64,000 nt of DNA, taken from the NCBI RefSeq assembly GCF_013004105.1, contig NZ_CP053085.1:3534001-3598000 (forward strand), in the 5' to 3' direction. Source of the stretch: Gemmatimonas groenlandica (GTDB lineage: Bacteria; Gemmatimonadota; Gemmatimonadetes; Gemmatimonadales; Gemmatimonadaceae). Numbering within the stretch: position 1 is the stretch's first letter; each line of letters starts with the position of its first letter. Positions 1 through 64,000 of this stretch are shown one piece after another. The notes beneath the pieces were generated by a model, which saw nothing but the letters and a program-made list of their open reading frames with translations, was not told the origin of the DNA and did not search any database. The translations under genes and the position numbers were made by a program.

Positions 1-387
1 CGCGGCCGTGTTCAGTGCCTCGAGAAACGCCGGCGCCGACAGCGACGCCACCTCGGCGCGCGATCGGATATCCTCCGAGCACATGCTGAGCGCGGTGTAG
101 AGCTGTCCGTCTTCGGCGCGCACCCACTTACGGTCAACATCCAGCACGATCACGTCGGCGCCGAGCACGCTGGAGAGCATGGTCTCCAGAATCGTGTGCG
201 TCTTCACCGAACCCTCGCGGTGCGTGAGCGCGTCGAGCGCCGCGTACTCATGTTGCGCCCACTCGTGCTCGGTCACGATATCACCCGCCGCCGCGCGCGC
301 TTGAAACTCGGCGAACTGCGCGGCCAGATGCGTGGGCGGGCCGAGCACGATGGTGAGCTCGGTCAGGTCGAAGGAGGTGCGGTCCAT
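1..387 (-). CDS. Hypothetical protein, C-terminus beyond window edge
   Basis: The reverse strand is open from an ATG at 387 down to base 1, giving 129 codons with no stop, so the C-terminus lies outside the window. The protein begins MDRTSFDLTELTIVLGPP and is soluble-looking, with no signal peptide. I do not recognise a family. It is divergent from the GIY-YIG gene starting at 478, so the 90 bp between them must hold both promoters. Real coding is supported by third-position GC bias and by the absence of stops over its whole length. Confidence 0.6.
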   Translation of the reverse strand, partial: MDRTSFDLTELTIVLGPPTHLAAQFAEFQARAAAGDIVTEHEWAQHEYAALDALTHREGSVKTHTILETMLSSVLGADVIVLDVDRKWVRAEDGQLYTALSMCSEDIRSRAEVASLSAPAFLEALNTAA

Positions 388-425
388 CGGCGAAAGATGA
401 CGTGGCGACCGCGACTTCGAGATCC

Positions 426-458
426 GATATTTACCCGGGTGTATTGACAGATATTTAC
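426..458 (+). repeat. Direct repeat GATATTTAC, candidate operator
   Basis: GATATTTAC occurs at 426-434 and again at 450-458, a 24-bp pitch, each copy followed by a CCGG-containing sequence. The second copy lies between the -35 and -10 elements of the promoter for the downstream pair, so a protein bound there would block transcription. The repeat is seen directly; the operator role is inferred. Confidence 0.5.
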
Positions 459-471
459 ATCCGGATATAAT
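444..471 (+). promoter_or_regulatory. Sigma-70 type promoter, probable leaderless transcript
   Basis: TTGACA at 444-449 and TATAAT at 466-471 match both consensus hexamers exactly with a 16-bp spacer. The expected transcription start, six or seven bases past the -10, falls on the ATG at 478, so the mRNA is probably leaderless. There is no Shine-Dalgarno sequence, which agrees. Confidence 0.75.
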
Positions 472-477
472 TCATGT

Positions 478-867
478 ATGACCAATCCTGGCCCCCAAAC
501 TGACCGCAAAGCGCTCGCCCGCGACTACAAGGGGTCGCGCCGCCCGATGGGCGTGTACTGCGTGCGCAATCTGCAGACCGGCGAGACGCTGATCGGGCGT
601 TCCATAGATCTGCCGGCCATTCTCAACCGCGAGCGGACGTCGCTGCGATTTGGCGGCCACCCCATTCGCCGGCTGCAGCAGGACTGGAATGCGCTCGGCC
701 CCGATGCCTTCACGTTCGATGTGCTCGACACCCTGACCTGGCCAGACGACGCACCCGACTTCGATCCCACCGACGAGTTGGTACTGCTCGAGGCCATGTG
801 GCGCGAACGGATGCAACCCGATGGTGCCGGCAACTATGCAACCCGCAGCACACCGGCGCGCCCATGA
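478..867 (+). CDS. GIY-YIG nuclease-like protein
   Basis: A 129-residue protein of the GIY-YIG-like family. The GVYCVRN stretch near residue 25 matches the GIY strand, and ETLIGRSIDL near residue 36 matches the YIG strand. A following block (GGHPIRRLQQDWNALG) is typical of the small stand-alone members. Known family members adopt the nuclease fold, but the catalytic state of this short subgroup is uncertain. The stop overlaps the next gene's start in an ATGA (864-867), so the two are translationally coupled. The ATG at 478 coincides with the predicted transcription start of the promoter at 444-471. Confidence 0.75.
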   Translation: MTNPGPQTDRKALARDYKGSRRPMGVYCVRNLQTGETLIGRSIDLPAILNRERTSLRFGGHPIRRLQQDWNALGPDAFTFDVLDTLTWPDDAPDFDPTDELVLLEAMWRERMQPDGAGNYATRSTPARP

Positions 868-1469
868 GCGGTCATCTCGTCACCGCCTTTCGCGGTCAGG
901 AACGACTCGCTTCTGGCCCACTGCGCGAGGTGGCGCGGGTGGCGTGGCAGGCCATCAAGGACGGCGCATCAAGCGCCGTGCTGGTGTTCGACGACGCGAC
1001 CGGCCGCGTGATCGATCTCGAGATGCGTGGCGACGAGCGTGCGATGCTGGCGCATCTCGATGCGACCACGCGCGGGCCGGCGACGTCCGCCGCAACCGAT
1101 GTCGACACGCCGGCGCTGGACCAGGCACCGCGTACGCGCGGACGGCCCAAGCTCGGCGTGGTCGCCCGTGAGATCACGCTGCTGCCGCGCCATTGGGAGT
1201 GGCTGGCCACGCAACCGGGTGGCGCATCGGTGGCGCTGCGCAAGCTGGTAGAGGCGGCGCGACGTACACATGCCGACGATGATCGCGCGAAAGCGTCGCG
1301 CGACATCGCCTATCGCTTCATGAACGCAATGGCCGGCGATCTGAGTCAGTTCGAGGAAGTGATCCGCGCGTTGTATCGTGGCGACGAAGCGCGATTCCGC
1401 GAGCTGATCGCCGAGTGGCCGCGCGACATTGCGGTGTACTCGGCGCAGCTGGCATTTCCGGTGTCATAG
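864..1469 (+). CDS. DUF2239 family protein
   Basis: A 201-residue soluble protein of the DUF2239 family (function unknown). The start is the ATG at 864 that overlaps the stop of the GIY-YIG gene; an upstream in-frame start at 798 would lie inside that gene and is not needed. The C-terminal half (residues about 95-195) contains the conserved LPRHWEWLATQPGGASVALR block and an RFMNAMAGD segment. I see no catalytic motif. Co-transcription with a GIY-YIG protein behind a repeat-containing promoter suggests a small regulated module, but no substrate can be named. Confidence 0.8.
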   Translation: MSGHLVTAFRGQERLASGPLREVARVAWQAIKDGASSAVLVFDDATGRVIDLEMRGDERAMLAHLDATTRGPATSAATDVDTPALDQAPRTRGRPKLGVVAREITLLPRHWEWLATQPGGASVALRKLVEAARRTHADDDRAKASRDIAYRFMNAMAGDLSQFEEVIRALYRGDEARFRELIAEWPRDIAVYSAQLAFPVS

Positions 1470-1500
1470 CTCACGCAAGAGGTCTCGCGAATAGCGTGCG

Positions 1501-3015
1501 CTACTTGCGCGGAACCCGACCGAAGAAATCGAACATCGCCGCAAAGTTCGGCTCCACGACGTTGGTGTGATTTCCGCCCGGCACCTCGATGTATTGCACC
1601 TCAGCACCGACATTCTTGAGCGCCGCCACCATGACGCGCGAACCACCGACCGGTACGGTGGGATCGGCATCGCCGTGCACCACGAATTGCGGAATCGTGC
1701 CGATCGTCTTCGCGGTCGACGCCACACCGAAGCCCGAGAACACGCCGAGCGCCGACCAGATAGTGGGCGTTTTCGCGGCGATCGCCCAGGTGCCGATCGC
1801 GCCCATCGAGTGGCCCACGAGGTAGATGCGCGTGCTATCCACGGCGTACTGCGTGCGCACAGCGGCCAGCACGTTCATCACATCCTGTTCGCTCAGCGTC
1901 CGCGCGCGAACAGCGGCCGGATCATTGCCACCACCCAGTGCCACGCCGTAGCCGCCATCCACGCGGTAGCCCAACGGCGCGGCAATGATGTAGCCACGCT
2001 GCTCGGCCAACTTCGGCAGCGTGCCGCCATAGGCTTCGAAGAACGAGTCCTCGGTGGCGCCCAATCCGTGCAATGCGACAATCAGCGGCAGTGGCTTCTT
2101 CGCTGAGTACGCCGTCGGTATGTAGAGACGGTACGGCATGATCTCGTCGGCCGCTTCGAGGCGGTAGTGCCGCTTGAGATCGCCGGTCCGCCCGACCCAC
2201 GGGTTCTTGCCTGCCGTCACCGACTTCAACAGCGACTCCGCAGCGGCGAAGTCACGCGCCGCGTTGAAGGTGCCGAGTGCCACGCGGCTCGCGTTCACGG
2301 TGCGCATGCGGTCGATCGGAAAGAGCACATCCGACCGCAATGGCTCCGGCGCCTTGGCGGCGGCGGCTTCGAGCCGCTTCACCGACGCGTCGAGCCCGTT
2401 GCGCACCACGATACCGAGGTTGGCCGTTCCAAGCGCGCGCGCGCTGTCCAACAGCTCGACGGTCACCACGTACGAACCGTCGGGCACGTTCTGCATATCG
2501 GCGTTGATCGCGAACGGTGCATCGCGCAGGTCACGGGGCACGCCGTCGAACACACCGAGCTCTTTCACAAGGGCAAGCGGCGCGCGCGGATTCGCCGCGT
2601 CCCGCGAGCGCAGTGCCACGCGAGCGGTCAGCGGGCGCTCCAACGCGATGGTGGGCGAAAAGCTCTGCTCGAGACGCATCGTCCACGCACGCGATGGATC
2701 GACGATCAGGCGATCCGATCGCACCAGCACCGAACTCGCGAACTCCGCTTCCGGGGTCCACGGTCGCTTCTGCAACAGCGCGTTCGACTGCGCGAACAGT
2801 CGTCGCAGCTCGGACGTACGGCCGTACTTCGACGCGCTGGCGATGAGCACATCGAGTGAATCGATCTGCGTCTTGAGCTCGCCCGTTGGTTTGACTTGGT
2901 TCTTGAGCGTTGTATTCGTGACGCTGAGCGACAGAATCCCGGTTTGGGCCTGCGCGTGGACGTGCGTTGGCGCGAGACTGACGATCAGGGCGGAGGCCAG
3001 GCCCAGCGACCTCAT
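1501..3015 (-). CDS. Secreted alpha/beta-hydrolase esterase
   Basis: About 504 residues. The start at 3015 (MRSLGLASALIV) gives a clean signal peptide ending near HVHAQ; an in-frame ATG at 3045 is an alternative and neither has a strong ribosome site. The C-terminal 220 residues form an alpha/beta-hydrolase domain of the feruloyl-esterase/PHB-depolymerase-like type: oxyanion HGLG, nucleophile S403 in GHSMG, acid in HGDADP (about 451) and H483 in GGNHT. The N-terminal 250 residues are a poorly conserved, probably beta-rich domain. Expected to hydrolyse an ester or short peptide bond in the periplasm or outside the cell; the substrate cannot be read from sequence. Confidence 0.8.
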   Translation of the reverse strand: MRSLGLASALIVSLAPTHVHAQAQTGILSLSVTNTTLKNQVKPTGELKTQIDSLDVLIASASKYGRTSELRRLFAQSNALLQKRPWTPEAEFASSVLVRSDRLIVDPSRAWTMRLEQSFSPTIALERPLTARVALRSRDAANPRAPLALVKELGVFDGVPRDLRDAPFAINADMQNVPDGSYVVTVELLDSARALGTANLGIVVRNGLDASVKRLEAAAAKAPEPLRSDVLFPIDRMRTVNASRVALGTFNAARDFAAAESLLKSVTAGKNPWVGRTGDLKRHYRLEAADEIMPYRLYIPTAYSAKKPLPLIVALHGLGATEDSFFEAYGGTLPKLAEQRGYIIAAPLGYRVDGGYGVALGGGNDPAAVRARTLSEQDVMNVLAAVRTQYAVDSTRIYLVGHSMGAIGTWAIAAKTPTIWSALGVFSGFGVASTAKTIGTIPQFVVHGDADPTVPVGGSRVMVAALKNVGAEVQYIEVPGGNHTNVVEPNFAAMFDFFGRVPRK

Positions 3016-3145
3016 GACGAACGACGGTGTGTGCGGTGTGTGCATGCATGGAAGCTGCGCGACGGGGCGGCGGCTTGTCCAGCGGAATGCACAACGGGCC
3101 ACCCACCGTGTCGGTGAATGGCCCGCGCACACCACGTCATGGTGG

Positions 3146-3946
3146 TTACTGGTCGCTGAGCACGAAGGCACGCAGCGGTGCGCCACCGACATTGTTGTCG
3201 GCCGCGACAATCGTGCGCCCCGTGCCCGCCGTGATGGCGAGACTGGCCACGTTGATCGCGACTGCACCCGCTCGCGAGGCAGCCGCCGTGCCGGCCGGCA
3301 CCACGCGCACCTGATACGTACCGGCGGCGAGGGGCAGATACGACGACGCGGTCTGGTACGCGACGTTGGCCAGCGTCGGCGTCGCAGTGGCGAGATCCGC
3401 ACCGACGGCGGTGACGAAGATGTCCACCGCACCGGCCGTCGGGCTCAGATGGACCACGCGCACCCGCGCCTGACCCGACGCGGGCAGGGCGTTGTCATCC
3501 ACCGTCTGAAAGGCGGTGACCGCCGTGCCCGACGCGCCACCGATAGCGTACACGGTACGATCCTGACTGGCGGTGACGGTGAAGTTGATCGTCGCCACCG
3601 TCGTGTTGGTGTCGGCCGTCCGCTTCAGCACGAGCGCGCGCGAACCCGACAGGACGGCGGCATAGAACGCCGTGTTCGGTGCCGCGAGACTGGAAGGCGT
3701 GCTCTGCGTGTACGTGAGATTCACGCCGAAGGGCAGCGACTCGAGAATCGCGTTCACCCGCCCACGTGTGGTATCGGTGATCATGTTGACGAAGCGGACG
3801 CGCCCCTGAGGGCCCGAGGGCTGCAGCGGCCCCTCGGCATCGGTGGTACCGCACGCCGTTCCGACGACGGCCAACGCCGCGAACAGCGCCATGGTGAAGC
3901 GACGTGTCACGCGCACGCTCGTTGAGTTGATCGGGTTCATAGTCAT
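3146..3946 (-). CDS. DUF4397 lipoprotein, third gene of SusCD operon
   Basis: 266 residues. I chose the ATG at 3946 because a GAGGA ribosome site overlaps the stop of the SusD gene; a GTG at 3961 is possible. The N-terminus is a lipoprotein-type signal ending ALAVVGTAC, with a non-canonical lipobox. The remainder is Ala/Thr/Val-rich beta sequence with two DUF4397 units (motifs ARVRVVHLSPTAGAVDIFVT and AGTYQVRVVPAG). DUF4397 domains are known as cell-surface beta-sandwich modules. Placement straight after SusC and SusD suggests a surface accessory of the same transporter. Confidence 0.8.
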   Translation of the reverse strand: MTMNPINSTSVRVTRRFTMALFAALAVVGTACGTTDAEGPLQPSGPQGRVRFVNMITDTTRGRVNAILESLPFGVNLTYTQSTPSSLAAPNTAFYAAVLSGSRALVLKRTADTNTTVATINFTVTASQDRTVYAIGGASGTAVTAFQTVDDNALPASGQARVRVVHLSPTAGAVDIFVTAVGADLATATPTLANVAYQTASSYLPLAAGTYQVRVVPAGTAAASRAGAVAINVASLAITAGTGRTIVAADNNVGGAPLRAFVLSDQ

Positions 3947-3957
3947 GATGGGCGTCC

Positions 3958-5322
3958 TCACTGGACCTGGCAGCTGGCCGGGAACGTGCCCGGCTCAGTG
4001 GGATCGGGAAGCGCCGCGAAGGTGGCGTTGGGATTGGCATTGCGGTCACCCACGGCGTAGGGCAGCCAGCATCGCTGACCTTGCACCGGGACAGCCGGCG
4101 CCGCCGTCGGTCCACGAATCGCGCCGCGACGCCGCGAGTCTTCCCACCGATGTCCGGTGCCCAACAGCTCGTAGCGACGCTGCGTGTAGATCTCCGCAAG
4201 CAGCTCCGGCTGCGTCAGCGCCGACGTGAGCGCCGGAAGGCACGCCTTGGGGTCGTCCAGTCCGCGACCACCGGTGCAATCGGTGCGTACGGAATCGAGC
4301 ACGGCCTGCGACGCCACAAGATTACCCTGCGTGGCGAGCGCCTCCGCCTTGATGAGCAACGCTTCGTCCGGCATGTACACCGGCAGCGGCGCCTGCGGAT
4401 TGGCCCAGCGGCTGAACGGATCCAGCAGGGCGCCCACGCGCCCCGTCAGTGTCGAGGACGGCGTCACGAAGTACGTGAATCGCTGATCCTGCGGCAGCAT
4501 CGAGGTGCGGAACGAGCGGCGTACCGCGATGCCGTTGGTACCGCCCGTTACGGCCGCAAACGGATTGACCGTCGGCGCCGGAAAGGTGAGCACCGACAAC
4601 GCCGCACTACCCGTGCGCGCCACGTTGTTCGACGCGGCCAAGGCCGTCGCCTGATCGTTGGCCATACGGGCGTAGCGTGCCCGGTACAGCTGGATCACGT
4701 TCGGCAAGCTGACGCCCGGCGTCAGAATGCTGTTGTTGAAAAACGCGCTGGGCGCGGTCGCCGCCACAGTCGCCGCGGCCGAGTCGAGCAGCGCGCGCAC
4801 CACCACCAATCCGGCGGTCCGGCTCTCGTACGTCGGCGCGGTCACGCCATACGTCTGCAGCGGCACCTTCTGGTACGACTGCAACGCTTCGCCAAGCGCT
4901 TCGGCCTTGAGCGTCCATGCCAGCGCCTTGAGGCCGCTGCGCGTGCCCGGGTCGATACCGGCCGCCAACGCATCCGCGCCGGCCAGCAGGTCGTCTGCCG
5001 TACGTACGGTCCGATACACGGAGTTGAAGACGGCGTCGGCGATGCCGGTGCCCGACGGTACGGCGCCCTGCTCGGCATCGCTGATGGAGATCAGCGCCGC
5101 GCTGGTGGCCGCAAATTCGTCGGTGACCAGGCCGGCCGTGTACGCATAGTTGCCGTACGACGTCGCGAAGCGTGACTGCAAGCCCGTCGCGAGCGCGATC
5201 ACGCCATCCACATTCGTGGTGACCTGCGCTTCCGTGGGTGAGTTGGGGTTCTGCAAGTCGAGGTTGCAGGCCCCGAGCGAAATGGCGGCCACGAGCGCCG
5301 CACTCTGTTTGATCATGCGCAT
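3958..5322 (-). CDS. SusD/RagB-like outer-membrane lipoprotein
   Basis: 454 residues. The ATG at 5322 follows a GGAG about 11 bp upstream and lies 19 bp after the SusC stop. A lipoprotein signal (AISLGAC) gives Cys at about residue 19. The body has SusD-family features: helical TPR-like N-terminal part, the YMPDEALLIKAEALA segment, and the late EIYTQRRYELLGTGHRWEDSRR motif. SusD proteins cap the SusC barrel and capture oligosaccharide or peptide ligands at the cell surface. No glycoside hydrolase is adjacent, so the ligand is unknown; a peptide or other polymer is possible. Confidence 0.88.
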   Translation of the reverse strand: MRMIKQSAALVAAISLGACNLDLQNPNSPTEAQVTTNVDGVIALATGLQSRFATSYGNYAYTAGLVTDEFAATSAALISISDAEQGAVPSGTGIADAVFNSVYRTVRTADDLLAGADALAAGIDPGTRSGLKALAWTLKAEALGEALQSYQKVPLQTYGVTAPTYESRTAGLVVVRALLDSAAATVAATAPSAFFNNSILTPGVSLPNVIQLYRARYARMANDQATALAASNNVARTGSAALSVLTFPAPTVNPFAAVTGGTNGIAVRRSFRTSMLPQDQRFTYFVTPSSTLTGRVGALLDPFSRWANPQAPLPVYMPDEALLIKAEALATQGNLVASQAVLDSVRTDCTGGRGLDDPKACLPALTSALTQPELLAEIYTQRRYELLGTGHRWEDSRRRGAIRGPTAAPAVPVQGQRCWLPYAVGDRNANPNATFAALPDPTEPGTFPASCQVQ

Positions 5323-5341
5323 GAGTTCTGGTCTCCGCGGG

Positions 5342-8300
5342 TCAGTAAGTGAATCGCGCACTGACGGACCACACGCGCGGAATGGGATAACCGCCGAAGT
5401 CGAAGCCGCGATCGGCGGCCGTGGTCTGCGCCGAGCCGACACCGCCGGCGTTGGTGCCGAACAGGTTGATCTCGGGATCGTAGCCGCTGTACTTGGTCCA
5501 CACCGCGAGATTGCGGCCGGATACCGTCACATCGATGCCGTCCTTGAACAGACGACGTGTGGCCGGCACATCGAGCGTGTACGTGGCAGAGAGTTCGCGG
5601 AGCTTCACGAACGAGCCGTCCTCGACCCAGTATTCGAAGACGCCTTGCGTGCGGGCGTTGAAGCCCGGCGACACCTTGCGCGGGTCGCCATACGGCAGCA
5701 GCTCACGCTCGAAGGTCTTGGAGTTGCTGGCCACGCCGGCGTTCTGCGCGCGGGTGGAGAGATTCATGACGTCATTGCCGAACACGCCGTCGAGCAACAT
5801 GCGGAAGCGAAGCTTCTTGCCGAGCGTGAACTCGTTGAGCAGCGAGCCGAGCCACGACGGATTCGGATCACCGATCACCTTGTTCAGCGAGTCGTTGCAG
5901 GTGCCTTGGCTGATCGCCTGACGCTGCGCCAGCGTGGCGCCCATGTCCACCGCCTGGTTGCTGCGGCGATAGCGACCGAGCGAGTCCAGCAGCAGCGCAC
6001 CGGTCACGCAATTGCGTGCCGCGTACGAGCCGTAGAACACACCGGCTGGTTCGCCGGCGCGGATGCGATTCGGGTAGCCACCGGCCGACTGAAAGTCCTG
6101 GATGTCCAGCTTTTCGACCATGTTCTTGTTGGTCGAGTACGTCGCCGTCGTGGACCACTTGAAGTTGTACTTGTCCACGTTGGTCGTCTTCACCATCAGC
6201 TCGACACCCTTGTTCGACATGCTGCCGATCGGGAAGAACTGGCGCGAAAAGCCGGTGCTCGTGGCGAGCGGACGGAAGAACAGCAGGTCGGACACGAGGC
6301 GGTTGTAGTACGTCGCATCGACGGACAGCTTGCCGTTGAGCAGACCAGCCTCGGCACCCACCTCCCACTCGCGCGCGCGCTCGTTGCGCAGCGTCGGGTT
6401 GCCGAACGTCACGTCATTCACGAAACCCGGGCGGCCGGCGAACGGCAGCTGCGCGTAGGTGATGTACTGCGAATAGGCATTCACGATGCCCGGCTGACTG
6501 CCCGCCCAACCCAGTGCACTGCGCACGCGCAGGTTGTTCACGAGCCCGTCGCCATTGTTCAGGACCACGTAGGAGGCCGACAGCTTGGGGAACGCCTGCC
6601 AGCGCTCCGAGGGCGCGAACGTGCTGGACGCGTCGTAGCGCACCGCACCACTCAGGAACAGCCGGTCCTTGATGGCGACTTCCTGCTGGCCGAAGAAGCC
6701 CAGCGTGCGCAGTTCGACTTCCGTTTGTCCGGCGCTGAACACCGAGCCCGCACCCACCAGTTCACCGACCGGCGCGAGTCCGTTGGCGACGGCATTCGTG
6801 GTACGCACCTTCTGGCTCGTGTAGTTGAAGCCGCCGGTGGTGCGCATTTCGAACGCACCGATCGGCTTCCAGGAGTACGTGCCAATACCGTCCTGATTGA
6901 CGATGCGGTTGCCCTGAAACACCGACTGCGAGCGACCCGTGGCGTTGGGCGCCGTGCCCAGCACCGCGTTGCGCGGGATGAACTGCCGCTGTTCGAACGA
7001 CGTGTTGTCCACGCCGATGGTGTAGTCGAGCACGAGCTGCGGCATCGGCGTCCACGTCAACTTGCTCGATCCGATGAACCGGTCGATCGTCTGCGGGTTC
7101 TTGATGCGATCGATGGCGAGCAGCGGATTCGTGCCGAGCGCTGGCGGCAGCGGATAGATGCCATTCACCGGGCGGAAGTCGACGTTCGTGGGCGCGAAGA
7201 ACAGCGAGCCCATGATGCCGTAGTCGTTCTGCTCACCGAACGCCTGGAACTGGTTCTGCGTGGTGACGTAATTCGCCGTCACGTTGGCGACCAGCTTGGG
7301 ATTGAGCGTTTGCTGCAGATTGATGCGCGCGCCCTGACGGCGCGACGACGTGCTCTTGAGGATGCCATCTTCGGCCGAGGCATTCGCGCTGAGGAAGTAG
7401 CGCGTCTGCTCGTTGCCGCCTTCCACGTTCAGGTTCTGCTCCGTTCCCGTGGCGCGCTTGAAGATGTCGTCCTGATAATTGAAGCGCGCCACCGGCAAGC
7501 CGTTGGCGTCGAAGGGATACAAGTTGAACGGCTGCTGCTCGCGCAGTTCGTTCGACGAGTAGCGACTCGAGAGCGAGAAACGTGGCTTGCCGATGCTGCC
7601 ACGCTTGGTGAAGATCTGCACCACGCCGTTGTTCGCGCGCGATCCGTACAGCGCTGCGGCGGCCGCGCCGCGGATGATCTCGATGCGCTCGACGTCGGCC
7701 GGATTGAGGTCGGCCAGGCGATTCTGCGGATTCGAGCGACCACCGAGGTCGGTGAGCTGCGCCGAGCCGTTGTCGATGATCACGCCGTCGATGATGTACA
7801 GCGGATCCGAGCCCGAGATGAACGAGTTGGTGCCACGCAGGCGCACCGACATGCCGCCACCACCTGGACCGCCGGAGTTCTGCGAGATCTGCGCGCCGGC
7901 CACCTTGCCCTGCAGCGCCTGATCGAGCGTGACCGCTTGCGCGCGGCTGATGATCGTCGAATCGACCGATGCAATGCTGGTGCCGACCTTGCGCTTCTCG
8001 GTGGGTGCCGCCGAACCGGTCACAATTACTTCGCTCAGATTCACCGCACTCACCCGCAGCGTGAAATCGAGCTGCGCCGTGGCGCCCGCCGCGACCGTGA
8101 CCGGCAAGGTCGCCGGCGAGTAACCGATGCGTCGCACGCTGATCATGCGCGGACCGGCGGGAACGCCCACGATCACGTACTCGCCATTCGTACCACTGGT
8201 GGCCCCGACCCGGGTGCCGGTGACCGTGACCTGCGCCTCGGCCAACCCCCGACTATTTGCGGCGTCGGTCACCTTGCCGCGCACGGTTCCCGTCCCTGCT

Positions 8301-8395
8301 GCTCCCACTCCTGCCTGTGCCGCCAGTATGGCCGGCGGCGCAAACAGCGCCAACGCGAGTGTCATCGCGCTGCGCCGCACCTTTGGAAAAATCAT
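5342..8395 (-). CDS. SusC/RagA-like TonB-dependent outer-membrane transporter
   Basis: 1017 residues from the ATG at 8395, which has GGAG seven bases upstream. Order: signal peptide (ends LAAQAG), carboxypeptidase-regulatory-like beta-sandwich domain (about 35-120), plug domain with the SusC hallmark SGSDPLYIIDGVIIDNG and NPADVERIEIIRGAAAAALYG, then the 22-strand barrel ending in an aromatic (ARFTY). It imports a ligand delivered by the SusD partner using energy from TonB. It is the first gene of a three-gene operon. A longer in-frame extension to 8749 overlaps the promoter region and is rejected. Confidence 0.93.
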   Translation of the reverse strand: MIFPKVRRSAMTLALALFAPPAILAAQAGVGAAGTGTVRGKVTDAANSRGLAEAQVTVTGTRVGATSGTNGEYVIVGVPAGPRMISVRRIGYSPATLPVTVAAGATAQLDFTLRVSAVNLSEVIVTGSAAPTEKRKVGTSIASVDSTIISRAQAVTLDQALQGKVAGAQISQNSGGPGGGGMSVRLRGTNSFISGSDPLYIIDGVIIDNGSAQLTDLGGRSNPQNRLADLNPADVERIEIIRGAAAAALYGSRANNGVVQIFTKRGSIGKPRFSLSSRYSSNELREQQPFNLYPFDANGLPVARFNYQDDIFKRATGTEQNLNVEGGNEQTRYFLSANASAEDGILKSTSSRRQGARINLQQTLNPKLVANVTANYVTTQNQFQAFGEQNDYGIMGSLFFAPTNVDFRPVNGIYPLPPALGTNPLLAIDRIKNPQTIDRFIGSSKLTWTPMPQLVLDYTIGVDNTSFEQRQFIPRNAVLGTAPNATGRSQSVFQGNRIVNQDGIGTYSWKPIGAFEMRTTGGFNYTSQKVRTTNAVANGLAPVGELVGAGSVFSAGQTEVELRTLGFFGQQEVAIKDRLFLSGAVRYDASSTFAPSERWQAFPKLSASYVVLNNGDGLVNNLRVRSALGWAGSQPGIVNAYSQYITYAQLPFAGRPGFVNDVTFGNPTLRNERAREWEVGAEAGLLNGKLSVDATYYNRLVSDLLFFRPLATSTGFSRQFFPIGSMSNKGVELMVKTTNVDKYNFKWSTTATYSTNKNMVEKLDIQDFQSAGGYPNRIRAGEPAGVFYGSYAARNCVTGALLLDSLGRYRRSNQAVDMGATLAQRQAISQGTCNDSLNKVIGDPNPSWLGSLLNEFTLGKKLRFRMLLDGVFGNDVMNLSTRAQNAGVASNSKTFERELLPYGDPRKVSPGFNARTQGVFEYWVEDGSFVKLRELSATYTLDVPATRRLFKDGIDVTVSGRNLAVWTKYSGYDPEINLFGTNAGGVGSAQTTAADRGFDFGGYPIPRVWSVSARFTY

Positions 8396-8426
8396 CCGTT
8401 GGCTCCGATTCTGCGTGTCCGTCACG

Positions 8427-8446
8427 GGCCGACTGACCTGTCGGCC
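8427..8446 (-). promoter_or_regulatory. Leader hairpin upstream of SusC operon
   Basis: GGCCGAC (8427-8433) and GTCGGCC (8440-8446) form a 7-bp perfect stem with loop TGACCT, about 30 bp upstream of the SusC start. It could be an operator or a small mRNA leader hairpin; there is nothing further to decide between these. Confidence 0.35.
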
Positions 8447-8520
8447 ACGGTCCTGCGCGTTTGTGTAATGCGAGACATATAGCGCGGACGGCCGAACGGA
8501 ACCAGACAGGACCGAGAGTC

Positions 8521-9303
8521 TTAACGCCGCCGGTCGCAGCGCAACAGCAATGAGAGCGGACGGCGCGTCTCGGGGTGAAGCGGCTCGTGTAGGGCGCGAA
8601 TGCGCAGCCCCGCATCGTCGAGTTCCTGGTGCCAAGAGGCCAGCGTTCGGAAGTACCACGGCATGGCGTCGGGAAACGTCACGCCGAAGCCCTGGAACTG
8701 CTCCTCGCGCCAACCGCACGTGTAGGGCCCGTCGCCCATCGCATTCCACGGATGGACGGTCTGGATGAGCAGACTCCCGTCGGGCGTCAACCGACGAGCC
8801 AATGCAGCGAGCAACGGGCTGAGCGGGTCACCGAGCAAGGCGAAATTGCACACAATCAGATCCCAAGGACCCGCCACCGCCTGCGCATCGCCTTCGGCAG
8901 CCGCATCCGCAGCCGCATCGGCGATGATCGCCTCATAACTCACCGTGTCGTAGCGGACGCCTGGCATCGGTATGGCACAGGCGTGAGCGATCAAGCCCGC
9001 ACTGCCGTCGATTCCCAACACATCACGCGAGGGGTTGGCGATGGCGCGTGCAAGCCATCCCTCGCCACAGCCGACGTCCAGGACACGAAGGGAGGCGCGT
9101 CCTGCACACACGGACTCGATCGCCGCGACGATTGCGGCGTCGGTACCAGCACGACGACTCGGGATTCGCTGCTCGCGCACGGCGAGAGTCCACGCGGTGG
9201 CGTTCGCGTCCCAGCTGTCCCGCAGTCGCTCATCGAGCAGGGGTGACGCGGGCGGAGCCGGAACGAAGTCACCGGCGGCGGACGTTGAATCACCGGTGCT
9301 CAT
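8521..9303 (-). CDS. Class I SAM-dependent methyltransferase
   Basis: 260 residues. The SAM-binding glycine motif VLDVGCGEGWLARA (about residues 75-88), a following acidic DVLGIDGS and the DLIVCNFALLGD motif-II segment identify a Rossmann-fold methyltransferase. The substrate is unknown. The start codon overlaps the stop of the upstream DoxX-like gene (TAATG at 9301-9305), so the two form a coupled operon. Confidence 0.85.
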   Translation of the reverse strand: MSTGDSTSAAGDFVPAPPASPLLDERLRDSWDANATAWTLAVREQRIPSRRAGTDAAIVAAIESVCAGRASLRVLDVGCGEGWLARAIANPSRDVLGIDGSAGLIAHACAIPMPGVRYDTVSYEAIIADAAADAAAEGDAQAVAGPWDLIVCNFALLGDPLSPLLAALARRLTPDGSLLIQTVHPWNAMGDGPYTCGWREEQFQGFGVTFPDAMPWYFRTLASWHQELDDAGLRIRALHEPLHPETRRPLSLLLRCDRRR

Positions 9304-9674
9304 TAACGCTGCCTCGCGATCCAAAGGCACATCACGAGCACCGCGAGGGCGGGCAGCGAGCGCTTCACGGGATCTTTCACCTTCAGGTGCATCGCGATCG
9401 CGCCAACCATGAGCGTGGCGACAACCAACGCTGCCGGGCGCACGATCACCGGGACCCAGATGCCCGCAATCAACGCCAGTCCAGCCACGACCTTCAGACC
9501 CCCGACGACATAGAACATCCAGTACGGCAACCCGTACGCCTCGAACTCGCCACGCAGTGTTTGCGCGTGTCCACCGCGGTAGCTGGTAGAAGCACCGCGG
9601 CGAATCATCCAGACGTTCAGTAGGCCAAGGCCTACCACCAACTGCAGAATCACCAGAATCGGCGATGACGTCAT
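9303..9674 (-). CDS. DoxX-like membrane protein
   Basis: 123 residues, four predicted membrane helices, with features of DoxX-like proteins: an early GLGLLNVWMIR segment, GGLKVVAGLALIAG, and the charged loop HLKVKDPVKRS before the last helix. A GAGGAG ribosome site eight bases before the ATG at 9674 fixes the start. It is translationally coupled to the methyltransferase and divergent from a second DoxX-like gene 62 bp away. DoxX relatives are small inner-membrane redox-associated proteins; the exact role is unknown. Confidence 0.75.
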   Translation of the reverse strand: MTSSPILVILQLVVGLGLLNVWMIRRGASTSYRGGHAQTLRGEFEAYGLPYWMFYVVGGLKVVAGLALIAGIWVPVIVRPAALVVATLMVGAIAMHLKVKDPVKRSLPALAVLVMCLWIARQR

Positions 9675-9736
9675 GTGTAGCTCCTCGAGTACGTGTAAGA
9701 CACGCGCCAACGCTTTCTTGAATTAACAACGGTTTC

Positions 9737-10096
9737 ATGACGCTCGCAGTTCAGATCTCCTTCGTGCTGTCCGTGACGCTTTTTCTGGGCTACGGCTTCA
9801 GCTGCCTGTTCATGGGCGCCATGGTCGACGAGTTCGCCCGCTACAACCTGTCCCGGTTCCGCCGGCTGGTGGGTCTGCTCGAAGTCCTTGGTGCGCTCGG
9901 CTTGCTGGCGAGCCTCCTTTTCCCACCGTTGGTGTTTCCTTCCGGCGGCGGGTTGGCGTTACTGATGGCGCTGGGAGTAATCACCCGCGTGCGAGTCCGG
10001 GACCCATTGATCGAAGCGCTCCCGGCCGGCGTGCTCATGGTGATCAACCTGTTCCTGTGTGTCGCCGCGCTACAGGGTGTCCAGGTGAGCCGATAG
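9737..10096 (+). CDS. DoxX-like membrane protein, divergent paralogue
   Basis: 119 residues with four membrane helices and the same layout as the gene at 9303-9674: GLLEVLGALGLLASL in the middle and a charged RVRVRDPLIEALP loop before the last helix. The two lie head to head with a shared 62-bp promoter region. The 3' end overlaps by 27 bp the end of the convergent oxidase-operon gene at 10070. Function unknown beyond the family resemblance. Confidence 0.7.
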   Translation: MTLAVQISFVLSVTLFLGYGFSCLFMGAMVDEFARYNLSRFRRLVGLLEVLGALGLLASLLFPPLVFPSGGGLALLMALGVITRVRVRDPLIEALPAGVLMVINLFLCVAALQGVQVSR

Positions 10097-10735
10097 CGGC
10101 GCATCGCGGCCCGTCGGTACTGGAATCGCCACGCTGGCACGCAGCAGCGCTTTCACCACGACGACCAGTGTGACCATGAGTAGCCCGTATCCCGCGAGTC
10201 GCTGATCGGAAGCGCCGTAGTTCACGCACACGCGCGTCGGCGCATCAAGCAACAGCATGCCGACGGTGGCCGTCATCCACGCCGTGTTGCCAAGCACGAA
10301 GAGCTGGACGATGGCGCCGGCCGCGCGCCAGGAGCGCGCGCCCACGACACCGACGGCCCACAGCGACAGCGCCTTGGCGACGTCTACACCCACGTGCCCC
10401 ACGGCGGCGTCGAGCCATCGCGGAATCATCCAGAACGCGACCCCACCGGCGGCCAGTACCAGGCCACTCATGCCCTGGCGATTCCAGCGGCTGAGCCACC
10501 CGGATTCCGGCGACGTCGTACGAGACGCAATCACGCCTGACGCGATCACGCCGGCCGCGATCAGCAGCGGAATCTGGACGAGCATGTGCAGCCACATGGT
10601 GCGCTCGAGCGCATCGCGTGCTACGAGGCAGCCCGCTACGAGTGCCATGCTTCCCATCAGTCGGCCACGCGTCTGCGACTCTCGCGTCATCGACCCTCGC
10701 GTCATCGACTCGCGCGTCATCGACTCGCGCGTCAT
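10070..10735 (-). CDS. Multi-pass membrane protein at end of cbb3 oxidase operon
   Basis: 221 residues, about six membrane helices. The start at 10735 overlaps the stop of the SCO gene (ATGA). The first 20 residues are encoded by four 15-bp tandem repeats, each carrying an in-frame ATG (10735, 10720, 10705, 10690), so translation could begin at any of them. The WLHMLVQIPLLIAAG segment recalls the CtaG-type oxidase assembly proteins that help deliver copper, but the match is weak. The context, last gene after the oxidase subunits and SCO1, supports an assembly role. Confidence 0.65.
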   Translation of the reverse strand: MTRESMTRESMTRGSMTRESQTRGRLMGSMALVAGCLVARDALERTMWLHMLVQIPLLIAAGVIASGVIASRTTSPESGWLSRWNRQGMSGLVLAAGGVAFWMIPRWLDAAVGHVGVDVAKALSLWAVGVVGARSWRAAGAIVQLFVLGNTAWMTATVGMLLLDAPTRVCVNYGASDQRLAGYGLLMVTLVVVVKALLRASVAIPVPTGRDAPLSAHLDTL

Positions 10736-10740
10736 CGGGT
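10681..10740 (-). repeat. Four 15-bp tandem repeats with in-frame starts
   Basis: Four contiguous 15-bp units (10681-10695, 10696-10710, 10711-10725, 10726-10740) differ by only one to three bases. Read on the minus strand they encode MTRES, MTRES, MTRGS and MTRES. The repeat spans the end of the SCO gene and the beginning of the membrane-protein gene. Confidence 0.9.
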
Positions 10741-11385
10741 GTGCGCTCCCGCTGAGGCCACCGGCCCCGGTGCGGCAGACACGGCGGCGAGCGCCGCATC
10801 GATGGCGTCGTCGCGTGCGTCGATCGGCAGAATGGCGACCAGCTGTCCCGCCGGATTCACCACATGCAGTGCCGCATTGTGGACGAAGCCGCCGGCACCA
10901 TCGGCTATGACGCGAATCCCGAAGGTGCGCAGCACGCCCGCAACCTCGTGTGCATTCGAGAACGTCGCAATCGTCCAGACGGCCGGGTCGGGATGCATCG
11001 CGATTGCGTAATAGCGCAACCGCTCTGGCGTATCCCACGTGGGATCGAACGAGATGGTGAGCAGCCGCACGCGGTCGGCCACCCCGCGACGCACGATGTC
11101 CGCCTGCAGCTGTTGATACGTAGCGCCGAGCGTGCCGCATAGCGTCACACAGCGCGTGTACACGAAGTCGACGATCGTGGCGCGACGCGTCGCCGCGATG
11201 AACTGCGGCGCTCGATGCTCGTCTACCAATGTCACGGCCGGTACCGAAATCGGGTGCGCCGCCACCGCCACCGCGCGCGCGGCGTCGGTGGTCCATACAC
11301 GAAACCCGTGCGTAGCGGCGCCCAGCAACGCCACCACCGCGGTCAACGACACGACGGCGCCGGCAATGCCGCGCCATGCACTCAC
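10732..11385 (-). CDS. SCO1/SenC-type copper chaperone
   Basis: 217 residues from a GTG at 11385 that overlaps the stop of the cytochrome c gene (GTGA). One N-terminal membrane anchor (residues 7-24), then a thioredoxin-like SCO domain. The copper-binding pair is C79 and C83 (TRCVTLCGTLG), and H169 in GFVHNAALHV is the third ligand. SCO proteins deliver copper to terminal oxidases; many cbb3 enzymes lack CuA, so here it may serve CuB assembly. The gene is embedded in the oxidase operon. Confidence 0.9.
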   Translation of the reverse strand: MSAWRGIAGAVVSLTAVVALLGAATHGFRVWTTDAARAVAVAAHPISVPAVTLVDEHRAPQFIAATRRATIVDFVYTRCVTLCGTLGATYQQLQADIVRRGVADRVRLLTISFDPTWDTPERLRYYAIAMHPDPAVWTIATFSNAHEVAGVLRTFGIRVIADGAGGFVHNAALHVVNPAGQLVAILPIDARDDAIDAALAAVSAAPGPVASAGAHTR

Positions 11386-11963
11386 GGGACGCGCTCCAGC
11401 TCCTCGCCACCAGCCCACGGCGAGGTGCGTGCCGCGGTGGCGGCGCGTGCCGTTGCCACTTCGCTCACGGTAATCGCGCTGCCCGTATTGCCGAACGCAT
11501 TCCGCACATACGTGGACACCGCCGCGAGCTCGGCGTCGCTGAGCGTATTCCACGCCGGCATCATGCCGTTGTAGGTGCTTCCCAACACCTCGATCGGACC
11601 TTGAATCCCGTGCAGCAAAATCGCCAACAGCCGTTCCTCTGAGCCCGACACCCACGGCGATTTCGCCAACGGCGGAAACACCCCCGGCAAGCCAAGTCCA
11701 CTGGCTTGATGGCACCCTGCACATTTGCCCGTGAAGACCTGCGCACCATCAACCGCGGCGTTGGCCGGTGGCGCGGCGAATGCCGCCACGGTGCGCTGAT
11801 CGCCAAGCATGGGGGAGACGCCCGACTCGCTGCGCGTGAGATACCAGCCGCCCCACAGCCCACCGGCCAATGCCAGCGCCAGCAAGGCGCGTGGCAACGG
11901 ACGGATTTGTTCTTCCGGGTCGTCGTTCTCCCGATCCCGCGGTGCCCGCGTTTCCGGCGTCAT
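11382..11963 (-). CDS. Membrane-anchored monohaem cytochrome c
   Basis: 193 residues. A helix at about 25-42 anchors the protein; CAGCH (C81, C84, H85) binds haem c, and the axial methionine is in STYNGMMPAW. It sits where a CcoP-like subunit III would be expected in the oxidase operon, but has only one haem site rather than two. ATGA overlap with ccoO upstream and GTGA overlap with the SCO gene downstream. Likely role: electron entry subunit of the cbb3-type oxidase. Confidence 0.88.
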   Translation of the reverse strand: MTPETRAPRDRENDDPEEQIRPLPRALLALALAGGLWGGWYLTRSESGVSPMLGDQRTVAAFAAPPANAAVDGAQVFTGKCAGCHQASGLGLPGVFPPLAKSPWVSGSEERLLAILLHGIQGPIEVLGSTYNGMMPAWNTLSDAELAAVSTYVRNAFGNTGSAITVSEVATARAATAARTSPWAGGEELERVP

Positions 11964-12577
11964 GGCGCGGCGCCCGCGTTGCGCCCGGTGCGAACGGGAT
12001 ACGTGTGGTCCAGCGACAGCAGATAGTCCACCAGTGCGATCGCCTCGGCCTTCGCCACGATGCGCACCCCGGCAGGCGCCGCTCCCGGAGGCAACTTCAC
12101 CACCACCTCGCCCGCCTGCGCGGGTCCCGTCCGCTCCTCGAAGAAGAACGGATAGGCCGGCATGATCGACTGCGCCATGTACGCCCGCGGCTGATACAGA
12201 TGACCGAGGTGCCAATCCCTACTCGGCTGCCGCACCGCAATGTTGAAGAGATCGGGACCGGTGCGCATCGTGCCCAGCAAGTGCGGCTCATCGTGCACGT
12301 AATCAGCCGGGACCGAAGGCCGCCCCCATCCCCGTTGCTGGTCGGGTGCGACGCTCGGATCACGTGGCTGCTGCGAGTGACAATAGATACAGCCGTTGGC
12401 GATATACACCGCGCGACCAGCCTGCTGCGCGGTGGTATACGGGGCCGGCTTCGCGGGCCGCGTGGTCGTGCGCGTGAGGAAGTACGGCATGACGACGAGC
12501 GCGACGATGGAGAACGTCACGATCGCCAGCGCGCCGGCAATGAGCCGGGTGAGATCCACCTGCGCTTCACGACTCAT
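11960..12577 (-). CDS. ccoO: cbb3-type cytochrome c oxidase subunit II
   Basis: 205 residues. One N-terminal membrane helix (about 12-34) followed by a periplasmic monohaem domain with C63-x-x-C66-H67 (NGCIYCHSQQ), the CcoO signature. A methionine ligand is likely in SIMPAYPFF, and GPDLFNIAVR also fits the family. It accepts electrons and passes them to subunit I. ATGA overlap with ccoN. Confidence 0.93.
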   Translation of the reverse strand: MSREAQVDLTRLIAGALAIVTFSIVALVVMPYFLTRTTTRPAKPAPYTTAQQAGRAVYIANGCIYCHSQQPRDPSVAPDQQRGWGRPSVPADYVHDEPHLLGTMRTGPDLFNIAVRQPSRDWHLGHLYQPRAYMAQSIMPAYPFFFEERTGPAQAGEVVVKLPPGAAPAGVRIVAKAEAIALVDYLLSLDHTYPVRTGRNAGAAP

Positions 12578-14256
12578 GCGCCGCTCCCGCCCAACGCGAG
12601 GCCGGCGCTACCCGGCGTGTAGCTCCGTGTGCGCAGCAGTGTGGGTCCACGCTTCACAGCACCACGGCGCGTGAGCATGAGGCCCACGTGGAGGGCGAAC
12701 ACGAGATGTCCGAGTGTCATCAGCGAACCGCCGAGGGTCCGCACCAGCAAATAGGGCTTGGTGATGACGACGCTCTCGATAAAGGGCTTGGAGGCGTCGA
12801 GCATGGCCAGCCCCTGCAACCATCCACCGATGGAGAGTCCGATGAAGTAGGTCGCAAAGCCGATCATGACGAGCCAGAAGTGCAGACTGATCAGTCGATG
12901 CGACGGCCATTCCCAGTCGAGCACCCGCGGCAGCATGAAGTAGATCGAGCCGAACATGACCATGCTGAAGAAGCCGTAGAGACCGAGATGCGCGTGCGCG
13001 ACGGTGTAGTGCGTGAAATGCGTGACCGTATTCACCACGCGCAACGATTCGATCGACCCCTGCACCGATGCCAGTGTGTACATCATGCCGCCCAGCACGA
13101 TGAAGCGGAGCGTGGGCGAGTCACGAAGCGCGCCGAGGTGTCCCCACGAGGTGCGATGCTGGTTGATCGCGACGGCGGTGACCGGCACGATCATCATGAC
13201 GCTCTGCACGATCGACAGCGAAATGATCCAGCCAGGCACGGGACCACCGATCAGATGATGTCCGCCCACCTGACTGTAGAAGAACGCGAGCGTCCAGAAG
13301 CCGACGAGCGACAGGTTGTACGAATGGATCGGCTTACCGAGTACTTTCGGAATGAAGTAGTAGATCGCCGCCAAGCCGATGGGCGTGAACCACAGACCGA
13401 GCACGTTGTGGCCGTACCACCAGTTCATGGCCGCCTGGCTGACGCCGCGGTGCACGCCCGGCCAGTTCGCGACGGTAATGAGAATGGGGAGCCAAATCAG
13501 GCCGGCGGCGATGTACCACACCGAGACGTACAAATGCTCGACCGCGCGGTTACGCAACGTGCGCAGCAACGCGACCCCCATCATGGTTCCGCCAATCACC
13601 ATGGGCACGTCGCACTGCCACGGAAACTCCAGCCACTCGAGACCGGTACTCTGGCCGGCCAGCACGGCGATGATGCCGGAGCTGACGCCAAGGCCCCACA
13701 ACACGGCGCCGGCCGCGGCGGTCTTCGCGCCGACCAGCGGCGTACGGAGCAACCGTGGCATGAGCCAGAGCGCGACCCCGAACGCCGCCAAACTGCACCA
13801 GCCGTAGGCCACGCTGTTGAGGTGTGCCGGACGAATGCGACCGAACGAGAGCCACGCCTGCCCGGTCAGCCAGTCAGGAACGTGCAACTTGATCGAGGCG
13901 ACTAGTCCGAACACGGACGCCATGACCAGCCATGCGACCGCGAATCCGATGCACAACAGCACCGGCCACTTGCCCGACGCGTCCTGGATGAGACGCTCGT
14001 TGGCCTCTTCCGCGGTGAGGACCGAGAACTCGCCGGTGTGTCCCGTGCGATTCATGGTTTCCTGCAGCGCGTTCTGGCCGGCCACACTCGCGGCCGCGGG
14101 CTCCTCGGCCAACCCGATTTCCTTCGCGCCAAAGATCACCCGACTCGCTGCCGATTCCGGACCGAAGAGTCCGTTTGACATCGACCAGATAAACAGCCCG
14201 AGTCCGCCGAGTGACGCAAAGAATGTCACGACGAGCAAGCCGATCGTAAACGACAT
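12574..14256 (-). CDS. ccoN: cbb3-type oxidase subunit I with CcoS-like N-terminus
   Basis: 560 residues. Residues about 95-545 are the catalytic subunit I with its 12 helices. Haem and CuB histidines are visible in RPAHLNSVAYGW, NWWYGHNVLGLWF, VGGHHLIGG and THYTVAHAHLGLYGF. Residues 1-50 form an extra helix plus a short WSMSNGLFGPESAASRVIFG tail that resembles the separate CcoS assembly protein (which reads FxWxxxxGQFDDLDGPA..ILFD), so the two appear fused. The enzyme reduces oxygen to water at low oxygen tension. First gene of a five-gene operon; a possible terminator lies just upstream. Confidence 0.93.
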   Translation of the reverse strand: MSFTIGLLVVTFFASLGGLGLFIWSMSNGLFGPESAASRVIFGAKEIGLAEEPAAASVAGQNALQETMNRTGHTGEFSVLTAEEANERLIQDASGKWPVLLCIGFAVAWLVMASVFGLVASIKLHVPDWLTGQAWLSFGRIRPAHLNSVAYGWCSLAAFGVALWLMPRLLRTPLVGAKTAAAGAVLWGLGVSSGIIAVLAGQSTGLEWLEFPWQCDVPMVIGGTMMGVALLRTLRNRAVEHLYVSVWYIAAGLIWLPILITVANWPGVHRGVSQAAMNWWYGHNVLGLWFTPIGLAAIYYFIPKVLGKPIHSYNLSLVGFWTLAFFYSQVGGHHLIGGPVPGWIISLSIVQSVMMIVPVTAVAINQHRTSWGHLGALRDSPTLRFIVLGGMMYTLASVQGSIESLRVVNTVTHFTHYTVAHAHLGLYGFFSMVMFGSIYFMLPRVLDWEWPSHRLISLHFWLVMIGFATYFIGLSIGGWLQGLAMLDASKPFIESVVITKPYLLVRTLGGSLMTLGHLVFALHVGLMLTRRGAVKRGPTLLRTRSYTPGSAGLALGGSGA

Positions 14257-14287
14257 GAATCCGGGAATCAGGAAGTGGCCAGTGCGG

Positions 14288-14308
14288 GTGCGCGCGTCAG
14301 GCGCGCAC
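14288..14308 (-). terminator. Candidate terminator after methyltransferase gene
   Basis: GTGCGCGC (14288-14295) pairs with GCGCGCAC (14301-14308) around the loop GTCAG. It lies 48 bp after the stop of the methyltransferase gene at 14356 and upstream of ccoN. There is no U-tract, so the call rests on the stem alone. Confidence 0.45.
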
Positions 14309-14355
14309 GCCGCATACCAATACCAAGGCCTGAAAGGCAGAGGGGTTCCCGAACG

Positions 14356-15435
14356 TCAACGCCGTGCTTCAAGTATGAGATTGAACGGCGTTTCCGCCGC
14401 ACGACGGAAGTGCGTGAAGCCCGCTTTCTGGAACACCTCGCGAAGGCGCGCCTCACCAGCCTGCGCGCCCAGCACCATCGTGCCACCCTCGGAGATGGCG
14501 TGTGCGCAGCAGATGGTCGTCGAACCGGCGTAGTACAGACGGCCAACCGTGGACAGGTTCTGCTCCACTCGGTCGTGCGCAAACGGCTCGACGAGCAGCA
14601 CGGAACCCCCGGGCGCCAGCATCTCGGCGGCGTATGTGGCGGCGGCCAACGGATCACCAAGATCGTGCAGCGTGTCGAAGTAGCAGATGAGCCCATACTT
14701 GCGGCCGGTGTAACCAACGGCCGAGTTCACTTCGAACGACAGGCGTGACGAAACGCCGGCGTGGTCGGCATTCTCGCGTGCCGCGGCGATCGACGGAGCG
14801 TGGGAGTCCACCCCGTGGAAGCGTGAATTGGGAAAGGCCTGCGCCATCAGCACACTGGAATGACCGTGGCCACAGCCAATGTCGGCCACGTCGATACCCG
14901 ATTCGAGCTGCGCCACCACACCGTCCAGCGCCGGCAGCCAGCTCGGCACCAGGTTGGCGCGATAGCCGTTGCGGTAGAACGCCGCCACGCCGCAGCTCAG
15001 GCGGGCCTCGTGCTCGCCCCACGCCACACCACCACCGGTACGAAACGCGTTGAGCGTCTTCTCCTCGTCGAACCACATCGACGCCGGCGCGTTCCACGCG
15101 GGTGGAACGAAAACCGGGCTCTCCTCATCGGCTAACACCATGGCCTGCTCGGGCGACAACTCGTAGCTGTCGCTGACCGCATGATAGTCGACGTAGCCGC
15201 CGGCGGCCTGAGCATTCAACCACTCACGCACGTACCGCTCGGCGCAGCCCGCGCGGGCCGCCAGCTCTGTAGCGCTGATGGGCCCGGCGCCCCACATTGC
15301 CTTGTAGAGCCCTAGTTTCGAGCCGAGGCTGACCATCACGCCGCCGTATGCCGACGCGAGATCGCCGACAGCGCGCATGACAAATGCCTCGAGCCTGGCC
15401 TGATCTATGACGGGTGCGGTCATCGTTGCGGACAT
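14356..15435 (-). CDS. SAM methyltransferase with N-terminal winged-helix domain
   Basis: 359 residues. An AAAGGAGTT ribosome site before the ATG at 15435 fixes the start. The N-terminal about 90 residues form a winged-helix-like dimerisation domain (ISATELAARAGCAERYVREWL), as in Rv2258c-type or O-methyltransferase relatives. The SAM motif is DVADIGCGHGHSSVLMA, about residues 185-201. Divergent from a GlxA-type regulator, which may control it. Substrate unknown. Confidence 0.83.
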   Translation of the reverse strand: MSATMTAPVIDQARLEAFVMRAVGDLASAYGGVMVSLGSKLGLYKAMWGAGPISATELAARAGCAERYVREWLNAQAAGGYVDYHAVSDSYELSPEQAMVLADEESPVFVPPAWNAPASMWFDEEKTLNAFRTGGGVAWGEHEARLSCGVAAFYRNGYRANLVPSWLPALDGVVAQLESGIDVADIGCGHGHSSVLMAQAFPNSRFHGVDSHAPSIAAARENADHAGVSSRLSFEVNSAVGYTGRKYGLICYFDTLHDLGDPLAAATYAAEMLAPGGSVLLVEPFAHDRVEQNLSTVGRLYYAGSTTICCAHAISEGGTMVLGAQAGEARLREVFQKAGFTHFRRAAETPFNLILEARR

Positions 15436-15615
15436 CGTATTGAACTCCTTTCGTGAGATGTTGGCATGCAAAGCGCAGCGAGATGTGCGTGCTGCACTCG
15501 ATCATGATCACCACCGCGCGATGCCGACTACAGCGTTGAATTCACCCTCGATCGGTTCATTTCTGCCACGACCCCGCGACGCCGCTGTGTCGAGTTCAGT
15601 CGCGTGGCTCGGCCA

Positions 15616-16644
15616 ATGACCGCATCCCTCCACGCTGGCGCCACGTCCCGGCATGTAAGCCTGGTCGCCATTCCCGACGCTGTCGTCTCGACGCTGGCCG
15701 GCATCTATGACGTGATGAACGGCGGCGCGATGCTTACGCTCTCGGCCGCCGGTGCGCCCTCACCGTTCCATGCCGACATCGTTGGTGAGCAAACCGGGCC
15801 ACTGCAGCTGGCCAGCGGACTCCCCATGCAGGTGCAGCGCGCCATCGACACCATTGAGACGACGGACATCGTGATTGTCCCGTCGGTGTTGCTGCAGCCC
15901 GGCGGATGGGAGACGGGACGCTATCCAGCGTTGGTGCAGTGGCTGCGCACGATGCACGAGCGCGGTGCCATACTATGTTCGGCCTGCTCCGGCATCTTTC
16001 TGCTCGCGGAGACCGGCTTGTTCGACGATCGTGACGCGACGATGCATTTCGCCTATGCGCGATCGTTCTCGCAAACGTTTCCCCGCGTGGCGATTCACGC
16101 CGAGCGGGTGTTGGTGATCTCCGGACCGCGCGAGGATCTGGTCAGCTCCGGTGCATCGACCACGTGGCATGACATGGTGCTGTATCTGATCGCGCGATAC
16201 GCCGGTGCCACCACCGCGCAGGAAGTGGCGCGCTTGTTTGCCTTGCAGTGGCATCAGGACGGCCTGACGCCGTACATCATCTTCGAAGGGCGCACCGACC
16301 ACGGCGACGCCGAGATCGCGGGCGCGCAGGAATGGCTGCGCGATCACTTCTCAGTGGCGAATCCTGTGCATGAAATGATTAACCGGTCTGCGTTAGCCGA
16401 GCGCACCTTCAAGCGGAGATTTGCGGCAGCAACTGGCATCACGCCGATCGCCTATGTGCAGCGGCTACGGATGGAAGATGCGAAGCGGCGGCTGGAACGG
16501 ACCGACGCCAGCATCGAGGACGTCTGCTGGCGCGTGGGTTACGAGGACGCGGCGTTCTTCCGGCGCCTGTTTCAGCGTACCACGGGGATGGCGCCTGGCG
16601 CGTACCGCAAGCGTTTTCGGATTCCGGAGTTCGCGCGACCGTAG
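15616..16644 (+). CDS. GlxA-type AraC-family transcriptional regulator
   Basis: 342 residues from the ATG at 15616; a GTG at 15604 is possible. The N-terminal half is a DJ-1/PfpI-like domain, with CSACSGIFLLAETGLF forming the nucleophile-elbow region. The C-terminal half is an AraC double helix-turn-helix ending QRTTGMAPGAYRKRFR. Such regulators sense small molecules and usually activate neighbouring genes. The divergent methyltransferase gene is the obvious candidate target. Confidence 0.87.
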   Translation: MTASLHAGATSRHVSLVAIPDAVVSTLAGIYDVMNGGAMLTLSAAGAPSPFHADIVGEQTGPLQLASGLPMQVQRAIDTIETTDIVIVPSVLLQPGGWETGRYPALVQWLRTMHERGAILCSACSGIFLLAETGLFDDRDATMHFAYARSFSQTFPRVAIHAERVLVISGPREDLVSSGASTTWHDMVLYLIARYAGATTAQEVARLFALQWHQDGLTPYIIFEGRTDHGDAEIAGAQEWLRDHFSVANPVHEMINRSALAERTFKRRFAAATGITPIAYVQRLRMEDAKRRLERTDASIEDVCWRVGYEDAAFFRRLFQRTTGMAPGAYRKRFRIPEFARP

Positions 16645-16670
16645 GGATGACCCAACCGGCGCCGATTGTC

Positions 16671-18113
16671 TCAGACATGTTCTGCGCCAACGACGTGGTT
16701 TCGCGCCCCAACCGTGAGCGCGACAACGATCACCAGCGCGGCGACGGCGTAGGTGCCCTGCATGCCGGCGCGAACGGCGGCCGCGTGGGCCCGCGTGAGG
16801 TCGTCACTTCGCGAGGCGAGTGCGAACACCGCACCCATGACGGCGGCGCCCGTGATGAGGCCGAGATTGCGTGAGAGGTTGAGCAGTCCTGATGTCACGC
16901 CGCGCAGTGCCGCTGCGGCGCCTGACATGACCACCGTGTTGTTGGCCGTTTGAAACAGGCCGTATCCGGCGGTCATGATGGCGATCGGAACGAGGTAGCC
17001 CGGCAGGCCGACGTTCGCCGGCAGGATCGCGAGCAACAGCGAGCCCAACGCGATGCCGAGCAGACCCAGTAGCGTCGTGCGCGGCGCGCCGATGGCGTCG
17101 GCTAGTCGGCCTGAGGGAACGCCGATCACGGCAGTCACGATGGGTCCGACCGACATTGCGAATCCCACCGACGTGGCACTGAGGGTCAGCGAGCGCGAGA
17201 GATAGAACGGACCGACCACCAGCGTCGACATCATCACGGTCGACACCAGCACGTTCATGGCGAGACTCGAGCGCCGTACGCGATCACGGAACATCGCCAG
17301 CTGGATGAGCGGCGACGCCACGATCGATTCCACGTGGACGAGCAGCGCGATGCCGCACACCGCCGCGGCCAGCAGCAGCGCATTCAGCACGCCCAAGTGT
17401 CCGCGCCCGATGGTCACGGCGAGGGCATACGCGGCGAGCGTCAGCGCCAAGAGCACGGTGCCGGCGAGGTCGAAGCGCTGTCGCTTCGCCGTCGCGTGCC
17501 GATCATCTTCGGTGGAGCGCGCCGGGAGGTAGCGATGCGCGAGCAGGAGCGCAGCAATGCCGAGCGGCACGTTAAGAGCAAAGAGCGCGCGCCAGCCGAA
17601 CCACGCGATCAGGAGTCCGCCAACACTCGGCCCCGCCGCCGTGCCCATCGCCGACATGGTGCCGAGCAAACCCATCGCGCGTGCCGTTTGCGCGGGCGGA
17701 ACGGTCTCGCTGATGAACGCGTGCGTGAGCGCCATCATGACGGCCGCGCCGACGCCTTGCAGGGCGCGGGCGGCAATGAGTTGAGCGAGCGTATTGGCGA
17801 GCCCGCAGAGCACCGACGCGGCCGTGAAGAGTGCGAGACCGGCCAGCAACAGGCGACGGCTGCCGAGGATGTCGCCGAGTCTGCCCGCGCTCACGATGAG
17901 CGTCGTGATGGCGAGCAGATACGCCAGCACGATCCACTGCACGCCCTGGAACGATGCGTGGAACGCGTGCGCCATGCTCGGCAACCCCACGTTGGCGATG
18001 CTGGTGCCAAGCGATGACAGCAGCATCGATAACGACAGTGCCGCCAGCGCGCCGCGGAGGGAGCCCGTGGGCGCCTCCACAGCACCAGACGCAGCAAGTA
18101 CAGCAGTGTCCAC
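16671..18113 (-). CDS. MFS drug-efflux type transporter (DHA2-like)
   Basis: 480 residues, 12-14 helices, starting from a GTG at 18113 directly after the stop of the small upstream gene. The motif AGRLGDILGSRRLLLAG (loop 2-3) and the motif-C region (MSAMGTAAGPSVGGLL) place it among proton-driven drug exporters of the DHA2 class. The operon with an 82-residue membrane protein is divergent from a LysR regulator at 18466, an arrangement typical of inducible exporters. Substrate unknown. Confidence 0.87.
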   Translation of the reverse strand: MDTAVLAASGAVEAPTGSLRGALAALSLSMLLSSLGTSIANVGLPSMAHAFHASFQGVQWIVLAYLLAITTLIVSAGRLGDILGSRRLLLAGLALFTAASVLCGLANTLAQLIAARALQGVGAAVMMALTHAFISETVPPAQTARAMGLLGTMSAMGTAAGPSVGGLLIAWFGWRALFALNVPLGIAALLLAHRYLPARSTEDDRHATAKRQRFDLAGTVLLALTLAAYALAVTIGRGHLGVLNALLLAAAVCGIALLVHVESIVASPLIQLAMFRDRVRRSSLAMNVLVSTVMMSTLVVGPFYLSRSLTLSATSVGFAMSVGPIVTAVIGVPSGRLADAIGAPRTTLLGLLGIALGSLLLAILPANVGLPGYLVPIAIMTAGYGLFQTANNTVVMSGAAAALRGVTSGLLNLSRNLGLITGAAVMGAVFALASRSDDLTRAHAAAVRAGMQGTYAVAALVIVVALTVGARNHVVGAEHV

Positions 18114-18362
18114 CTACGCCGTCCTCGCGGCGGGTGGGTTGATGAACGTACGGAATCGCTGCTGGACTGTCGGAATCACCCCCCACACCATCGCGGCCAC
18201 CATGGCCGGCGCCACCAGGAGCGTGCGCTGCCAGATGGACCAACCTGATGTGAGCGGAACCACGACGTACAGAATGGCGGTGATGGTCGGGTAGGCCCCG
18301 AGCAACACGAGCAGCGCGAAGCGCGGCCGGGAGAATCGAGTGGATGCGTTGATGTGTGTCAT
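18114..18362 (-). CDS. Small two-helix membrane protein
   Basis: 82 residues starting MTHINASTRFSRPRF, with two hydrophobic helices separated by a short loop. Its stop is immediately followed by the GTG of the MFS transporter, so the two are co-translated. It resembles DUF2798-like or other small exporter-linked proteins, but I cannot name the family. The ATG at 18362 faces the LysR gene across a 103-bp shared promoter region. Confidence 0.65.
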   Translation of the reverse strand: MTHINASTRFSRPRFALLVLLGAYPTITAILYVVVPLTSGWSIWQRTLLVAPAMVAAMVWGVIPTVQQRFRTFINPPAARTA

Positions 18363-18403
18363 GGACGAACCATTCACTGCATCACGCATGGCGCAAAGCG
18401 CAT

Positions 18404-18419
18404 GTATTGCACACAATAC
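18404..18419 (+). promoter_or_regulatory. Palindrome in LysR/MFS intergenic region
   Basis: GTATTG (18404-18409) and CAATAC (18414-18419) form a perfect inverted repeat around CACA, containing ATTG-N4-CAAT. It sits between the divergent exporter operon and the LysR gene, the usual place for a LysR-type binding site. The repeat is observed; binding is inferred. Confidence 0.55.
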
Positions 18420-18465
18420 CTGCATAGAACGCCATGTACCCAAGGTTCGCACAGGGCCCGCCGCC

Positions 18466-19362
18466 ATGACTGCTCCCGACTTCAATCTCCTGCTCACGCT
18501 CGACGCGCTGCTCACCGAGCGCAGTGTCGCACGCGCCGCCGACCGCCTGGGGCTCAGCCCTTCGGCCATGAGCCGCGCCCTCGCGCGCCTGCGCGCCGTG
18601 ACGGGCGATCCGCTGCTGGTGCGCGCCGGACAGCGACTCGTGCCAACGCCGCGCGCCCTCGAGTTGCGCGATCAGGTGCGTCACCTGGTCGACGAGGTGG
18701 GCGCGGTGCTACGACCGGCCGAAGCCGTGACCCCGGCACGACTCGCCCGCACGTTCACGCTGCGCACGAGTGAAGGGTTCGTGGAGAACTTCGGTGCCGC
18801 GCTCCTGCGCCGTGTGCATCGCGACGCGCCCCACGTGCGCCTCCGCTTTCTGCCGAAAGCCAACAAGGACAGCGCGCCGCTGCGCGACGGCACCGTTGAT
18901 CTCGAGACCGGCGTCGTCGAAGCGAACACCAGTCCCGAGTTGCGCGCGCAAGCGCTGATCCGCGATCGCTACGTGGGAGTCGTGCGAAAGGGGCACCCGC
19001 TCAGCAAAGGCAAGATCACACCGCACCGATACGCCACCGGCCAGCACATCTCGGTGTTTCGCGGTGGCCTCGACGATGACCCCATCGATGAGGCGCTCAC
19101 GGCACTCGAGGTGAAGCGAGAAGTGGTCGTCGCGATCATTGGCGGCTTCTCGTCGGCGCTGGCGGTGGCGCGCGCATCGGATCTCATCGTCACCGTGCCA
19201 GAGCGCCACTCGGGTACACTGCGCACCGGCATGCACACCTTTCCGCTGCCATTCGCGACGAAGCCCTTCACGATCTCCCTGCTCTGGCATCCGCGCCTCG
19301 ATGCCGACCCGGCGCACCGGTGGTTGCGCGGGTGCGTGAAGGAGGCATGCGAGGCGCGCTGA
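18466..19362 (+). CDS. LysR-family transcriptional regulator
   Basis: 298 residues from the ATG at 18466. The N-terminal winged helix (LLTERSVARAADRLGLSPSAMSRALARLR) and the periplasmic-binding-like effector domain are complete. An earlier in-frame start at 18340 would overlap the exporter operon's start and is unlikely. Divergent orientation implies that it regulates the MFS operon and itself. Confidence 0.88.
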   Translation: MTAPDFNLLLTLDALLTERSVARAADRLGLSPSAMSRALARLRAVTGDPLLVRAGQRLVPTPRALELRDQVRHLVDEVGAVLRPAEAVTPARLARTFTLRTSEGFVENFGAALLRRVHRDAPHVRLRFLPKANKDSAPLRDGTVDLETGVVEANTSPELRAQALIRDRYVGVVRKGHPLSKGKITPHRYATGQHISVFRGGLDDDPIDEALTALEVKREVVVAIIGGFSSALAVARASDLIVTVPERHSGTLRTGMHTFPLPFATKPFTISLLWHPRLDADPAHRWLRGCVKEACEAR

Positions 19363-19452
19363 GCCTCATGAGGGACTTCGGACGGCCACTGCGCGTGAAG
19401 AGAGACGCCCTTCTCGCTCTCCGCATTCGCCCTCCGACGTTCCGGGTACCTC

Positions 19453-22422
19453 ATGTCACGCCTCGCTTGTCACCTCTCTGCGCGCTCGCGCCCCGTTTGC
19501 GCCGTGCTGTCCGCCGTCGGCAGCGCACTCCTGATCGCGGGCTGTGGCGGGGGCGGCGATAGCGGCCCCTCGGGCATCACACCGCCACCGGTGATCACCC
19601 CGGTGATCGGCCCGCCGGCCTCCGTGACCGTGGCGGCCGGTGACGCCCAGCTGGGCGAGCCGCTCGCGGCGCTGGCCAATCCCGTGGTCGCGCTCGTGCG
19701 CGACAGCGCGAGCAAGCCCGTAAGCAACGTCGCGCTCGCCGTCGCCGTCGATTCGGGCGGCGGCACGGTCACCACCGCCACCGCGGTGACCGGCCCCGAC
19801 GGACGCGCCACCATTACCGGGTGGAGGCTGGGCCCGACCGAGGGACCACAAACGCTACGCATCACCACCGGCGCGCTCGTGACCACGGCGCGGGCCGCCG
19901 CACAGGTGCCCGCCACGACCATCCCGGTGCTCACGGTGCCGGCGGGAGGCGGCACGGTCGTCGTTACGCGACCCGGATCGCAGCTTGATAGCACCGTATT
20001 CACCATCCCCGCTGGTGCCTACACCACGGCGAAGGCGGTGAACGTGAGCTATGCGTCGTCCGCGGCCCTCACCACGGTGGCCGGTGGTCGCGTCATCTCG
20101 CCCCTGGTGACGGTGAGTGGTCTCGAGGCGCGCGCGGGCGTCGACCTGCGTCTCAGCATCCCGATTCGACTGCGTGCCGGCTTCACGCCGATCGTGATCG
20201 TGAAGAACCCGACGACGAGTGACGTGAGCACGCTCGACCTGCGCGACTTCAACAGCACGCGCGTGACCGTCGCCTTTCGCGCGCTGAACGGCGCCGCGAT
20301 CGACAACTCCGCGCTCACGATTCCGCCACTCGGTGCCGGTGCGCCCGCCGTGCGTGCACGCAGCACGAGCGCGGTGGTCGCCGATGCGCCCGCGCAGTTG
20401 TATGTGATCGAGATTCCCGACGCCGAGATCTTCAAGGATCGATTGACCGAGTTCAAACTCGATGAGGACGCGTGGAACTTCAAGGCGATGCCGACGGTGG
20501 TGGAGCCGGCGACGCAGTTCGGCATGGTCGCATCGGCGCTTTTCTTCTTTAATCGCTCCAAGTCAGCCGGCCGACCCTCGCTCAAGCAGCTGCAGTATTT
20601 CAATGAGGATCCATCGTGGAAGGTGCCGTACAGCAGTTGGCGTGCGATGCGTCTGGTTTCCTTTGCGTCCGCGCCCGCGATCGTGGGGCGCGCCGATCGA
20701 TTCGCACCCGTGGCGTCGCAGGCACTTGATGCCGACTTCCGCGCGATCGCTGCGAACATGCTCATCTCCGGCAACAAGCCCGTACCGGTGTGGGCCACGA
20801 ACGACGCAGGCGATATCGCGCCACTCATCGCCATTGCCATCGTCAATGGACAGATCCTCGTGTACGATCCGATGGTTGGCGAAAGCACATCCGGTGTGCT
20901 GATCTTTACGCCTGACCATCGCCTCTCCTTCTACGACCAGAATGGCAGCAGTACACCGAAGCGCTACACGCGCGTGATACCGGTCTCGCCCTACAACTTC
21001 TACGATGCGATCACCCTCGAACCGATCCTGAAAGGCGTCAGCACACCGTCCTATGGCGATGACCGATTCCCGGCGACCAGGTTGCGATCAGCGTTCGACA
21101 CCGTAGGTCGCGGCACCGACAGCGTGTTCTTCATCGACACACTGTCCATGTGGATCACCTGCGATGCGTGCACGGGCAAGGGTGTCACGCCCACGTTCAA
21201 TCCCAAGCCGGCACCAGCAAACGGCGAGGTGATGCTGAGTTGGTTGTGGCGACGCGCCCTCGGCACCGATCCCGTGCCCGACTACGTATCCATCACCGGC
21301 ACGGAGGTAAGCAACCTGCGGGGCGGCTTTCGTTTGAATGCCAACCTCGGCCCAACACGTCTCAATTCGTTGCACTTCATCGCGGTTGGCAATTGCGGGA
21401 GCTACGCCTGCTGGATCGATGCACGACCGGCCACCCTCGTGTTCCGCACCACGACCACACTTACCGCACCGACCACGGTGGCCGCACGAAGCAATGTGTC
21501 CATGTCGGTGGCCCTCACCCGACATCCTTCGGGCGCTATCGTGGAATGGGACTTCGACGACGGTACCCCGCGACAGAAGACGGGCACGACGTTGAACACC
21601 ACCCACGTATACGAGCGCGATGGCACCTATCGCATCAAAGTGCGCACCTATCATCCGCGTACGGAGCAGTTGGTCGGCATCGACTCGAACACCGTCGAGG
21701 TAACTGGTCGATCGTGGGCGGCCTGGCGATTCACGTCGTTCCAGATCAGTGTAGACGACCAGTATCGCGGTCTGCCGTACAGTGGCGGTACTGGACCCGC
21801 CACGCGGTGGAGCGTGTATCGCACCAACGCGACCAGCAGTCCCTCGGCCACGCAATTCCTCGCCAAGGTATTGGCCGACAGCATCGACTGGTACGGCATC
21901 GCGGCCGGAAGCAAGCCCGGCGCACTCGTGTATCTCAGTAAGGACACCGTGAGCCGCAACCGGCAAGACGGAACAACCGTGTACCGTGCGGCCAAGGGTT
22001 TGCACTATCTCGTGGATGTCCAGGTGCCCACGGCGGACTTGGTCATGCCGTACGGACTCGATCCGTACAGCAAGGCGCTCGCGTCGCCAACGCTCCAAGG
22101 AGTGGAGTATCCCACCGCCATCGCCAACGCTTGCAAGAGTGCGTTCAGCAACTTCTACACGAGTGCTGGCAATCCGCTCTCGACCGCGAGCAGTACAGCG
22201 AGTGGATCGGTGTGGGCGCATCTCATACAGACCGATGGCGTCGGTGGATCGGTCACGAACGAACCACGTCGTGTGACGACGGCGCAGGTGTCGTTCAACG
22301 GCGAGACGGCCACCGGGACGCTGCGCGTACGCTATAGACTGAACCCGAGCTGTGGTTTGAGCGACGGCGACGAAACCCCGTGGACGATCACTGCCAACTT
22401 CAACGCGGTGCGGATCCGATGA
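19453..22422 (+). CDS. Large lipoprotein with Ig-like and PKD domains
   Basis: 989 residues. Signal peptide with lipobox LIAGC at about residue 30, followed by a Gly/Ser/Pro linker (GGGGDSGPSG) that tethers it to the outer membrane. Residues about 55-150 read as a bacterial Ig-like (Big-1 type) unit with the PDGRATITGW signature. A PKD-type domain near residues 690-750 shows VEWDFDDGTP and HVYERDGTYRIKV. The middle region (about 310-650) is unique and has no motif I recognise. Probably a surface binding or adhesion protein. Confidence 0.78.
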   Translation: MSRLACHLSARSRPVCAVLSAVGSALLIAGCGGGGDSGPSGITPPPVITPVIGPPASVTVAAGDAQLGEPLAALANPVVALVRDSASKPVSNVALAVAVDSGGGTVTTATAVTGPDGRATITGWRLGPTEGPQTLRITTGALVTTARAAAQVPATTIPVLTVPAGGGTVVVTRPGSQLDSTVFTIPAGAYTTAKAVNVSYASSAALTTVAGGRVISPLVTVSGLEARAGVDLRLSIPIRLRAGFTPIVIVKNPTTSDVSTLDLRDFNSTRVTVAFRALNGAAIDNSALTIPPLGAGAPAVRARSTSAVVADAPAQLYVIEIPDAEIFKDRLTEFKLDEDAWNFKAMPTVVEPATQFGMVASALFFFNRSKSAGRPSLKQLQYFNEDPSWKVPYSSWRAMRLVSFASAPAIVGRADRFAPVASQALDADFRAIAANMLISGNKPVPVWATNDAGDIAPLIAIAIVNGQILVYDPMVGESTSGVLIFTPDHRLSFYDQNGSSTPKRYTRVIPVSPYNFYDAITLEPILKGVSTPSYGDDRFPATRLRSAFDTVGRGTDSVFFIDTLSMWITCDACTGKGVTPTFNPKPAPANGEVMLSWLWRRALGTDPVPDYVSITGTEVSNLRGGFRLNANLGPTRLNSLHFIAVGNCGSYACWIDARPATLVFRTTTTLTAPTTVAARSNVSMSVALTRHPSGAIVEWDFDDGTPRQKTGTTLNTTHVYERDGTYRIKVRTYHPRTEQLVGIDSNTVEVTGRSWAAWRFTSFQISVDDQYRGLPYSGGTGPATRWSVYRTNATSSPSATQFLAKVLADSIDWYGIAAGSKPGALVYLSKDTVSRNRQDGTTVYRAAKGLHYLVDVQVPTADLVMPYGLDPYSKALASPTLQGVEYPTAIANACKSAFSNFYTSAGNPLSTASSTASGSVWAHLIQTDGVGGSVTNEPRRVTTAQVSFNGETATGTLRVRYRLNPSCGLSDGDETPWTITANFNAVRIR

Positions 22423-22568
22423 GCATTCGGCGCTGACGCGAATCGCCTGGCGATAGACGTCACGCGCCTCACGTCACCACGCGGTCACGGTTGTGTCGCG
22501 GTCGGCAACATCGGCCGCGCCACGTCCTCCGCGTGGTACGTCGGCGACCTACTCTGATGGCGATCGCC

Positions 22569-22588
22569 GCGACTCGACGTCGAGTCGC
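22569..22588 (+). repeat. 20-bp perfect palindrome in 5' leader
   Basis: Bases 22569-22588 equal their own reverse complement (centre GACGTC), 27 bp before the ATG of the PEP-CTERM gene. It could be an operator for a dimeric regulator or an RNA hairpin near the ribosome site. Confidence 0.6.
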
Positions 22589-22615
22589 CCGCTAGTCGCC
22601 CACTCCGAGATCGCC

Positions 22616-24040
22616 ATGCATTCCCGTCGTTGGTCACTCCCGCTCACCGTGGCACTGGCCGCGGCGTTCACCCCCGTTGGCGCGCAGACGCTCACCAGCC
22701 CCTCGTACGTCAACGGCATCGCGATCGAGGGAAGCAGGGAAGACCTCGCCGGTTCCGCATCGTTGTTCAACCGGTTGGGTTTCTTCTCCGATCTGTACTA
22801 CGATCGCAATCGGAACGAATGGTGGGCCGTATCGGACCGCGGCCCGGGCGGCGGTGTCATCTCGTACGACACGCGCATGCAGCGCTTCACGATCGATATC
22901 GACGGTAACACTGGCGCCATCAGCAACTTCAAGGTGCAGCAGACGGTGCTCTTCAAGTCCCAAGGCGTGCCGCTGAACGGACTGGCCCCGTCGCCCACCA
23001 ACACGCTCGGCAATTCGCTCGATCCCGAAGGCATTGTCGTGGTGCCGCAGACCGGCAACTTCCTCGTGTCCGACGAGTATGGCCCGTCGGTGCTGGAGTT
23101 TGACCGCAGCGGAAACCTGGTGCGCCGCTTCACCGTGCCCGCGAACCTGGTGCCCAAGGTGGGCGCTACGACCGACTACGCCAGCGTGCCGCCCACTCTC
23201 ACCGCCGGTCGCGAGCCGAACCGCGGCTACGAAGGACTCGCCATCAGCCCCGACGGTAAGTTCGCGTACGCCATGCTGCAGAACGGCACCGTCAAAGACG
23301 GTTTGGTCGGCGGCAACCGCGGCAAGTACACGCGCATCGTGAAGTACGACATCGCAACTGGCGAAGCTGTCGCACAGTACGCCTACGAACTCGAGTCGTC
23401 CGCGCAGGGACGTGGCATCTCCGCTATCGTGGCGCTGGGCAACGACAAGTTTCTCGTGCTCGAGCGCAACAACCGCGGCATCGGCACCGGCGCCACGCTG
23501 GCCTCGGCCGACAAGAACATCTTTCAGATCGACCTCACGGGCGCCACTGACGTGACGGGTATCGACCTGCCCCCGACCGGCCCGCTGCCGCTTGGTTTCG
23601 CCGCTGCCGCGAAGAGCGGCAAGTTGATCGACCTCGACGCGAACGCGCTCGCTGCACTCGGCAACAAGGTGCCCGAGAAGATGGAAGGATTCGCCGTTGG
23701 ACCGATGCTGGCGGACGGCTCGTTCATGCTGCTGATGGGCACCGACAACGACTACAGCGTGACGCAGAATGGTGCGGGCACGCAGTTCGATGTGTACTTC
23801 AAGTTCTCCGACAGCGATCCGCTGGCCACGTCGATCCAGTGCCCCATCGGCACGGTGACCGGCTGCACGGGCACGCTCACTGGCGACTACGCGCTGGTTC
23901 CCGGCATCCTGCAGTCGTACAAGGCCAACATCAACGGCTACGTGCCCACGGTGGTGCCGGAGCCGAGCACGGTGGTGTTGATGACGATTGGTCTCGGACT
24001 GTTGGGTGGCGTGTTGGTGCGGCGGCAGCGTTCTGCGTAA
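22616..24040 (+). CDS. Esterase-like phytase family protein with PEP-CTERM anchor
   Basis: 474 residues from the ATG at 22616, with signal peptide ending VGAQ. The body is a six-bladed propeller of the esterase-like-activity-of-phytase family (WWAVSDRGPGGG, SLDPEGIVVVP, NRGYEGLAISPDGKFAYAML, LERNNRG). The C-terminus is a PEP-CTERM signal: VPEPST, a hydrophobic helix, then VRRQRSA. PEP-CTERM proteins are processed by an exosortase and are linked to exopolysaccharide-producing organisms; no exosortase is in the window. Likely an extracellular phosphoesterase. A strong hairpin terminator follows. Confidence 0.87.
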   Translation: MHSRRWSLPLTVALAAAFTPVGAQTLTSPSYVNGIAIEGSREDLAGSASLFNRLGFFSDLYYDRNRNEWWAVSDRGPGGGVISYDTRMQRFTIDIDGNTGAISNFKVQQTVLFKSQGVPLNGLAPSPTNTLGNSLDPEGIVVVPQTGNFLVSDEYGPSVLEFDRSGNLVRRFTVPANLVPKVGATTDYASVPPTLTAGREPNRGYEGLAISPDGKFAYAMLQNGTVKDGLVGGNRGKYTRIVKYDIATGEAVAQYAYELESSAQGRGISAIVALGNDKFLVLERNNRGIGTGATLASADKNIFQIDLTGATDVTGIDLPPTGPLPLGFAAAAKSGKLIDLDANALAALGNKVPEKMEGFAVGPMLADGSFMLLMGTDNDYSVTQNGAGTQFDVYFKFSDSDPLATSIQCPIGTVTGCTGTLTGDYALVPGILQSYKANINGYVPTVVPEPSTVVLMTIGLGLLGGVLVRRQRSA

Positions 24041-24077
24041 CGCGTTCGCGTAACGCGTTCGGCGAATGATCGTGCGC

Positions 24078-24118
24078 AAAGAAGGCGCGCCCTGACGTGG
24101 TCAGGGCGCGCCTTCTTT
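24078..24118. terminator. Bidirectional terminator hairpin
   Basis: An 18-bp perfect stem (24078-24095 with 24101-24118) around the loop CGTGG, beginning AAAGAAGG and ending CCTTCTTT. The A-tract and T-tract at its ends allow intrinsic termination in both directions between the convergent genes ending at 24040 and 24134. Confidence 0.9.
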
Positions 24119-24133
24119 CGTCCGGACGACGGA

Positions 24134-25732
24134 CTAGTAGTTCAGCTTGACCTGAAAGATCGCCGTCGTACCACTGACCTCGTTGCCGACGATGATGAGC
24201 GGCTCCTTGTTCGGCGAGCGATTCGCCGGGACGAAGGTGATGCCCTCGGGGCCAAGGTCGCCCGTGGCGCCGGTGCGGGTGTTGATGTACGACTGATAGA
24301 TCGGCGCGGTCGGGTTGGTGATATCGTAGACGGCCACGCCGCCCACGCGCTCGAGGCCGATGAACGCCATCGTCTTTTCGCCGAACTTGGCAATGACGAG
24401 GCCTTCCGGTTCCGGCCCCTTGTTGTCCGAGCGGTCATCGGCCGTGTTGCCGGTGTTGCTCGCGTTGAAGTTCACCATCGAAAGATTCTTGGTGAGCTGC
24501 TCGAGCTGATCACCCGAGTCGTACACCAGCGTGCCACTCGCCGTCCAGATGCTGAACGAACGGGCGCCGAGCACGTACAACGCGTCATACAGGCCGGTTA
24601 CCGGATTGCGGCCAAGCGTATTCGTAACGGTCAAGCGGCCAAGGCGCGACGCGGCATTGCAGGTGCCACCGCAAATCGCACTGGTGAAGATCGAGGTGTT
24701 GAGCGACAAGGTCGAGACACGTGCCTCCTCGGCAAAGCCGATATAGTCGCGCGCGTCGCCCTCGTTGGCGGTGACGATGTAGGTCTGACCATTCGCCGTG
24801 TAATGACCGATCGCATCCGGCTGGTACATGCCAAACACGGGCCACGTCCGGATGTTGATCGCGTTGTCGCGATCGCTCACGTCGAGTCCGTTCCCCGCCA
24901 GCGAATGATTCTTGAAGCCTAGCGGAAGGATCTGCGACACGGTCGCCGAGGCGAGGTCGATCACCGCAAGTGCATTGTTTTCCTGCAGCGACACCCAGGC
25001 CTTCGACTCGTCGTCGGAGATGGTCACGTACTCCGGCTCGAAATCCTGTGCGACCGTCGCGTTGGGGCCGTAGATGCGAACGCCGGAGGCGCGAAGCGCG
25101 GCCGCTTGGCCGTTGAATGCGTCGAATCCGACCTGACGTACGGTCGGCTTGTTGATGTTGCTCACATCGATGATGCTGACCGAGCCGACGGGATCGATCG
25201 AGTAGTCGCGGTTCGGCTCACCCTCGTTGGCGACGACAACCGTGCGACCAGAGGCCGAGAAGGTGAGCATGTCGGGAAGCGCTCCCACCGTGACCACCGA
25301 GACCTTCTCGAGCGTCGTGGCGCGGTAGAAATGGACCGTGCCGTTGGAGACACCGTCGGCTGCCTGCACGGCGACGGCGACAACGCCCTTGCTGGCCGCG
25401 ACGCTGTTGGCGCCACCGCTGAACGTGAAGCGCTCGACGAACATCGGCGCGGTCGGGTTCTGCGCGTCGTAGACGTCCACCGAACCCAAGGCACCGTTCA
25501 CGACGAAGATGCGCTTGGAGACCTCGTCGTACGCCGGAATCTCGGAGGCGCCGACGCCACCATTGGCGAAGCCGCCGATCTTGACGAGCGACACCGAGCT
25601 CGGCGTCTTGTTGGCGGCGCTCGCCGCGAGGACGGGGCCGATCGCGGGCGCGAGCAGCTCTGAATTCTCTGGACTGCAGGCAGCCAGGGCGACGACGGTC
25701 GCGAGGAACAGCGTTGAGACGGGACGGGACAT
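24134..25732 (-). CDS. Choice-of-anchor I family protein
   Basis: 532 residues. Lipoprotein-type signal ending ALAAC (Cys at about 19). The mature part is a beta-propeller of the choice-of-anchor I family, related to PhoX-like and alkaline-phosphatase-associated proteins: ANEGEPNRDYSIDPVGSVSIID, FEPEYVTISDD, TANEGDARDY, DNKGPEPEGL and DLGPEGITFVP. These acidic loops are likely calcium sites. Convergent with the phytase-like gene, which hints at shared phosphate or calcium chemistry at the cell surface. Confidence 0.85.
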   Translation of the reverse strand: MSRPVSTLFLATVVALAACSPENSELLAPAIGPVLAASAANKTPSSVSLVKIGGFANGGVGASEIPAYDEVSKRIFVVNGALGSVDVYDAQNPTAPMFVERFTFSGGANSVAASKGVVAVAVQAADGVSNGTVHFYRATTLEKVSVVTVGALPDMLTFSASGRTVVVANEGEPNRDYSIDPVGSVSIIDVSNINKPTVRQVGFDAFNGQAAALRASGVRIYGPNATVAQDFEPEYVTISDDESKAWVSLQENNALAVIDLASATVSQILPLGFKNHSLAGNGLDVSDRDNAINIRTWPVFGMYQPDAIGHYTANGQTYIVTANEGDARDYIGFAEEARVSTLSLNTSIFTSAICGGTCNAASRLGRLTVTNTLGRNPVTGLYDALYVLGARSFSIWTASGTLVYDSGDQLEQLTKNLSMVNFNASNTGNTADDRSDNKGPEPEGLVIAKFGEKTMAFIGLERVGGVAVYDITNPTAPIYQSYINTRTGATGDLGPEGITFVPANRSPNKEPLIIVGNEVSGTTAIFQVKLNY

Positions 25733-25909
25733 GGAAAGACCGTGTGGGCGGGGAGGGAATGGACAATCCGAAGGCACGCCCAAAGGTGCGAGCCATTCTC
25801 CAGCCTGTACGGTGCCGTGCGGTCACAGATCTGCAACGACGCGGTGACGAATCTGCACGCGATGTGTACCGAGCGAATCACCCCACCGTGACGATCGAGC
25901 CGATCGACC

Positions 25910-26557
25910 TCAGCGGCCCTGTCGCGTGCCCGGAAAGAACCAACTCGCACCCACGCCTACGCTCGATGCGCCAACCTCACTCATAGGTGCGTCGGCGGTG
26001 CGATAGGTGAGACTCGTCACGCGCAGGTCAAAGGCGAAGTCGCCGCGCACATACTCCGCCTGCACCAACAGACCCGCATCGTTCGCGAACTCGAGGCGAC
26101 TGTCGAGCACCTCGCCGCTCGCCTTGAGCACGTTATGCAGATGCACTGTCGCGCCGGCACCCAGCCGAACGCCGGCCGGCGCGCGATAGAACACGAGCCC
26201 CTCCACCGGGAAGCGCAGCCAGTTGGCGTCCTGGTTGGTGGCGGCGGGAATCGTGCGCCATTTGATGCCGCCCTGTCCCTGCAGTTCCACGGCGTGACCG
26301 CCCTGGCTCCACGCGCGATACACGCCGCCTACCGTGAGCAACAACCCACCACCGGCCGTTACGGTCGGTGTGGTGCCGTCTTCGTAGCGGAATTGCACGA
26401 CTTTCTCGCCGCCGTACTCGAGCCCCACGCGCGCCACACCGCGCCAGGCCGATGTCGTTGGCAACGGGGCCGTTTGCGCCGCCAGTGGACGCAGGGCAAG
26501 GGTGAGCGCCAGCGCGATCGGCGTGGCGAGGGACAGGAGGCGAGCACGACGGATCAT
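25910..26557 (-). CDS. Secreted hypothetical protein, possible outer-membrane barrel
   Basis: 215 residues with a clear signal peptide (ends LRPLAAQ). The mature part has alternating hydrophobic beta-strands, many Gly and aromatic residues, and ends in SVGVGASWFFPG, consistent with a small outer-membrane beta-barrel. No family recognised. The 177-bp gap between it and the choice-of-anchor gene shows no further coding. Confidence 0.6.
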   Translation of the reverse strand: MIRRARLLSLATPIALALTLALRPLAAQTAPLPTTSAWRGVARVGLEYGGEKVVQFRYEDGTTPTVTAGGGLLLTVGGVYRAWSQGGHAVELQGQGGIKWRTIPAATNQDANWLRFPVEGLVFYRAPAGVRLGAGATVHLHNVLKASGEVLDSRLEFANDAGLLVQAEYVRGDFAFDLRVTSLTYRTADAPMSEVGASSVGVGASWFFPGTRQGR

Positions 26558-26589
26558 GAAGCAGTCGGCGAAGAGAGGGAGTGAGCCGG

Positions 26590-26946
26590 TCAGATCGTGC
26601 GGCGCGGTGCGGCGGTGGCCACATCGCCGGTATTGGGCGTACCGGCCGTCTCGATCAGCAATAAATGCGCCTCCTCCTCAGCGTACGGGCAGTGCTCCAC
26701 GCCACGGGGCACGACAAACAGCTCTCCCGCTCCAAGCGTCACGTCGCCGTCCCCGTCGTGCATCCGGATCGTGATGCGACCCTTGAGCACCAGAAAGAAA
26801 TCATCAGTGTGGGCATGCGAATGCCACACGAATTCGCCCTTCACCTTCACGACCATGAGATCATGGTGGTTGAAGGTGCCGATGACGCGCGGCTGCCAGT
26901 GTTCGTCGAACGTGGCGAGCTTTTCTGCGAGATTGACGGGTGGCAT
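26590..26946 (-). CDS. Cupin domain protein
   Basis: 118 residues from the ATG at 26946. Cupin motif 1 is HSHAHTDDFFLVLKGR (metal ligands H, H, D/E-type and H) and motif 2 is GAGELFVVPRGVEHCPY. Single small cupin of the kind that binds a divalent metal. The function could be isomerase, dioxygenase or sensor; sequence does not decide. Same strand as and 28 bp after the DUF2306 gene, so probably co-transcribed with it. Confidence 0.85.
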   Translation of the reverse strand: MPPVNLAEKLATFDEHWQPRVIGTFNHHDLMVVKVKGEFVWHSHAHTDDFFLVLKGRITIRMHDGDGDVTLGAGELFVVPRGVEHCPYAEEEAHLLLIETAGTPNTGDVATAAPRRTI

Positions 26947-26974
26947 GAGTCGGGTGGCGGATGTGTGCAAGCGA

Positions 26975-27877
26975 TCATCGCGACATGTTCGGCAGCCAGA
27001 ATATCATCGTTACACTCGCGATGCCAGCGGCTGTCACGAGCGTCAGCGCAAAGAGGCCGACTGCCGTGGCGCGGGGCAGTACGTCGGTACGACTGCGCTG
27101 CGCCTCGAAGTACAGTTGCAGCACGCTCAGCGGCACCACCACGTACACCGCGAAGGCCAGCGTGGTGAGAAACGGTCCGCTGAAGGTTTTCGCGTCGAAG
27201 CCCACCGGTCGACGCCATGCGGCGAGCCACAGGAAAACGCCGAGCCGGAAGAAGTACACGCCACCGGCCGCGAGGAACGTGCGCAGCGCCCATTGCCGGT
27301 GCGTCGCGAAGTCGCGCGTACGGGCCGCGCGCCAGGCCATGACCGCACAGGTGCAGAGGATCACGGCATTCAGAGAGATCGCGATGTGCTGTGACATACT
27401 GCCAGCGCCGCCTTTGCGAATCCACACCATATAGAGGCCCACCAAACTCGTGAACAGCACCGACACCATGTAACCGCGCCCGACCCAGCGGTGAAGCGCC
27501 GGCACGCGTCGTCGCACTGCGGGCATGAGCTGCAGGGCACCGCCTGCAATGATGAGCACGGCCAGCAGCACGTGTGCCGCGATGGCGGCGTTGCCGAGTG
27601 TCTGTCCAGGCACGTAGGCGGCCCGCATGATCGTGTTCCATCGCGCGTGGTCGCCCGACACCACCGCGCCACCGTAGACCATCGTGATATACAGCGCAAA
27701 GATGAACTGGCCGGCGAGCGCGGTGCCGCACCACGCGCGTACGGCGAGGGCCAGCATGCGTTGACTCGGGCGACCGGGATGAGATCGGCCGGCCGTCGCT
27801 CGGCTGGTGAATCCCGGGGCGGGGTGCATCCGTTCTGAGAGAGGGGCGACGGGAGTGGTATCGACCGTACTGGGCAT
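26975..27877 (-). CDS. DUF2306 membrane protein
   Basis: 300 residues with about seven helices. The LHRWVGRGYMVSVLFTSLVGLYM and THRQWALRTFLAAGG segments are typical of DUF2306 (YozB-like) membrane proteins, which resemble cytochrome b561-type four-helix bundles with conserved histidines. Start at the ATG 27877; MHPAPG a little downstream is an alternative. Divergent from an AraC regulator across tandem 10-bp repeats. Function unknown. Confidence 0.78.
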   Translation of the reverse strand: MPSTVDTTPVAPLSERMHPAPGFTSRATAGRSHPGRPSQRMLALAVRAWCGTALAGQFIFALYITMVYGGAVVSGDHARWNTIMRAAYVPGQTLGNAAIAAHVLLAVLIIAGGALQLMPAVRRRVPALHRWVGRGYMVSVLFTSLVGLYMVWIRKGGAGSMSQHIAISLNAVILCTCAVMAWRAARTRDFATHRQWALRTFLAAGGVYFFRLGVFLWLAAWRRPVGFDAKTFSGPFLTTLAFAVYVVVPLSVLQLYFEAQRSRTDVLPRATAVGLFALTLVTAAGIASVTMIFWLPNMSR

Positions 27878-27900
27878 CGGGTGCGTGGGTAGCGGGGAGC

Positions 27901-27930
27901 GTGTCCTAGGATGTCCTAGGGTGTCCTGCG
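27901..27930. repeat. Three tandem 10-bp repeats in divergent promoter region
   Basis: Units GTGTCCTAGG, ATGTCCTAGG and GTGTCCTGCG lie end to end at 27901-27930, one helical turn apart, between the DUF2306 gene and the AraC regulator. This spacing suits cooperative binding on one DNA face by the adjacent AraC protein. Confidence 0.65.
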
Positions 27931-27972
27931 GTGGCTCTCCACCAGTCGTACGAATTCGCGCGGAGCGTGGTG

Positions 27973-29070
27973 ATGATCGCTGGGGACAACGACGTGACTC
28001 GCGGGGCCACCATTTCGGTGGACCTCGCCACACAGGTGACGGTCTCCGCGACATACGTGCGCGGGGTCGTGACGTACGCGGTCACACGCGGTGTGGATCG
28101 CGGCGCGCTACTGGGCGCAGCGGGCGTGCACGAAGCCGATCTTGCCGTCGATGATGCCCGCTTACCGATGGACGCGCTGATCGCCGTATTGCGAACCGGC
28201 GCGGCGCAGTCACACGATCCCGCCTTCGCGCTCCACTGCGGCGACTACGTGCCCTGCGAGCAGGTCTCGCTCGCCTCACCACTCGGGCAGTCGGCCACCA
28301 CCGTGCTCGGCGCGCTACAACAGGTAAATCGCTACGCGCGACTGGGCATTGATTTCCCCACCCTCGGCGCCGGCGACCGCTTTCGCATCGATGTCAGCGC
28401 AGCCGGCGCATGGTTCATCGATCTGCGACCACACGACACGTGGCCCGAGATCACCGAGCTGGTGTTCGCGCGCATTGCCCGCGGCACCGCTCGCGCCGCT
28501 GGTCGCAGCGTGTTGCGTGCCGTGCATGTGACGCACGCTGCCCCGGCGCACGGCGACGCCTATCGCAACGTGTTCCGGGTTCCGATGGTCTTTGGCAGTA
28601 CGCGCAACGCGCTCCTGCTCGACGCGACATTCCTCAATACGCCCCTCACACCAGCGCCAGCGCACGTGGCGCGGATCCTCGCCGCCGAAGCCGACGCACG
28701 ATTACAGGCCATCGACGCGCAGCGCACGGTGCGCGGGCGGGTCGAGCTCGTGTTGCGGCCGCGGTTGGCGAGCGCCGATTTGGGCGTCGAACGCGTAGCG
28801 AGTGCGCTCGCGATGAGCCGACGCACGTTGCACCGCAAACTCAAAACCGAAGGCGTCACCTTCGAGACCACGCTCGACGAACTGCGTCGGTCGGTGGCCC
28901 TGGAGCGACTACAGAGCGGCGGCGTGACCGTGAGTGAAGCCGCCGCGCTGGTTGGCTTCTCCGATCCCGCCGCCTTCTCTCGAGCCTTCAAACGATGGAC
29001 GGGCGAGCGTCCTAGCGCTGCGGTGCGGCCGACAGCACCACCTTCTCCTGCTTATCGAAGCCGATCGTAA
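27973..29070 (+). CDS. AraC-family transcriptional regulator (OruR/ArgR-like N-domain)
   Basis: About 365 residues from the ATG at 27973, which has GGAG seven bases upstream; a GTG at 27931 is in frame. The N-terminal domain matches the arabinose-binding-like AraC domain with ALHCGDYVPCEQVSLASPLG and AGAWFIDLRP. The C-terminus has the AraC helix-turn-helix pair (VASALAMSRRTLHRKLKTEG; AALVGFSDPAAFSRAFKRWTG). The 3' end overlaps the convergent FecR-like gene by 59 bp. Confidence 0.85.
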   Translation: MIAGDNDVTRGATISVDLATQVTVSATYVRGVVTYAVTRGVDRGALLGAAGVHEADLAVDDARLPMDALIAVLRTGAAQSHDPAFALHCGDYVPCEQVSLASPLGQSATTVLGALQQVNRYARLGIDFPTLGAGDRFRIDVSAAGAWFIDLRPHDTWPEITELVFARIARGTARAAGRSVLRAVHVTHAAPAHGDAYRNVFRVPMVFGSTRNALLLDATFLNTPLTPAPAHVARILAAEADARLQAIDAQRTVRGRVELVLRPRLASADLGVERVASALAMSRRTLHRKLKTEGVTFETTLDELRRSVALERLQSGGVTVSEAAALVGFSDPAAFSRAFKRWTGERPSAAVRPTAPPSPAYRSRS

Positions 29071-30256
29071 GTCCCGCCGCTTTCGCGAACGCGGCCGTCG
29101 CGCTTCCCGACGACTCCATCCCCAAGCGCAACGTGACCGGGCGTGCGCCGAGTGCACTGTCGGCCAGCGTGGCGCTCAGGGAGAACCAGCGTGAGAGCTC
29201 GTTGAGCACCACGCGCGCCGGGGTGTCGGTGAACACGAGCGAGTCGCGCACCCAGGCCAGCGCGACATCGCTCGCGACGGCGTCGAGTACCGTCACCGCG
29301 CCATCGGGTGTGACGCGCACCGCCTGACCCGCCGCGACGTCCGTCGGGTCACCGCCGTCCTTCACGCGCACCGACACGCTGCCTTCTTCAACACCCACCA
29401 CCACCGCCTGCTCCTCGGGGAAGGCACGCACCGTAAAGCGTGTGCCCGTCGCGGTCACGATCGCGTTACCGGCCAGAATCGTGAAGGGCAGCGGCTGTCC
29501 AGGGGCTACGGTGAACGACACGGTGCCGTCCACTTCGGCCGTGCGCATCGTGGTGCCGAAGGCGCGTGGCATGCGAAGCCGCGAGTCCGACCCGATGCGC
29601 GCCTTCGTGCCGTCGGCCAGATCCACGTTGCCACGCTGTCCACGCGCCGCCGACAGCGTACGCGCATCCTCGGCCGCGATCGCCTTCTTCACGGCGATCT
29701 CTTCGCCGGCGCCCGAGAGCAGCGTGCTACCGCCAACGATGGCGACGGCGATTACGACCACGGCAATCGCCGGCCCCTTCCACGAACGGGTCCGCCCGAC
29801 ATGCTGCACGTGCTCGGCCGCGTGATGCTTGCTCGCCTCGCGCGACGCACGAACCGCCGCGTCGTGATCGACCGGCGCCTCGTGCAACACCGCAACCAGC
29901 TTCGCCACCGCGTCGTTGGTGCTGAGTGGCGCCACGTGCGGTACGCGGGCACCACCGCGCTGATGCAGTGCAGCGTGCTTTTGCCGCTGTATCGCCGCGG
30001 CGGCGCGTATGGCATCGTGCAGCGCGCCGTCGAAGGCCCCTGGCACCGTGTACTCGGTGCGGTGCGGCCACGCGTCGAGCATCCCCTGCTGCGCAATCTT
30101 GCCGCTGTAGTGCTCAAGCTCGCTACCCAGCGCATCCTTCGCTTCGGCGACCAGGTCGGGGTATCGCTCGCGATACACCCGCGTCAGCTCGAGTTCGTCG
30201 GCGGCAGACATCGGCGAGGTACTCGGCGGCGCCGCAACGTTCGATAGGTCGGACAT
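29012..30256 (-). CDS. FecR-like membrane protein
   Basis: 414 residues from the ATG at 30256, with GGAGG nine bases upstream. The cytoplasmic N-terminal about 170 residues contain MDAWPHRTEYTV-like sequence and no recognised anti-sigma helix bundle; one membrane helix (AIAVVVIAVAIVGG) follows. The periplasmic FecR domain shows GQRGNVDLADGTKARIGSDS, TILAGNAIVTATGTRFTVR and a C-terminal secretin/TonB short-N-like segment. FecR proteins usually pair with an ECF sigma factor and a TonB receptor, but neither is adjacent, so this one is an orphan. Confidence 0.8.
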   Translation of the reverse strand: MSDLSNVAAPPSTSPMSAADELELTRVYRERYPDLVAEAKDALGSELEHYSGKIAQQGMLDAWPHRTEYTVPGAFDGALHDAIRAAAAIQRQKHAALHQRGGARVPHVAPLSTNDAVAKLVAVLHEAPVDHDAAVRASREASKHHAAEHVQHVGRTRSWKGPAIAVVVIAVAIVGGSTLLSGAGEEIAVKKAIAAEDARTLSAARGQRGNVDLADGTKARIGSDSRLRMPRAFGTTMRTAEVDGTVSFTVAPGQPLPFTILAGNAIVTATGTRFTVRAFPEEQAVVVGVEEGSVSVRVKDGGDPTDVAAGQAVRVTPDGAVTVLDAVASDVALAWVRDSLVFTDTPARVVLNELSRWFSLSATLADSALGARPVTLRLGMESSGSATAAFAKAAGLTIGFDKQEKVVLSAAPQR

Positions 30257-30386
30257 GAACTCATCCTCCAAGGCGTGGTGGACGTTCTCGAGCTCAGTGG
30301 GGAGAGCGACGACGCATTGGCCGCCTCACCCGATGCAGCCAAGATGCCACCGACTGGATAGCCGCGAAGTAAGGCTTTGCCCGACG

Positions 30387-30410
30387 CGCGGGTGGTGATC
30401 GCCACCCGCG
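30387..30410 (-). terminator. Candidate terminator after sugar transferase gene
   Basis: A 9-bp perfect stem (CGCGGGTGG at 30387-30395, CCACCCGCG at 30402-30410) with loop TGATCG, 26 bp past the sugar-transferase stop. No U-tract follows, so termination efficiency is uncertain. Confidence 0.5.
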
Positions 30411-30435
30411 GGTCCTCAAGCGCAGCTCGCTACGC

Positions 30436-31131
30436 TCAGTTCGCCCCGAACCGCTTGAGAATGACCGGTACCGTTCGCGCGAGAATGTGCATGTCGGTGC
30501 GCAATCTGCGCTGTTGGAGGTACGTGAGGTCGTAGCTCAGCTTGCGACGCACGTCGTCCACGTTGCTGTCATAGGCTTGCGACACTTGCGCCAGGCCCGT
30601 GATGCCGGGGCGGGCGCGATGACGCAGGGTATAGCCGTGCACTTCGTCCTTGAGCAGTCGCACGATGCTCGGCCGCTCGGGACGTGGACCGACGAGGTTC
30701 ATGTCCCCGCGGAGCACGTTCCACAGCTGCGGCAGCTCGTCGATGCGCGACGAGCGCAGGATCTTGCCCACGGGTGTGATGCGCGGATCGTTCGCGGTCG
30801 CCCAGACGGCACCGGTGCCCTGCTCCGCGTTCGCCACCATCGAGCGCAGCTTGTAGATCGTGAACGGACGGCCACCGATGTCGTCGCTGCGACGGCACTC
30901 CGGATAGTCACCGCAGCTACGCCGGTCCATGCCCACGCGCACCTGCCGATAGATCACCGGCCCCTGCGACGTGAGACGCACCGCCAGCATGGCCACGAGC
31001 AGCACCGGCAGTGAGAGCACCATCAGGCCTCCTGCCGCGACCACGTTCACCGCTCGCAGGAGAGCCGGGTTGACCCCGACTTCGCGCGCGGCCACGTCCT
31101 TCTCGAACCATGTCTTTCGGATGCGCGACAT
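30436..31131 (-). CDS. Bacterial sugar transferase (initiating, short form)
   Basis: 231 residues, fixed by an AGGAGGA ribosome site before the ATG at 31131. One N-terminal helix ([16 protein letters not shown]) and the catalytic domain of undecaprenyl-phosphate sugar-1-phosphate transferases: [35 protein letters not shown] and [14 protein letters not shown]. It would start a polysaccharide repeat unit on the lipid carrier. Odd: an insertion with two cysteines ([11 protein letters not shown]) sits just before the KLRSM motif, and the N-terminal multi-helix domain of long forms is absent. No other capsule gene is nearby. Confidence 0.88.
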
Positions 31132-31360
31132 TGCATTCCTCCTGGCGCTTGTGGATTCCGGCATCAGCCACGAAGCGACGATGTCAGGCGAGCCCGCTAC
31201 GTCGAAGTACACGCGAGCGTACGCATGCAGTCTCCCCCGCCGTCGCGCGCCGATCAATGCTTGGTGTGTCCCGAACGCGCAACAAAACTGGTGTGACCAG
31301 GGTAGCCATCGGCTAAGCAGTGAAGCTATCCATGCGCACTCACCCTTCCTGGAGCCCTTC

Positions 31361-32080
31361 ATGTTTCCCGTCCGTCACGTGGCCGCCCTCGCCGCGCTCC
31401 TGCTCGCCGCGCACACGCGCGCCGACGCGCAGCTGCCATCCGTGCAACAGGTGTACGACAACTACGCGACGGCCGTTGGAGGACGCGACGCGTGGGCAAA
31501 GGTGACGCATCGTGCGGAGCAGGGCACGGCCAACATCACGTTCGCCAACATTACGGGGAGCTACAATCGCTACAACAGCGCCCCGAACAAGGTGCGCATG
31601 ATCATCGACCTCGGCGTGGGGCGTGTCGAGCAGGGGAGCGACGGCACTACGATGTGGCGCGCGCAGCCCGATGGCTCGGTCAGTCGAGTCGGCGGCGCAG
31701 AAGCGATCGACGGGGCGGAAGCCAATGCGGTCCGCGCCGCCTTCCTCGATCCGTCGCGATTCACGAACGTGGCCGTCGTCGCGCAGGAGGTCTTCGACGG
31801 AGTGTCGTGCTACAAGGTGGCCATCACGACGAAGGGCGGCCACGAACGCTACGACTTCTTTGAGGTCGCGACCGGGCTGCGTCGAGGACAGCGCGTGAAG
31901 TGGCCCGACGGGCTGCTCACGAACATCTACCGCGACTACAAAGCATTCGACGGCAAGCTGATGGCGACCGTGCAGATCCAGGGCACCGCGCAAGGCGACG
32001 TCGTGCTCACGATCAACAGCGTCACGTTCACGCCGAACGACCCGAAGCTGTTCGAACTCCCCGCGGGCATCGCCAAGTAG
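31361..32080 (+). CDS. Secreted LolA-like/outer-membrane lipoprotein-sorting-like protein
   Basis: 239 residues. GGAG six bases before the ATG at 31361; signal peptide ends TRADAQ. The mature protein (VQQVYDNYATAVGGRDAWAKVTH..., then alternating beta-strands with KVAITTKGG and LPAGIAK) resembles periplasmic LolA/DUF4292-type beta-sheet proteins that bind lipid or act as chaperones. Stand-alone promoter region of 229 bp upstream, divergent from the sugar transferase. Confidence 0.7.
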   Translation: MFPVRHVAALAALLLAAHTRADAQLPSVQQVYDNYATAVGGRDAWAKVTHRAEQGTANITFANITGSYNRYNSAPNKVRMIIDLGVGRVEQGSDGTTMWRAQPDGSVSRVGGAEAIDGAEANAVRAAFLDPSRFTNVAVVAQEVFDGVSCYKVAITTKGGHERYDFFEVATGLRRGQRVKWPDGLLTNIYRDYKAFDGKLMATVQIQGTAQGDVVLTINSVTFTPNDPKLFELPAGIAK

Positions 32081-32139
32081 CGGAGCGCCGCCGAGATACG
32101 CGTGTTATTGCGTCGTGGCGAATCCGACCCAACGGCGCG

Positions 32140-32466
32140 TTACGGTTTTGATTGATCCCACTGCGCCGTGCCCATCGCAGTCCGTGCCTCTTCGCAGGCA
32201 TTCTGCGAGCGGAAACCGTACACGTAGTGCATATGCCCTGGCGATCCGGGAATGAAGAACTGATTGTCCTTCCTGCCGGCGACTCTCGAACTGGCATCGG
32301 CATCGGCATCGTAGAGGGAGGCCGCCAGTGCTTTCGAGCACGGCTTGTCCTTCCAGTCGGCCGAGCGCGCGGCACCCGCGTCTTGGCCAAAGGCCCACGT
32401 GTATTGCCATGGGCGATAGATCATCACTCCCGTGGCCAGTAGCATACCGAGCAGCAGTGCACGCAT
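32140..32466 (-). CDS. Small membrane-anchored hypothetical protein
   Basis: 108 residues with an N-terminal hydrophobic segment (LLLGMLLATGVMIYRP) and a soluble remainder with two cysteines (KPCSKAL and QNACEEAR) that could form a disulfide. GAGGTG lies seven bases before the ATG at 32466. No family recognised. It ends 60 bp from the convergent gene ending at 32080. Confidence 0.6.
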   Translation of the reverse strand: MRALLLGMLLATGVMIYRPWQYTWAFGQDAGAARSADWKDKPCSKALAASLYDADADASSRVAGRKDNQFFIPGSPGHMHYVYGFRSQNACEEARTAMGTAQWDQSKP

Positions 32467-32519
32467 AATTTCACCTCGACGTCAGTCCGTTTCCTTCCGC
32501 TTCCTACAATCGACATGTC

Positions 32520-33014
32520 ATGCGCGCATCTCGCAATCTCTTCGCGCTCCTGCTGCTGGCCGGCACCGCGCTGAGCGCGTCCGGCTGCGAGCGAGAGAGA
32601 GAAGACGCGCCCGTAGGTACGTCGGGCGACGTACCTCGTGCGCACCCGATCGTGGGCACGTGGCTCGTGCAGGACCCCAACGCGCCGTTCCCGTACCACC
32701 TGTACGTGTTCAACGCCGACGGCACGATGCAGCAAGCCAATCCGGACGCCGGCGACCCGCGCACGAGCGACAGCGACGGCAAAGGTATCTGGGCTGTCCG
32801 CGGCGACCGCTTCGAAGCCAAGTGGGTGGAAGTCACCGCCGACCGCACCACGCATCGGTATGCGGGTCGCCTGGAGCTCACGATGCAGATCACCGTCAAG
32901 GGCGATTCGCTGACGGCGTTCGAGACCGTGAAAGTGTTCGATGCGGCGGGGGCACCGGCACCGGCGCCGGAGACACCGAAGCCGCTGTTGGGTGCGCGGA
33001 TCACGCTACCGTAA
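32520..33014 (+). CDS. Lipoprotein, lipocalin-like fold possible
   Basis: 164 residues with a lipoprotein signal (ALSASGC). The mature part starts with an acidic linker and then HPIVGTWLVQDPNAPFPYHLYVFNADGTM, a pattern common in small lipocalin-like or DUF-type calycin proteins. Ends with a Pro/Ala-rich segment. Followed after 15 bp by the metzincin gene, so likely co-transcribed. Confidence 0.65.
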   Translation: MRASRNLFALLLLAGTALSASGCEREREDAPVGTSGDVPRAHPIVGTWLVQDPNAPFPYHLYVFNADGTMQQANPDAGDPRTSDSDGKGIWAVRGDRFEAKWVEVTADRTTHRYAGRLELTMQITVKGDSLTAFETVKVFDAAGAPAPAPETPKPLLGARITLP

Positions 33015-33029
33015 ACGAGAGTGAATACA

Positions 33030-35084
33030 ATGTCGATACGCCCCGCTCGTCGTCGTGCCCTTCTGTTGTGGCTCGCACTCATTGCCAGCGTGTCCTGCAG
33101 CGGAGGCGGCAAGGACGGTACCGTCACCGAGCCCACGGCCGTGCTCACGACACTCACCGTTGCGTTGAGCTCCGCAACGCTGCAGGTGAACCAGTCCAGT
33201 CAGGCCACGGCGTCCGGGCTCGATCAAAACAACCGCGCGATCGGTGTCGGTGCGGTGACCTGGTCGTCGTCATCACCGTCGGTCGCTACCATTTCGCCGA
33301 GCGGCACGATCAGCGCGCTCGCGCCCGGGCAGACGACGATCACTGGCGCGAGTCAGGGGAAGCAAGGCACTGCCACGCTGACCGTGCCGCTCGCGCCCGC
33401 GATCGCCGACTTCGCGATCGTTGATGCGCAGTTCACCCAAGGCGTGCAAGTCGCCGACGGCAGCCTGCCGATGGTGCTCGCCGGGAACGCTGCCGTCGTC
33501 AACGTGCTCGTGCGCGCGTCGACCGCAGTGACCAGGCCGATGCAGATCGTACTCCGGCTGCTCGATGCGAGCGGCGCGCTCGTACGCAGTGATACCGCGC
33601 TCAGCGTCGGGGCGCTCGGCACGGCGCCGTCGTTCGAGGCGCCGAGCGTACAGTTTCTCGTGCCGGCCGCTGTGCTGCGCAGTGGACTCCGATGGCAGGT
33701 GCTCCGTGATCCCAAGGGAGCCGCGCCCGACGATTCGGTGGCGAACGACGCCTTCCCGCGCGCCGGAGCCGCGACCCTGGCGACGGTCACCGTACCGCCG
33801 CTCAACATCCGATTTGTGCCCATTGTGCTCTCGGCCCACGGCAACGCCACTGGCGCCGTCAACACGGCCGTGCTGCCGCAGTACCTGCGTTCGCTGTTGA
33901 GCATCCATCCGCTGGGCGTGGTGAATGCACGCGTGGGCACGCCACTGACCACGGCCGCGAGTTTCGGGATCACGCCGTCAGGTGGTGCAGCGCCTTTCTG
34001 GCAGCAGGTGCTCGCCGAGCTCGATCTGGCGCGCGTCGTCGATCCCGTCGAGTCCACGGCCAACTGGTACGGCGTGGTCGTACCGCCGGCGGGATTCAAC
34101 AACACGACGCTCGGTGGGTTCTCGTACATCCCGCCGACCACCGCGAACACCGGCCCCGGCACGCGCACGTCGGTGGGTGTGCAGATCAACTGGTTCACCC
34201 GCCCCACGCAGGCGCGCGACCTCGTCGCCCACGAGATCGGGCACACCTTTGGTCGGGCACACGCGCCGTGCGGCGGCGCGGGCTCGCCGCTCGATCTGAC
34301 CTATCCGTTAGCGACCGGTACGCTCGAGCAATCGGGGCATGACGTGTTCGCGTGGGCGAATGGTCTGGCCACGAGTGCGCCAACGGTCGACAAGAGCGCG
34401 GGCGACGCCATGGGATACTGCTTTCCGGTGTGGTCGAGCGCATACACCTATCGCGCCGTGCTCGCGTTTCGCGGCCTGATCGCGGCGTCGGCACTCACCG
34501 TGGACCTGCCGCGCGTGCGCGCAGTGCCCAGCGCCGCGAGACGACGTACGCTCGTGGTTCGGGGCAGTATCACCAATGGCCACCAGCTCCGACTCGAACC
34601 GGCGTTCGCACTCGACGCGAGGCCGTCGCTGCCCGATCGCGCCGGCTCGTATCGCGTCGAGGGGCTCGATGCCGATGGCCGCGTACTCTTCGCGCACACC
34701 TTCGAGCCGTTTGTGCTCGCCCACATGCCCGACGTACGTCCCTTCACCGTCGTGCTGCCCAGCGATGCCGCGCTCGAAGCGCAGCTCGTGTCCATCGTCG
34801 TACGCGGACCTGCCGGGACACAGCGCATTGATCGATCGCCGGCGGCGGGCATGGTACCGGTGGCGCGTGCCACGCAGGCCGTGCGCGAAGGGAACGGCAT
34901 GGTGAACGTGGCGTGCGCCGATGCATCCGCGCGCGGCATTCTCGTGCTCGATTCGTCGACCGGTACGGTGCTCGGCTCAGCGCCGGCGGCATCGCTGCGC
35001 ATCGCGGCCGCATCGGCGGCGGCCGTGGCGGTGGTGTGCAGCGACGGGGTGGGTTCGCAGCGTACGCGGGTGGACGTGCGATAG
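33030..35084 (+). CDS. Lipoprotein metzincin metalloprotease with Big-2 domain
   Basis: 684 residues. Lipoprotein signal (ASVSCSGGG). Residues about 35-115 form a Big-2 Ig-like domain (AVTWSSSSPSVATISPSGTI). The catalytic region shows the zinc motif HEIGHTFGRAH (HExxHxxGxxH) and a downstream Met-turn GDAMGYC, which together mark a metzincin, probably M66-like. Outer-membrane-anchored endopeptidase. Start ATG 33030, with GTG 33021 possible. Confidence 0.8.
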   Translation: MSIRPARRRALLLWLALIASVSCSGGGKDGTVTEPTAVLTTLTVALSSATLQVNQSSQATASGLDQNNRAIGVGAVTWSSSSPSVATISPSGTISALAPGQTTITGASQGKQGTATLTVPLAPAIADFAIVDAQFTQGVQVADGSLPMVLAGNAAVVNVLVRASTAVTRPMQIVLRLLDASGALVRSDTALSVGALGTAPSFEAPSVQFLVPAAVLRSGLRWQVLRDPKGAAPDDSVANDAFPRAGAATLATVTVPPLNIRFVPIVLSAHGNATGAVNTAVLPQYLRSLLSIHPLGVVNARVGTPLTTAASFGITPSGGAAPFWQQVLAELDLARVVDPVESTANWYGVVVPPAGFNNTTLGGFSYIPPTTANTGPGTRTSVGVQINWFTRPTQARDLVAHEIGHTFGRAHAPCGGAGSPLDLTYPLATGTLEQSGHDVFAWANGLATSAPTVDKSAGDAMGYCFPVWSSAYTYRAVLAFRGLIAASALTVDLPRVRAVPSAARRRTLVVRGSITNGHQLRLEPAFALDARPSLPDRAGSYRVEGLDADGRVLFAHTFEPFVLAHMPDVRPFTVVLPSDAALEAQLVSIVVRGPAGTQRIDRSPAAGMVPVARATQAVREGNGMVNVACADASARGILVLDSSTGTVLGSAPAASLRIAAASAAAVAVVCSDGVGSQRTRVDVR

Positions 35085-35120
35085 GCGACGGGGGGCGGCG
35101 GCGATTTCGACGCCGTCAGC

Positions 35121-35495
35121 TCAATCGTCTACCGCTGGCAGCGCACGCTCGGACTCGGCGGCGAGATGGTCGCCGAACACCGCGCCGGCACCGATGAAGA
35201 GCACGGCAATCATCGGCCCGATCATCGTGGGCATTGTTGCGACCGCGAATAACGCGAACAGCAGATAGCCGATGACGGCGCCTTTGGTGACGTGGCGGCG
35301 ACGATCGGAGAGTGCCACGCGCGTGCGGGCCAGCAGATTGACGGTCACGAGCACCGCGAGCAGTCCCGCCGCAATGCCGCCACCAATGAACCCGATGTCA
35401 CCGAAGGCCGCGCCCGGGAGCGCACCGATCGCGGTGCCGATGATGCCGGCGATAGTGACGGCGGTGAAGAGCGCGAGGCGACGGAGTTCGGTCAC
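35121..35495 (-). CDS. Small multi-helix membrane protein
   Basis: 124 residues from a GTG at 35495 that overlaps the ATPase stop (GTGA). Four predicted helices with many Gly residues (AIGALPGAAFGDIGFIGGGIAAG). No family recognised. Translational coupling to the DUF4143 ATPase implies co-expression, although this combination is not one I know. Confidence 0.55.
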   Translation of the reverse strand: MTELRRLALFTAVTIAGIIGTAIGALPGAAFGDIGFIGGGIAAGLLAVLVTVNLLARTRVALSDRRRHVTKGAVIGYLLFALFAVATMPTMIGPMIAVLFIGAGAVFGDHLAAESERALPAVDD

Positions 35496-36703
35496 GGCAG
35501 CGCGCCAATCCAATGCGTCACAGGCTTCAACAAAAATTCCTCGAGGGCGATCCCATCGCCTCCCACCATGAGTATGCGTGTCGGCTGAAAGGCTTGGGCA
35601 AAGGACGACGTCCCCGCGTGCGCCAGCGGGGCGCGTCCGCTCTTTACCTCGATGGCAGTGAGCGTGCGACCAGCCTGCACGATGAAGTCGACTTCGTGAT
35701 TGCGTTCGCGCCAGTAGTGCACCGTGCATTCGCCGCGCATGGCGGCATTGGTGAGATGAGCACCGACGGCCGACTCCACTAGTCGCCCCCAGAACTCGCG
35801 GTCGGCGCGCGCCTCAGTAAGCGTGAGGCCGCTGGTCACGGTCATGAGTGCGGTGTTCAGCACTTGTAACTTGGGGCTCGACCCGCGGCTTCTGGCCACA
35901 TCGCCGGCGTACTTGGGCAGTCCGAGCACCATGCCGGCACCGGCCAGCAGGTCGAGATAGTGGGCGAGCGTGGTGGTGTTGCCGGCGTCCTGGAGTTGGC
36001 CCAGCATCTTGGTGTAGCTCAAAATCTGCCCCGAGTAGCGGCAGGCGAGCTCGAAGAGACGGCGGAGGAGGGCCGGCTTGTCGACGCGCGTGAGCAGCAG
36101 CACGTCGCGCGAGATCGACGTTTCTATGAGGCTATCAGCCACGTAGCGCGCCCAGCGGGTGGGCTCTCCAATCAAGGGCGCCGCGCCCGGATAGCCACCG
36201 TAGAACAAGTACTCGTCGAGCGAATAGCCGAACGCGTCGTGCATTTCGGCGAACGACCAGTGGGCCAGAGGGATCGTTTCGAATCGGCCGGCGAGGCTGT
36301 CGGCCAGTCCTTGAGCGATGAGCAGCGGGGCCGAGCCGAGGAGCACCACGTGGAGTGGGCGCTTGGCGCGGGTGTCCTCGTCCCAGAGGCGCTTCACCGT
36401 GTCGGACCATCCGGGGATCTTCTGGATCTCATCGAGGACTAGCACGGCGCCGTTTGTACGGTTGGTGGAAAGCCGCGCGGCATCCCACTGCTGGGCGATC
36501 CAGTCGGTGCCCTTGAGGGTGGGCTCATCGGCGCTGGCGCTCCGCACCGGCACCGTGAGAGCGTCGGTGACCTGCTGGACCATGGTGGTCTTGCCCACTT
36601 GCCGAGGGCCGGCGACGACCTGAATGAACCGGCGCGGCTCGGCAAGGCGGTCGGCGAGGGTAGTTGCCGCTTGTCTTTGAAAGGGTGTAGTTTTGCTCAC
36701 CAT
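35492..36703 (-). CDS. AAA ATPase with DUF4143 domain
   Basis: 403 residues. Walker A GPRQVGKTT (residues 32-40), Walker B VLVLDEIQ, and sensor HVVLLGSAPLL lie in the N-terminal AAA domain. The C-terminal DUF4143 domain ends with a PD-(D/E)XK-like core (HEVDFIVQAG...IEVKSG). Members are widespread, are often exchanged laterally, and their role is unproven; toxin-antitoxin-like or DNA-related functions have been suggested. The ATG is next to an array of TTGAGTA half-sites, so transcription is probably autoregulated and near-leaderless. Confidence 0.85.
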   Translation of the reverse strand: MVSKTTPFQRQAATTLADRLAEPRRFIQVVAGPRQVGKTTMVQQVTDALTVPVRSASADEPTLKGTDWIAQQWDAARLSTNRTNGAVLVLDEIQKIPGWSDTVKRLWDEDTRAKRPLHVVLLGSAPLLIAQGLADSLAGRFETIPLAHWSFAEMHDAFGYSLDEYLFYGGYPGAAPLIGEPTRWARYVADSLIETSISRDVLLLTRVDKPALLRRLFELACRYSGQILSYTKMLGQLQDAGNTTTLAHYLDLLAGAGMVLGLPKYAGDVARSRGSSPKLQVLNTALMTVTSGLTLTEARADREFWGRLVESAVGAHLTNAAMRGECTVHYWRERNHEVDFIVQAGRTLTAIEVKSGRAPLAHAGTSSFAQAFQPTRILMVGGDGIALEEFLLKPVTHWIGALP

Positions 36704-36704
36704 A

Positions 36705-36734
36705 TTGAGTAATTCTACTCAATTAACTGAGTAA
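36705..36734 (-). promoter_or_regulatory. Operator-like TTGAGTA half-site array
   Basis: TTGAGTA (36705-36711) and TACTCAA (36716-36722) form a perfect 7-bp inverted repeat with spacer ATTC. A third half-site, TGAGTAA, is at 36728-36734. The array begins two bases from the ATPase start codon (36703), so a bound protein would block transcription start. Base composition is far more AT-rich than the flanks. Confidence 0.7.
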
Positions 36735-36777
36735 ATCTAGCGCGCCGAAGCCGTTGCTGGGTGGGTCGGAGCATTTC

Positions 36778-36810
36778 CTTGCTACTAATTTTGGAGAAAC
36801 TAGTAGCAAG
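36778..36810. repeat. 10-bp inverted repeat in divergent promoter region
   Basis: CTTGCTACTA (36778-36787) and TAGTAGCAAG (36801-36810) are perfect inverted copies separated by 13 bp. Inside, TTT/AAA pairs extend the stem after one mismatch. It lies between the ATPase and the M28 peptidase, 100 bp before the latter. Confidence 0.65.
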
Positions 36811-36909
36811 CTAGGACAAGGCTCTTGGGCCAACTCGGGATAGTGGTGCTAACATATTGCGAATCAACAACGTAGGTACATCAGGCCGCCACGCCCCCTC
36901 CGGACCCGC

Positions 36910-39241
36910 ATGACCCGCTCCGCTCCCCTCCGCACCCTCGCCGCGCTCGTACTGCTCGTGGGCGCGCTCATCGTGCGGTCGGGGCTCACGCCGGCACCGC
37001 TCCCCGAGACGGCACCGGCAGGGGAGTTCTCGAGTAGCCGCGCCCTGCGCCACGTGCGCGCGATCGCCGAGCGTCCGCATCCGAGCGGGAGCGCCGACCA
37101 CGCCAGGGTGCGTGAGTACATCATGGCCGAGCTGCGCACGCTGGGTCTCGAGCCACAGGTGCAGGAAGCGACGGGCGTGGGCACGCGGTATCCCGCGGCC
37201 GGACATGTGAAGAACATCGTGGTGCGCGTACGGGGACGTGTGGCCGGCGGAAAGGCCGTGCTCATTGCCGCGCACTACGACGGCGTGGGTGCGGCCCCTG
37301 CCGCCGGCGACGACGGATCCGGATCGGCCGCGCTGCTCGAGACACTGCGTGCGCTGCGGGCCGGCGCGCCGCTCGAACATGACGTGACCGCGCTCTTCAC
37401 CGACGCCGAAGAATCCGGCCTGCTCGGCGCCGCCGCATTCGTGCGCGAACATCCGTGGGCGCGCGACGTGGCATTGACCATGAACTTCGAAGCGCGCGGT
37501 ACCACGGGACGTTCGCTGATGTTCGAGACCGGCGCCGGCAACCTCGATGTGGCGCGCGTGCTGGCCACGCTCAACGACGTGACCGCGAGCTCGCTGAGCG
37601 TGACCATCTACCGCTCGCTTCCCAACGACACCGATCTCTCCGAGCTCTCGCTGCTCGGCACGCCCGCGCTCAACTTCGCCTTCGTGGACGGTGTGGAGCG
37701 CTATCACACGTTCCACGATGACGTCGCGCACCTCGACGCGGGGAGTTTGCAGCATCACGGCACGCAACTCCTCGCGCTCACGAAGACGTTCGGTAGCGGA
37801 CCACTCCCCCGCCCCGTCACCAGCGACGCGATCTTATTTAACAGTCCGTTCGTTGGCGTTCTGGCGTATCCCGAATCGTACAGTGTGCCGATCGCGCTGG
37901 TGGTTGCGGCGGCGGTGATCGGGCTGGCGGTGTTCACGGCGCGCAGCGACAAGAAGTGGGCGCGCGGGATGTTGCTCGGCGCGGTGGCGATGCTCGTTGC
38001 GACGGCGCTCGGTGGATTGGCTTCGTCGCAGCTCGCAACTACGATCGAGAAGGTGCACACCGCGACCACTTGGGACGGTCAACCGTCGTGGAGCGGCGCA
38101 TATGCGTTGGCGTTGGCGATGCTCGCGCTGGCCATTGCTGCCGGCGCGTGGGCGTTGGCGCGACGCTGGGCGACTCGCGACGCGTTGCACGTAGGTGCGC
38201 TGGTCGTGTGGGTCGGGATCGCGTGCTTCACCGCCGTGAAGCTGCCCGTTGGCGAGCTATCTGTTCGCGTGGCCCGCGCTCGCGGTCGCGCTTGCCGGTG
38301 TGGTCGAGATGGTGATGCGCGACAGCGTGGGTGCGACTGCCGCACGTTGGGTAGCCACGGCGATCGCGGCATCGTTCCTGGTGCCGGTGTGCATCATGGT
38401 TGCCGGCTACACACTGCCGCTGGCAGGACCAGGCGGCATTGGTGTCGGCGTGCTCGTGCCGCTGCTGGCGTGGTTGTTGGCGCCGCAACTCGAGTCGCTT
38501 GGGGCAGAGCGTCGCTGGCGATCGGCTGGGCTTATTGCGGCGGCGTCACTGGCACTCGTTGCGGCGGGAGCGATGACAGTGCGTCGCGATGACGCGCGGC
38601 CCACTACAGAGAACCTCGCGTTCGTGACGTCGGTGGACGCTGATAGCGCGTGGCTTGTCGCGCCGTCGGCGGCGATGCGAGAGGGATCGTTCGCGCTTGC
38701 GACACTCGGGGCGTCCGCACGTAGGCTGCCCGCTCAAGCCCAAGCCGATTCGACCATGCAGTGGATTCAGTCGGCGATGAGCACGACGCGGGCGCTTGCC
38801 TTGCGCGGCGTGGCGCGTACGATCGCCGAGGGCCCGGAGGTCGCGGTCGTGGCCGACTCCGTCGTGGGCGACCGCCGGAGACTCACACTGCGGTTCACGG
38901 CGCCGAGTGTCACGTTGGCGTATCGCGTGAACGGCGCGGCGTACTTGCGGGCGATCGCGATTGACGGGATCGCATTGGACAGCGCGCGGTATCGGCGTGT
39001 ACCCGATGCGCTATCGATTCCGTTTACCGCGCCGCCGGATTCAGGGTTCACGGCGGTGATCGAGGCGCCGGCGGATTCGGCGGTGGTGCTGCGGTTGGCT
39101 GCGGTGACGGCGGGGTTACCGCTGATGCGGGAACTGCGCGTACCGGCGCGACCGGCGGGAATTGTGGCGGTGCAGGGAGGGGATGTTACGGTGCGGTTTC
39201 GGTGGGTGGAGGTGGGGCGCTTAATGCAGAAGGATGAGTAG
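36910..39241 (+). pseudogene. M28 family peptidase with membrane C-terminus, frameshifted
   Basis: The first frame encodes a signal anchor and an intact M28 zinc-peptidase domain: AAHYDGVG, GDDGSGSAALLE, TDAEESG, NFEARG and YHTFHDD supply the metal ligands and catalytic Glu. It then enters a multi-helix region. At 38249-38250 a TT gives one extra base: dropping one T restores LPVASYLFAW and continuity with the second frame to 39241, which adds more helices and a C-terminal beta domain. Total length would be 776 residues. The peptidase domain itself is uninterrupted, so partial function is possible. It could also be an assembly error. Confidence 0.85.
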
Positions 39242-39461
39242 CGCGCGCGTAGGAGAGCAATACAGGATCTGGACGCACGCTCAAATCTGGTAATGGCTTG
39301 GAGAGGAATCAGCACCCTATGGAACGGTCAATAGCGGCCTGAGCCACGTGGTGCCATCGTGCGCCTCGTCAGATGTTGCGCCTCGGTTGCGGATTCGACA
39401 GCATTGCGACCGTGGTGCACATTTGTAGTCGCCGCCGCGTAGTTACTGAACCGAGCAAATC

Positions 39462-39896
39462 ATGCACCGTACAGAACTTTTGTTTCTATTCGCAGTTGTG
39501 AGCTTCAGCGAGGCCGGAGGTACACTCCGCAGATCGAACGCTCCGCGGACTTATCCACCGACGACTGTAACGCGAACATCGATTGCGCAGAGCGCGTCGT
39601 CCGGACAGCAACCGATCCTCATCCCAAGAAGCGTCGGTGGCGATCCAGGGAATTACTACCTCATTTCCTCCTCCCGTCGTGGCGAAATAGTCGTAGCACT
39701 TCACAAGCGCGTGGGGCCTTCTGGCGTCGGATACACCAGAACAGAAACAAACTGCCGCACCATGCGAATGCGCGAACTCGGATACAGTGAGACGTCTGCT
39801 GAGAGCATTGTGCGGAAGCCTACAGAGTGGTTTGAGCTCGTACGGGGATCGAGCAAAAGCGATCTCGCCAGGTTCGTTTGTAGTCGGCGAAAATAG
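39462..39896 (+). CDS. Secreted hypothetical protein
   Basis: 144 residues starting MHRTELLFLFAVVSFSEAGG, with a probable signal peptide. The C-terminal part (TNCRTMRMRELGYSETSAES ... WFELVRGSSKSDLARFVC) has two cysteines likely in a disulfide and looks like a conserved small-protein pattern. A minus-strand open frame over the same bases (39486-39920) is weaker. GC content drops here, marking the start of the accessory island. Confidence 0.55.
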   Translation: MHRTELLFLFAVVSFSEAGGTLRRSNAPRTYPPTTVTRTSIAQSASSGQQPILIPRSVGGDPGNYYLISSSRRGEIVVALHKRVGPSGVGYTRTETNCRTMRMRELGYSETSAESIVRKPTEWFELVRGSSKSDLARFVCSRRK

Positions 39897-39944
39897 AAGC
39901 CGAACCTTGACCTCGCGCATCCGCTGAATGGAGAACGAAGCGCG

Positions 39945-40484
39945 ATGCGAGAACGCATACTTGGAGAATTAACATTGGGGCTCTGGGACAAGATCATCGA
40001 GGGCGCCGCCGCGCACGACGCAAAGAGCGCTGAGAATGATGTTCGTCGCGCGGTTGAGCGAAGCCGCGCAATTCTTGCCTCGACCCCTCCCGGCCGAGCG
40101 CGGCTTGCGCGGGCGGCGGGCGAACGGGTGTTTCAAATCGATCTACCCCTCAGTACGACTACCGCAGCCGTTGTTCCCATGGTTGGTGCGCTCACAAACA
40201 GCACAGGCGCCAATCATGGGAGCACCATTGACTTGATCGAGCGTGAGGGATGGCGGCTTGAGCACGTTGGCTACGTTTTTCGCGCGACGGGTAGCGAGTC
40301 TCGTGACAAGTTTCTCGCAAGTGGACAACAAGAGGCGATATCTGGGGAGATCATCGGCATCTATCTCTTTCGCGTCGCGGCGCTCGACGTCGAGGAGATC
40401 ACTCTCACGGAACAATCGCTTGAGTCGGATGCCCAGCCGCCTATTGAGTCATCCATGCTCGTCGATTCGAGCGGATGGCCTTGA
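39945..40484 (+). CDS. Hypothetical soluble protein
   Basis: 179 residues, starting 48 bp after the previous gene. It has an amphipathic helical N-terminus and a conserved-looking core, LIEREGWRLEHVGYVFRATG, followed by SGQQEAISGEIIGIYLFR. No signal peptide or catalytic motif seen. I recall similar small proteins but cannot name a family. Base use is less GC-rich than the core region. Confidence 0.55.
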   Translation: MRERILGELTLGLWDKIIEGAAAHDAKSAENDVRRAVERSRAILASTPPGRARLARAAGERVFQIDLPLSTTTAAVVPMVGALTNSTGANHGSTIDLIEREGWRLEHVGYVFRATGSESRDKFLASGQQEAISGEIIGIYLFRVAALDVEEITLTEQSLESDAQPPIESSMLVDSSGWP

Positions 40485-40659
40485 TAAATTGTATCGTTGG
40501 GATCAGATAGGCTGTTCGCTTTCTGCTTCATAGCGTGGCCCGCGCACGCTCCGTCTACGAATGCGCCCGCCCCGTCACGCGCACGGTCTGCTGCAACGAA
40601 CCCAAGCCTACGCCGACTCCGCAGTACAGAAACCCACTTTTCGAAACGGGTACTTTGCC

Positions 40660-40881
40660 ATGCGCCGAATGTTTCGCTTGATTTCGATTATCCCCGTACT
40701 GCTTTTGACCAGTAGCTTTGCTCTGGTGACGAGCGCGTGCGGCGACACGACAGGACCGAGTGGCGACAAGTGCACAAAGGGTTGTAGCTGCGGTCGGGCG
40801 TGCATCGACTGCTCCAAGAACTGCACTAAACTGGCATCCTCGTACTGGACGGGAGTGACACCGGACTCCTTGCTTCCTTAG
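40660..40881 (+). CDS. Small cysteine-rich lipoprotein
   Basis: 73 residues from the ATG at 40660. A hydrophobic signal (IIPVLLLTSSFALV) leads to TSACGDTTGPSG, a typical lipoprotein start for this kind of organism. The mature part holds a cluster of seven more cysteines (KCTKGCSCGRACIDCSKNC), enough for three disulfides or a metal site. The function is unknown; a metal-binding or toxin-like peptide is possible. Confidence 0.55.
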   Translation: MRRMFRLISIIPVLLLTSSFALVTSACGDTTGPSGDKCTKGCSCGRACIDCSKNCTKLASSYWTGVTPDSLLP

Positions 40882-41475
40882 GGATGAACTGGGCAGGGCC
40901 GTCGACAAACGCCTCAACTCGATCCGCTGCTCGACGCTGCAAGTTCGATGATCTTCACAGTGTGGTCGCCCGATTCGGCGGCCACCGTCGTCGATCCGCG
41001 ACAAATCCATGATGGCGTGTACCGAATCGTGCGTTCCGCCGCCCGTGTTTGTCGCAGAATTCTGGCGACTTGTCTGGGTTGATCTTGGCCGCCAGTCGAG
41101 CCGAATCCCTTCAGTTCCTTCCGTTTGAATCCGGCGAAGGCAACGTCTGCCGATTTCGCACGCGACTCGCCAGCGTCACGACGTTCTAGTGCGCAATCGA
41201 ATCGCGAAACAGTGGGTTGATCGTCGAGTCGTTCACGGCCGGCCGCACCACGCGTTCGCGTAGATTATCGAGGTCGATCGAGCACACCGCGCCGCCGAGG
41301 CGGTGAAGAGTTACCGCGAGCAACCCGACACAGCGTTGGCGACGGACGCGTAGAAAGTCGAAGTAGGGTCGCGTCGCGTCGTCGACCGCCGCCGAACTGG
41401 TGACGGTGTACTTGCGAGCGTCCAACTATACGACGGCGACGAAGCCCCCGTGACGTGCAAACCTTTCGCTATCGG
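40882..41475. other. Gap with decayed coding only
   Basis: 594 bp without an intact gene. On the minus strand, 41014-41425 holds fragments resembling a tyrosine recombinase. The rest shows no open frame with coding bias and no RNA-like fold that I can support. Confidence 0.5.
41014..41425 (-). pseudogene. Probable tyrosine recombinase (integrase) remnant
   Basis: The minus strand at 41186-41425 encodes IDLDNLRERVVRPAVN, which resembles the LDLDNLARRVIRP segment of phage-type integrases. After a stop and frame change, 41014-41090 encodes QVARILRQTRAAERTIRYT, similar to the QxILRHxxxxTTxxYI box containing the catalytic His/Tyr region. No intact catalytic set remains. The match is short and rests on recall, so it is tentative, but an integrase would fit at the edge of the island. 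Confidence 0.4.
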
Positions 41476-43263
41476 TTAGCGACCTAGGATGTCTAGAATG
41501 CGTTCGAATCGCGCTCGGGCACGCTGCAGAATCTCGCCGAAAGACCACAGGTGAAGGCCCGCGTTCGCTTGTTTTTCGCGAATTGCTAGAACCTCAGAAT
41601 CGTACTCGCGCCCTACTACATACGTGGTGAAGTTAAGGTTCGGCCGGTGCGCCTTCAGCAGACCCTCATAACCGAGAGCCTGCGTGACGTGCTCCATCCG
41701 TATCTTCTCTTTCGGACGTTTGAACTCAATGATTGTCGCCTGATGCCCTTCGTCGCGAGACCGGCAAATCAAATCAGGACGAAGATCTGACTTGTCAGCG
41801 TAGAGCTGATCGATCTTTCCGTCGAGGACTACCCTCAGCGGCTTGTCCGATGACCACAGCTCCAGCCCCTCCTTGACGAGCCACAGATTGGCTTCAACAA
41901 GCTTGTGCAAATCGATCTCATACGCCTTATCTGAGGACACGAGTTCCTCAAGGCGCGTGATGATGTTTATCTGCGTTTGCACTATGCTGGCAACGCTCGT
42001 TAGTTGGGTCAGCCCCCATTCACTCACTAGCGCCGCTAGCTTCTCCGCTTCGTGAACGTCCGCGGCGGCAATTGCATTCATCAGCTCTTTGAGCACGGAC
42101 GACTCGTAGTAGCGCAGAACCCACTCGATCAGGCTCTTCGCGTCCTCCTCCGATGCGGTCTTTAGCTTCGCGATAATGCCGCGGACCACTGTTGACGCCG
42201 TCCCCCGCACATGCGGCGGAAGCTTTTCCAGCCGCGCCTTTACTTCCGGCGACGACATGAGCGTGTCAGTTCGCTTCTTAGTTTCGCCTTCGTCCGCGCC
42301 CTGAATCACTTTTCGAACGAACGTCCCCGCCCAGTCATAGAACGCACGAACCGTTTCTGAGTCCTCAAGAAAACCGTCACGCGAGGTCTTGATCAAGTCC
42401 TGCCGATCCTGGCCTGGGTCTTCTGGATCCAAGAATTCCGCACGAATTTCGCCGACAATCTTCTCTGCGGTGAAGAAGCCGTGTGCGCGCGTGTCGAGGC
42501 TGAATAGCGAAGGCGCTTGGACGATGCGGCCACGGACGCGAACCGACAATCCTGGTCTCTTTTGGCGCGTGGATGCGAGCACGTAAAACCCGGTTACTTG
42601 GCCAACTCCGGGCACTTGCTCAGCGAAATCTGTTCGATCTCCAAGGACCTCTTCGGCTGTACATTCGACTCCGTTCACGGTGACCGAAAAGCCGGGACCC
42701 ATTGGCATGCTACGGTACAGATGTCTTCGGAGACTGTCAGCGCTCGGCATCTTAAGGCCAGCATGTAGCTGGATTAGCTCGATCTTCGTGCCAGGAGCGA
42801 GTTCGGAAGGGGTCTGAACTACGTCAATCTTGTGGCCGACGAGCGATTGAACGTTGTCCAATGCGCTCTTATCGATAGTGATCGCCGACTGCAGTCCATC
42901 GCTACGCGTCGTAAGTCGGACACGCGAAGCAATTCCAAAACCCGCGAGCTTACCTATTCCCTTACTCCCGATCACGAGCCGCTGCTTCGCGGTTCGCTCA
43001 CCATCGGCACGTCGATTCCTACCGACGTGCAAAAACTTCTTCGTCAGCGCGGCCGCGGTCATGCCGACTCCGTCATCGGCGATAGAGATGGTGCTACTGT
43101 CGTCCAATACGTCAGGGAGTTCGATGACGACGTGCGAAGCGTCCGCGTCATAGGCGTTCGCGACTAGCTCTGCTAGGCACTTTTGTACGCTATTGTATGC
43201 CGCGATTCCCAAGTGCTCGAGGATTCGTGGCGAGAAGGAGAACTCTGCTTGAAGTCCAGTCAT
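41476..43263 (-). CDS. GHKL ATPase with C-terminal PD-(D/E)XK nuclease-like domain
   Basis: 595 residues. The GHKL (HSP90/MutL/MORC-like) ATPase fold has all three nucleotide motifs: N-box E32-x3-N36-x2-D39 (AELVANAYDAD), G1 DGVGM (64-68) and G2 GSKGIGKLAGFG (99-110). A second S5-like part follows (about 180-310), then a helical linker. The C-terminal 140 residues look like a restriction-endonuclease fold of the Shedu/DUF4263-like kind: RPDL with D497, then IIEFKRP with E513 and K515. Prokaryotic MORC-like ATPases are known from restriction-type loci. Same strand as the HEPN gene, 74 bp downstream of it. Confidence 0.8.
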   Translation of the reverse strand: MTGLQAEFSFSPRILEHLGIAAYNSVQKCLAELVANAYDADASHVVIELPDVLDDSSTISIADDGVGMTAAALTKKFLHVGRNRRADGERTAKQRLVIGSKGIGKLAGFGIASRVRLTTRSDGLQSAITIDKSALDNVQSLVGHKIDVVQTPSELAPGTKIELIQLHAGLKMPSADSLRRHLYRSMPMGPGFSVTVNGVECTAEEVLGDRTDFAEQVPGVGQVTGFYVLASTRQKRPGLSVRVRGRIVQAPSLFSLDTRAHGFFTAEKIVGEIRAEFLDPEDPGQDRQDLIKTSRDGFLEDSETVRAFYDWAGTFVRKVIQGADEGETKKRTDTLMSSPEVKARLEKLPPHVRGTASTVVRGIIAKLKTASEEDAKSLIEWVLRYYESSVLKELMNAIAAADVHEAEKLAALVSEWGLTQLTSVASIVQTQINIITRLEELVSSDKAYEIDLHKLVEANLWLVKEGLELWSSDKPLRVVLDGKIDQLYADKSDLRPDLICRSRDEGHQATIIEFKRPKEKIRMEHVTQALGYEGLLKAHRPNLNFTTYVVGREYDSEVLAIREKQANAGLHLWSFGEILQRARARFERILDILGR

Positions 43264-43337
43264 GATCGCGATTGGTTGGTTTTCTTAACGTCTGCAGCCG
43301 CGCAACGATAGTACTCAAACGCACGGTTTCCAATCCT

Positions 43338-44330
43338 TTACTTACGGCGTGCGTGATCGATCGCTGATTCGATGTGGTCATCAAGCTCCGCTGCAGCAGC
43401 GTGCAGGATCCTTCGAATCTCATCAGTCTGCCGCATGAAATCACAGTACTTCTTAAGCGCTTTATGTGGATCGCGCTCGTCTCGTAGCCGCCTAACTCGC
43501 TTGCGCCAGCTTGGAATGGGGTCATTCTTCACTGGCCAGTTGTAGTTTTTGCTCAGCCACTCGACAAGCTGGAAGACATTGCTTGCGCGGCTGCCGTTCT
43601 CCTTCGCATACGACCTACCTTGCTCCGAAGCCGCCAACTTCCAAACTTGGACGCGGAGGACTGCGCCCTCACGCGACGTACTCTCAGGAGCGTCGTCCGC
43701 AAGGAATTGAATCGTGTCATCGGCCCGCTGGACGGTTGACTCCATGTCCGCTGCTAGATCGGAGATTAAGTTGACTTTCATCGACGCGGCTACATCGAAG
43801 AGTCGCTGATATGCCGCGTTGAAGCGCTCTTCAGGATGACCTCCGGAGAGTTCACCAAGATATTTTCGCGCGCGATGCGACAGGACATCCGACGTACTCA
43901 GGATCCAGAACCGCGGCTTGTAGGCTTTCAGTAACTCGCACGTGATCGTGAGGTAGAAGAGGGTAAGTGAATGAAGTATGCCCTCATGTCGTAGCCCTCG
44001 ATGATACGCGGTGTTGCGGAACGCGTGGAGATAAAGAATGGATTCGCCGGCAACAGTGCTTAACAGGGCGAGCTTAACCGCCAGTCGAATTTTGTCGGCG
44101 AAGTTCTGACCCAGTGCTTCATCAACGACCCGCTGGTCGTACTTCGGTTTGCCAAGCGTAGTCCAGAGACCGTTTTCCGACGCCCGATCCTCTGCGAATC
44201 GATGAAGTGTCAGTTCTACAACATTGTCGATAAGCATCAACGCAAAGCGATCAAAGTTTCGATCCTGCACCGCGAGTTGATCCAGAGCTAGATCAAGCTG
44301 ATCGATCCCGTCCGCGAGAAACTGAATCAT
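43338..44330 (-). CDS. HEPN-like protein with RNxxxH motif
   Basis: 330 residues, mostly alpha-helical, no signal or membrane segment. R105-N106-x3-H110 (HAFRNTAYHRG) is the HEPN ribonuclease signature, set between helices as expected (residues about 20-140). The C-terminal 200 residues, including HRARKYLGELSG and YCDFMRQTDEIRRIL, match nothing I recognise and may sense a trigger or bind the partner. It is the first gene of a pair with the GHKL-ATPase/nuclease. HEPN RNases in such settings commonly cut tRNA or mRNA. Assigning this function here is inference. Confidence 0.65.
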   Translation of the reverse strand: MIQFLADGIDQLDLALDQLAVQDRNFDRFALMLIDNVVELTLHRFAEDRASENGLWTTLGKPKYDQRVVDEALGQNFADKIRLAVKLALLSTVAGESILYLHAFRNTAYHRGLRHEGILHSLTLFYLTITCELLKAYKPRFWILSTSDVLSHRARKYLGELSGGHPEERFNAAYQRLFDVAASMKVNLISDLAADMESTVQRADDTIQFLADDAPESTSREGAVLRVQVWKLAASEQGRSYAKENGSRASNVFQLVEWLSKNYNWPVKNDPIPSWRKRVRRLRDERDPHKALKKYCDFMRQTDEIRRILHAAAAELDDHIESAIDHARRK

Positions 44331-44584
44331 TCGATGAGCACGATGACGGACCCTGTTTGACTGAAAATTCCGATCACGCTAGGGGCCTCCTAACGCTCGC
44401 GTCCTGCGGCAGACGCCCACACGGACACCAGCGGGGCCTTCGCACCGTCCTTGAGGCTACCGCGAACGCCCCGCGATCGCTATGCGGATCTTCGCAGCGC
44501 TTGCCTGCAGCAACGCAATAATATTCCCAACGAGACCCGGCGGCGAGATACTCGTCGAACCCAGCTCCTTCGGAGGCATCCGAG
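44331..44584. other. Intergenic tract between HEPN gene and IS110 remnant
   Basis: 254 bp with no supported gene. It should contain the promoter of the HEPN/GHKL pair (reading leftwards) and the left end of the broken IS110 element (reading rightwards), but no boundary repeat could be defined. Confidence 0.4.
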
Positions 44585-45596
44585 ATGTTTTACTCCGGTA
44601 TCGATCTCCACAAGCGGACCATGGTCATTCAAACCATCGATGCCGCTGGCATCGTGGTGCGGATGGCTGACCTACCGACGAATCGTGCGGCGGTCACCGC
44701 CTACTTTGCGACCCTCGACGGCCCGCACCGAGCCGTCTGTGAGTGCACCAGCATGTGGTACTGGGTGCCGGATCTGCTCGTCCCACAGAGCATTGACCTA
44801 CGCCTTGCCCACGCGAAGGATCTCAAGGCGATCAGCTAAGCGAAGGTGAAGACCGATGCCATGGATGCCGCCACGGTGGCGCAGCTACTGCGCGTGCAAC
44901 TAATTCCGGAGGCGCACATGATTCGCGTGGGGACCCGCGAAGTGCGCATCCTTTTGCGGGCGCGGTTACTGCTGGTGAGTCGGCGCCTGGAATGCCAGCG
45001 AGCTATCGGGGCGATGCTCGAGCAACGCGGCGCTGGCTGCCGCACTGCCGGAGCTGCCGCGCCCGCACGCGGAGCTACACGAGGCACAACACACACTGCT
45101 CAAGACGCAGATTTGCCGCCTCGATCACGAACTCCGCTATTGCGTCCTGGCGACGCCGGAAGCGCAGCGCCTTGCGAGTGTGAATGGTATCGGCAAGATC
45201 GTCGCGTACCCCCTGCCGCCCGAGATCGATGGTATCACGCGCTTTCCCAGCGTCCGTCATTCCCTTCCTATTTGCCGCTTCGTGCCTGGCTCCCACGACT
45301 CCGGTGGCAAGACTCGGCACTGGCGCTGACGCGACGGCAATCGCTATCGCAAGCTCGCGTTTCACCACGCCGCGATCCGCGCGATGCAGTATTTCCCAGA
45401 GGTGAAGGCCGAGTTTCAGCACTGGAAGCGGCGCAAAGGCAAGCCGATTGCCCGCGCGTTGATTGTGAAGGAACTTGCCGCGATCGTCTACGCGATGCTG
45501 TCGAAAGGCGAACCCTTCAACAAGCAATTCCATGGACACCCCGTAGCCACCACGGAGCGCTCCACGTGGCCCCGCCTGCCAGACCCGCCCGCCTAA
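44585..45596 (+). pseudogene. IS110-family transposase, broken
   Basis: The first frame encodes the DEDD domain start MFYSGIDLHKRTMVIQ and the HAKDLKAIS segment. A TAA at 44837-44839 replaces the expected tyrosine codon, and the same frame then continues AKVKTDAMDAATVAQLLR. Later frames give SVNGIGKIVAYPLPPEIDGI and, from 45384, the C-terminal HWKRRKGKPIARALIVKELA of the Transposase_20 domain in another frame. So at least one nonsense change and one frameshift inactivate it. Confidence 0.85.
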
Positions 45597-45630
45597 CTGA
45601 TGCCCTTGAGGACCTCCGAAACGATTGGGG

Positions 45631-45835
45631 AGGCGGCATGTCGACCGTGAACATCTGAGCCCACGGGCTCGTAGGACTGTGTGATCGCCGCGCGCATGTG
45701 GACGAGCAAATCGATGACACGCGCCGTGCCATGGCAGATTATTAAACAACGCTGGTGCGCGAACAACACTACTCACGCACCAAGCACACTCGCGTGCCCT
45801 TGACACGAAACGTGTTAGGACGGTCAGGCCGCGTT
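45631..45835. repeat. ~205-bp repeat, copy A
   Basis: Begins AGGCGGCATGTCGACCGTGA and shares a colinear, diverged sequence with 50731-50945 (GGCTCGTAGGACTGTGT, GATGACACGCG, AACACTACTC and CGTGCCCTTG are in both). It lies just after the broken IS110 transposase and reaches the stop of the OLD gene. Possibly an IS110 right-end segment. Confidence 0.75.
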
Positions 45836-47752
45836 CGCCATGACCCGGATTGCTCCAACAATGCTCGAGAGACATGACGGGACGATCCCGGCTGCGGCCG
45901 CACTCTCGAGAAGCCTCTGAACGACAAGCGGGTTCTTCATGCCGTCTGCTCTCTTGGACAGTCCAAACTCCTGCAAGGCGGCGTCGATGCAGTTTTGGAA
46001 CAGCTCCGCACCGATGTCGGCTTTCAGGGATTCCTCCATATTCTTCGGATAGCAGGCGTATGTCTCCGCCACAGTGAACGGAGGCCAGTCAACTTCGGGG
46101 ATACCGAGAAGCCGCTGCAATCGAAGGTTGTCCTCCGCGCTCGCGCCAGATTTCCCTTGATCTCCATCCCAGACGGCGTAGATGGGAATCCCGATTGAGC
46201 TGAACACAGCATACGGGCGGAGCATTCCTGATTTGCCGATACAAGGCACGACTGCGCATCCTGCCGCATCGAGTGAAAAGCCGACTCGGGCCGCTTGCGC
46301 CAGTATTGCGGCGCGATCGCTCTCGCCTTCAACCAGAACCACGCAATCGGCGAAGAAGCCCTCGTTGACAATCGGCGTCATCAACGCCGCCATTCGCGCT
46401 CGTTCGCCAGCCGCTGTGAATGGAGATCCACTGCTACCGAATGCCACCCACATACGCTGCGCGACGTCCGAAGCATCTGCTCGTGCCAAAATGGTTCTCG
46501 ACCGAGCGGGCTCACTCGACGACGCCTTCTTCCTCAGGACCCGCACGTCATCGAATCGATCAATTCCAACAAGGAGTGGCGAATGTGTTGAGTACAGAAT
46601 CTGGGCGCCGTGCGCAGAACTTCCTCCGGCGCCATGCGCGAGCCGGCGGAGCATTTCGGCGATGTGCCGCTGACGACTTGGGTGCTGGTAGAGTTCCGGC
46701 TCCTCGAACGCGATCACCAGTGAAGGGTCCGTCTGGCCCCCTTCGTCTGCAGCGACTGCGGACACGGCAAGCTTCTGTAAGACCGAAAGAACGAAAGCGC
46801 GCTGCAGACCGTGTCCAACTTTGTCAACGGGCGCCTCGAAGGCATCTTCGACGAGCGCGACGTCTGCGGTTGGCAGAGGAACCTCCAAGGTTCCTAGTGC
46901 CTTCCACCGCAGCGCAAGCCCCGTGTTGGGAGCAAAGGATGCCAACGTCTGAGCGAGATCAGCTTGAAGAGTATTGAGCTCCGGCACTGCGTCGGGCGAT
47001 AGCAGATCGGCGTACTTCTGCTGCATGTCAGCTCTAAAGGCCGTGATATCAGCCCGGTTTCCGAGTGTCGACCTGACCAAGAGATCAATCAGCTGCGTGA
47101 GCGGTGATCCACGCCCTTCAACTGCAAACTGACCAGCGTCACGAACAGCCGGAATCGACAGAAGTCTCGTGAAGCGACCAAGGTAGCCTTGACCAACTCC
47201 CTTGAATCCGAAGAACTGACCATCGTCACGGTCTCTCTCCAGCGATTCTGGATGAGCCGCCTCCCAGTCTTCGAGTGCTTGGGCGCCTTGAGCTTGGTTC
47301 TGCCAAGCCGGTAGTTCGGAAAAGTCCGCTGTTGATCGGAGCGCGTTGTAGGCGGTCTTACGGTCTGTCGCTGACTCGGCGCGTCGAAAGCCGCCGAATG
47401 CCGCCCGCACTAGACGCGATCCGTGATACTTCGCCGTAGTGCGTCCCGCATCCGCAACAATCACTACATCGACCTGCAGTTGGCCGCCGACCATATACGG
47501 GCCGAACAACGATTGGGCTTCGGCTGGCAAGCCCTCGTACGTAACCCCGATAGCAATCGGTGAAGACGTGTCATTGTGGTGAAAGTCGCTCCCCGATATA
47601 CCTTGACCTCCGCTGTAAAAGGCCTCGAGCGCACGCAGAATGCAAGACTTTCCCGCCCCATTGCGACCGACGAGCGCCGTTAAGTCACTGCAAGGAATAT
47701 CTAGCTCTTCAATCGAACGGAAATGGCGGATTCGGATGGCAGAGATGCGCAT
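45824..47752 (-). CDS. OLD-family ATPase-TOPRIM nuclease
   Basis: 642 residues. N-terminal ABC-type ATPase: Walker A GRNGAGKS (29-36), signature-like GHGLQRAF (near 314), Walker B LVIAFEEPE (345-353) and H-loop STHSPLL (388-394). The C-terminal TOPRIM domain has E475 in VLVEGESD and D529/D531 in WDGDQGKSG. OLD-family proteins cut DNA and act in phage exclusion (P2 Old, GajA of Gabija). No UvrD-like helicase is adjacent, so it is not a standard Gabija pair. It follows the 75-residue and 436-residue genes on the same strand. Confidence 0.88.
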   Translation of the reverse strand: MRISAIRIRHFRSIEELDIPCSDLTALVGRNGAGKSCILRALEAFYSGGQGISGSDFHHNDTSSPIAIGVTYEGLPAEAQSLFGPYMVGGQLQVDVVIVADAGRTTAKYHGSRLVRAAFGGFRRAESATDRKTAYNALRSTADFSELPAWQNQAQGAQALEDWEAAHPESLERDRDDGQFFGFKGVGQGYLGRFTRLLSIPAVRDAGQFAVEGRGSPLTQLIDLLVRSTLGNRADITAFRADMQQKYADLLSPDAVPELNTLQADLAQTLASFAPNTGLALRWKALGTLEVPLPTADVALVEDAFEAPVDKVGHGLQRAFVLSVLQKLAVSAVAADEGGQTDPSLVIAFEEPELYQHPSRQRHIAEMLRRLAHGAGGSSAHGAQILYSTHSPLLVGIDRFDDVRVLRKKASSSEPARSRTILARADASDVAQRMWVAFGSSGSPFTAAGERARMAALMTPIVNEGFFADCVVLVEGESDRAAILAQAARVGFSLDAAGCAVVPCIGKSGMLRPYAVFSSIGIPIYAVWDGDQGKSGASAEDNLRLQRLLGIPEVDWPPFTVAETYACYPKNMEESLKADIGAELFQNCIDAALQEFGLSKRADGMKNPLVVQRLLESAAAAGIVPSCLSSIVGAIRVMANAA

Positions 47753-47851
47753 TGCCTATTGGTGAAGAGTCGCGGGGTGTCGAGCAGGTCAGGTGGATTC
47801 CAATCGCAGCAGGCAGTGGCGCGGATTGCTTCGCCGCGCCAACCGGTGAGG

Positions 47852-48079
47852 CTACTTCTCGTTCCTTGCGAATAACTTGCGCACATACTTGTTGATGTAC
47901 GTATTCAATCCTTCTCCTCGCGCAGCGAGCTCCTTCATCGCTTCGATATGCTCCCTACCAGCGCTGGCATCCGTGTACAGATAGACTGATCCTTTACTAA
48001 ACTGCACACGGATGAAGTCATCGCCAGTCTCGTACGCGTCTACGCCTGAATCTCCATTCAAATCGCGATAAACCTGCAA
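47852..48079 (-). CDS. Small conserved hypothetical protein
   Basis: 75 residues: MQVYRDLNGDSGVDAYETGD, then DFIRVQFSKGSVYLYTD, ending LNTYINKYVRKLF. It is one compact domain with a beta-rich start and helical end. It resembles KTSC-like small proteins, often found singly in accessory DNA, but I cannot assign a function. It sits between the 436-residue membrane protein and the OLD nuclease, in the same orientation (99 bp to OLD). Confidence 0.65.
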   Translation of the reverse strand: MQVYRDLNGDSGVDAYETGDDFIRVQFSKGSVYLYTDASAGREHIEAMKELAARGEGLNTYINKYVRKLFARNEK

Positions 48080-48331
48080 TGTGCGGCGCTCCTTGCGAGA
48101 GAAGTGATTGCGTTGCTAGTGTCGCAGCCAAGCTTATTCCATGTTCGATCGCGCCGTGAGCGCTTGCGCATTCGCTGGCCAGCCTATCGCGCGCTTAGAA
48201 ACACTGTGGGCGGCCGAGCGGCCTGACGCTCGCGTTCTCTTGCGGGGCCCTTCACAAAACGCGAACAGGGAGCACTCCGCAATGGCCCTGTCAAGAGTAA
48301 TGCAAGGCTAGCATGCGTCCATGTATCAGGA

Positions 48332-49642
48332 CTAGTCGCCCTTCGCCTTGGCAGGCTCTGAGATGTGACGGAGCGCCTTCCTGTCGAAGGTCGCCTCACC
48401 TCCGGGCAACGCAATACGAAGACTAGACGCTGAACCGAGTACTGCAGCCGCGATATCCTCTGCGGGATGTTGGACGCGCGCGTTGTCTGACTCCACCGAA
48501 AAGAGATTTCTCGACAGCTGTAGTACGAGCTCCGGGGGAATCTGCGAGCCCTTCTTTTCCTGCCACTCAAGAGCCATCTCGACAAGCCAACTTGCGCGAT
48601 CCATGTCGAGCTCGAGCCTCTTGAGCTTGAACTCCTCTGCGGCGTGTCGTTCAGACCACGAATCAGCCCATCTTATGTAGTAGACGACTGCCGCGATGAA
48701 GGCGAAGGCGCTTATGAGTCCGCGACTCGCAATTGTCGTCAGCCACCAATTCGGCTGTGTGCTTGCATCGAAGAGACGCACGGCCTCCCAGATGTTGATC
48801 GTTGCGACGGCGAGTGTGAACAGAAGCAACAACCAAAACGCAGTTTGAACGACCCCCCGCTTTGCTCCTGTCTCTGGGGTCAACGAAAATGACTCTGCGC
48901 GTTCGGCAAACTTCGCCTTAAGTTCCTTGTGGATTTCTCGTCGCGCGTGCGTGTTAGTTCGATCGTCGAGCGTCGCCTCGCGCGCCGAGAGAGCGTGATC
49001 CTTCTCCCTAAGCTCGTTATCGCGCGCATCGAGCATCGCTGTCGTCTTCAAACGCTCGGCATCGATTTCAGCAAGAAGATTCTGACGTTCGACGTCAGCG
49101 CGGCGATCGAGCTCTCTTCGCGCATCGACCGATTGTGCCACAAGCTCCCTGAGAGCCTGCTCAATCTGATTTACAGAGGCTTCGCGTCGTCGATAGAACT
49201 CGCCGAGCACTGGGCCCAATGCTACGTCTAAGCTTTCTGCGCCGACGGCACCGTACGGCTCAAACGCGCCGCGTGCGGCGCCAATTGTTTTGGCTACGTC
49301 TTCTACTGCTATTCCATCGCCGATGGATACGTTGATTGCATCGGTACCAGGGAAACTGCTGTTCGGCTCGCGAGAGATACTGAGCGAGAAAGGTCTGCCT
49401 TCATTTACGGTGAGGGAAACGGACCGAAAGACAGGATGTGATGCTCGTGCGATCACTTCATATGCAGGGTGCTGCAAGATCGCGCTGAACTTTGAATTGA
49501 TCGTGCTATTTCCGGATCCATCAGCGATTACCAGACTGATGGAATGGTTCTGGTGCGCGCCGCGCTCCTCCCACACCGTTTGTAGACGCGCAATCGCGTC
49601 CGCATCAAGGCGAGAAAGGGTCCTCCATTGTGAGTTGGGCAT
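48332..49642 (-). CDS. Coiled-coil protein with two membrane helices
   Basis: 436 residues. Residues 1-140 form a soluble alpha/beta domain. About 150-250 is a long charged coiled coil (ASVNQIEQALRELVAQSVDA ...). Helices at about 263-284 and 303-324 are transmembrane, and the last 110 residues are soluble again. No enzymatic motif. No family recognised. As the first gene of a same-strand run with the 75-residue gene and OLD, it may be the membrane partner of a defence cluster, but the 252-bp gap after it means co-transcription is uncertain. Confidence 0.6.
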   Translation of the reverse strand: MPNSQWRTLSRLDADAIARLQTVWEERGAHQNHSISLVIADGSGNSTINSKFSAILQHPAYEVIARASHPVFRSVSLTVNEGRPFSLSISREPNSSFPGTDAINVSIGDGIAVEDVAKTIGAARGAFEPYGAVGAESLDVALGPVLGEFYRRREASVNQIEQALRELVAQSVDARRELDRRADVERQNLLAEIDAERLKTTAMLDARDNELREKDHALSAREATLDDRTNTHARREIHKELKAKFAERAESFSLTPETGAKRGVVQTAFWLLLLFTLAVATINIWEAVRLFDASTQPNWWLTTIASRGLISAFAFIAAVVYYIRWADSWSERHAAEEFKLKRLELDMDRASWLVEMALEWQEKKGSQIPPELVLQLSRNLFSVESDNARVQHPAEDIAAAVLGSASSLRIALPGGEATFDRKALRHISEPAKAKGD

Positions 49643-50048
49643 TTGGTGATGAATTCTCGCGGCTGGGGGTTCGGAGCTCTACCTGCGGATCCAGCGGTCA
49701 GCACGGAAGAGACAAGGTGGACAAAGACTCCGAAATTGCGGCTTTGACATCAGAATCGCCATCGGTACTCAGACACGAGAAAACCATGTCATGCTAACCT
49801 CTATTCGCTCGACCGACTCAACGCCGCTCCGGCAGCGTGGGCGGAGGAAGCGACACGATCCTTACTCTCTCCTATCTGCGCAAGAAGGATCAACGAGCAC
49901 AGTTGAATCCACTTCGTCCCATACCTCGCGGCGCGTAGCGTAGTTCTCCAGACCGATCCGACGCACCACATTCCGCCGCCCGCATACAACAACGCCCGGT
50001 CGACTGTCCAAGTCGACCGGGCGTCATCACTTCCACCAGCGCAAATCC
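49643..50048. other. Intergenic tract, part of duplicated VPS10 3' flank
   Basis: About 406 bp without a gene. The right part (from about 49880) is a diverged copy of 53690-53863, the flank of the intact VPS10 gene, and holds the duplicated terminator at 49992-50024. The left part probably carries the promoter of the gene at 48332-49642. Confidence 0.55.
49992..50024. terminator. Terminator hairpin, duplicated copy
   Basis: ACGCCCGGTCGACT (49992-50005) pairs perfectly with AGTCGACCGGGCGT (50011-50024) around GTCCA. Almost identical to the hairpin at 53808-53840, with one base changed in the loop. Confidence 0.85.
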
Positions 50049-50725
50049 CTACCGATCGAACTCCGCAGCGTCCGGCACAAACACCGCCTGTGCCGCCCCA
50101 GGCCCGCCCTTCTCAACCTTGCTCCGCGTGATCTCTGGCAATCCCGCCGCCTTCAGCATCGCGTTGATCTTCGGCAGATCCGCGTTGATGAGCCGCTCCA
50201 TGCGCGCCATCTGCAGGTCGAGCTTCGGGTTCAACACCGCCAGCACATCGTACGCCTGCTTGGGCGGACGGCGCTCGCCGCTCGATACGAAGCTCAGCAA
50301 GCTCGAGAACTGGTTGTTCAAGCGGATCGGGAAGTTCAGCGGGTCCTGTCCCGACTGATTCTTCGTCTGATACACTGAATCCTCAACGGCGCGAAGGCGG
50401 CGTTCGCGGTCATCTTCGCGGTACGATCGGTGACATCCGCCTTCAGGTTACGGATCTCGATCACGCCCTTGTTCGCGTCGCTCATGCGGTCGCGCACCTG
50501 CAGCGCCATCCGCGTCTGCTCCACGAGATCGGCTTCCGTCGCTTCCGAGCGCGGATCGGGCTTCACCACGAACGTGTACTGCACCGGCGCCGCACTGCCG
50601 GCGGCCATCTTCACGCTGCACGTGCCCGGCGCCATCGACGGGCCGGTACCACGTCCGCCCCATAAGATCATGCCTCGGAACGTGGTGGCATTCAGATGAC
50701 GCATGGTCCACGCGTAACGGCTCAC
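50049..50725 (-). pseudogene. Truncated duplicate of the VPS10 gene 3' end
   Basis: Very similar to the last part of the intact gene at 53864-57103 (its bases 53864 to about 54560). It encodes the same C-terminus (QSGQDPLNFPIRLNNQFSSL ... VEKGGPGAAQAVFVPD, with AAEFDR instead of TEFDR). A 34-bp deletion at about 50383, relative to the intact copy, shifts the frame, and the upstream 80% of the gene is absent. Similarity stops near 50725 where the ~205-bp repeat begins. Confidence 0.92.
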
Positions 50726-50730
50726 ACCGC

Positions 50731-50945
50731 AGGCGGCATTTCGACCGTGAACATCTTAGCCTTCCGGCTCGTAGGACTGTGTAATTGCCGAGGGCTATTA
50801 GACGATGGAACCGATGACACGCGAATGCCATCTGAGGTCGAATAACGTCGAACAGACACGACTCGGGTGCGCAAGTAACACTACTCGCGCACTCCGGATA
50901 TTCACGTGCCCTTGGCAGGAAGACGGTTAGGATGGTTAGACGGCA
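50731..50945. repeat. ~205-bp repeat, copy B
   Basis: Diverged copy of 45631-45835, starting AGGCGGCATTTCGACCGTGA. It joins the VPS10 fragment on the left and the stop of the coiled-coil gene (50959) on the right. No transposase fragment accompanies this copy. Confidence 0.75.
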
Positions 50946-50958
50946 CTGGCTGGACTCA

Positions 50959-52173
50959 CTAAAATCCACGCTTCTGTCGCAGCAGAAGCTCATATGGCTG
51001 CAGCAGAACCGGTTCGTAGGAGTACCAACGACTTGTCGCACGCTCCGCTTCCTGAATGAGCCGATTCATGCTGCCTTTGCTCTTTGCGGAGACGTCGTCA
51101 CCGAACGAATCCAGGAGAAACTGGCCTCTCGCCTTAATCGCTGACAGGATAGCGAAGATCGCGCGCTGTTGTGAAACGAGCTTGAAGTACGTATTCAGTT
51201 GTTGCTCGGTTGGCGTATCGTTTCCATTTAGCCCATCAAGCTCGCCTCGCAACCGCTCCGCATCTGCTCGAAATGTTGGTGTCAGGTTGGCCAGACTGTT
51301 CACGTCATCCGTGAAACCAACGTTTCGAGCGACTCTGGTAGCGACTTGCCGGAGCTTTGGGTTCGAGCCGAATGCTCGTTGAATGAGCGCCGAAACGGTG
51401 AGACCGCCGCCAATCATCGCTGAACCAGAGGTTGTATTGCCTCGAGCTGCGATAAGCGATCCCGCCAAGGCAGAACCAAAGCCAACCCATTGCAACATGC
51501 TCTGCCCTTTGCTGACCAGACCGGAGTCTGCCTCGGGGAATATCAGCAACTGCTGTGCAGTTAGGCTGACGGTCGAAACGACTCCACCGAGATTCTCCCA
51601 GCCCGCGACATTCGCCTTTAGCTTTGCGAGTTCTCTGACAACTTCCTCGCGCTTGATCGCCAAAGCACTATCGGCAGACTTTTCGTTTTTAAGTTGCTCA
51701 ATGCGAATTTTCGCCTTGTCGGTTTCGGTCGCCGCCGCGTTTAACGCGAGCCCTAGCCGCCGTTTCTCACTATCGAGCTGACGCAACTGCTCGGACGCGA
51801 GGACGGTGATTTGAGAGCCGAGATCAGAGACCCTACTTTGCACGCCCCCGTACCGACGATTGGTTTCTCGGAGCGAGTCCTGAACGGCAGATAGAATGAG
51901 CCGAGTTGCAGTGGTCGTATCTTTGTTGAGCTGCTCTGCCCTTTGTTCGAGCCGAGATTTCATCTCCGCGTAAAACGCTAGGGAATCGGAGAAGAACTTC
52001 TGCTTCGTGCGGAGTATGTTGATTGAGTCAGCTGGCTGAGCTGGCGCCTGCAGACTGGGAGCGGTCTGTGCGACCAATAGCGCCCCAGGTTGAAAATGCG
52101 CGAACGCTGAGACGAGAACTAGCTTGAGGAACCGGACCATTGAAACCGAATTAAACGGTGTACGGTATTGCAT
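50959..52173 (-). CDS. Secreted coiled-coil protein
   Basis: 404 residues; GGAGG five bases before the ATG at 52173 fixes the start. Signal peptide with a long N-region ends near ALLVAQTAPS. Residues about 60-200 form a long coiled coil (KSRLEQRAEQLNKDTTTATR, LRQLDSEKRRLGLALNAAAT), then a Gly-rich hydrophobic stretch (GFGSALAGSLIAARGNTTSG) and a helical C-terminus. No family recognised. An IS256 element lies 97 bp upstream and may have separated it from its promoter. Confidence 0.65.
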   Translation of the reverse strand: MQYRTPFNSVSMVRFLKLVLVSAFAHFQPGALLVAQTAPSLQAPAQPADSINILRTKQKFFSDSLAFYAEMKSRLEQRAEQLNKDTTTATRLILSAVQDSLRETNRRYGGVQSRVSDLGSQITVLASEQLRQLDSEKRRLGLALNAAATETDKAKIRIEQLKNEKSADSALAIKREEVVRELAKLKANVAGWENLGGVVSTVSLTAQQLLIFPEADSGLVSKGQSMLQWVGFGSALAGSLIAARGNTTSGSAMIGGGLTVSALIQRAFGSNPKLRQVATRVARNVGFTDDVNSLANLTPTFRADAERLRGELDGLNGNDTPTEQQLNTYFKLVSQQRAIFAILSAIKARGQFLLDSFGDDVSAKSKGSMNRLIQEAERATSRWYSYEPVLLQPYELLLRQKRGF

Positions 52174-52270
52174 AGAGCCTCCATTAGGTGAAGAGCATGA
52201 ACTGCATAGACTCGACGAACATCTGTACCGCTGAATTCAATGTCGCTCGGTGCCATCTAAGCTCCATTCG

Positions 52271-53617
52271 GGACCTGTCAGGAATTCTGTGTATGAGTCG
52301 TGAGCATCGGGTCACGACGTCGCCACGAGTCGGTCGCCGAAGAGGAGCTTGAGATGTGGGAAGGCCGCGCGCCAGTACTTGTCGGGCTTGGCCTTCCACT
52401 TCTTGCCGATGTTGCGCAGCGCGAGATAGAGCAGCTTGCCGGCCGCTTCATCACTCGGGAAGTGGCCGCGGGTCTTGATCACTTTGCGAATCTGCATGTT
52501 CAGGCTCTCGATCGCATTCGTGGTGTAGAGCACGCGGCGGATTTCCAGTGGGTAGGCGAGGGCCGGCGCGATGCGCTCCCAGTGCCGCTCCCAGATGGCG
52601 ACGATCGCTGCGTGGCGCTGCCCAAGCGGACTCTCCGCAAAGCGCTGCAAGGCGAGACGCCCAGCCGCCTCGGTGGGCGCGTGGTAGATCGTCCGCAGCG
52701 CCGCCGCGCGCGAGCTTCCGCTCGGTCCACGACACGTAGTGGAGGCTTTGACGCACGAGATGCACGATGCACTGATGAATCACCGTGTGCGGAAACACCG
52801 TCTGCAGCGCGTCTGGGAGCCCCGTCAGGCCATCGATCAGCGCGATCAGGATATCGGCCACGCCACGGCCCTGCAGCTCGCGAAACACGCGGTGCCAGAA
52901 GGCGGCGCCCTCGGTTTGCGCGATCCAAAAGCCGAGCACTTCCTTCGTGCCATCCAGCTGCACGCCGAGCGCGAGATACACCGCCTTGTTTTGCACGACG
53001 CCTTCGTCGCGGATCTTCACGCGCAGCGCATCGAAGGCGACGGCCACGTACGTCGACTCGAGCGGCCGCTGCTGCCACGTCTCGACTTCGGCCAGCACCT
53101 CGCTCGTGATCGTGCTGATCAAGTCGGGCGAGACCGGGATCTGATAGCGCTCCTCGAGAAACGCCTGGAGCTCGCGCGTGCTCAAGCCGCGCGCGTACAG
53201 CATCAGCACCGTCTCGTCGAAGCCCGGCAAGCGGCGGGCGCCCTTGGGCACAAACTGGGGCGCAAAACTGCCGTCGCGGTCCCGCGGGATGTCGAGCGCA
53301 ATCGACCCGCTCTCGGTCAGCAACGACTTCGGGGTAAAGCCATTGCGGGCATTGCCATCCGGCCCGCGCTCCCCGCCCTCGGGATAGCCCAAGTGATGCG
53401 TGAGCTCAGCCTTGAGCACCCGCTCCGCCATCGCCTTCTGCAACTGCCGCCAGACCAGCTGGAAGTCGGCGGAGGTCTGCACCCCCGCCACCAACTGGTC
53501 GAGAATCTCGGGCGTCAGCCCTGCGGGCAGCGGCTCCGCCGCCGCCCGTTTCCGTCGAGCCATAACCACCTCCGTCCTACAAGGTTATGACTCATACACA
53601 GAATTTCCGACAGGCCC
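52271..53617. mobile_element. IS256-family insertion sequence
   Basis: 1347 bp bounded by imperfect terminal inverted repeats: 52271 begins GGACCTGTCAGGAATTCTGT, and the reverse complement of the right end begins GGGCCTGTCGGAAATTCTGT (about 26 of 29 match). An 8-bp target duplication TCCATTCG flanks it at 52263-52270 and 53618-53625 (9 bp if the shared C is counted). Intact duplications indicate a recent single insertion. Confidence 0.93.
52312..53569 (-). pseudogene. IS256-family transposase, frameshifted
   Basis: The first frame from 53569 encodes the N-terminal and DDE core (ELTHHLGYPEGGERGPDGNA, VAFDALRVKIRDEG, LIALIDGLTGLPDALQTVFP, HQCIVHLVRQSLHYVSWTE). Near 52700-52712 one extra base moves it out of frame; the correct frame then gives LRTIYHAPTE, FAESPLGQRHAAIVAIWERH and TTNAIESLNMQIRKVIKTRG to the stop at 52312. 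The joined product would be 418 residues, a normal size. IS256 elements are not known to need frameshifting, so the copy is probably inactive. Confidence 0.9.
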
Positions 53618-53807
53618 TCCATTCGCGAGACCGACCCAAAGTCGGACTCGTAGCATAGTCGGCATAAACCAAAAGATCTGACCGAGTGCTAATCTCCGCA
53701 AGAAAAATCAGCGAAGGCCGTCGTATCTGTTTACTCCGATGCGTCGCGGCGCCTACCGAAGTTTTCCCGGCCGTGCAATCGCCACATTCCTCCCCCCGCA
53801 TACAACA

Positions 53808-53840
53808 ACGCCCGGTCGACTCTCCAAGTCGACCGGGCGT
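53808..53840. terminator. Terminator hairpin after VPS10 gene
   Basis: 14-bp perfect stem (53808-53821 with 53827-53840), loop CTCCA, 24 bp past the VPS10 stop. The original of the duplicated hairpin at 49992-50024. Confidence 0.88.
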
Positions 53841-53863
53841 CATCATTTCCATCCGCCTAATCC

Positions 53864-56800
53864 CTACCGGTCAAACTCCGTGTCCGGCACAAACACCGCC
53901 TGCGCCGCACCAGGCCCGCCCTTCTCCACTTTGCTCCGCGTGATCTCCGGCAATCCCGCCGCCTTCAACATCGCGTTGATCTTCGGCAGATCCGCGGCAA
54001 TGATGCGCTCCATGCGCGCCATCTGCAGGTCGAGCTTCGGGTTCAACACCGTCAGCACATCGTACGCCTGCTTGGGCGGACGGCGCTCGCCGCTCGACAC
54101 GAAGCTCAGCAAGCTCGAGAACTGGTTGTTGAGTCGGATCGGGAAGTTGAGCGGATCCTGGCCCGACTGATTCTTCGTCTGATAGACTGAATCCTCAACC
54201 GCACTCAAACTGTCGGCGAACTTCTTCGCCAACGGCGCGAAGGCGGCGTTCGCGTTCATCTTCGCGGTGCGATCGGTGACGTCCGACTTCAGGTTACGAA
54301 TCTCGATCACGCCCTTGTTCGCGTCGCTCATGCGGTCGCGCACCTGCAGCGCCATCCGCGTCTGCTCCACCAAGTCGGCTTCCGTCGCTTCCGAGCGCGG
54401 ATCAGGCTTCACGACAAACGTGTACTGCACCGGCGCCGCACTGCCGGCGGTCATCTTCACGCTGTACGTGCCCGGCGCCATCGACGGGCCGGTGCCACGG
54501 CCGCCCCACAAGATCATGCCGCGGAACGTGGTGGCATCGGGGTGACGCATGGTCCACGTGTACCGGTTCACGCCCTTCCGATTGCTCGGCTTGGCCGGCG
54601 CCGCGGCACCGAAGCCACGTCCACCACCAGGGCCGCCCGCTGCGGGCGTGGGGTTGGTGTCGGTGCTCGCGACCGTGGCCAACAGCTTGCCGGCCTTGTC
54701 ATAGAACTGGAACGTCACCGGCATCGAATCGCTCGGCAGGCGATACACGAACGTCGGCGCGGCCTGGCCGTTCAGGCGCAACACGGGCACCGGCTTGTAC
54801 AGATACGGCGTGCTCGCGGCCTTCTCGGTTTCCGGCTCCCAACGCAACGGCGTGAGGTTCTCCATCACCCAGAACGCACGACCATGCGTGCTTATCGCGA
54901 GATCGTCGTCGCGCAGCATCATGTCGCTCACTGGCACCGGCGGCAGGTTCTTCTGCAGGCTCTTCCAGTTCGCGCCCGCGTCATGCGACACGTACACGCC
55001 ACGCTCGGTGGCCGCGTACACCATGCCCGGACGATGCAGGTCTTCACGGATCGCGCGCGTGAAATGGTCAGGCGCGATGCCGTTCGTGATCTTCGTCCAC
55101 GTCACACCGTAATCGGTGGTGCGATAGAGATACGGCGCGAAGTCGTCCATCTGATAACGGTTGCCCGCCACCCACGCCGTGCCCGGATTGTGCGGCGACG
55201 CTTCGATGATGCTCCAGCGCATCCAGTCCGGCAGTCCCTTCGGCGTCACGTTCTTCCACGTGGTGCCGTTGTCGCGCGTCACGTACAACAGTCCGTCATC
55301 GCTCCCCGTCCAGATCAATCCCTTCGTCAGCTTCGACTCGGCGATCGTGAACACGGTGCCGTAATACTCCACGCTCGTCTGGTCCTTCGTGATCGGGCCG
55401 CCCGAGGCGCCGAGCGTGGCGGGATCGTTGCGCGTGAGATCGCGCGAGATCGGCGTCCACGTGGTGCCACCGTTAGTGGAACGGAACACAACGTTCGAAC
55501 CGACATAGATCGTGTTCGGATCATGCGGCGAGTGCACGATCGGGTACGTCCACTGGAAACGATACTTCGAATCCTTCGCATCATGACCCATGGGGTCGAG
55601 CGGCCACGGATCGATGCTGCGCGTCTTGCCCGTGCGACGGTTCAGCACGTCCATGCTGCCACCGTAGTTCGCGCCGAACATGATGTCGGGATCGATCGGG
55701 TTGCTGCTGATGTAGCCTGACTCTCCGCCCGCCACACCATAGAACGCGGAGAAGGGCGACGGCGGCGCCACCGGCGCACCACCACCGAATCCACCACCAC
55801 CGCCACGACCGAACGCCGGCGTTTCACGCACCGGTCCGCACGACGAACCAGCGTCCTGCTTCGCGCCACACACGTGGAACGGATAGTGGCTCGTGAGGTG
55901 CACGTGATAGTACTGACCCGTGGCCACGGCCACGGCCTGGCGCGTGGTGCCGCCGTCCTTCGTGATGATCAAGCCGTTGTCGTGCGCCACCGCGATGCGC
56001 TTCGGATCGGTGGGGTCGATGTAGATGTCATGATTGTCGCCGCCACCGAAGCCGGACGCGAAGGTCTTACCGCCATCCTTCGACACCATCGGACTCACCT
56101 GCGGCGCGTACACGACATTGGTGTCCTTCGGATCGGCATACAGCTTCGAGTAGTACCACGACCGCTGACGCAGATTGCGATCGCCGCTCATGAACGTCCA
56201 CGACGCACCGGCATCGTCGCTGCGATACACACCACCATTCGCCTCATGCTCGAGAATCGCCCACAAGCGACTCGGCTTGGCCGGCGACACCGTGATACCG
56301 ATCGCGCCTAACATGCCCGTCTGCGGCAAGCCCTTCGCTCGCGTGATCTCCTGCCACGTGTCACCACCGTCGGTGGTCTTGAAGATGCCGCTGCCTGCGC
56401 CACCGCTCACCAGCAACCACGGCTTCCGCCCGGCCTGCCAGAAGGTGACGTACATGATCTTCGAGTTCGACGGATCCATGATCATGTCCGCGACACCGGT
56501 GCTGTCGTTGCGGAACAGGATGTTCTTCCACGTCTTGCCGCCGTCGGTCGTGCGATAGACGCCACGTTCCTTGTTCGGACCGAAGACGTGGCCGAGTGCG
56601 CCGACGAAGACGATGTCGGGGTTGTTGGGATCGATGCGCACACGCGAGATGTACTGCGTCTCCTTGAGACCCATATACGTCCACGTCTTGCCGGCATCGA
56701 TGGTCTTCCACACGCCGTCGCCATGCGACACGTTGCCGCGAATCGGCGTTTCACCACCGCCCACCCACACCACATCGGGATTGCTGTGCTGCACGGCAAT

Positions 56801-57103
56801 CGCGCCGATGGTGCCGCCGAAATACTTGTCGGTCATCGGCATCGCGGTCTTACCACCGTCGACGGTCTTCCAGACGCCACCGCCGGTGGTGCCCATGTAG
56901 TACTCGTCGGGACGCTGCGTCGAACCGGCGACGGCGACCATGCGGCCGGATTGGTTCGGGCCGATGTTGCGCCAGGAGACACCGAACGTGGTATCGGCGC
57001 CGCGCGCTTGCGGAGGACCGCCGGGGCCGCGCTGGGCGGAAACTGCGCTGGCGGCGGATGCGAGGCAGCCGACGGCGAGGAAGAGACGGGAGGTGGGGTG
57101 CAC
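53864..57103 (-). CDS. VPS10/sortilin-like BNR-repeat secreted protein
   Basis: 1079 residues from a GTG at 57103. Signal peptide ends VSAQRG. Residues about 40-780 form a ten-bladed-type propeller of sortilin/VPS10 repeats with many Asp-box motifs (TTDGGKTWKNI, SDDAGASWTFM, STNGGTTWTPI, TRDNGTTWKNV, SHDAGANWKSL). A Gly/Pro-rich insert lies near 410-440. The C-terminal 270 residues carry a beta-sandwich and a helical tail. Similar proteins are abundant in Gemmatimonadota and Acidobacteriota; they are probably secreted glycan-binding or hydrolase-like proteins. Its 3' end is duplicated at 50049-50725. Confidence 0.9.
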   Translation of the reverse strand: MHPTSRLFLAVGCLASAASAVSAQRGPGGPPQARGADTTFGVSWRNIGPNQSGRMVAVAGSTQRPDEYYMGTTGGGVWKTVDGGKTAMPMTDKYFGGTIGAIAVQHSNPDVVWVGGGETPIRGNVSHGDGVWKTIDAGKTWTYMGLKETQYISRVRIDPNNPDIVFVGALGHVFGPNKERGVYRTTDGGKTWKNILFRNDSTGVADMIMDPSNSKIMYVTFWQAGRKPWLLVSGGAGSGIFKTTDGGDTWQEITRAKGLPQTGMLGAIGITVSPAKPSRLWAILEHEANGGVYRSDDAGASWTFMSGDRNLRQRSWYYSKLYADPKDTNVVYAPQVSPMVSKDGGKTFASGFGGGDNHDIYIDPTDPKRIAVAHDNGLIITKDGGTTRQAVAVATGQYYHVHLTSHYPFHVCGAKQDAGSSCGPVRETPAFGRGGGGGFGGGAPVAPPSPFSAFYGVAGGESGYISSNPIDPDIMFGANYGGSMDVLNRRTGKTRSIDPWPLDPMGHDAKDSKYRFQWTYPIVHSPHDPNTIYVGSNVVFRSTNGGTTWTPISRDLTRNDPATLGASGGPITKDQTSVEYYGTVFTIAESKLTKGLIWTGSDDGLLYVTRDNGTTWKNVTPKGLPDWMRWSIIEASPHNPGTAWVAGNRYQMDDFAPYLYRTTDYGVTWTKITNGIAPDHFTRAIREDLHRPGMVYAATERGVYVSHDAGANWKSLQKNLPPVPVSDMMLRDDDLAISTHGRAFWVMENLTPLRWEPETEKAASTPYLYKPVPVLRLNGQAAPTFVYRLPSDSMPVTFQFYDKAGKLLATVASTDTNPTPAAGGPGGGRGFGAAAPAKPSNRKGVNRYTWTMRHPDATTFRGMILWGGRGTGPSMAPGTYSVKMTAGSAAPVQYTFVVKPDPRSEATEADLVEQTRMALQVRDRMSDANKGVIEIRNLKSDVTDRTAKMNANAAFAPLAKKFADSLSAVEDSVYQTKNQSGQDPLNFPIRLNNQFSSLLSFVSSGERRPPKQAYDVLTVLNPKLDLQMARMERIIAADLPKINAMLKAAGLPEITRSKVEKGGPGAAQAVFVPDTEFDR

Positions 57104-57208
57104 TGTGGGGGGATTTTGGGGTTGGGGCGGGACAGTGTTGCTGCTGCTGCTATAAAGAAAAACGGCGTTCGGCGTAGGAGCGCTGCGGGGGGCTTTGGGC
57201 TGTTGGCT

Positions 57209-57241
57209 TGGGGTGGTGGGTGGTGGGTATTGGGGGGTGGG
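57209..57241 (+). other. G-run cluster, potential G-quadruplex
   Basis: Five or more runs of three to six G occur within about 33 bp upstream of the VPS10 gene (GGGG, GGG, GGG, GGGGGG, GGG). The motif fits a G-quadruplex on the plus strand. It is just beside two 16-bp direct repeats CTCAGAACTCCGAACT at 57248-57263 and 57268-57283. Confidence 0.55.
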
Positions 57242-57282
57242 TTCTAACTCAGAACTCCGAACTTCGACTCAGAACTCCGAAC

Positions 57283-59007
57283 TCACGGAAAGCTGGTGGA
57301 CCGGTAGGCTTCGCGGCCGCCGATGATCGTGAGGAGGATGCGGGTTTTGAGGAGCTCAGCCGGTGGGATTGTCAGGATGTCGGAGGAGAGCACTACGAAG
57401 TCGGCGTAGTGGCCGACGACGAGCGAGCCGGTCTCCTTTTCCATGAACGCGGCATAGGCGGCGTCCTTCGTGTAGTGCCGGAGGGCGGCTTCGACGGTGA
57501 TGCGGTTCTCGGGGTACCAGCCGCCTTTGGGCGTGCCTTCCGGCGTCTGGCGGGTGACGGCGGTGTAAATGCCGAGCAGGACATCCATGGGGAAGACGGG
57601 ATAGTCGCTGCCGAAGGCTTGGATGGCGCCGGCGTCGTCGAATTTCTTGAAGGCGTTCGCCCGCGAACTACGCTCTGGGCCCAGGAGCGGGGCGTAGTTC
57701 TGGAGGGTGGTCTGGTCGGGGGTGGCGAAGATGGCTTGGGTGCTGGCGATGACGCCGAATTGCTTGAAGCGAGGGAGATCGGCCAGGGCGGGGACTTCGA
57801 TGTGCTCGATGCGGTGACGGCGGCCGGTGGTGCGATTCACCTTGGTGGCGTTGGCGTAGGCGTCGAGGGCGGTTCTTACGGCCCGGTCGCCGATGGCGTG
57901 GAGTTCGACTTGTATGCCGGCGGAGTCGTAGCGGGCGACGCCCTTGTTCAGGGTGGCGGCGGGCCAGAACGGGAGCCCTGTATCGTCCGACCCGGCATAG
58001 GGTTCGAGCATGGCGGCGGTTTTGGCGTCGACCGTTCCGTCGAGCATGCCTTTGGCGATCCCGACGCGCAGCCAGGGGCCGGTGGTGCTGTCGCGCAGCT
58101 TGGTATACTGCCGAACGGTTGCGGCCGAGGCGTCGGGGGTGAACGGAAAGGCGGCCCGGTAGCGCACGCGCAGGGTGTCGGCCTTGGCAGCGGCGCGCAA
58201 TATCGTGAACACGGGGTGATCGGGCGCGCGTCCGCTGGCGTCCTGAATCAGTACGATGCCGAACGATGCGGCCTTGCGGGTTTCCTCGTCGATGCGTCGC
58301 GCCATGTCGGCGGGCGTGGGTGACGGCACGAGGGTGACGACGAGCTGCCGCGCCGACTCTTTCAGCAGCCCGGTGGGCACGCCGTTGGCTTCTCGCTCGA
58401 TCACGCCGCGCGCGGGGTCGGGCGTGGTGGCGGTGACTTTGGCCAGCGCCAAGGCGCGGCCGTTGGCGATGGACTGATGGCCGTCGCGGTCGGTGAGGAC
58501 GACGGGCTGGTTGGGGAACGCGGCGTCGAGGAAGCGACGATGCGGCGTGTTGTTGGGAAAGTCCGACGGGGTCCAGCCGCGCCCCACCACCCACGCCCCA
58601 GCGGGTCGCTTGGCGGCCCAGGCTTTGAGTCGGCGCACGATTTCGGCGGGCGACTTGGCATCGGTGAGGTCGGCCTGATCGGTGAGGCTCAAGTGCCAAT
58701 GCGAGTCGCTGAAGCCCGGCACCACTCGGCGGCCCTGCAGGTCGATCACCTTCGTGGACGGGCCACGAAACGCGAGCGCTTGGGCGGCGCTCCCCACCGC
58801 CACGAGTTTGCCGCCGCGGATGGCGAGGGCCTGGGCCGCGGGGTGTTCGGCGTCGCCGGTCCAGATGCGGGCGTTGGTGTAGATCGCGTCGGCTGGCGGC
58901 ACCGCGGGTTGGGCGGGCAGCGACGGTGCGAGGACGGCGAGGGCGGCCAGCAGCGCACCGGTTCGCAGGGACGTGGTCATCGGATTCTGCATCGGCGAGT
59001 TCGACAT
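57283..59007 (-). CDS. YtcJ-like secreted amidohydrolase
   Basis: 574 residues from the ATG at 59007 (58980 also in frame). Signal peptide ends SLPAQ. Amidohydrolase/metal-dependent hydrolase of the YtcJ type: [15 protein letters not shown] carries the first metal ligands, [10 protein letters not shown] and [10 protein letters not shown] the middle histidines, and [11 protein letters not shown] the late aspartate. Complete TIM-barrel plus composite beta domain. Substrate not known; YtcJ relatives are varied. A 12-bp inverted repeat lies eight bases before the start. Confidence 0.88.
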
Positions 59008-59014
59008 GCGCTCC

Positions 59015-59047
59015 GATATAGTGTTCCGGCGTCCCGAACACTATATC
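59015..59047. promoter_or_regulatory. 12-bp perfect inverted repeat, candidate operator
   Basis: GATATAGTGTTC (59015-59026) and GAACACTATATC (59036-59047) are perfect inverted copies around 9 bp that can also partly pair (GG/CC). Located between the divergent amidohydrolase (start 59007) and monooxygenase-fold gene (start 59104). Typical size for a TetR or PadR-type dimer site; the regulator is not in the window. Confidence 0.7.
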
Positions 59048-59103
59048 CGCTGCGTCAGCCCGTCCGTCTCGCCATCGCCCGTGTCCATCCCAGCTCCCCC
59101 GCC

Positions 59104-59400
59104 ATGCTTGTCGTCCAGGTGTTTGTGCACGTGCTCCCGGAGCATGTGGCCGCGTTCACGGCTGCCACGCTCGATAACGCCACGAACAGCGTGCTCGAAC
59201 CGGGCATCGCGCGCTTCGATGTGCTGCAGCAGGCCGACGACCCCACGCGCTTCACGCTGATCGAAGCGTACCTCACCGACGACGCGCCGGCCGAGCACAA
59301 GGCGACGGCGCATTATGCTCGGTGGCGTGATACGGTGGAGCCGATGATGGCATCGCCGCGAACGAACGTGAAATACGAGTCGCTGTTTTTTCCCATCTAA
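59104..59400 (+). CDS. Antibiotic-biosynthesis-monooxygenase-fold protein
   Basis: 98 residues: [40 protein letters not shown] and [20 protein letters not shown] are the ABM/LsrG-like dimeric alpha-beta barrel pattern. Start ATG 59104; a much longer open frame upstream is antisense to the amidohydrolase. Members include monooxygenases and LsrG-like isomerases. Confidence 0.87.
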
Positions 59401-59407
59401 GCTTTTT

Positions 59408-59548
59408 GCTGTTCTTCGCGTACCTCCGCGTTCTTCGCGGACTTCGCGTGAACCAGCTGTTCAGTGCTTTCGGAGAGATCTCAGTCGAAGCGAGTCTGTA
59501 GGTTCACGCGAAGATCGCGAAGGTTCGCGAAGATGCGCGAAGAACTGC
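59408..59548. repeat. Long imperfect inverted repeat, element 1
   Basis: Arms 59408-59454 and 59501-59548 (47 and 48 nt, roughly 80% complementary) around a 46-nt loop. Each arm repeats the unit CTTCGCG at about 10-bp spacing. It fills the gap between the monooxygenase-fold gene and the amidase, both on the plus strand. Confidence 0.8.
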
Positions 59549-59567
59549 AACGGCATTTTTTGAGGGT

Positions 59568-61517
59568 GTGATCGTGAAGATTCGTGCGATGATGATGGCG
59601 GGGATGCTGAGCGTGGCACCGACACTTGGTGCGCAGACGGCGACGGCGCGTGCCCCGATGGAGCTCACCGAGGCGTCGATCACGGATGTGCAAGCGGCGC
59701 TTACGGCGGGGCGGATATCGAGTGTGCAGCTGGTGCGGCAGTATCTCGCGCGCATTGCGGCGTACGATCACGCGGGGCCGGAGTTGAATTCGCTGATTCG
59801 CATTAATCCCAAGGCCAGCGCCGAGGCGGCGGTGCTCGACGCCGAACGCAAAGCGGGGAAAGTACGCGGGCCGATGCACGGGATACCCGTGATCATCAAG
59901 GACAACTACGACACCGGCGACATGCCGACCAGTGCGGGGTCGTTGGCGATGGCGACCAGTCAGCCGGCGCGCGATGGGTTCGTGGTGAAGAAGCTGCGCG
60001 ACGCGGGGGCAATCATTCTGGGCAAGTCGAACCTGCACGAACTCGCGGCCGGCATCACGAGCATCAGCTCACTCGGCGGACAGACGCGCAATCCGTACGA
60101 CCCTACTCGCTGCCCCGGTGGCTCGAGCGGCGGCACGGGTGCAGCGATCGCGGCCAGTTTTGCGACGGTGGGATGGGGCTCGGATACCTGTGGCTCCATT
60201 CGTATTCCGAGCGCGTTCAATGCGCTCGTTGGCCTGCGTCCCACACAGGGACTCGTGAGCCGTCGCGGCATCGTGCCGCTGTCGCACACGCAGGACATCG
60301 GTGGTCCTTTGGCGCGTACCGTGACCGATCTCGCCATCGCGCTCGATGTGAGTGTGGGCTACGACAGCGAGGACGCGGTCACGAGCGTGCTGCGCGAGAA
60401 GCCAGCGCCGAAGTTCATGGCGTCGCTTGATAAGAACGCGCTGCGTGGCGCTCGCATTGGCGTGTTCCTGCCGTACTTCCGCGATACTGACTCCGAGATT
60501 GCCGATACCGTGCGGGCCGCCATCGCGGCCATGCGTGCGCAGGGGGCCACGGTGATCGATGTGCCGATGGCGGAGTTCGACACGCTGATGGCGAATACCA
60601 GCGTGATCAATCTGGAAACGAAGTTCGATCTCATCGACTACCTGCGCACCGTGCCGAATGCACCGGTGAAGTCTATGCGCGACATCCTGGATCGCGGCCT
60701 GTACGACCGTCAGCTGGAAGTGCGCTTCCGCGTGATCGACACGGTGCTCAACGCCGACAGCCAACAGCATCGCACGGCACTGGCTCGGCAGTCGGCGCTG
60801 CGGGCTCGCATGGAGCGTATTCTCGATAGCCTGTCGCTCGATGCGATCGCCTATCCCACCGTGCGGCAGAAGCCGACACTCGTAGGCGAAGTGCAGAACG
60901 GCAGCACCTGCAACCTGGGTGCGCAGAGCGGACTGCCGAGCATCAGCGTGCCGGCGGGCTTCGCGGGTGATGGACTGCCGATCGGTATCGAACTGCTGGG
61001 CAAGGGCTTCACCGACACGCGCCTGGTGGCGATGGCGTATGCGTTCGAACAGTCGGGAGCGCGACGCGTGGCGCCGAGTACCACGCCGGCGTTGATCGCG
61101 GCCAAGGCGCCCGTGTCGGCGCCGATCGTGGTTGTCACGCGGGCCCGCGGACTGGTGGCCACCACGCGGATCACGCTCGATCGCGTGCACAGTGTGCTAC
61201 GCTGGTCGGCTACGGTGCAGAACAGCGGTGGCGCCCCGCTGTCGGCGCTGGTGCTGCGGCGTACGGGCGATGCGGGTCGGATTTCGGGGCCGATCTCGGG
61301 CGCCGTGGTGGGTGGTACGACCACCGCGAGTATCGCGATCCCGGCGGGCGCGAGTCGCGTGAGTGCGCGGTTGCTGGGGCCGGGTCAGACGGCTGGGAGT
61401 GGGTCGTTCCCGCTTACGTACGCCGATCGGGTGGCGTTTGAGAGCGGGCGGCTTACGGTGGCGATGTATACGGGTGCCGGGGTGGAGCCGGTTGAGGTGA
61501 AGGTGGGGCAGCGGTAA
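59568..61517 (+). CDS. Secreted amidase-signature enzyme
   Basis: 649 residues; GTG at 59568 chosen, GTG 59574 also possible. Signal peptide ends TLGAQ. The amidase-signature triad is K111 (IIKDNYD), S186 (GGSSGGTGAA) and S210 (DTCGSIRIP). Length to about 510 is a typical amidase; residues about 520-649 add a C-terminal beta domain with VSAPIVVVTRARG and YADRVAFESGRL. Hydrolyses an amide bond outside the cytoplasm; the substrate is unknown. Confidence 0.9.
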   Translation: MIVKIRAMMMAGMLSVAPTLGAQTATARAPMELTEASITDVQAALTAGRISSVQLVRQYLARIAAYDHAGPELNSLIRINPKASAEAAVLDAERKAGKVRGPMHGIPVIIKDNYDTGDMPTSAGSLAMATSQPARDGFVVKKLRDAGAIILGKSNLHELAAGITSISSLGGQTRNPYDPTRCPGGSSGGTGAAIAASFATVGWGSDTCGSIRIPSAFNALVGLRPTQGLVSRRGIVPLSHTQDIGGPLARTVTDLAIALDVSVGYDSEDAVTSVLREKPAPKFMASLDKNALRGARIGVFLPYFRDTDSEIADTVRAAIAAMRAQGATVIDVPMAEFDTLMANTSVINLETKFDLIDYLRTVPNAPVKSMRDILDRGLYDRQLEVRFRVIDTVLNADSQQHRTALARQSALRARMERILDSLSLDAIAYPTVRQKPTLVGEVQNGSTCNLGAQSGLPSISVPAGFAGDGLPIGIELLGKGFTDTRLVAMAYAFEQSGARRVAPSTTPALIAAKAPVSAPIVVVTRARGLVATTRITLDRVHSVLRWSATVQNSGGAPLSALVLRRTGDAGRISGPISGAVVGGTTTASIAIPAGASRVSARLLGPGQTAGSGSFPLTYADRVAFESGRLTVAMYTGAGVEPVEVKVGQR

Positions 61518-61716
61518 GAGCAAACAGCTTTGCCGCGAATTTGCACGAATATCCGCGGATGGACTCAGCGAGTGCGACTGAGACTTCGTGAAGCCGACAG
61601 AACGCTTTTTGTTGTTTAACTACAAAAAGCGTTCTGCTGTCGCGCGGAGAACCGCTCGGCTCGCACCGATCGAATCCGCGGATATTCGTGCAAATCCGCG
61701 GTAGAGCTGTTCGTTC
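61518..61716. repeat. Long imperfect inverted repeat, element 2
   Basis: Arms 61518-61560 and 61674-61716 (43 nt each, 38 complementary) fill the whole gap between two convergent stop codons (61517 and 61717). They contain CCGCGAATTTGCACGAATAT / its partner. The 113-nt loop includes a further perfect hairpin at 61598-61636. Confidence 0.9.
61598..61636. terminator. Perfect 15-bp hairpin inside element 2
   Basis: CAGAACGCTTTTTGT (61598-61612) with ACAAAAAGCGTTCTG (61622-61636), loop TGTTTAACT. The T-run in one arm and A-run in the other could serve as a bidirectional terminator for the convergent amidase and YncE-like genes. Confidence 0.7.
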
Positions 61717-62745
61717 CTACTTCACCACGATCGGAGAGTACCCCACGCCATCCGACCCGGCGCCGACGGGGAGGTACTTCACGATCGCACCACGCTTGAG
61801 ATCCACCACCGCCACTTTGGCCACAGCCTTGAGCGTCACGTAGGCCGTCGCGTTGTCGCGAGACATGGCGACGCCCTGCGGTGAGGACGGCACGGGCGCG
61901 GCACCGTCGCTTGCCGACATCGGCGCCACGTCGATCACCGTGCGCACGGTGTGTGTGGCCACGTCGGCGATGTGGATCTTCTCGCTGCCGGGGTCGGAGA
62001 TCACGGCGGTTCTACCATCGGGGGTGATGCCTACCCGATACGCCATGCCGAAGCCTTCGAGCTTGTGCATGACGTCGCCGGTGGTGCCGTTCAGCACGTA
62101 CACCAGGTGCGACTCGTTGCCGCCCACCCACACTTCCCGTCCGTCGGGCGTAACCGAAATCCCCTCGATGCGCGCACCCACCTGGAACGTGGCGCGCACG
62201 GTGCGCGAGGGCACGTCGATCGCGCTCACCGACATGCCGACGATGTTCGTCGTGAACGCCCGCGTGTAGTCGCGCGACAGGCTCACCATGTGCGTGGTGG
62301 GCTGCTTGGTGCTCATGGACGAGTCGATCATGCCGTTGTCGACGTTCACCACCAGCACCCGTTGTGCGCGCTCACCGGTCACCAGCAGCGACGCGTTGTC
62401 GGCGAGGAAGGCCAGACCATGCGGCCGCTGATTCCCGGCGCCCAGCTCCACGATCTTCGGCGGTGCCGTGGGCGCGGTGAGATCGATGACCATAAGCGAA
62501 CTGCCGACCGCATTGCGATTGCCGTAGATCGCCACCACTGCGCGACGGCCATTGGGCGAGATCGCCACCTCATGCGGGCCCTCGCCGGTTTGGATAGTGG
62601 TGATCGTGCGGCCGGAGGCCACGTCGACGATGGAAGCCGAGTGGGCGTCCATGTTGCTGGCCACGATCGTGCCGCTGGGGGCGCGCTGGGCGGCCAGAAG
62701 GGGCGCCGCGAGGAATGTGGCGAGCAGGGCGATGGCTTTCGTCAT
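61717..62745 (-). CDS. YncE-like secreted beta-propeller protein
   Basis: 342 residues from the ATG at 62745, signal peptide ends LLAAQ. Seven YVTN/NHL-like repeats (VDVASGRTITTIQTGEGPHE, AISPNGRRAVVAIYG, SVTPDGREVWVGGNESHLVY, GITPDGRTAVISD). YncE family propellers are secreted or periplasmic and bind DNA or small ligands in some cases; no enzyme motif. The longer frame to 62877 has no signal peptide and crosses a repeat. Confidence 0.85.
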   Translation of the reverse strand: MTKAIALLATFLAAPLLAAQRAPSGTIVASNMDAHSASIVDVASGRTITTIQTGEGPHEVAISPNGRRAVVAIYGNRNAVGSSLMVIDLTAPTAPPKIVELGAGNQRPHGLAFLADNASLLVTGERAQRVLVVNVDNGMIDSSMSTKQPTTHMVSLSRDYTRAFTTNIVGMSVSAIDVPSRTVRATFQVGARIEGISVTPDGREVWVGGNESHLVYVLNGTTGDVMHKLEGFGMAYRVGITPDGRTAVISDPGSEKIHIADVATHTVRTVIDVAPMSASDGAAPVPSSPQGVAMSRDNATAYVTLKAVAKVAVVDLKRGAIVKYLPVGAGSDGVGYSPIVVK

Positions 62746-62761
62746 GGCGTGTCGCGTGGGG

Positions 62762-62955
62762 GGATACGAACGGAAACTGCCGTTCCTGACTGATACGGAT
62801 ACGAACTGATAGCAACAGACACAAGGGATTCGCTCCGTGGGACACGCCGAGACGTCGGCTCGCGAGGAGCCCTTCAAACATTTTTATCTGTTTCTACCTG
62901 TTCCTATCGGTTCGTATCCGTGTCAGTCAGGAACGGCCTGTTTCCGTTGGTATCC
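62762..62955. repeat. Long imperfect inverted repeat, element 3
   Basis: Arms 62762-62818 and 62898-62955 (57 and 58 nt, about 90% complementary with one gap) around a 79-nt loop. Each arm contains GGATACGAAC or a close variant twice. It fills the divergent promoter region between the YncE-like and M14 genes. Confidence 0.88.
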
Positions 62956-63024
62956 ATCAGCTGGCCTCCGAGCACACCCCATGCGGCCCGTGACAGAAGG
63001 CCCGCGTGGCGCGAAGTTGTCGGC

Positions 63025-64000
63025 ATGTCGACCTCATCATTCTTTCGCTTCGCCCTGACCGCTGCCGCACTCGCCGGCGCGCTCGCGGCGAGCCCGGCGC
63101 AGGCACAGCATGCCTTCGCCGACCCCGGCGCGACGTTCGATCCGCGCGTGCCCACTCCCGCGCTGATCCTGGGCTACGATATCGGCGCTCGCTTTACGCC
63201 GCAGCGCGCCATGATGCGCTACATCGAGCGCATTGCTGCCGCGTCGAAGCGGGTGAAGGTGGACACTGTGGCCCGCACGTTCGAGGGGCGCGAGATGCTC
63301 ATCATCACCATCTCGAGCGAAGCCAACATGGCGCGGTTGGAGGAAATCCAGCGCGATGCCAAGCGTATCGCCGATCCTCGCGGGGCGAGTGCGGGCGACA
63401 TCGATGCGGCGGTGAAGCGCATTCCCAGCATCGTGTGGCTCGAGCATTCCGTGCATGGTGGTGAAGCGTCGGGGGCCGAAGCGGGACTGGCGCTGCTGTA
63501 TCAGCTGGCGGCCGGTACCGATGCCGATACCAAGCTGGCGCTCGACAGCACCGTGGTGCTGATCGACCCCAATGAGAATCCCGACGGACGCGAGCGGCAC
63601 ACGCACGACATCGAGCGCTACGGCAGCTCGCAGGGTGTGGCCAGTGAGCCGGGCGCGCTCAACAACGCCGGGTCGTGGCCGGGGCCGCGCACGTCGCACT
63701 ACTACTTCGACCTCAATCGCGACTGGTACGCGCAGTCGCACCCTGAGTCGAAGGGACGCGTGAGCACGTACATGAAATGGTGGCCGCATGTGGCGGTGGA
63801 CCTGCACGAGCAGGGAAGCAGCTCTTCGTTCTACTTCGCGCCGCCGCGTGAGCCCGACAATCAGAACAACCCCAAGCATCTGCCCAAGTGGTTCGACATC
63901 TTCGCCGCCGCGCACGGAGCGGCGTTCGACGTGCATGGGTGGTCGTACTTCCGTCGTGAAGGCTACGACTCGTTCTATCCGGGCTACGGCGAAGGGTGGC
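63025..64000 (+). CDS. M14 zinc carboxypeptidase, C-terminus beyond window edge
   Basis: At least 325 residues from the ATG at 63025, open to the end of the window. Signal peptide ends SPAQAQ. Zinc ligands H144 and E147 are in HSVHGGEASG, and the third histidine is in VAVDLHEQGS; NENPDGRERH contains the substrate-binding asparagine-arginine pattern of M14 peptidases. Large secreted M14 proteins of this sort are common in Gemmatimonadota. The GYGEGW at the edge is still inside the protein. Confidence 0.9.
   Translation, partial: MSTSSFFRFALTAAALAGALAASPAQAQHAFADPGATFDPRVPTPALILGYDIGARFTPQRAMMRYIERIAAASKRVKVDTVARTFEGREMLIITISSEANMARLEEIQRDAKRIADPRGASAGDIDAAVKRIPSIVWLEHSVHGGEASGAEAGLALLYQLAAGTDADTKLALDSTVVLIDPNENPDGRERHTHDIERYGSSQGVASEPGALNNAGSWPGPRTSHYYFDLNRDWYAQSHPESKGRVSTYMKWWPHVAVDLHEQGSSSSFYFAPPREPDNQNNPKHLPKWFDIFAAAHGAAFDVHGWSYFRREGYDSFYPGYGEGW

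Follow-up and report, generated by a model that had tools for sequence, protein, structure and literature searches.

A putative divergent Shedu nuclease of the GHKL type next to a candidate HEPN ribonuclease in an island of Gemmatimonas groenlandica

Background

The joining of a GHKL ATPase to a PD-(D/E)XK nuclease was described in 2008 as paraMORC3, and a standalone subset of these proteins was noted in the same work; the MORC family proper is marked by a GhXhhpXXRhl motif in its S5 domain (Iyer et al. 2008, PMC2292703). The paraMORC3 architecture is now classed as GHKL-type Shedu, with VcSduA of Vibrio cholerae as type I-D. In 2025 VcSduA alone was shown to confer phage protection on both E. 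coli and V. cholerae, an activity that requires E27 and K557, i.e. residues of the ATPase and the nuclease (PMC12137116). A report of 2013 described Ymh-family HEPN domains as fusion partners of paraMORC ATPases (PMC3710099).

We analyzed a locus within a window of 64,000 nucleotides of the Gemmatimonas groenlandica genome (contig NZ_CP053085.1, positions 3,534,001 to 3,598,000). An original prediction had seen here an undescribed defence cassette of two genes, one for a HEPN protein and one for a GHKL-nuclease. Our results rather argue for two separately acquired defence genes which lie side by side in an island and do not form an obligate two-gene system. We assign this reading a probability of about 0.7. 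What is new at the locus is a divergent lone member of the GHKL-type Shedu, as predicted from its sequence, and an unnamed family of 330-aa HEPN proteins.

Results and discussion

Organization of the locus

The HEPN gene is located upstream of the GHKL-nuclease gene and both are encoded on the minus strand (Table 1). The positions of the ORFs, their shared orientation and the gap of 74 bp were exactly as predicted. A scan of positions 41300-44700 revealed neither a minus-strand terminator-like site nor a sigma-70-like site. The co-directional spacing of both genes, with no terminator found in it, allows co-transcription. The island had a lower GC content (~0.55-0.61 from 39 to 52.5 kb) than the regions outside (~0.65). 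As claimed before, it also contains an OLD nuclease and debris of an insertion sequence, the latter being an IS110-type remnant with a broken reading frame and a match to PF01548 (E 0.003) under the cut-off of that model. Neither the HEPN gene nor the GHKL-nuclease gene was present in any other examined genome of the genus.

Table 1. Positions of the analyzed genes, domains and motifs within the window
Feature	Position	Strand	Basis or remark
GHKL ATPase - S5 - coiled region - PD-(D/E)XK nuclease, 595 aa	41476..43263	-	paraMORC3 / GHKL-type Shedu architecture
Predicted C-terminal PD-(D/E)XK (RE-fold) region, residues ~444-595	41479..41934	-	E449 / D497 / E513-x-K515; SduA_C-like at profile level
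GHKL ATPase and S5/transducer, residues ~9-335	42259..43239	-	MORC3, Z 23.2, rmsd 3.7, 295 aligned
ATP-lid glycine motif G99-S-K-G-I-G-K105	42949..42969	-	alignment
GHKL motif II DxGxG, D63-G67	43063..43077	-	D63 invariant
Intergenic gap, 74 bp	43264..43337	-	no minus-strand terminator-like site
HEPN-family protein, 330 aa	43338..44330	-	unnamed in Pfam, NCBIfam, PADLOC and PHROGs
All-helical C-terminal half of the HEPN protein, residues 187-330	43341..43772	-	model and alignment; no clear known relative
HEPN domain, residues ~1-145	43896..44330	-	HEPN/HepT structures, Z ~11, rmsd 2.1-2.6
Catalytic motif R105-N-T-A-Y-H110	44001..44018	-	homologue alignment
Degraded IS110-type transposase remnant between the HEPN and OLD genes	44846..45655	+	context
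OLD-family ATPase/TOPRIM nuclease, same island	45824..47752	-	context, outside the pair

Domain composition of the GHKL-nuclease

Comparison of 40 homologues identified E32, N36, D39, D63, G65, G67, G99, G102, G104 and K105 of the GHKL domain as well as E449, D497 and E513 of the nuclease as invariant, with T159 being nearly so. Position 515 was occupied by K in 33 homologues and by M in the other 7. The complete GHKL ATPase and the restriction-type core proposed for this gene are thus confirmed at the level of motifs. One detail has to be corrected: the prediction had chosen D64 as the motif II target (D64A). The sequence DDGVGM spans residues 63-68, where D63 is the invariant aspartate, whereas D64 falls on the x of DxGxG, which varies. 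The relevant substitution is accordingly D63A.

The protein matched Pfam HATPase_c_3 (E 3.7e-20) and, over residues 7-591, phrog_6203 (E 3.6e-82). Residues 9-335 of the structural model aligned best to the ATPase modules of MORC3 and MORC2 (Z 21-23), which agrees with the earlier MORC-like reading. Taking HATPase_c_3, phrog_6203 and the MORC3 match at Z 23 together, chance is excluded for these domain calls. A sequence search of the PDB gave weak Hsp90 matches only. The structural matches listed cover residues 9-370 and thus barely test the C-terminal region, for which no Shedu or other restriction nuclease was among them. There, the E-D-ExK residues point to an RE-fold at motif level.

No match of the 595-aa protein to SduA_C (PF14082, DUF4263) was obtained at E up to 1, and the same model matched 9 of 18 members of the family (best E 2.5e-6). 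At the profile level the C-terminal part aligned to a Shedu nuclease with 86% probability. In a control with 60 proteins the sole high score belonged to a 98% identical Shedu, followed by 17%. Based on this and on its architecture we would assign the GHKL-nuclease as a divergent lone member of the GHKL-type Shedu, a single-gene anti-phage type that is already described.

The HEPN protein

The HEPN signature R105-N-x3-H110 predicted for the 330-residue protein was found to be well founded, since R105 and H110 were invariant in 40 homologues; N106 and Y109 were kept in 39 of them. The motif has the Rx4-6H form of the HEPN superfamily including the polar residue after R. With Foldseek the model gave nothing with E < 0.001, and the HEPN fold emerged only in a second alignment, where the top 17 VIA structural rows were all HEPN or HI0074-like (Z 11.9-9.7 for the first 12). 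As Z values of ~11 are within the range that helical bundles reach by chance, the case for the fold is built on the motif and on how consistent these 17 matches are. Read together, structure and motif support a predicted HEPN helical-bundle fold.

Neither Pfam nor NCBIfam nor PADLOC contained a named family matching the protein, its 40 relatives had no convincing match in Pfam or PADLOC, and the PDB sequence search returned chance matches only. Among annotated phages no relatives were found. The C-terminal half had been called unfamiliar, and this still applies: W275 and Q228 are conserved, and residues 187-330 showed only scattered helical structural matches, which have no bearing on whether the fold is known or new. 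In summary, this is a HEPN protein that probably cuts RNA.

Occurrence of both genes across genomes

The proposal of a genuine two-gene system, in which DNA is sensed and cleaved by the GHKL-nuclease, with the HEPN RNase as its abortive-infection arm, can draw on the adjacency of the co-directional genes with no terminator-like site found in the 74 bp between them, on their joint absence from the rest of the examined genus and on the known Ymh-type HEPN fusions to paraMORC ATPases (PMC3710099). However, the shared orientation says little, since the main genes of the island share this direction between 41.5 and 52.2 kb, and the pair did not recur. A paraMORC3-type protein was near the HEPN gene in none of 40 non-redundant HEPN loci (95% upper bound ~7.5%), and the neighbourhood analysis of GHKL-nuclease homologues that had been suggested as a check revealed no HEPN relative in ~110 loci. 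The collections searched hold one genome per species, so that a rare pairing could be missed. GHKL relatives occurred in 3/40 HEPN-bearing genomes compared to 25/298 genomes of the phylum, which is about background, and even the closest HEPN relatives (48-57% identity) had unrelated neighbours. In the light of these results from either side, we rejected the two-gene system as the main reading and consider it unlikely. The apparent undescribed system was a false lead that is now removed.

The earlier statement that no named system is known to pair both proteins has to be set against the GHKL-nuclease type, which is already described, and against the reported fusions of Ymh HEPN domains with paraMORC (PMC3710099). 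A role in defence has a good basis for the GHKL-nuclease in its family, whereas a new system made of both genes has no such support.

The HEPN family is unnamed and scattered on plasmids and islands with varying neighbours, among them Gabija, Qat, Shedu and helicases. In Bradyrhizobium the gene follows GajA-GajB of Gabija by 49 bp (loci L045 and L049), in L031 it lies 35 bp ahead of an SF1 helicase, and within a few kb of it Qat (L003) or Shedu (L011, L038, L040 and L048) was located. Such associations would suit a portable toxin module that is an optional backup for varied DNA-targeting systems such as Gabija, GHKL-Shedu and others. However, L045 and L049 have a common neighbourhood and represent a single event, and clustering of defence genes is usual in any case. 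No co-directional gene was found within 150 bp in 15 of 39 testable loci, and most of the tight neighbours examined were not known defence genes. The further reading of a portable RNase arm attached to different DNA-targeting systems (Gabija in Bradyrhizobium, GHKL-Shedu here) in a two-tier response is about as unlikely as the two-gene system, and the same applies to the form as an optional backup. If true, each system would have two tiers, where invader DNA is cut first and, on failure, RNA is cut and the cell is stopped.

The GHKL clade and the methylase question

In a first tree of 99 GHKL proteins long-branch joins were flagged, and for this reason a tree of 39 proteins was built by a careful method. 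Here, the GHKL-nuclease joined a clade of ~590-aa proteins with support of 100/97, yet its long branch (1.38) and its identity of at most ~31% to that clade mean that these support values overstate how certain the placement is. An adjacent C5-methylase was present in 0/10 loci of the ~590-aa clade versus 78/88 other distinct proteins. The paraMORC3/GHKL-Shedu proteins accordingly fall into two sets. A large one has the C5-methylase next door, the ~590-aa clade has not, and its members must distinguish self from foreign DNA by other means. Some of them are not solo, as the near-identical members L125 and L146 adjoin a helicase-nuclease, which in L125 is followed by an N6/N4 methylase. A scan of viral contigs with the single GHKL protein as query gave no relatives; with the alignment as query it gave 135, of which 80 were kept.

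These data also bear on the possibility that the gene encodes a restriction enzyme of the BbrUII/HgiDII type whose methylase is elsewhere or lost. The corresponding NCBIfam model NF050001 matched the protein (E 1.7e-66) and all 18 aligned relatives (best E 2.8e-231), PADLOC REase_II models matched as well, and most relatives outside the ~590-aa clade have a C5-methylase next door. However, the 225 bits obtained with NF050001 are far under its cut-off of 550, and the protein groups with the clade that lacks the adjacent C5-methylase. The whole G. groenlandica genome contained no PF00145 or PF01555 methylase (matches to PF00145 were found in 10 of 14 control genomes), and its two PF02384-type methylases are at unlinked sites. 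The GHKL-nuclease thus stands alone with regard to a partner C5-methylase in the locus and in the genome. A restriction-modification enzyme with a C5-methylase was rejected on these grounds, and the wider BbrUII/HgiDII reading is very improbable.

Proposed function

In the other genomes examined the two genes do not occur as a pair, and the GHKL type is already described as a single-gene one, so these are probably two separate defence genes, and we infer that they work independently. Both the 595-aa GHKL-nuclease and the 330-aa HEPN protein would have anti-phage activity. By analogy with MORC and MutL, the GHKL heads probably dimerise upon ATP binding, by which the S5/coiled region would close around DNA as a clamp. 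Cleavage of the invading DNA by the C-terminal PD-(D/E)XK domains would be licensed by the closed dimer, presumably with no partner methylase involved. The HEPN ribonuclease would act on its own during infection with RNA as its putative target, its C-terminal helical half probably having a sensing or regulatory role.

Comparison with known systems

Eukaryotic MORC2 and MORC3 have the same GHKL-S5 fold (Z ~22-23 over ~300 residues). Unlike these, with which it shares only ~14-17% identity, the GHKL-nuclease has no CW zinc finger and carries a fused nuclease instead. Domain order and catalytic residues are common to the BbrUII/HgiDII-type enzymes, but these are mostly 650-770 aa in size with an adjacent C5-methylase, as in the ParaMORC3 and Dcm pair of Escherichia phage PhiR44_1 (L107), whereas the protein analyzed here has 595 aa and no such methylase nearby or in the genome.

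With HepT of the MntA-HepT (HEPN-MNT) system the HEPN protein shares the fold over residues 1-140 (Z ~11) and the RX4H motif, but it has an additional helical C-terminal part of ~190 residues. An MntA-HepT toxin-antitoxin was rejected, as no nucleotidyltransferase is adjacent, the Tyr of RX4HXY is replaced by G112 and the neighbours are the GHKL gene and the IS remnant. The HEPN core also aligned to HepS, a HEPN protein of the Gifsy-1 prophage (PDB 9oij, 9oik; Z 7.8, 125 residues), a weak structural match for which no sequence relation was found. The ligand of HepS is a phage tail tip according to the PDB title, which is uninformative on the trigger of the HEPN protein.

In the Ymh fusions (PMC3710099) a HEPN domain and a GHKL ATPase of the paraMORC type are also brought together, but as one fused protein, with a HEPN domain of another family and within restriction-modification loci. 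Closest, as compared by architecture, is VcSduA. Like it and paraMORC3, the GHKL-nuclease has intact N-terminal GHKL motifs I-IV, a clamp-like S5/transducer middle region and a predicted C-terminal PD-(D/E)XK nuclease, and like VcSduA it is a single gene in a defence island. It differs in giving no SduA_C match by itself, in its divergent long branch and in the HEPN gene located 74 bp upstream.

Structural composition of the locus

Both genes of the proposed cassette lie in a low-GC stretch from 39 to 52.5 kb (GC about 0.55-0.61 versus about 0.65). The same stretch also carries the gene of an OLD-family ATPase/TOPRIM nuclease and the remnant of an IS110-type transposase, whose frame is broken. 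The two ORFs, their spacing and the predicted island with an OLD nuclease and IS debris were all recovered (Table). A consensus scan of the HEPN/GHKL region detected zero minus-strand terminator-like sites, in agreement with the terminator-free gap proposed earlier, and zero sigma-70-like sites. The co-orientation of both genes is weak evidence of an operon, since the main ORFs from 41.5 to 52.2 kb share one orientation. The IS110-type remnants stand between the HEPN gene and the OLD nuclease, which may formerly have lain nearer to each other.

The HEPN gene was absent from all others among 395 genomes of the phylum, and the GHKL protein had only distant relatives in 298 phylum genomes, mostly adjoining a C5-methylase. 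Horizontal acquisition of both genes is therefore most likely.

Coordinates of the features discussed (window positions; L-numbers are fetched loci with HEPN or GHKL relatives)
Feature	Position	Strand	Size	Remark
HEPN protein gene	43338-44330	minus	330 aa	
GHKL-nuclease gene	41476-43263	minus	595 aa	74-bp gap after HEPN gene
IS110-type transposase remnants	44451-45875			frame-broken; between HEPN gene and OLD nuclease
ORF in low-GC island	48332-49642	minus	436 aa	no Pfam match
ORF in low-GC island	50959-52173	minus	404 aa	no Pfam match
GajA-GajB and HEPN gene, Bradyrhizobium	L045:4727-8996			HEPN gene 49 bp downstream, co-directional
GajA-GajB and HEPN gene, Bradyrhizobium	L049:4354-8623			HEPN gene 49 bp downstream, co-directional
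GHKL-nuclease in operon-like array	L125:6767-13096		589 aa	with N6/N4 methylase and ResIII/TnsA-like helicase-nuclease

Linkage of the HEPN and GHKL genes

Among 75 HEPN loci, 64 contained a usable HEPN ORF; clustering at 85% identity reduced these to 49, of which 40 had 2 kb or more of flank on each side. None of the 40 carried a paraMORC3-type protein (GHKL ATPase, S5 and PD-(D/E)XK) in the flanks, and the 95% upper bound for linkage was about 7.5%, in collections of one genome per species and with some flanks short. The sole GHKL-like match, about 6 kb from the HEPN gene of locus L057, was another, shorter protein. In the reverse search, about 110 GHKL loci taken from genomes, plasmids, phages and viral contigs contained no match to the HEPN profile. 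At thresholds of 1e-8 and 1e-10, any GHKL relative occurred in 3/40 HEPN-bearing genomes compared with 25/298 genomes of the phylum.

Because linkage was absent from the HEPN side and from the GHKL side, the recurrent co-occurrence whose lack the original prediction named as refuting the undescribed two-gene system was not found in these collections. A genuine HEPN + GHKL system is thus unlikely. Fusions of Ymh HEPN domains to paraMORC ATPases have been described (PMC3710099), so that a HEPN-paraMORC link is not far-fetched. The best-supported account is that of two independent defence genes lying side by side (probability about 0.7); the readings weighed here partly overlap and their probabilities need not sum to one.

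The HEPN protein and its neighbours

The model of the HEPN protein was all-helical (pLDDT 91.6). Residues 1-140 matched structures of HepT, HI0074 and HEPN-MNT proteins at a Z of about 11, a value that unrelated helical bundles can reach; the first 17 structural matches were all HEPN or HI0074-like, and Foldseek alone gave nothing significant. The claimed signature R105-N-x3-H110 held in an alignment of 40 relatives, where R105 and H110 were invariant, as were D35, E39 and H102, and N106 and Y109 were present in 39. No family in Pfam, NCBIfam, PADLOC or PHROGs named the protein, and the aligned relatives had no convincing match in Pfam or PADLOC. The gene is a member of an unnamed family within a known superfamily. 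Judged from fold and motif, the protein would cleave RNA, and its helical C-terminal half would regulate this activity.

Relatives were found on plasmids, at 60 genome loci and on two viral contigs; they span Pseudomonadota, Actinomycetota and Planctomycetota, among others. Their neighbours varied and often none was recognisable; an SF1 helicase lay 35 bp downstream in Aureimonas, Qat nearby in Paraburkholderia and Shedu in rhizobia. That HEPN is a portable module attached to several systems is doubtful.

In two Bradyrhizobium loci the HEPN gene follows Gabija (Table) and is possibly its accessory gene. Six rhizobial loci (L011, L012, L038, L040, L041, L048) share a recurrent cluster of 311 aa, 162 aa, an SMC-like ATPase of about 677 aa, HEPN and 282 aa, a candidate multi-gene system in its own right; a Shedu nuclease lies a few kb away in four of them.

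The GHKL-nuclease and its methylase context

The GHKL protein matched Pfam HATPase_c_3 (E 3.7e-20) and, over residues 7-591, PHROG 6203 of unassigned function (E 3.6e-82). Its predicted structure (mean pLDDT 84, pTM 0.61) was most similar to the ATPase modules of MORC3 (Z 23.2, 295 residues, rmsd 3.7) and MORC2, so that the MORC-like reading was right. Invariant in 40 aligned relatives were E32, N36, D39, D63, G65, G67, G99, G102, G104 and K105 of the ATPase and E449, D497 and E513 of the nuclease, including the predicted E32/N36/D39 and D497/E513. In motif II the aspartate originally chosen, D64, is a variable position and the true one is D63. K515, present in the window protein, is K in 33 relatives and M in seven. 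These seven (L150, L151, L155, L156, L188, L193, L208) retain D497 and E513, represent a variant PD-(D/E)XK motif and all have an adjacent methylase.

SduA_C, the Pfam Shedu domain, matched 9/18 family members (best E 2.5e-6) and gave no match in the window protein itself. The C-terminal region profile aligned with Shedu nuclease at 86% probability; in a control of 60 proteins the sole high scorer was a 98% identical Shedu, the next reaching 17%.

A maximum-likelihood tree of 39 proteins placed the window protein, on a long branch, with a clade of ~590-aa GHKL-nucleases (support 100/97; identity at most about 31%). An adjacent C5 cytosine methylase was found in 0/10 loci of this clade and beside 78/88 distinct GHKL proteins outside the group, a pairing of the BbrUII/HgiDII restriction-modification type (e.g. 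ParaMORC3 with Dcm, phage PhiR44_1). It is very improbable that the window protein is such a restriction-modification enzyme; PF00145 and PF01555 methylases were both absent from its genome, where the only two PF02384 matches were unlinked.

Stand-alone occurrence is the rule in the clade but not universal, since the near-identical members L125 and L146 adjoin a helicase-nuclease gene, behind which L125 also carries an N6/N4 methylase. The L125 array is a paraMORC3 within a restriction-modification-like locus. Across L107-L223, the GHKL alignment (A4) and the tree, paraMORC3 proteins split in two: members of the ~590-aa clade have no C5-methylase next to them, and members that do have one are mostly 650-770 aa long. 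This split is a possible rule separating solo Shedu-type from restriction-modification-type proteins.

Comparison with known systems

Overall, the original observation was confirmed and its interpretation was supported in part, the novel paired system being the unsupported element. The HEPN protein differs from HepT-type (HEPN-MNT) systems in having no nucleotidyltransferase partner, and from the RX4HXY motif in lacking the tyrosine at that position. The C-terminal part of the GHKL protein carries the E-D-ExK residues that define paraMORC3, some members of which are standalone genes (Iyer et al. 2008, PMC2292703). By analogy with its family, ATP would drive dimer closure on DNA, after which the C-terminal domains would cut it. 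VcSduA of Vibrio cholerae, in which a DUF4263 PD-(D/E)XK nuclease is fused to a GHKL ATPase, provides the genetic precedent: in 2025 the single gene was shown to confer phage protection on E. coli and V. cholerae, with cultures protected at every multiplicity tested, and E27A and K557A abolished protection (PMC12137116). Its authors state that this organisation, now GHKL-type Shedu, was formerly annotated paraMORC3 (PMC12137116). At the level of architecture the window protein agrees with VcSduA, and its catalytic residues are intact; its gene is a divergent new addition to an already described protein type.
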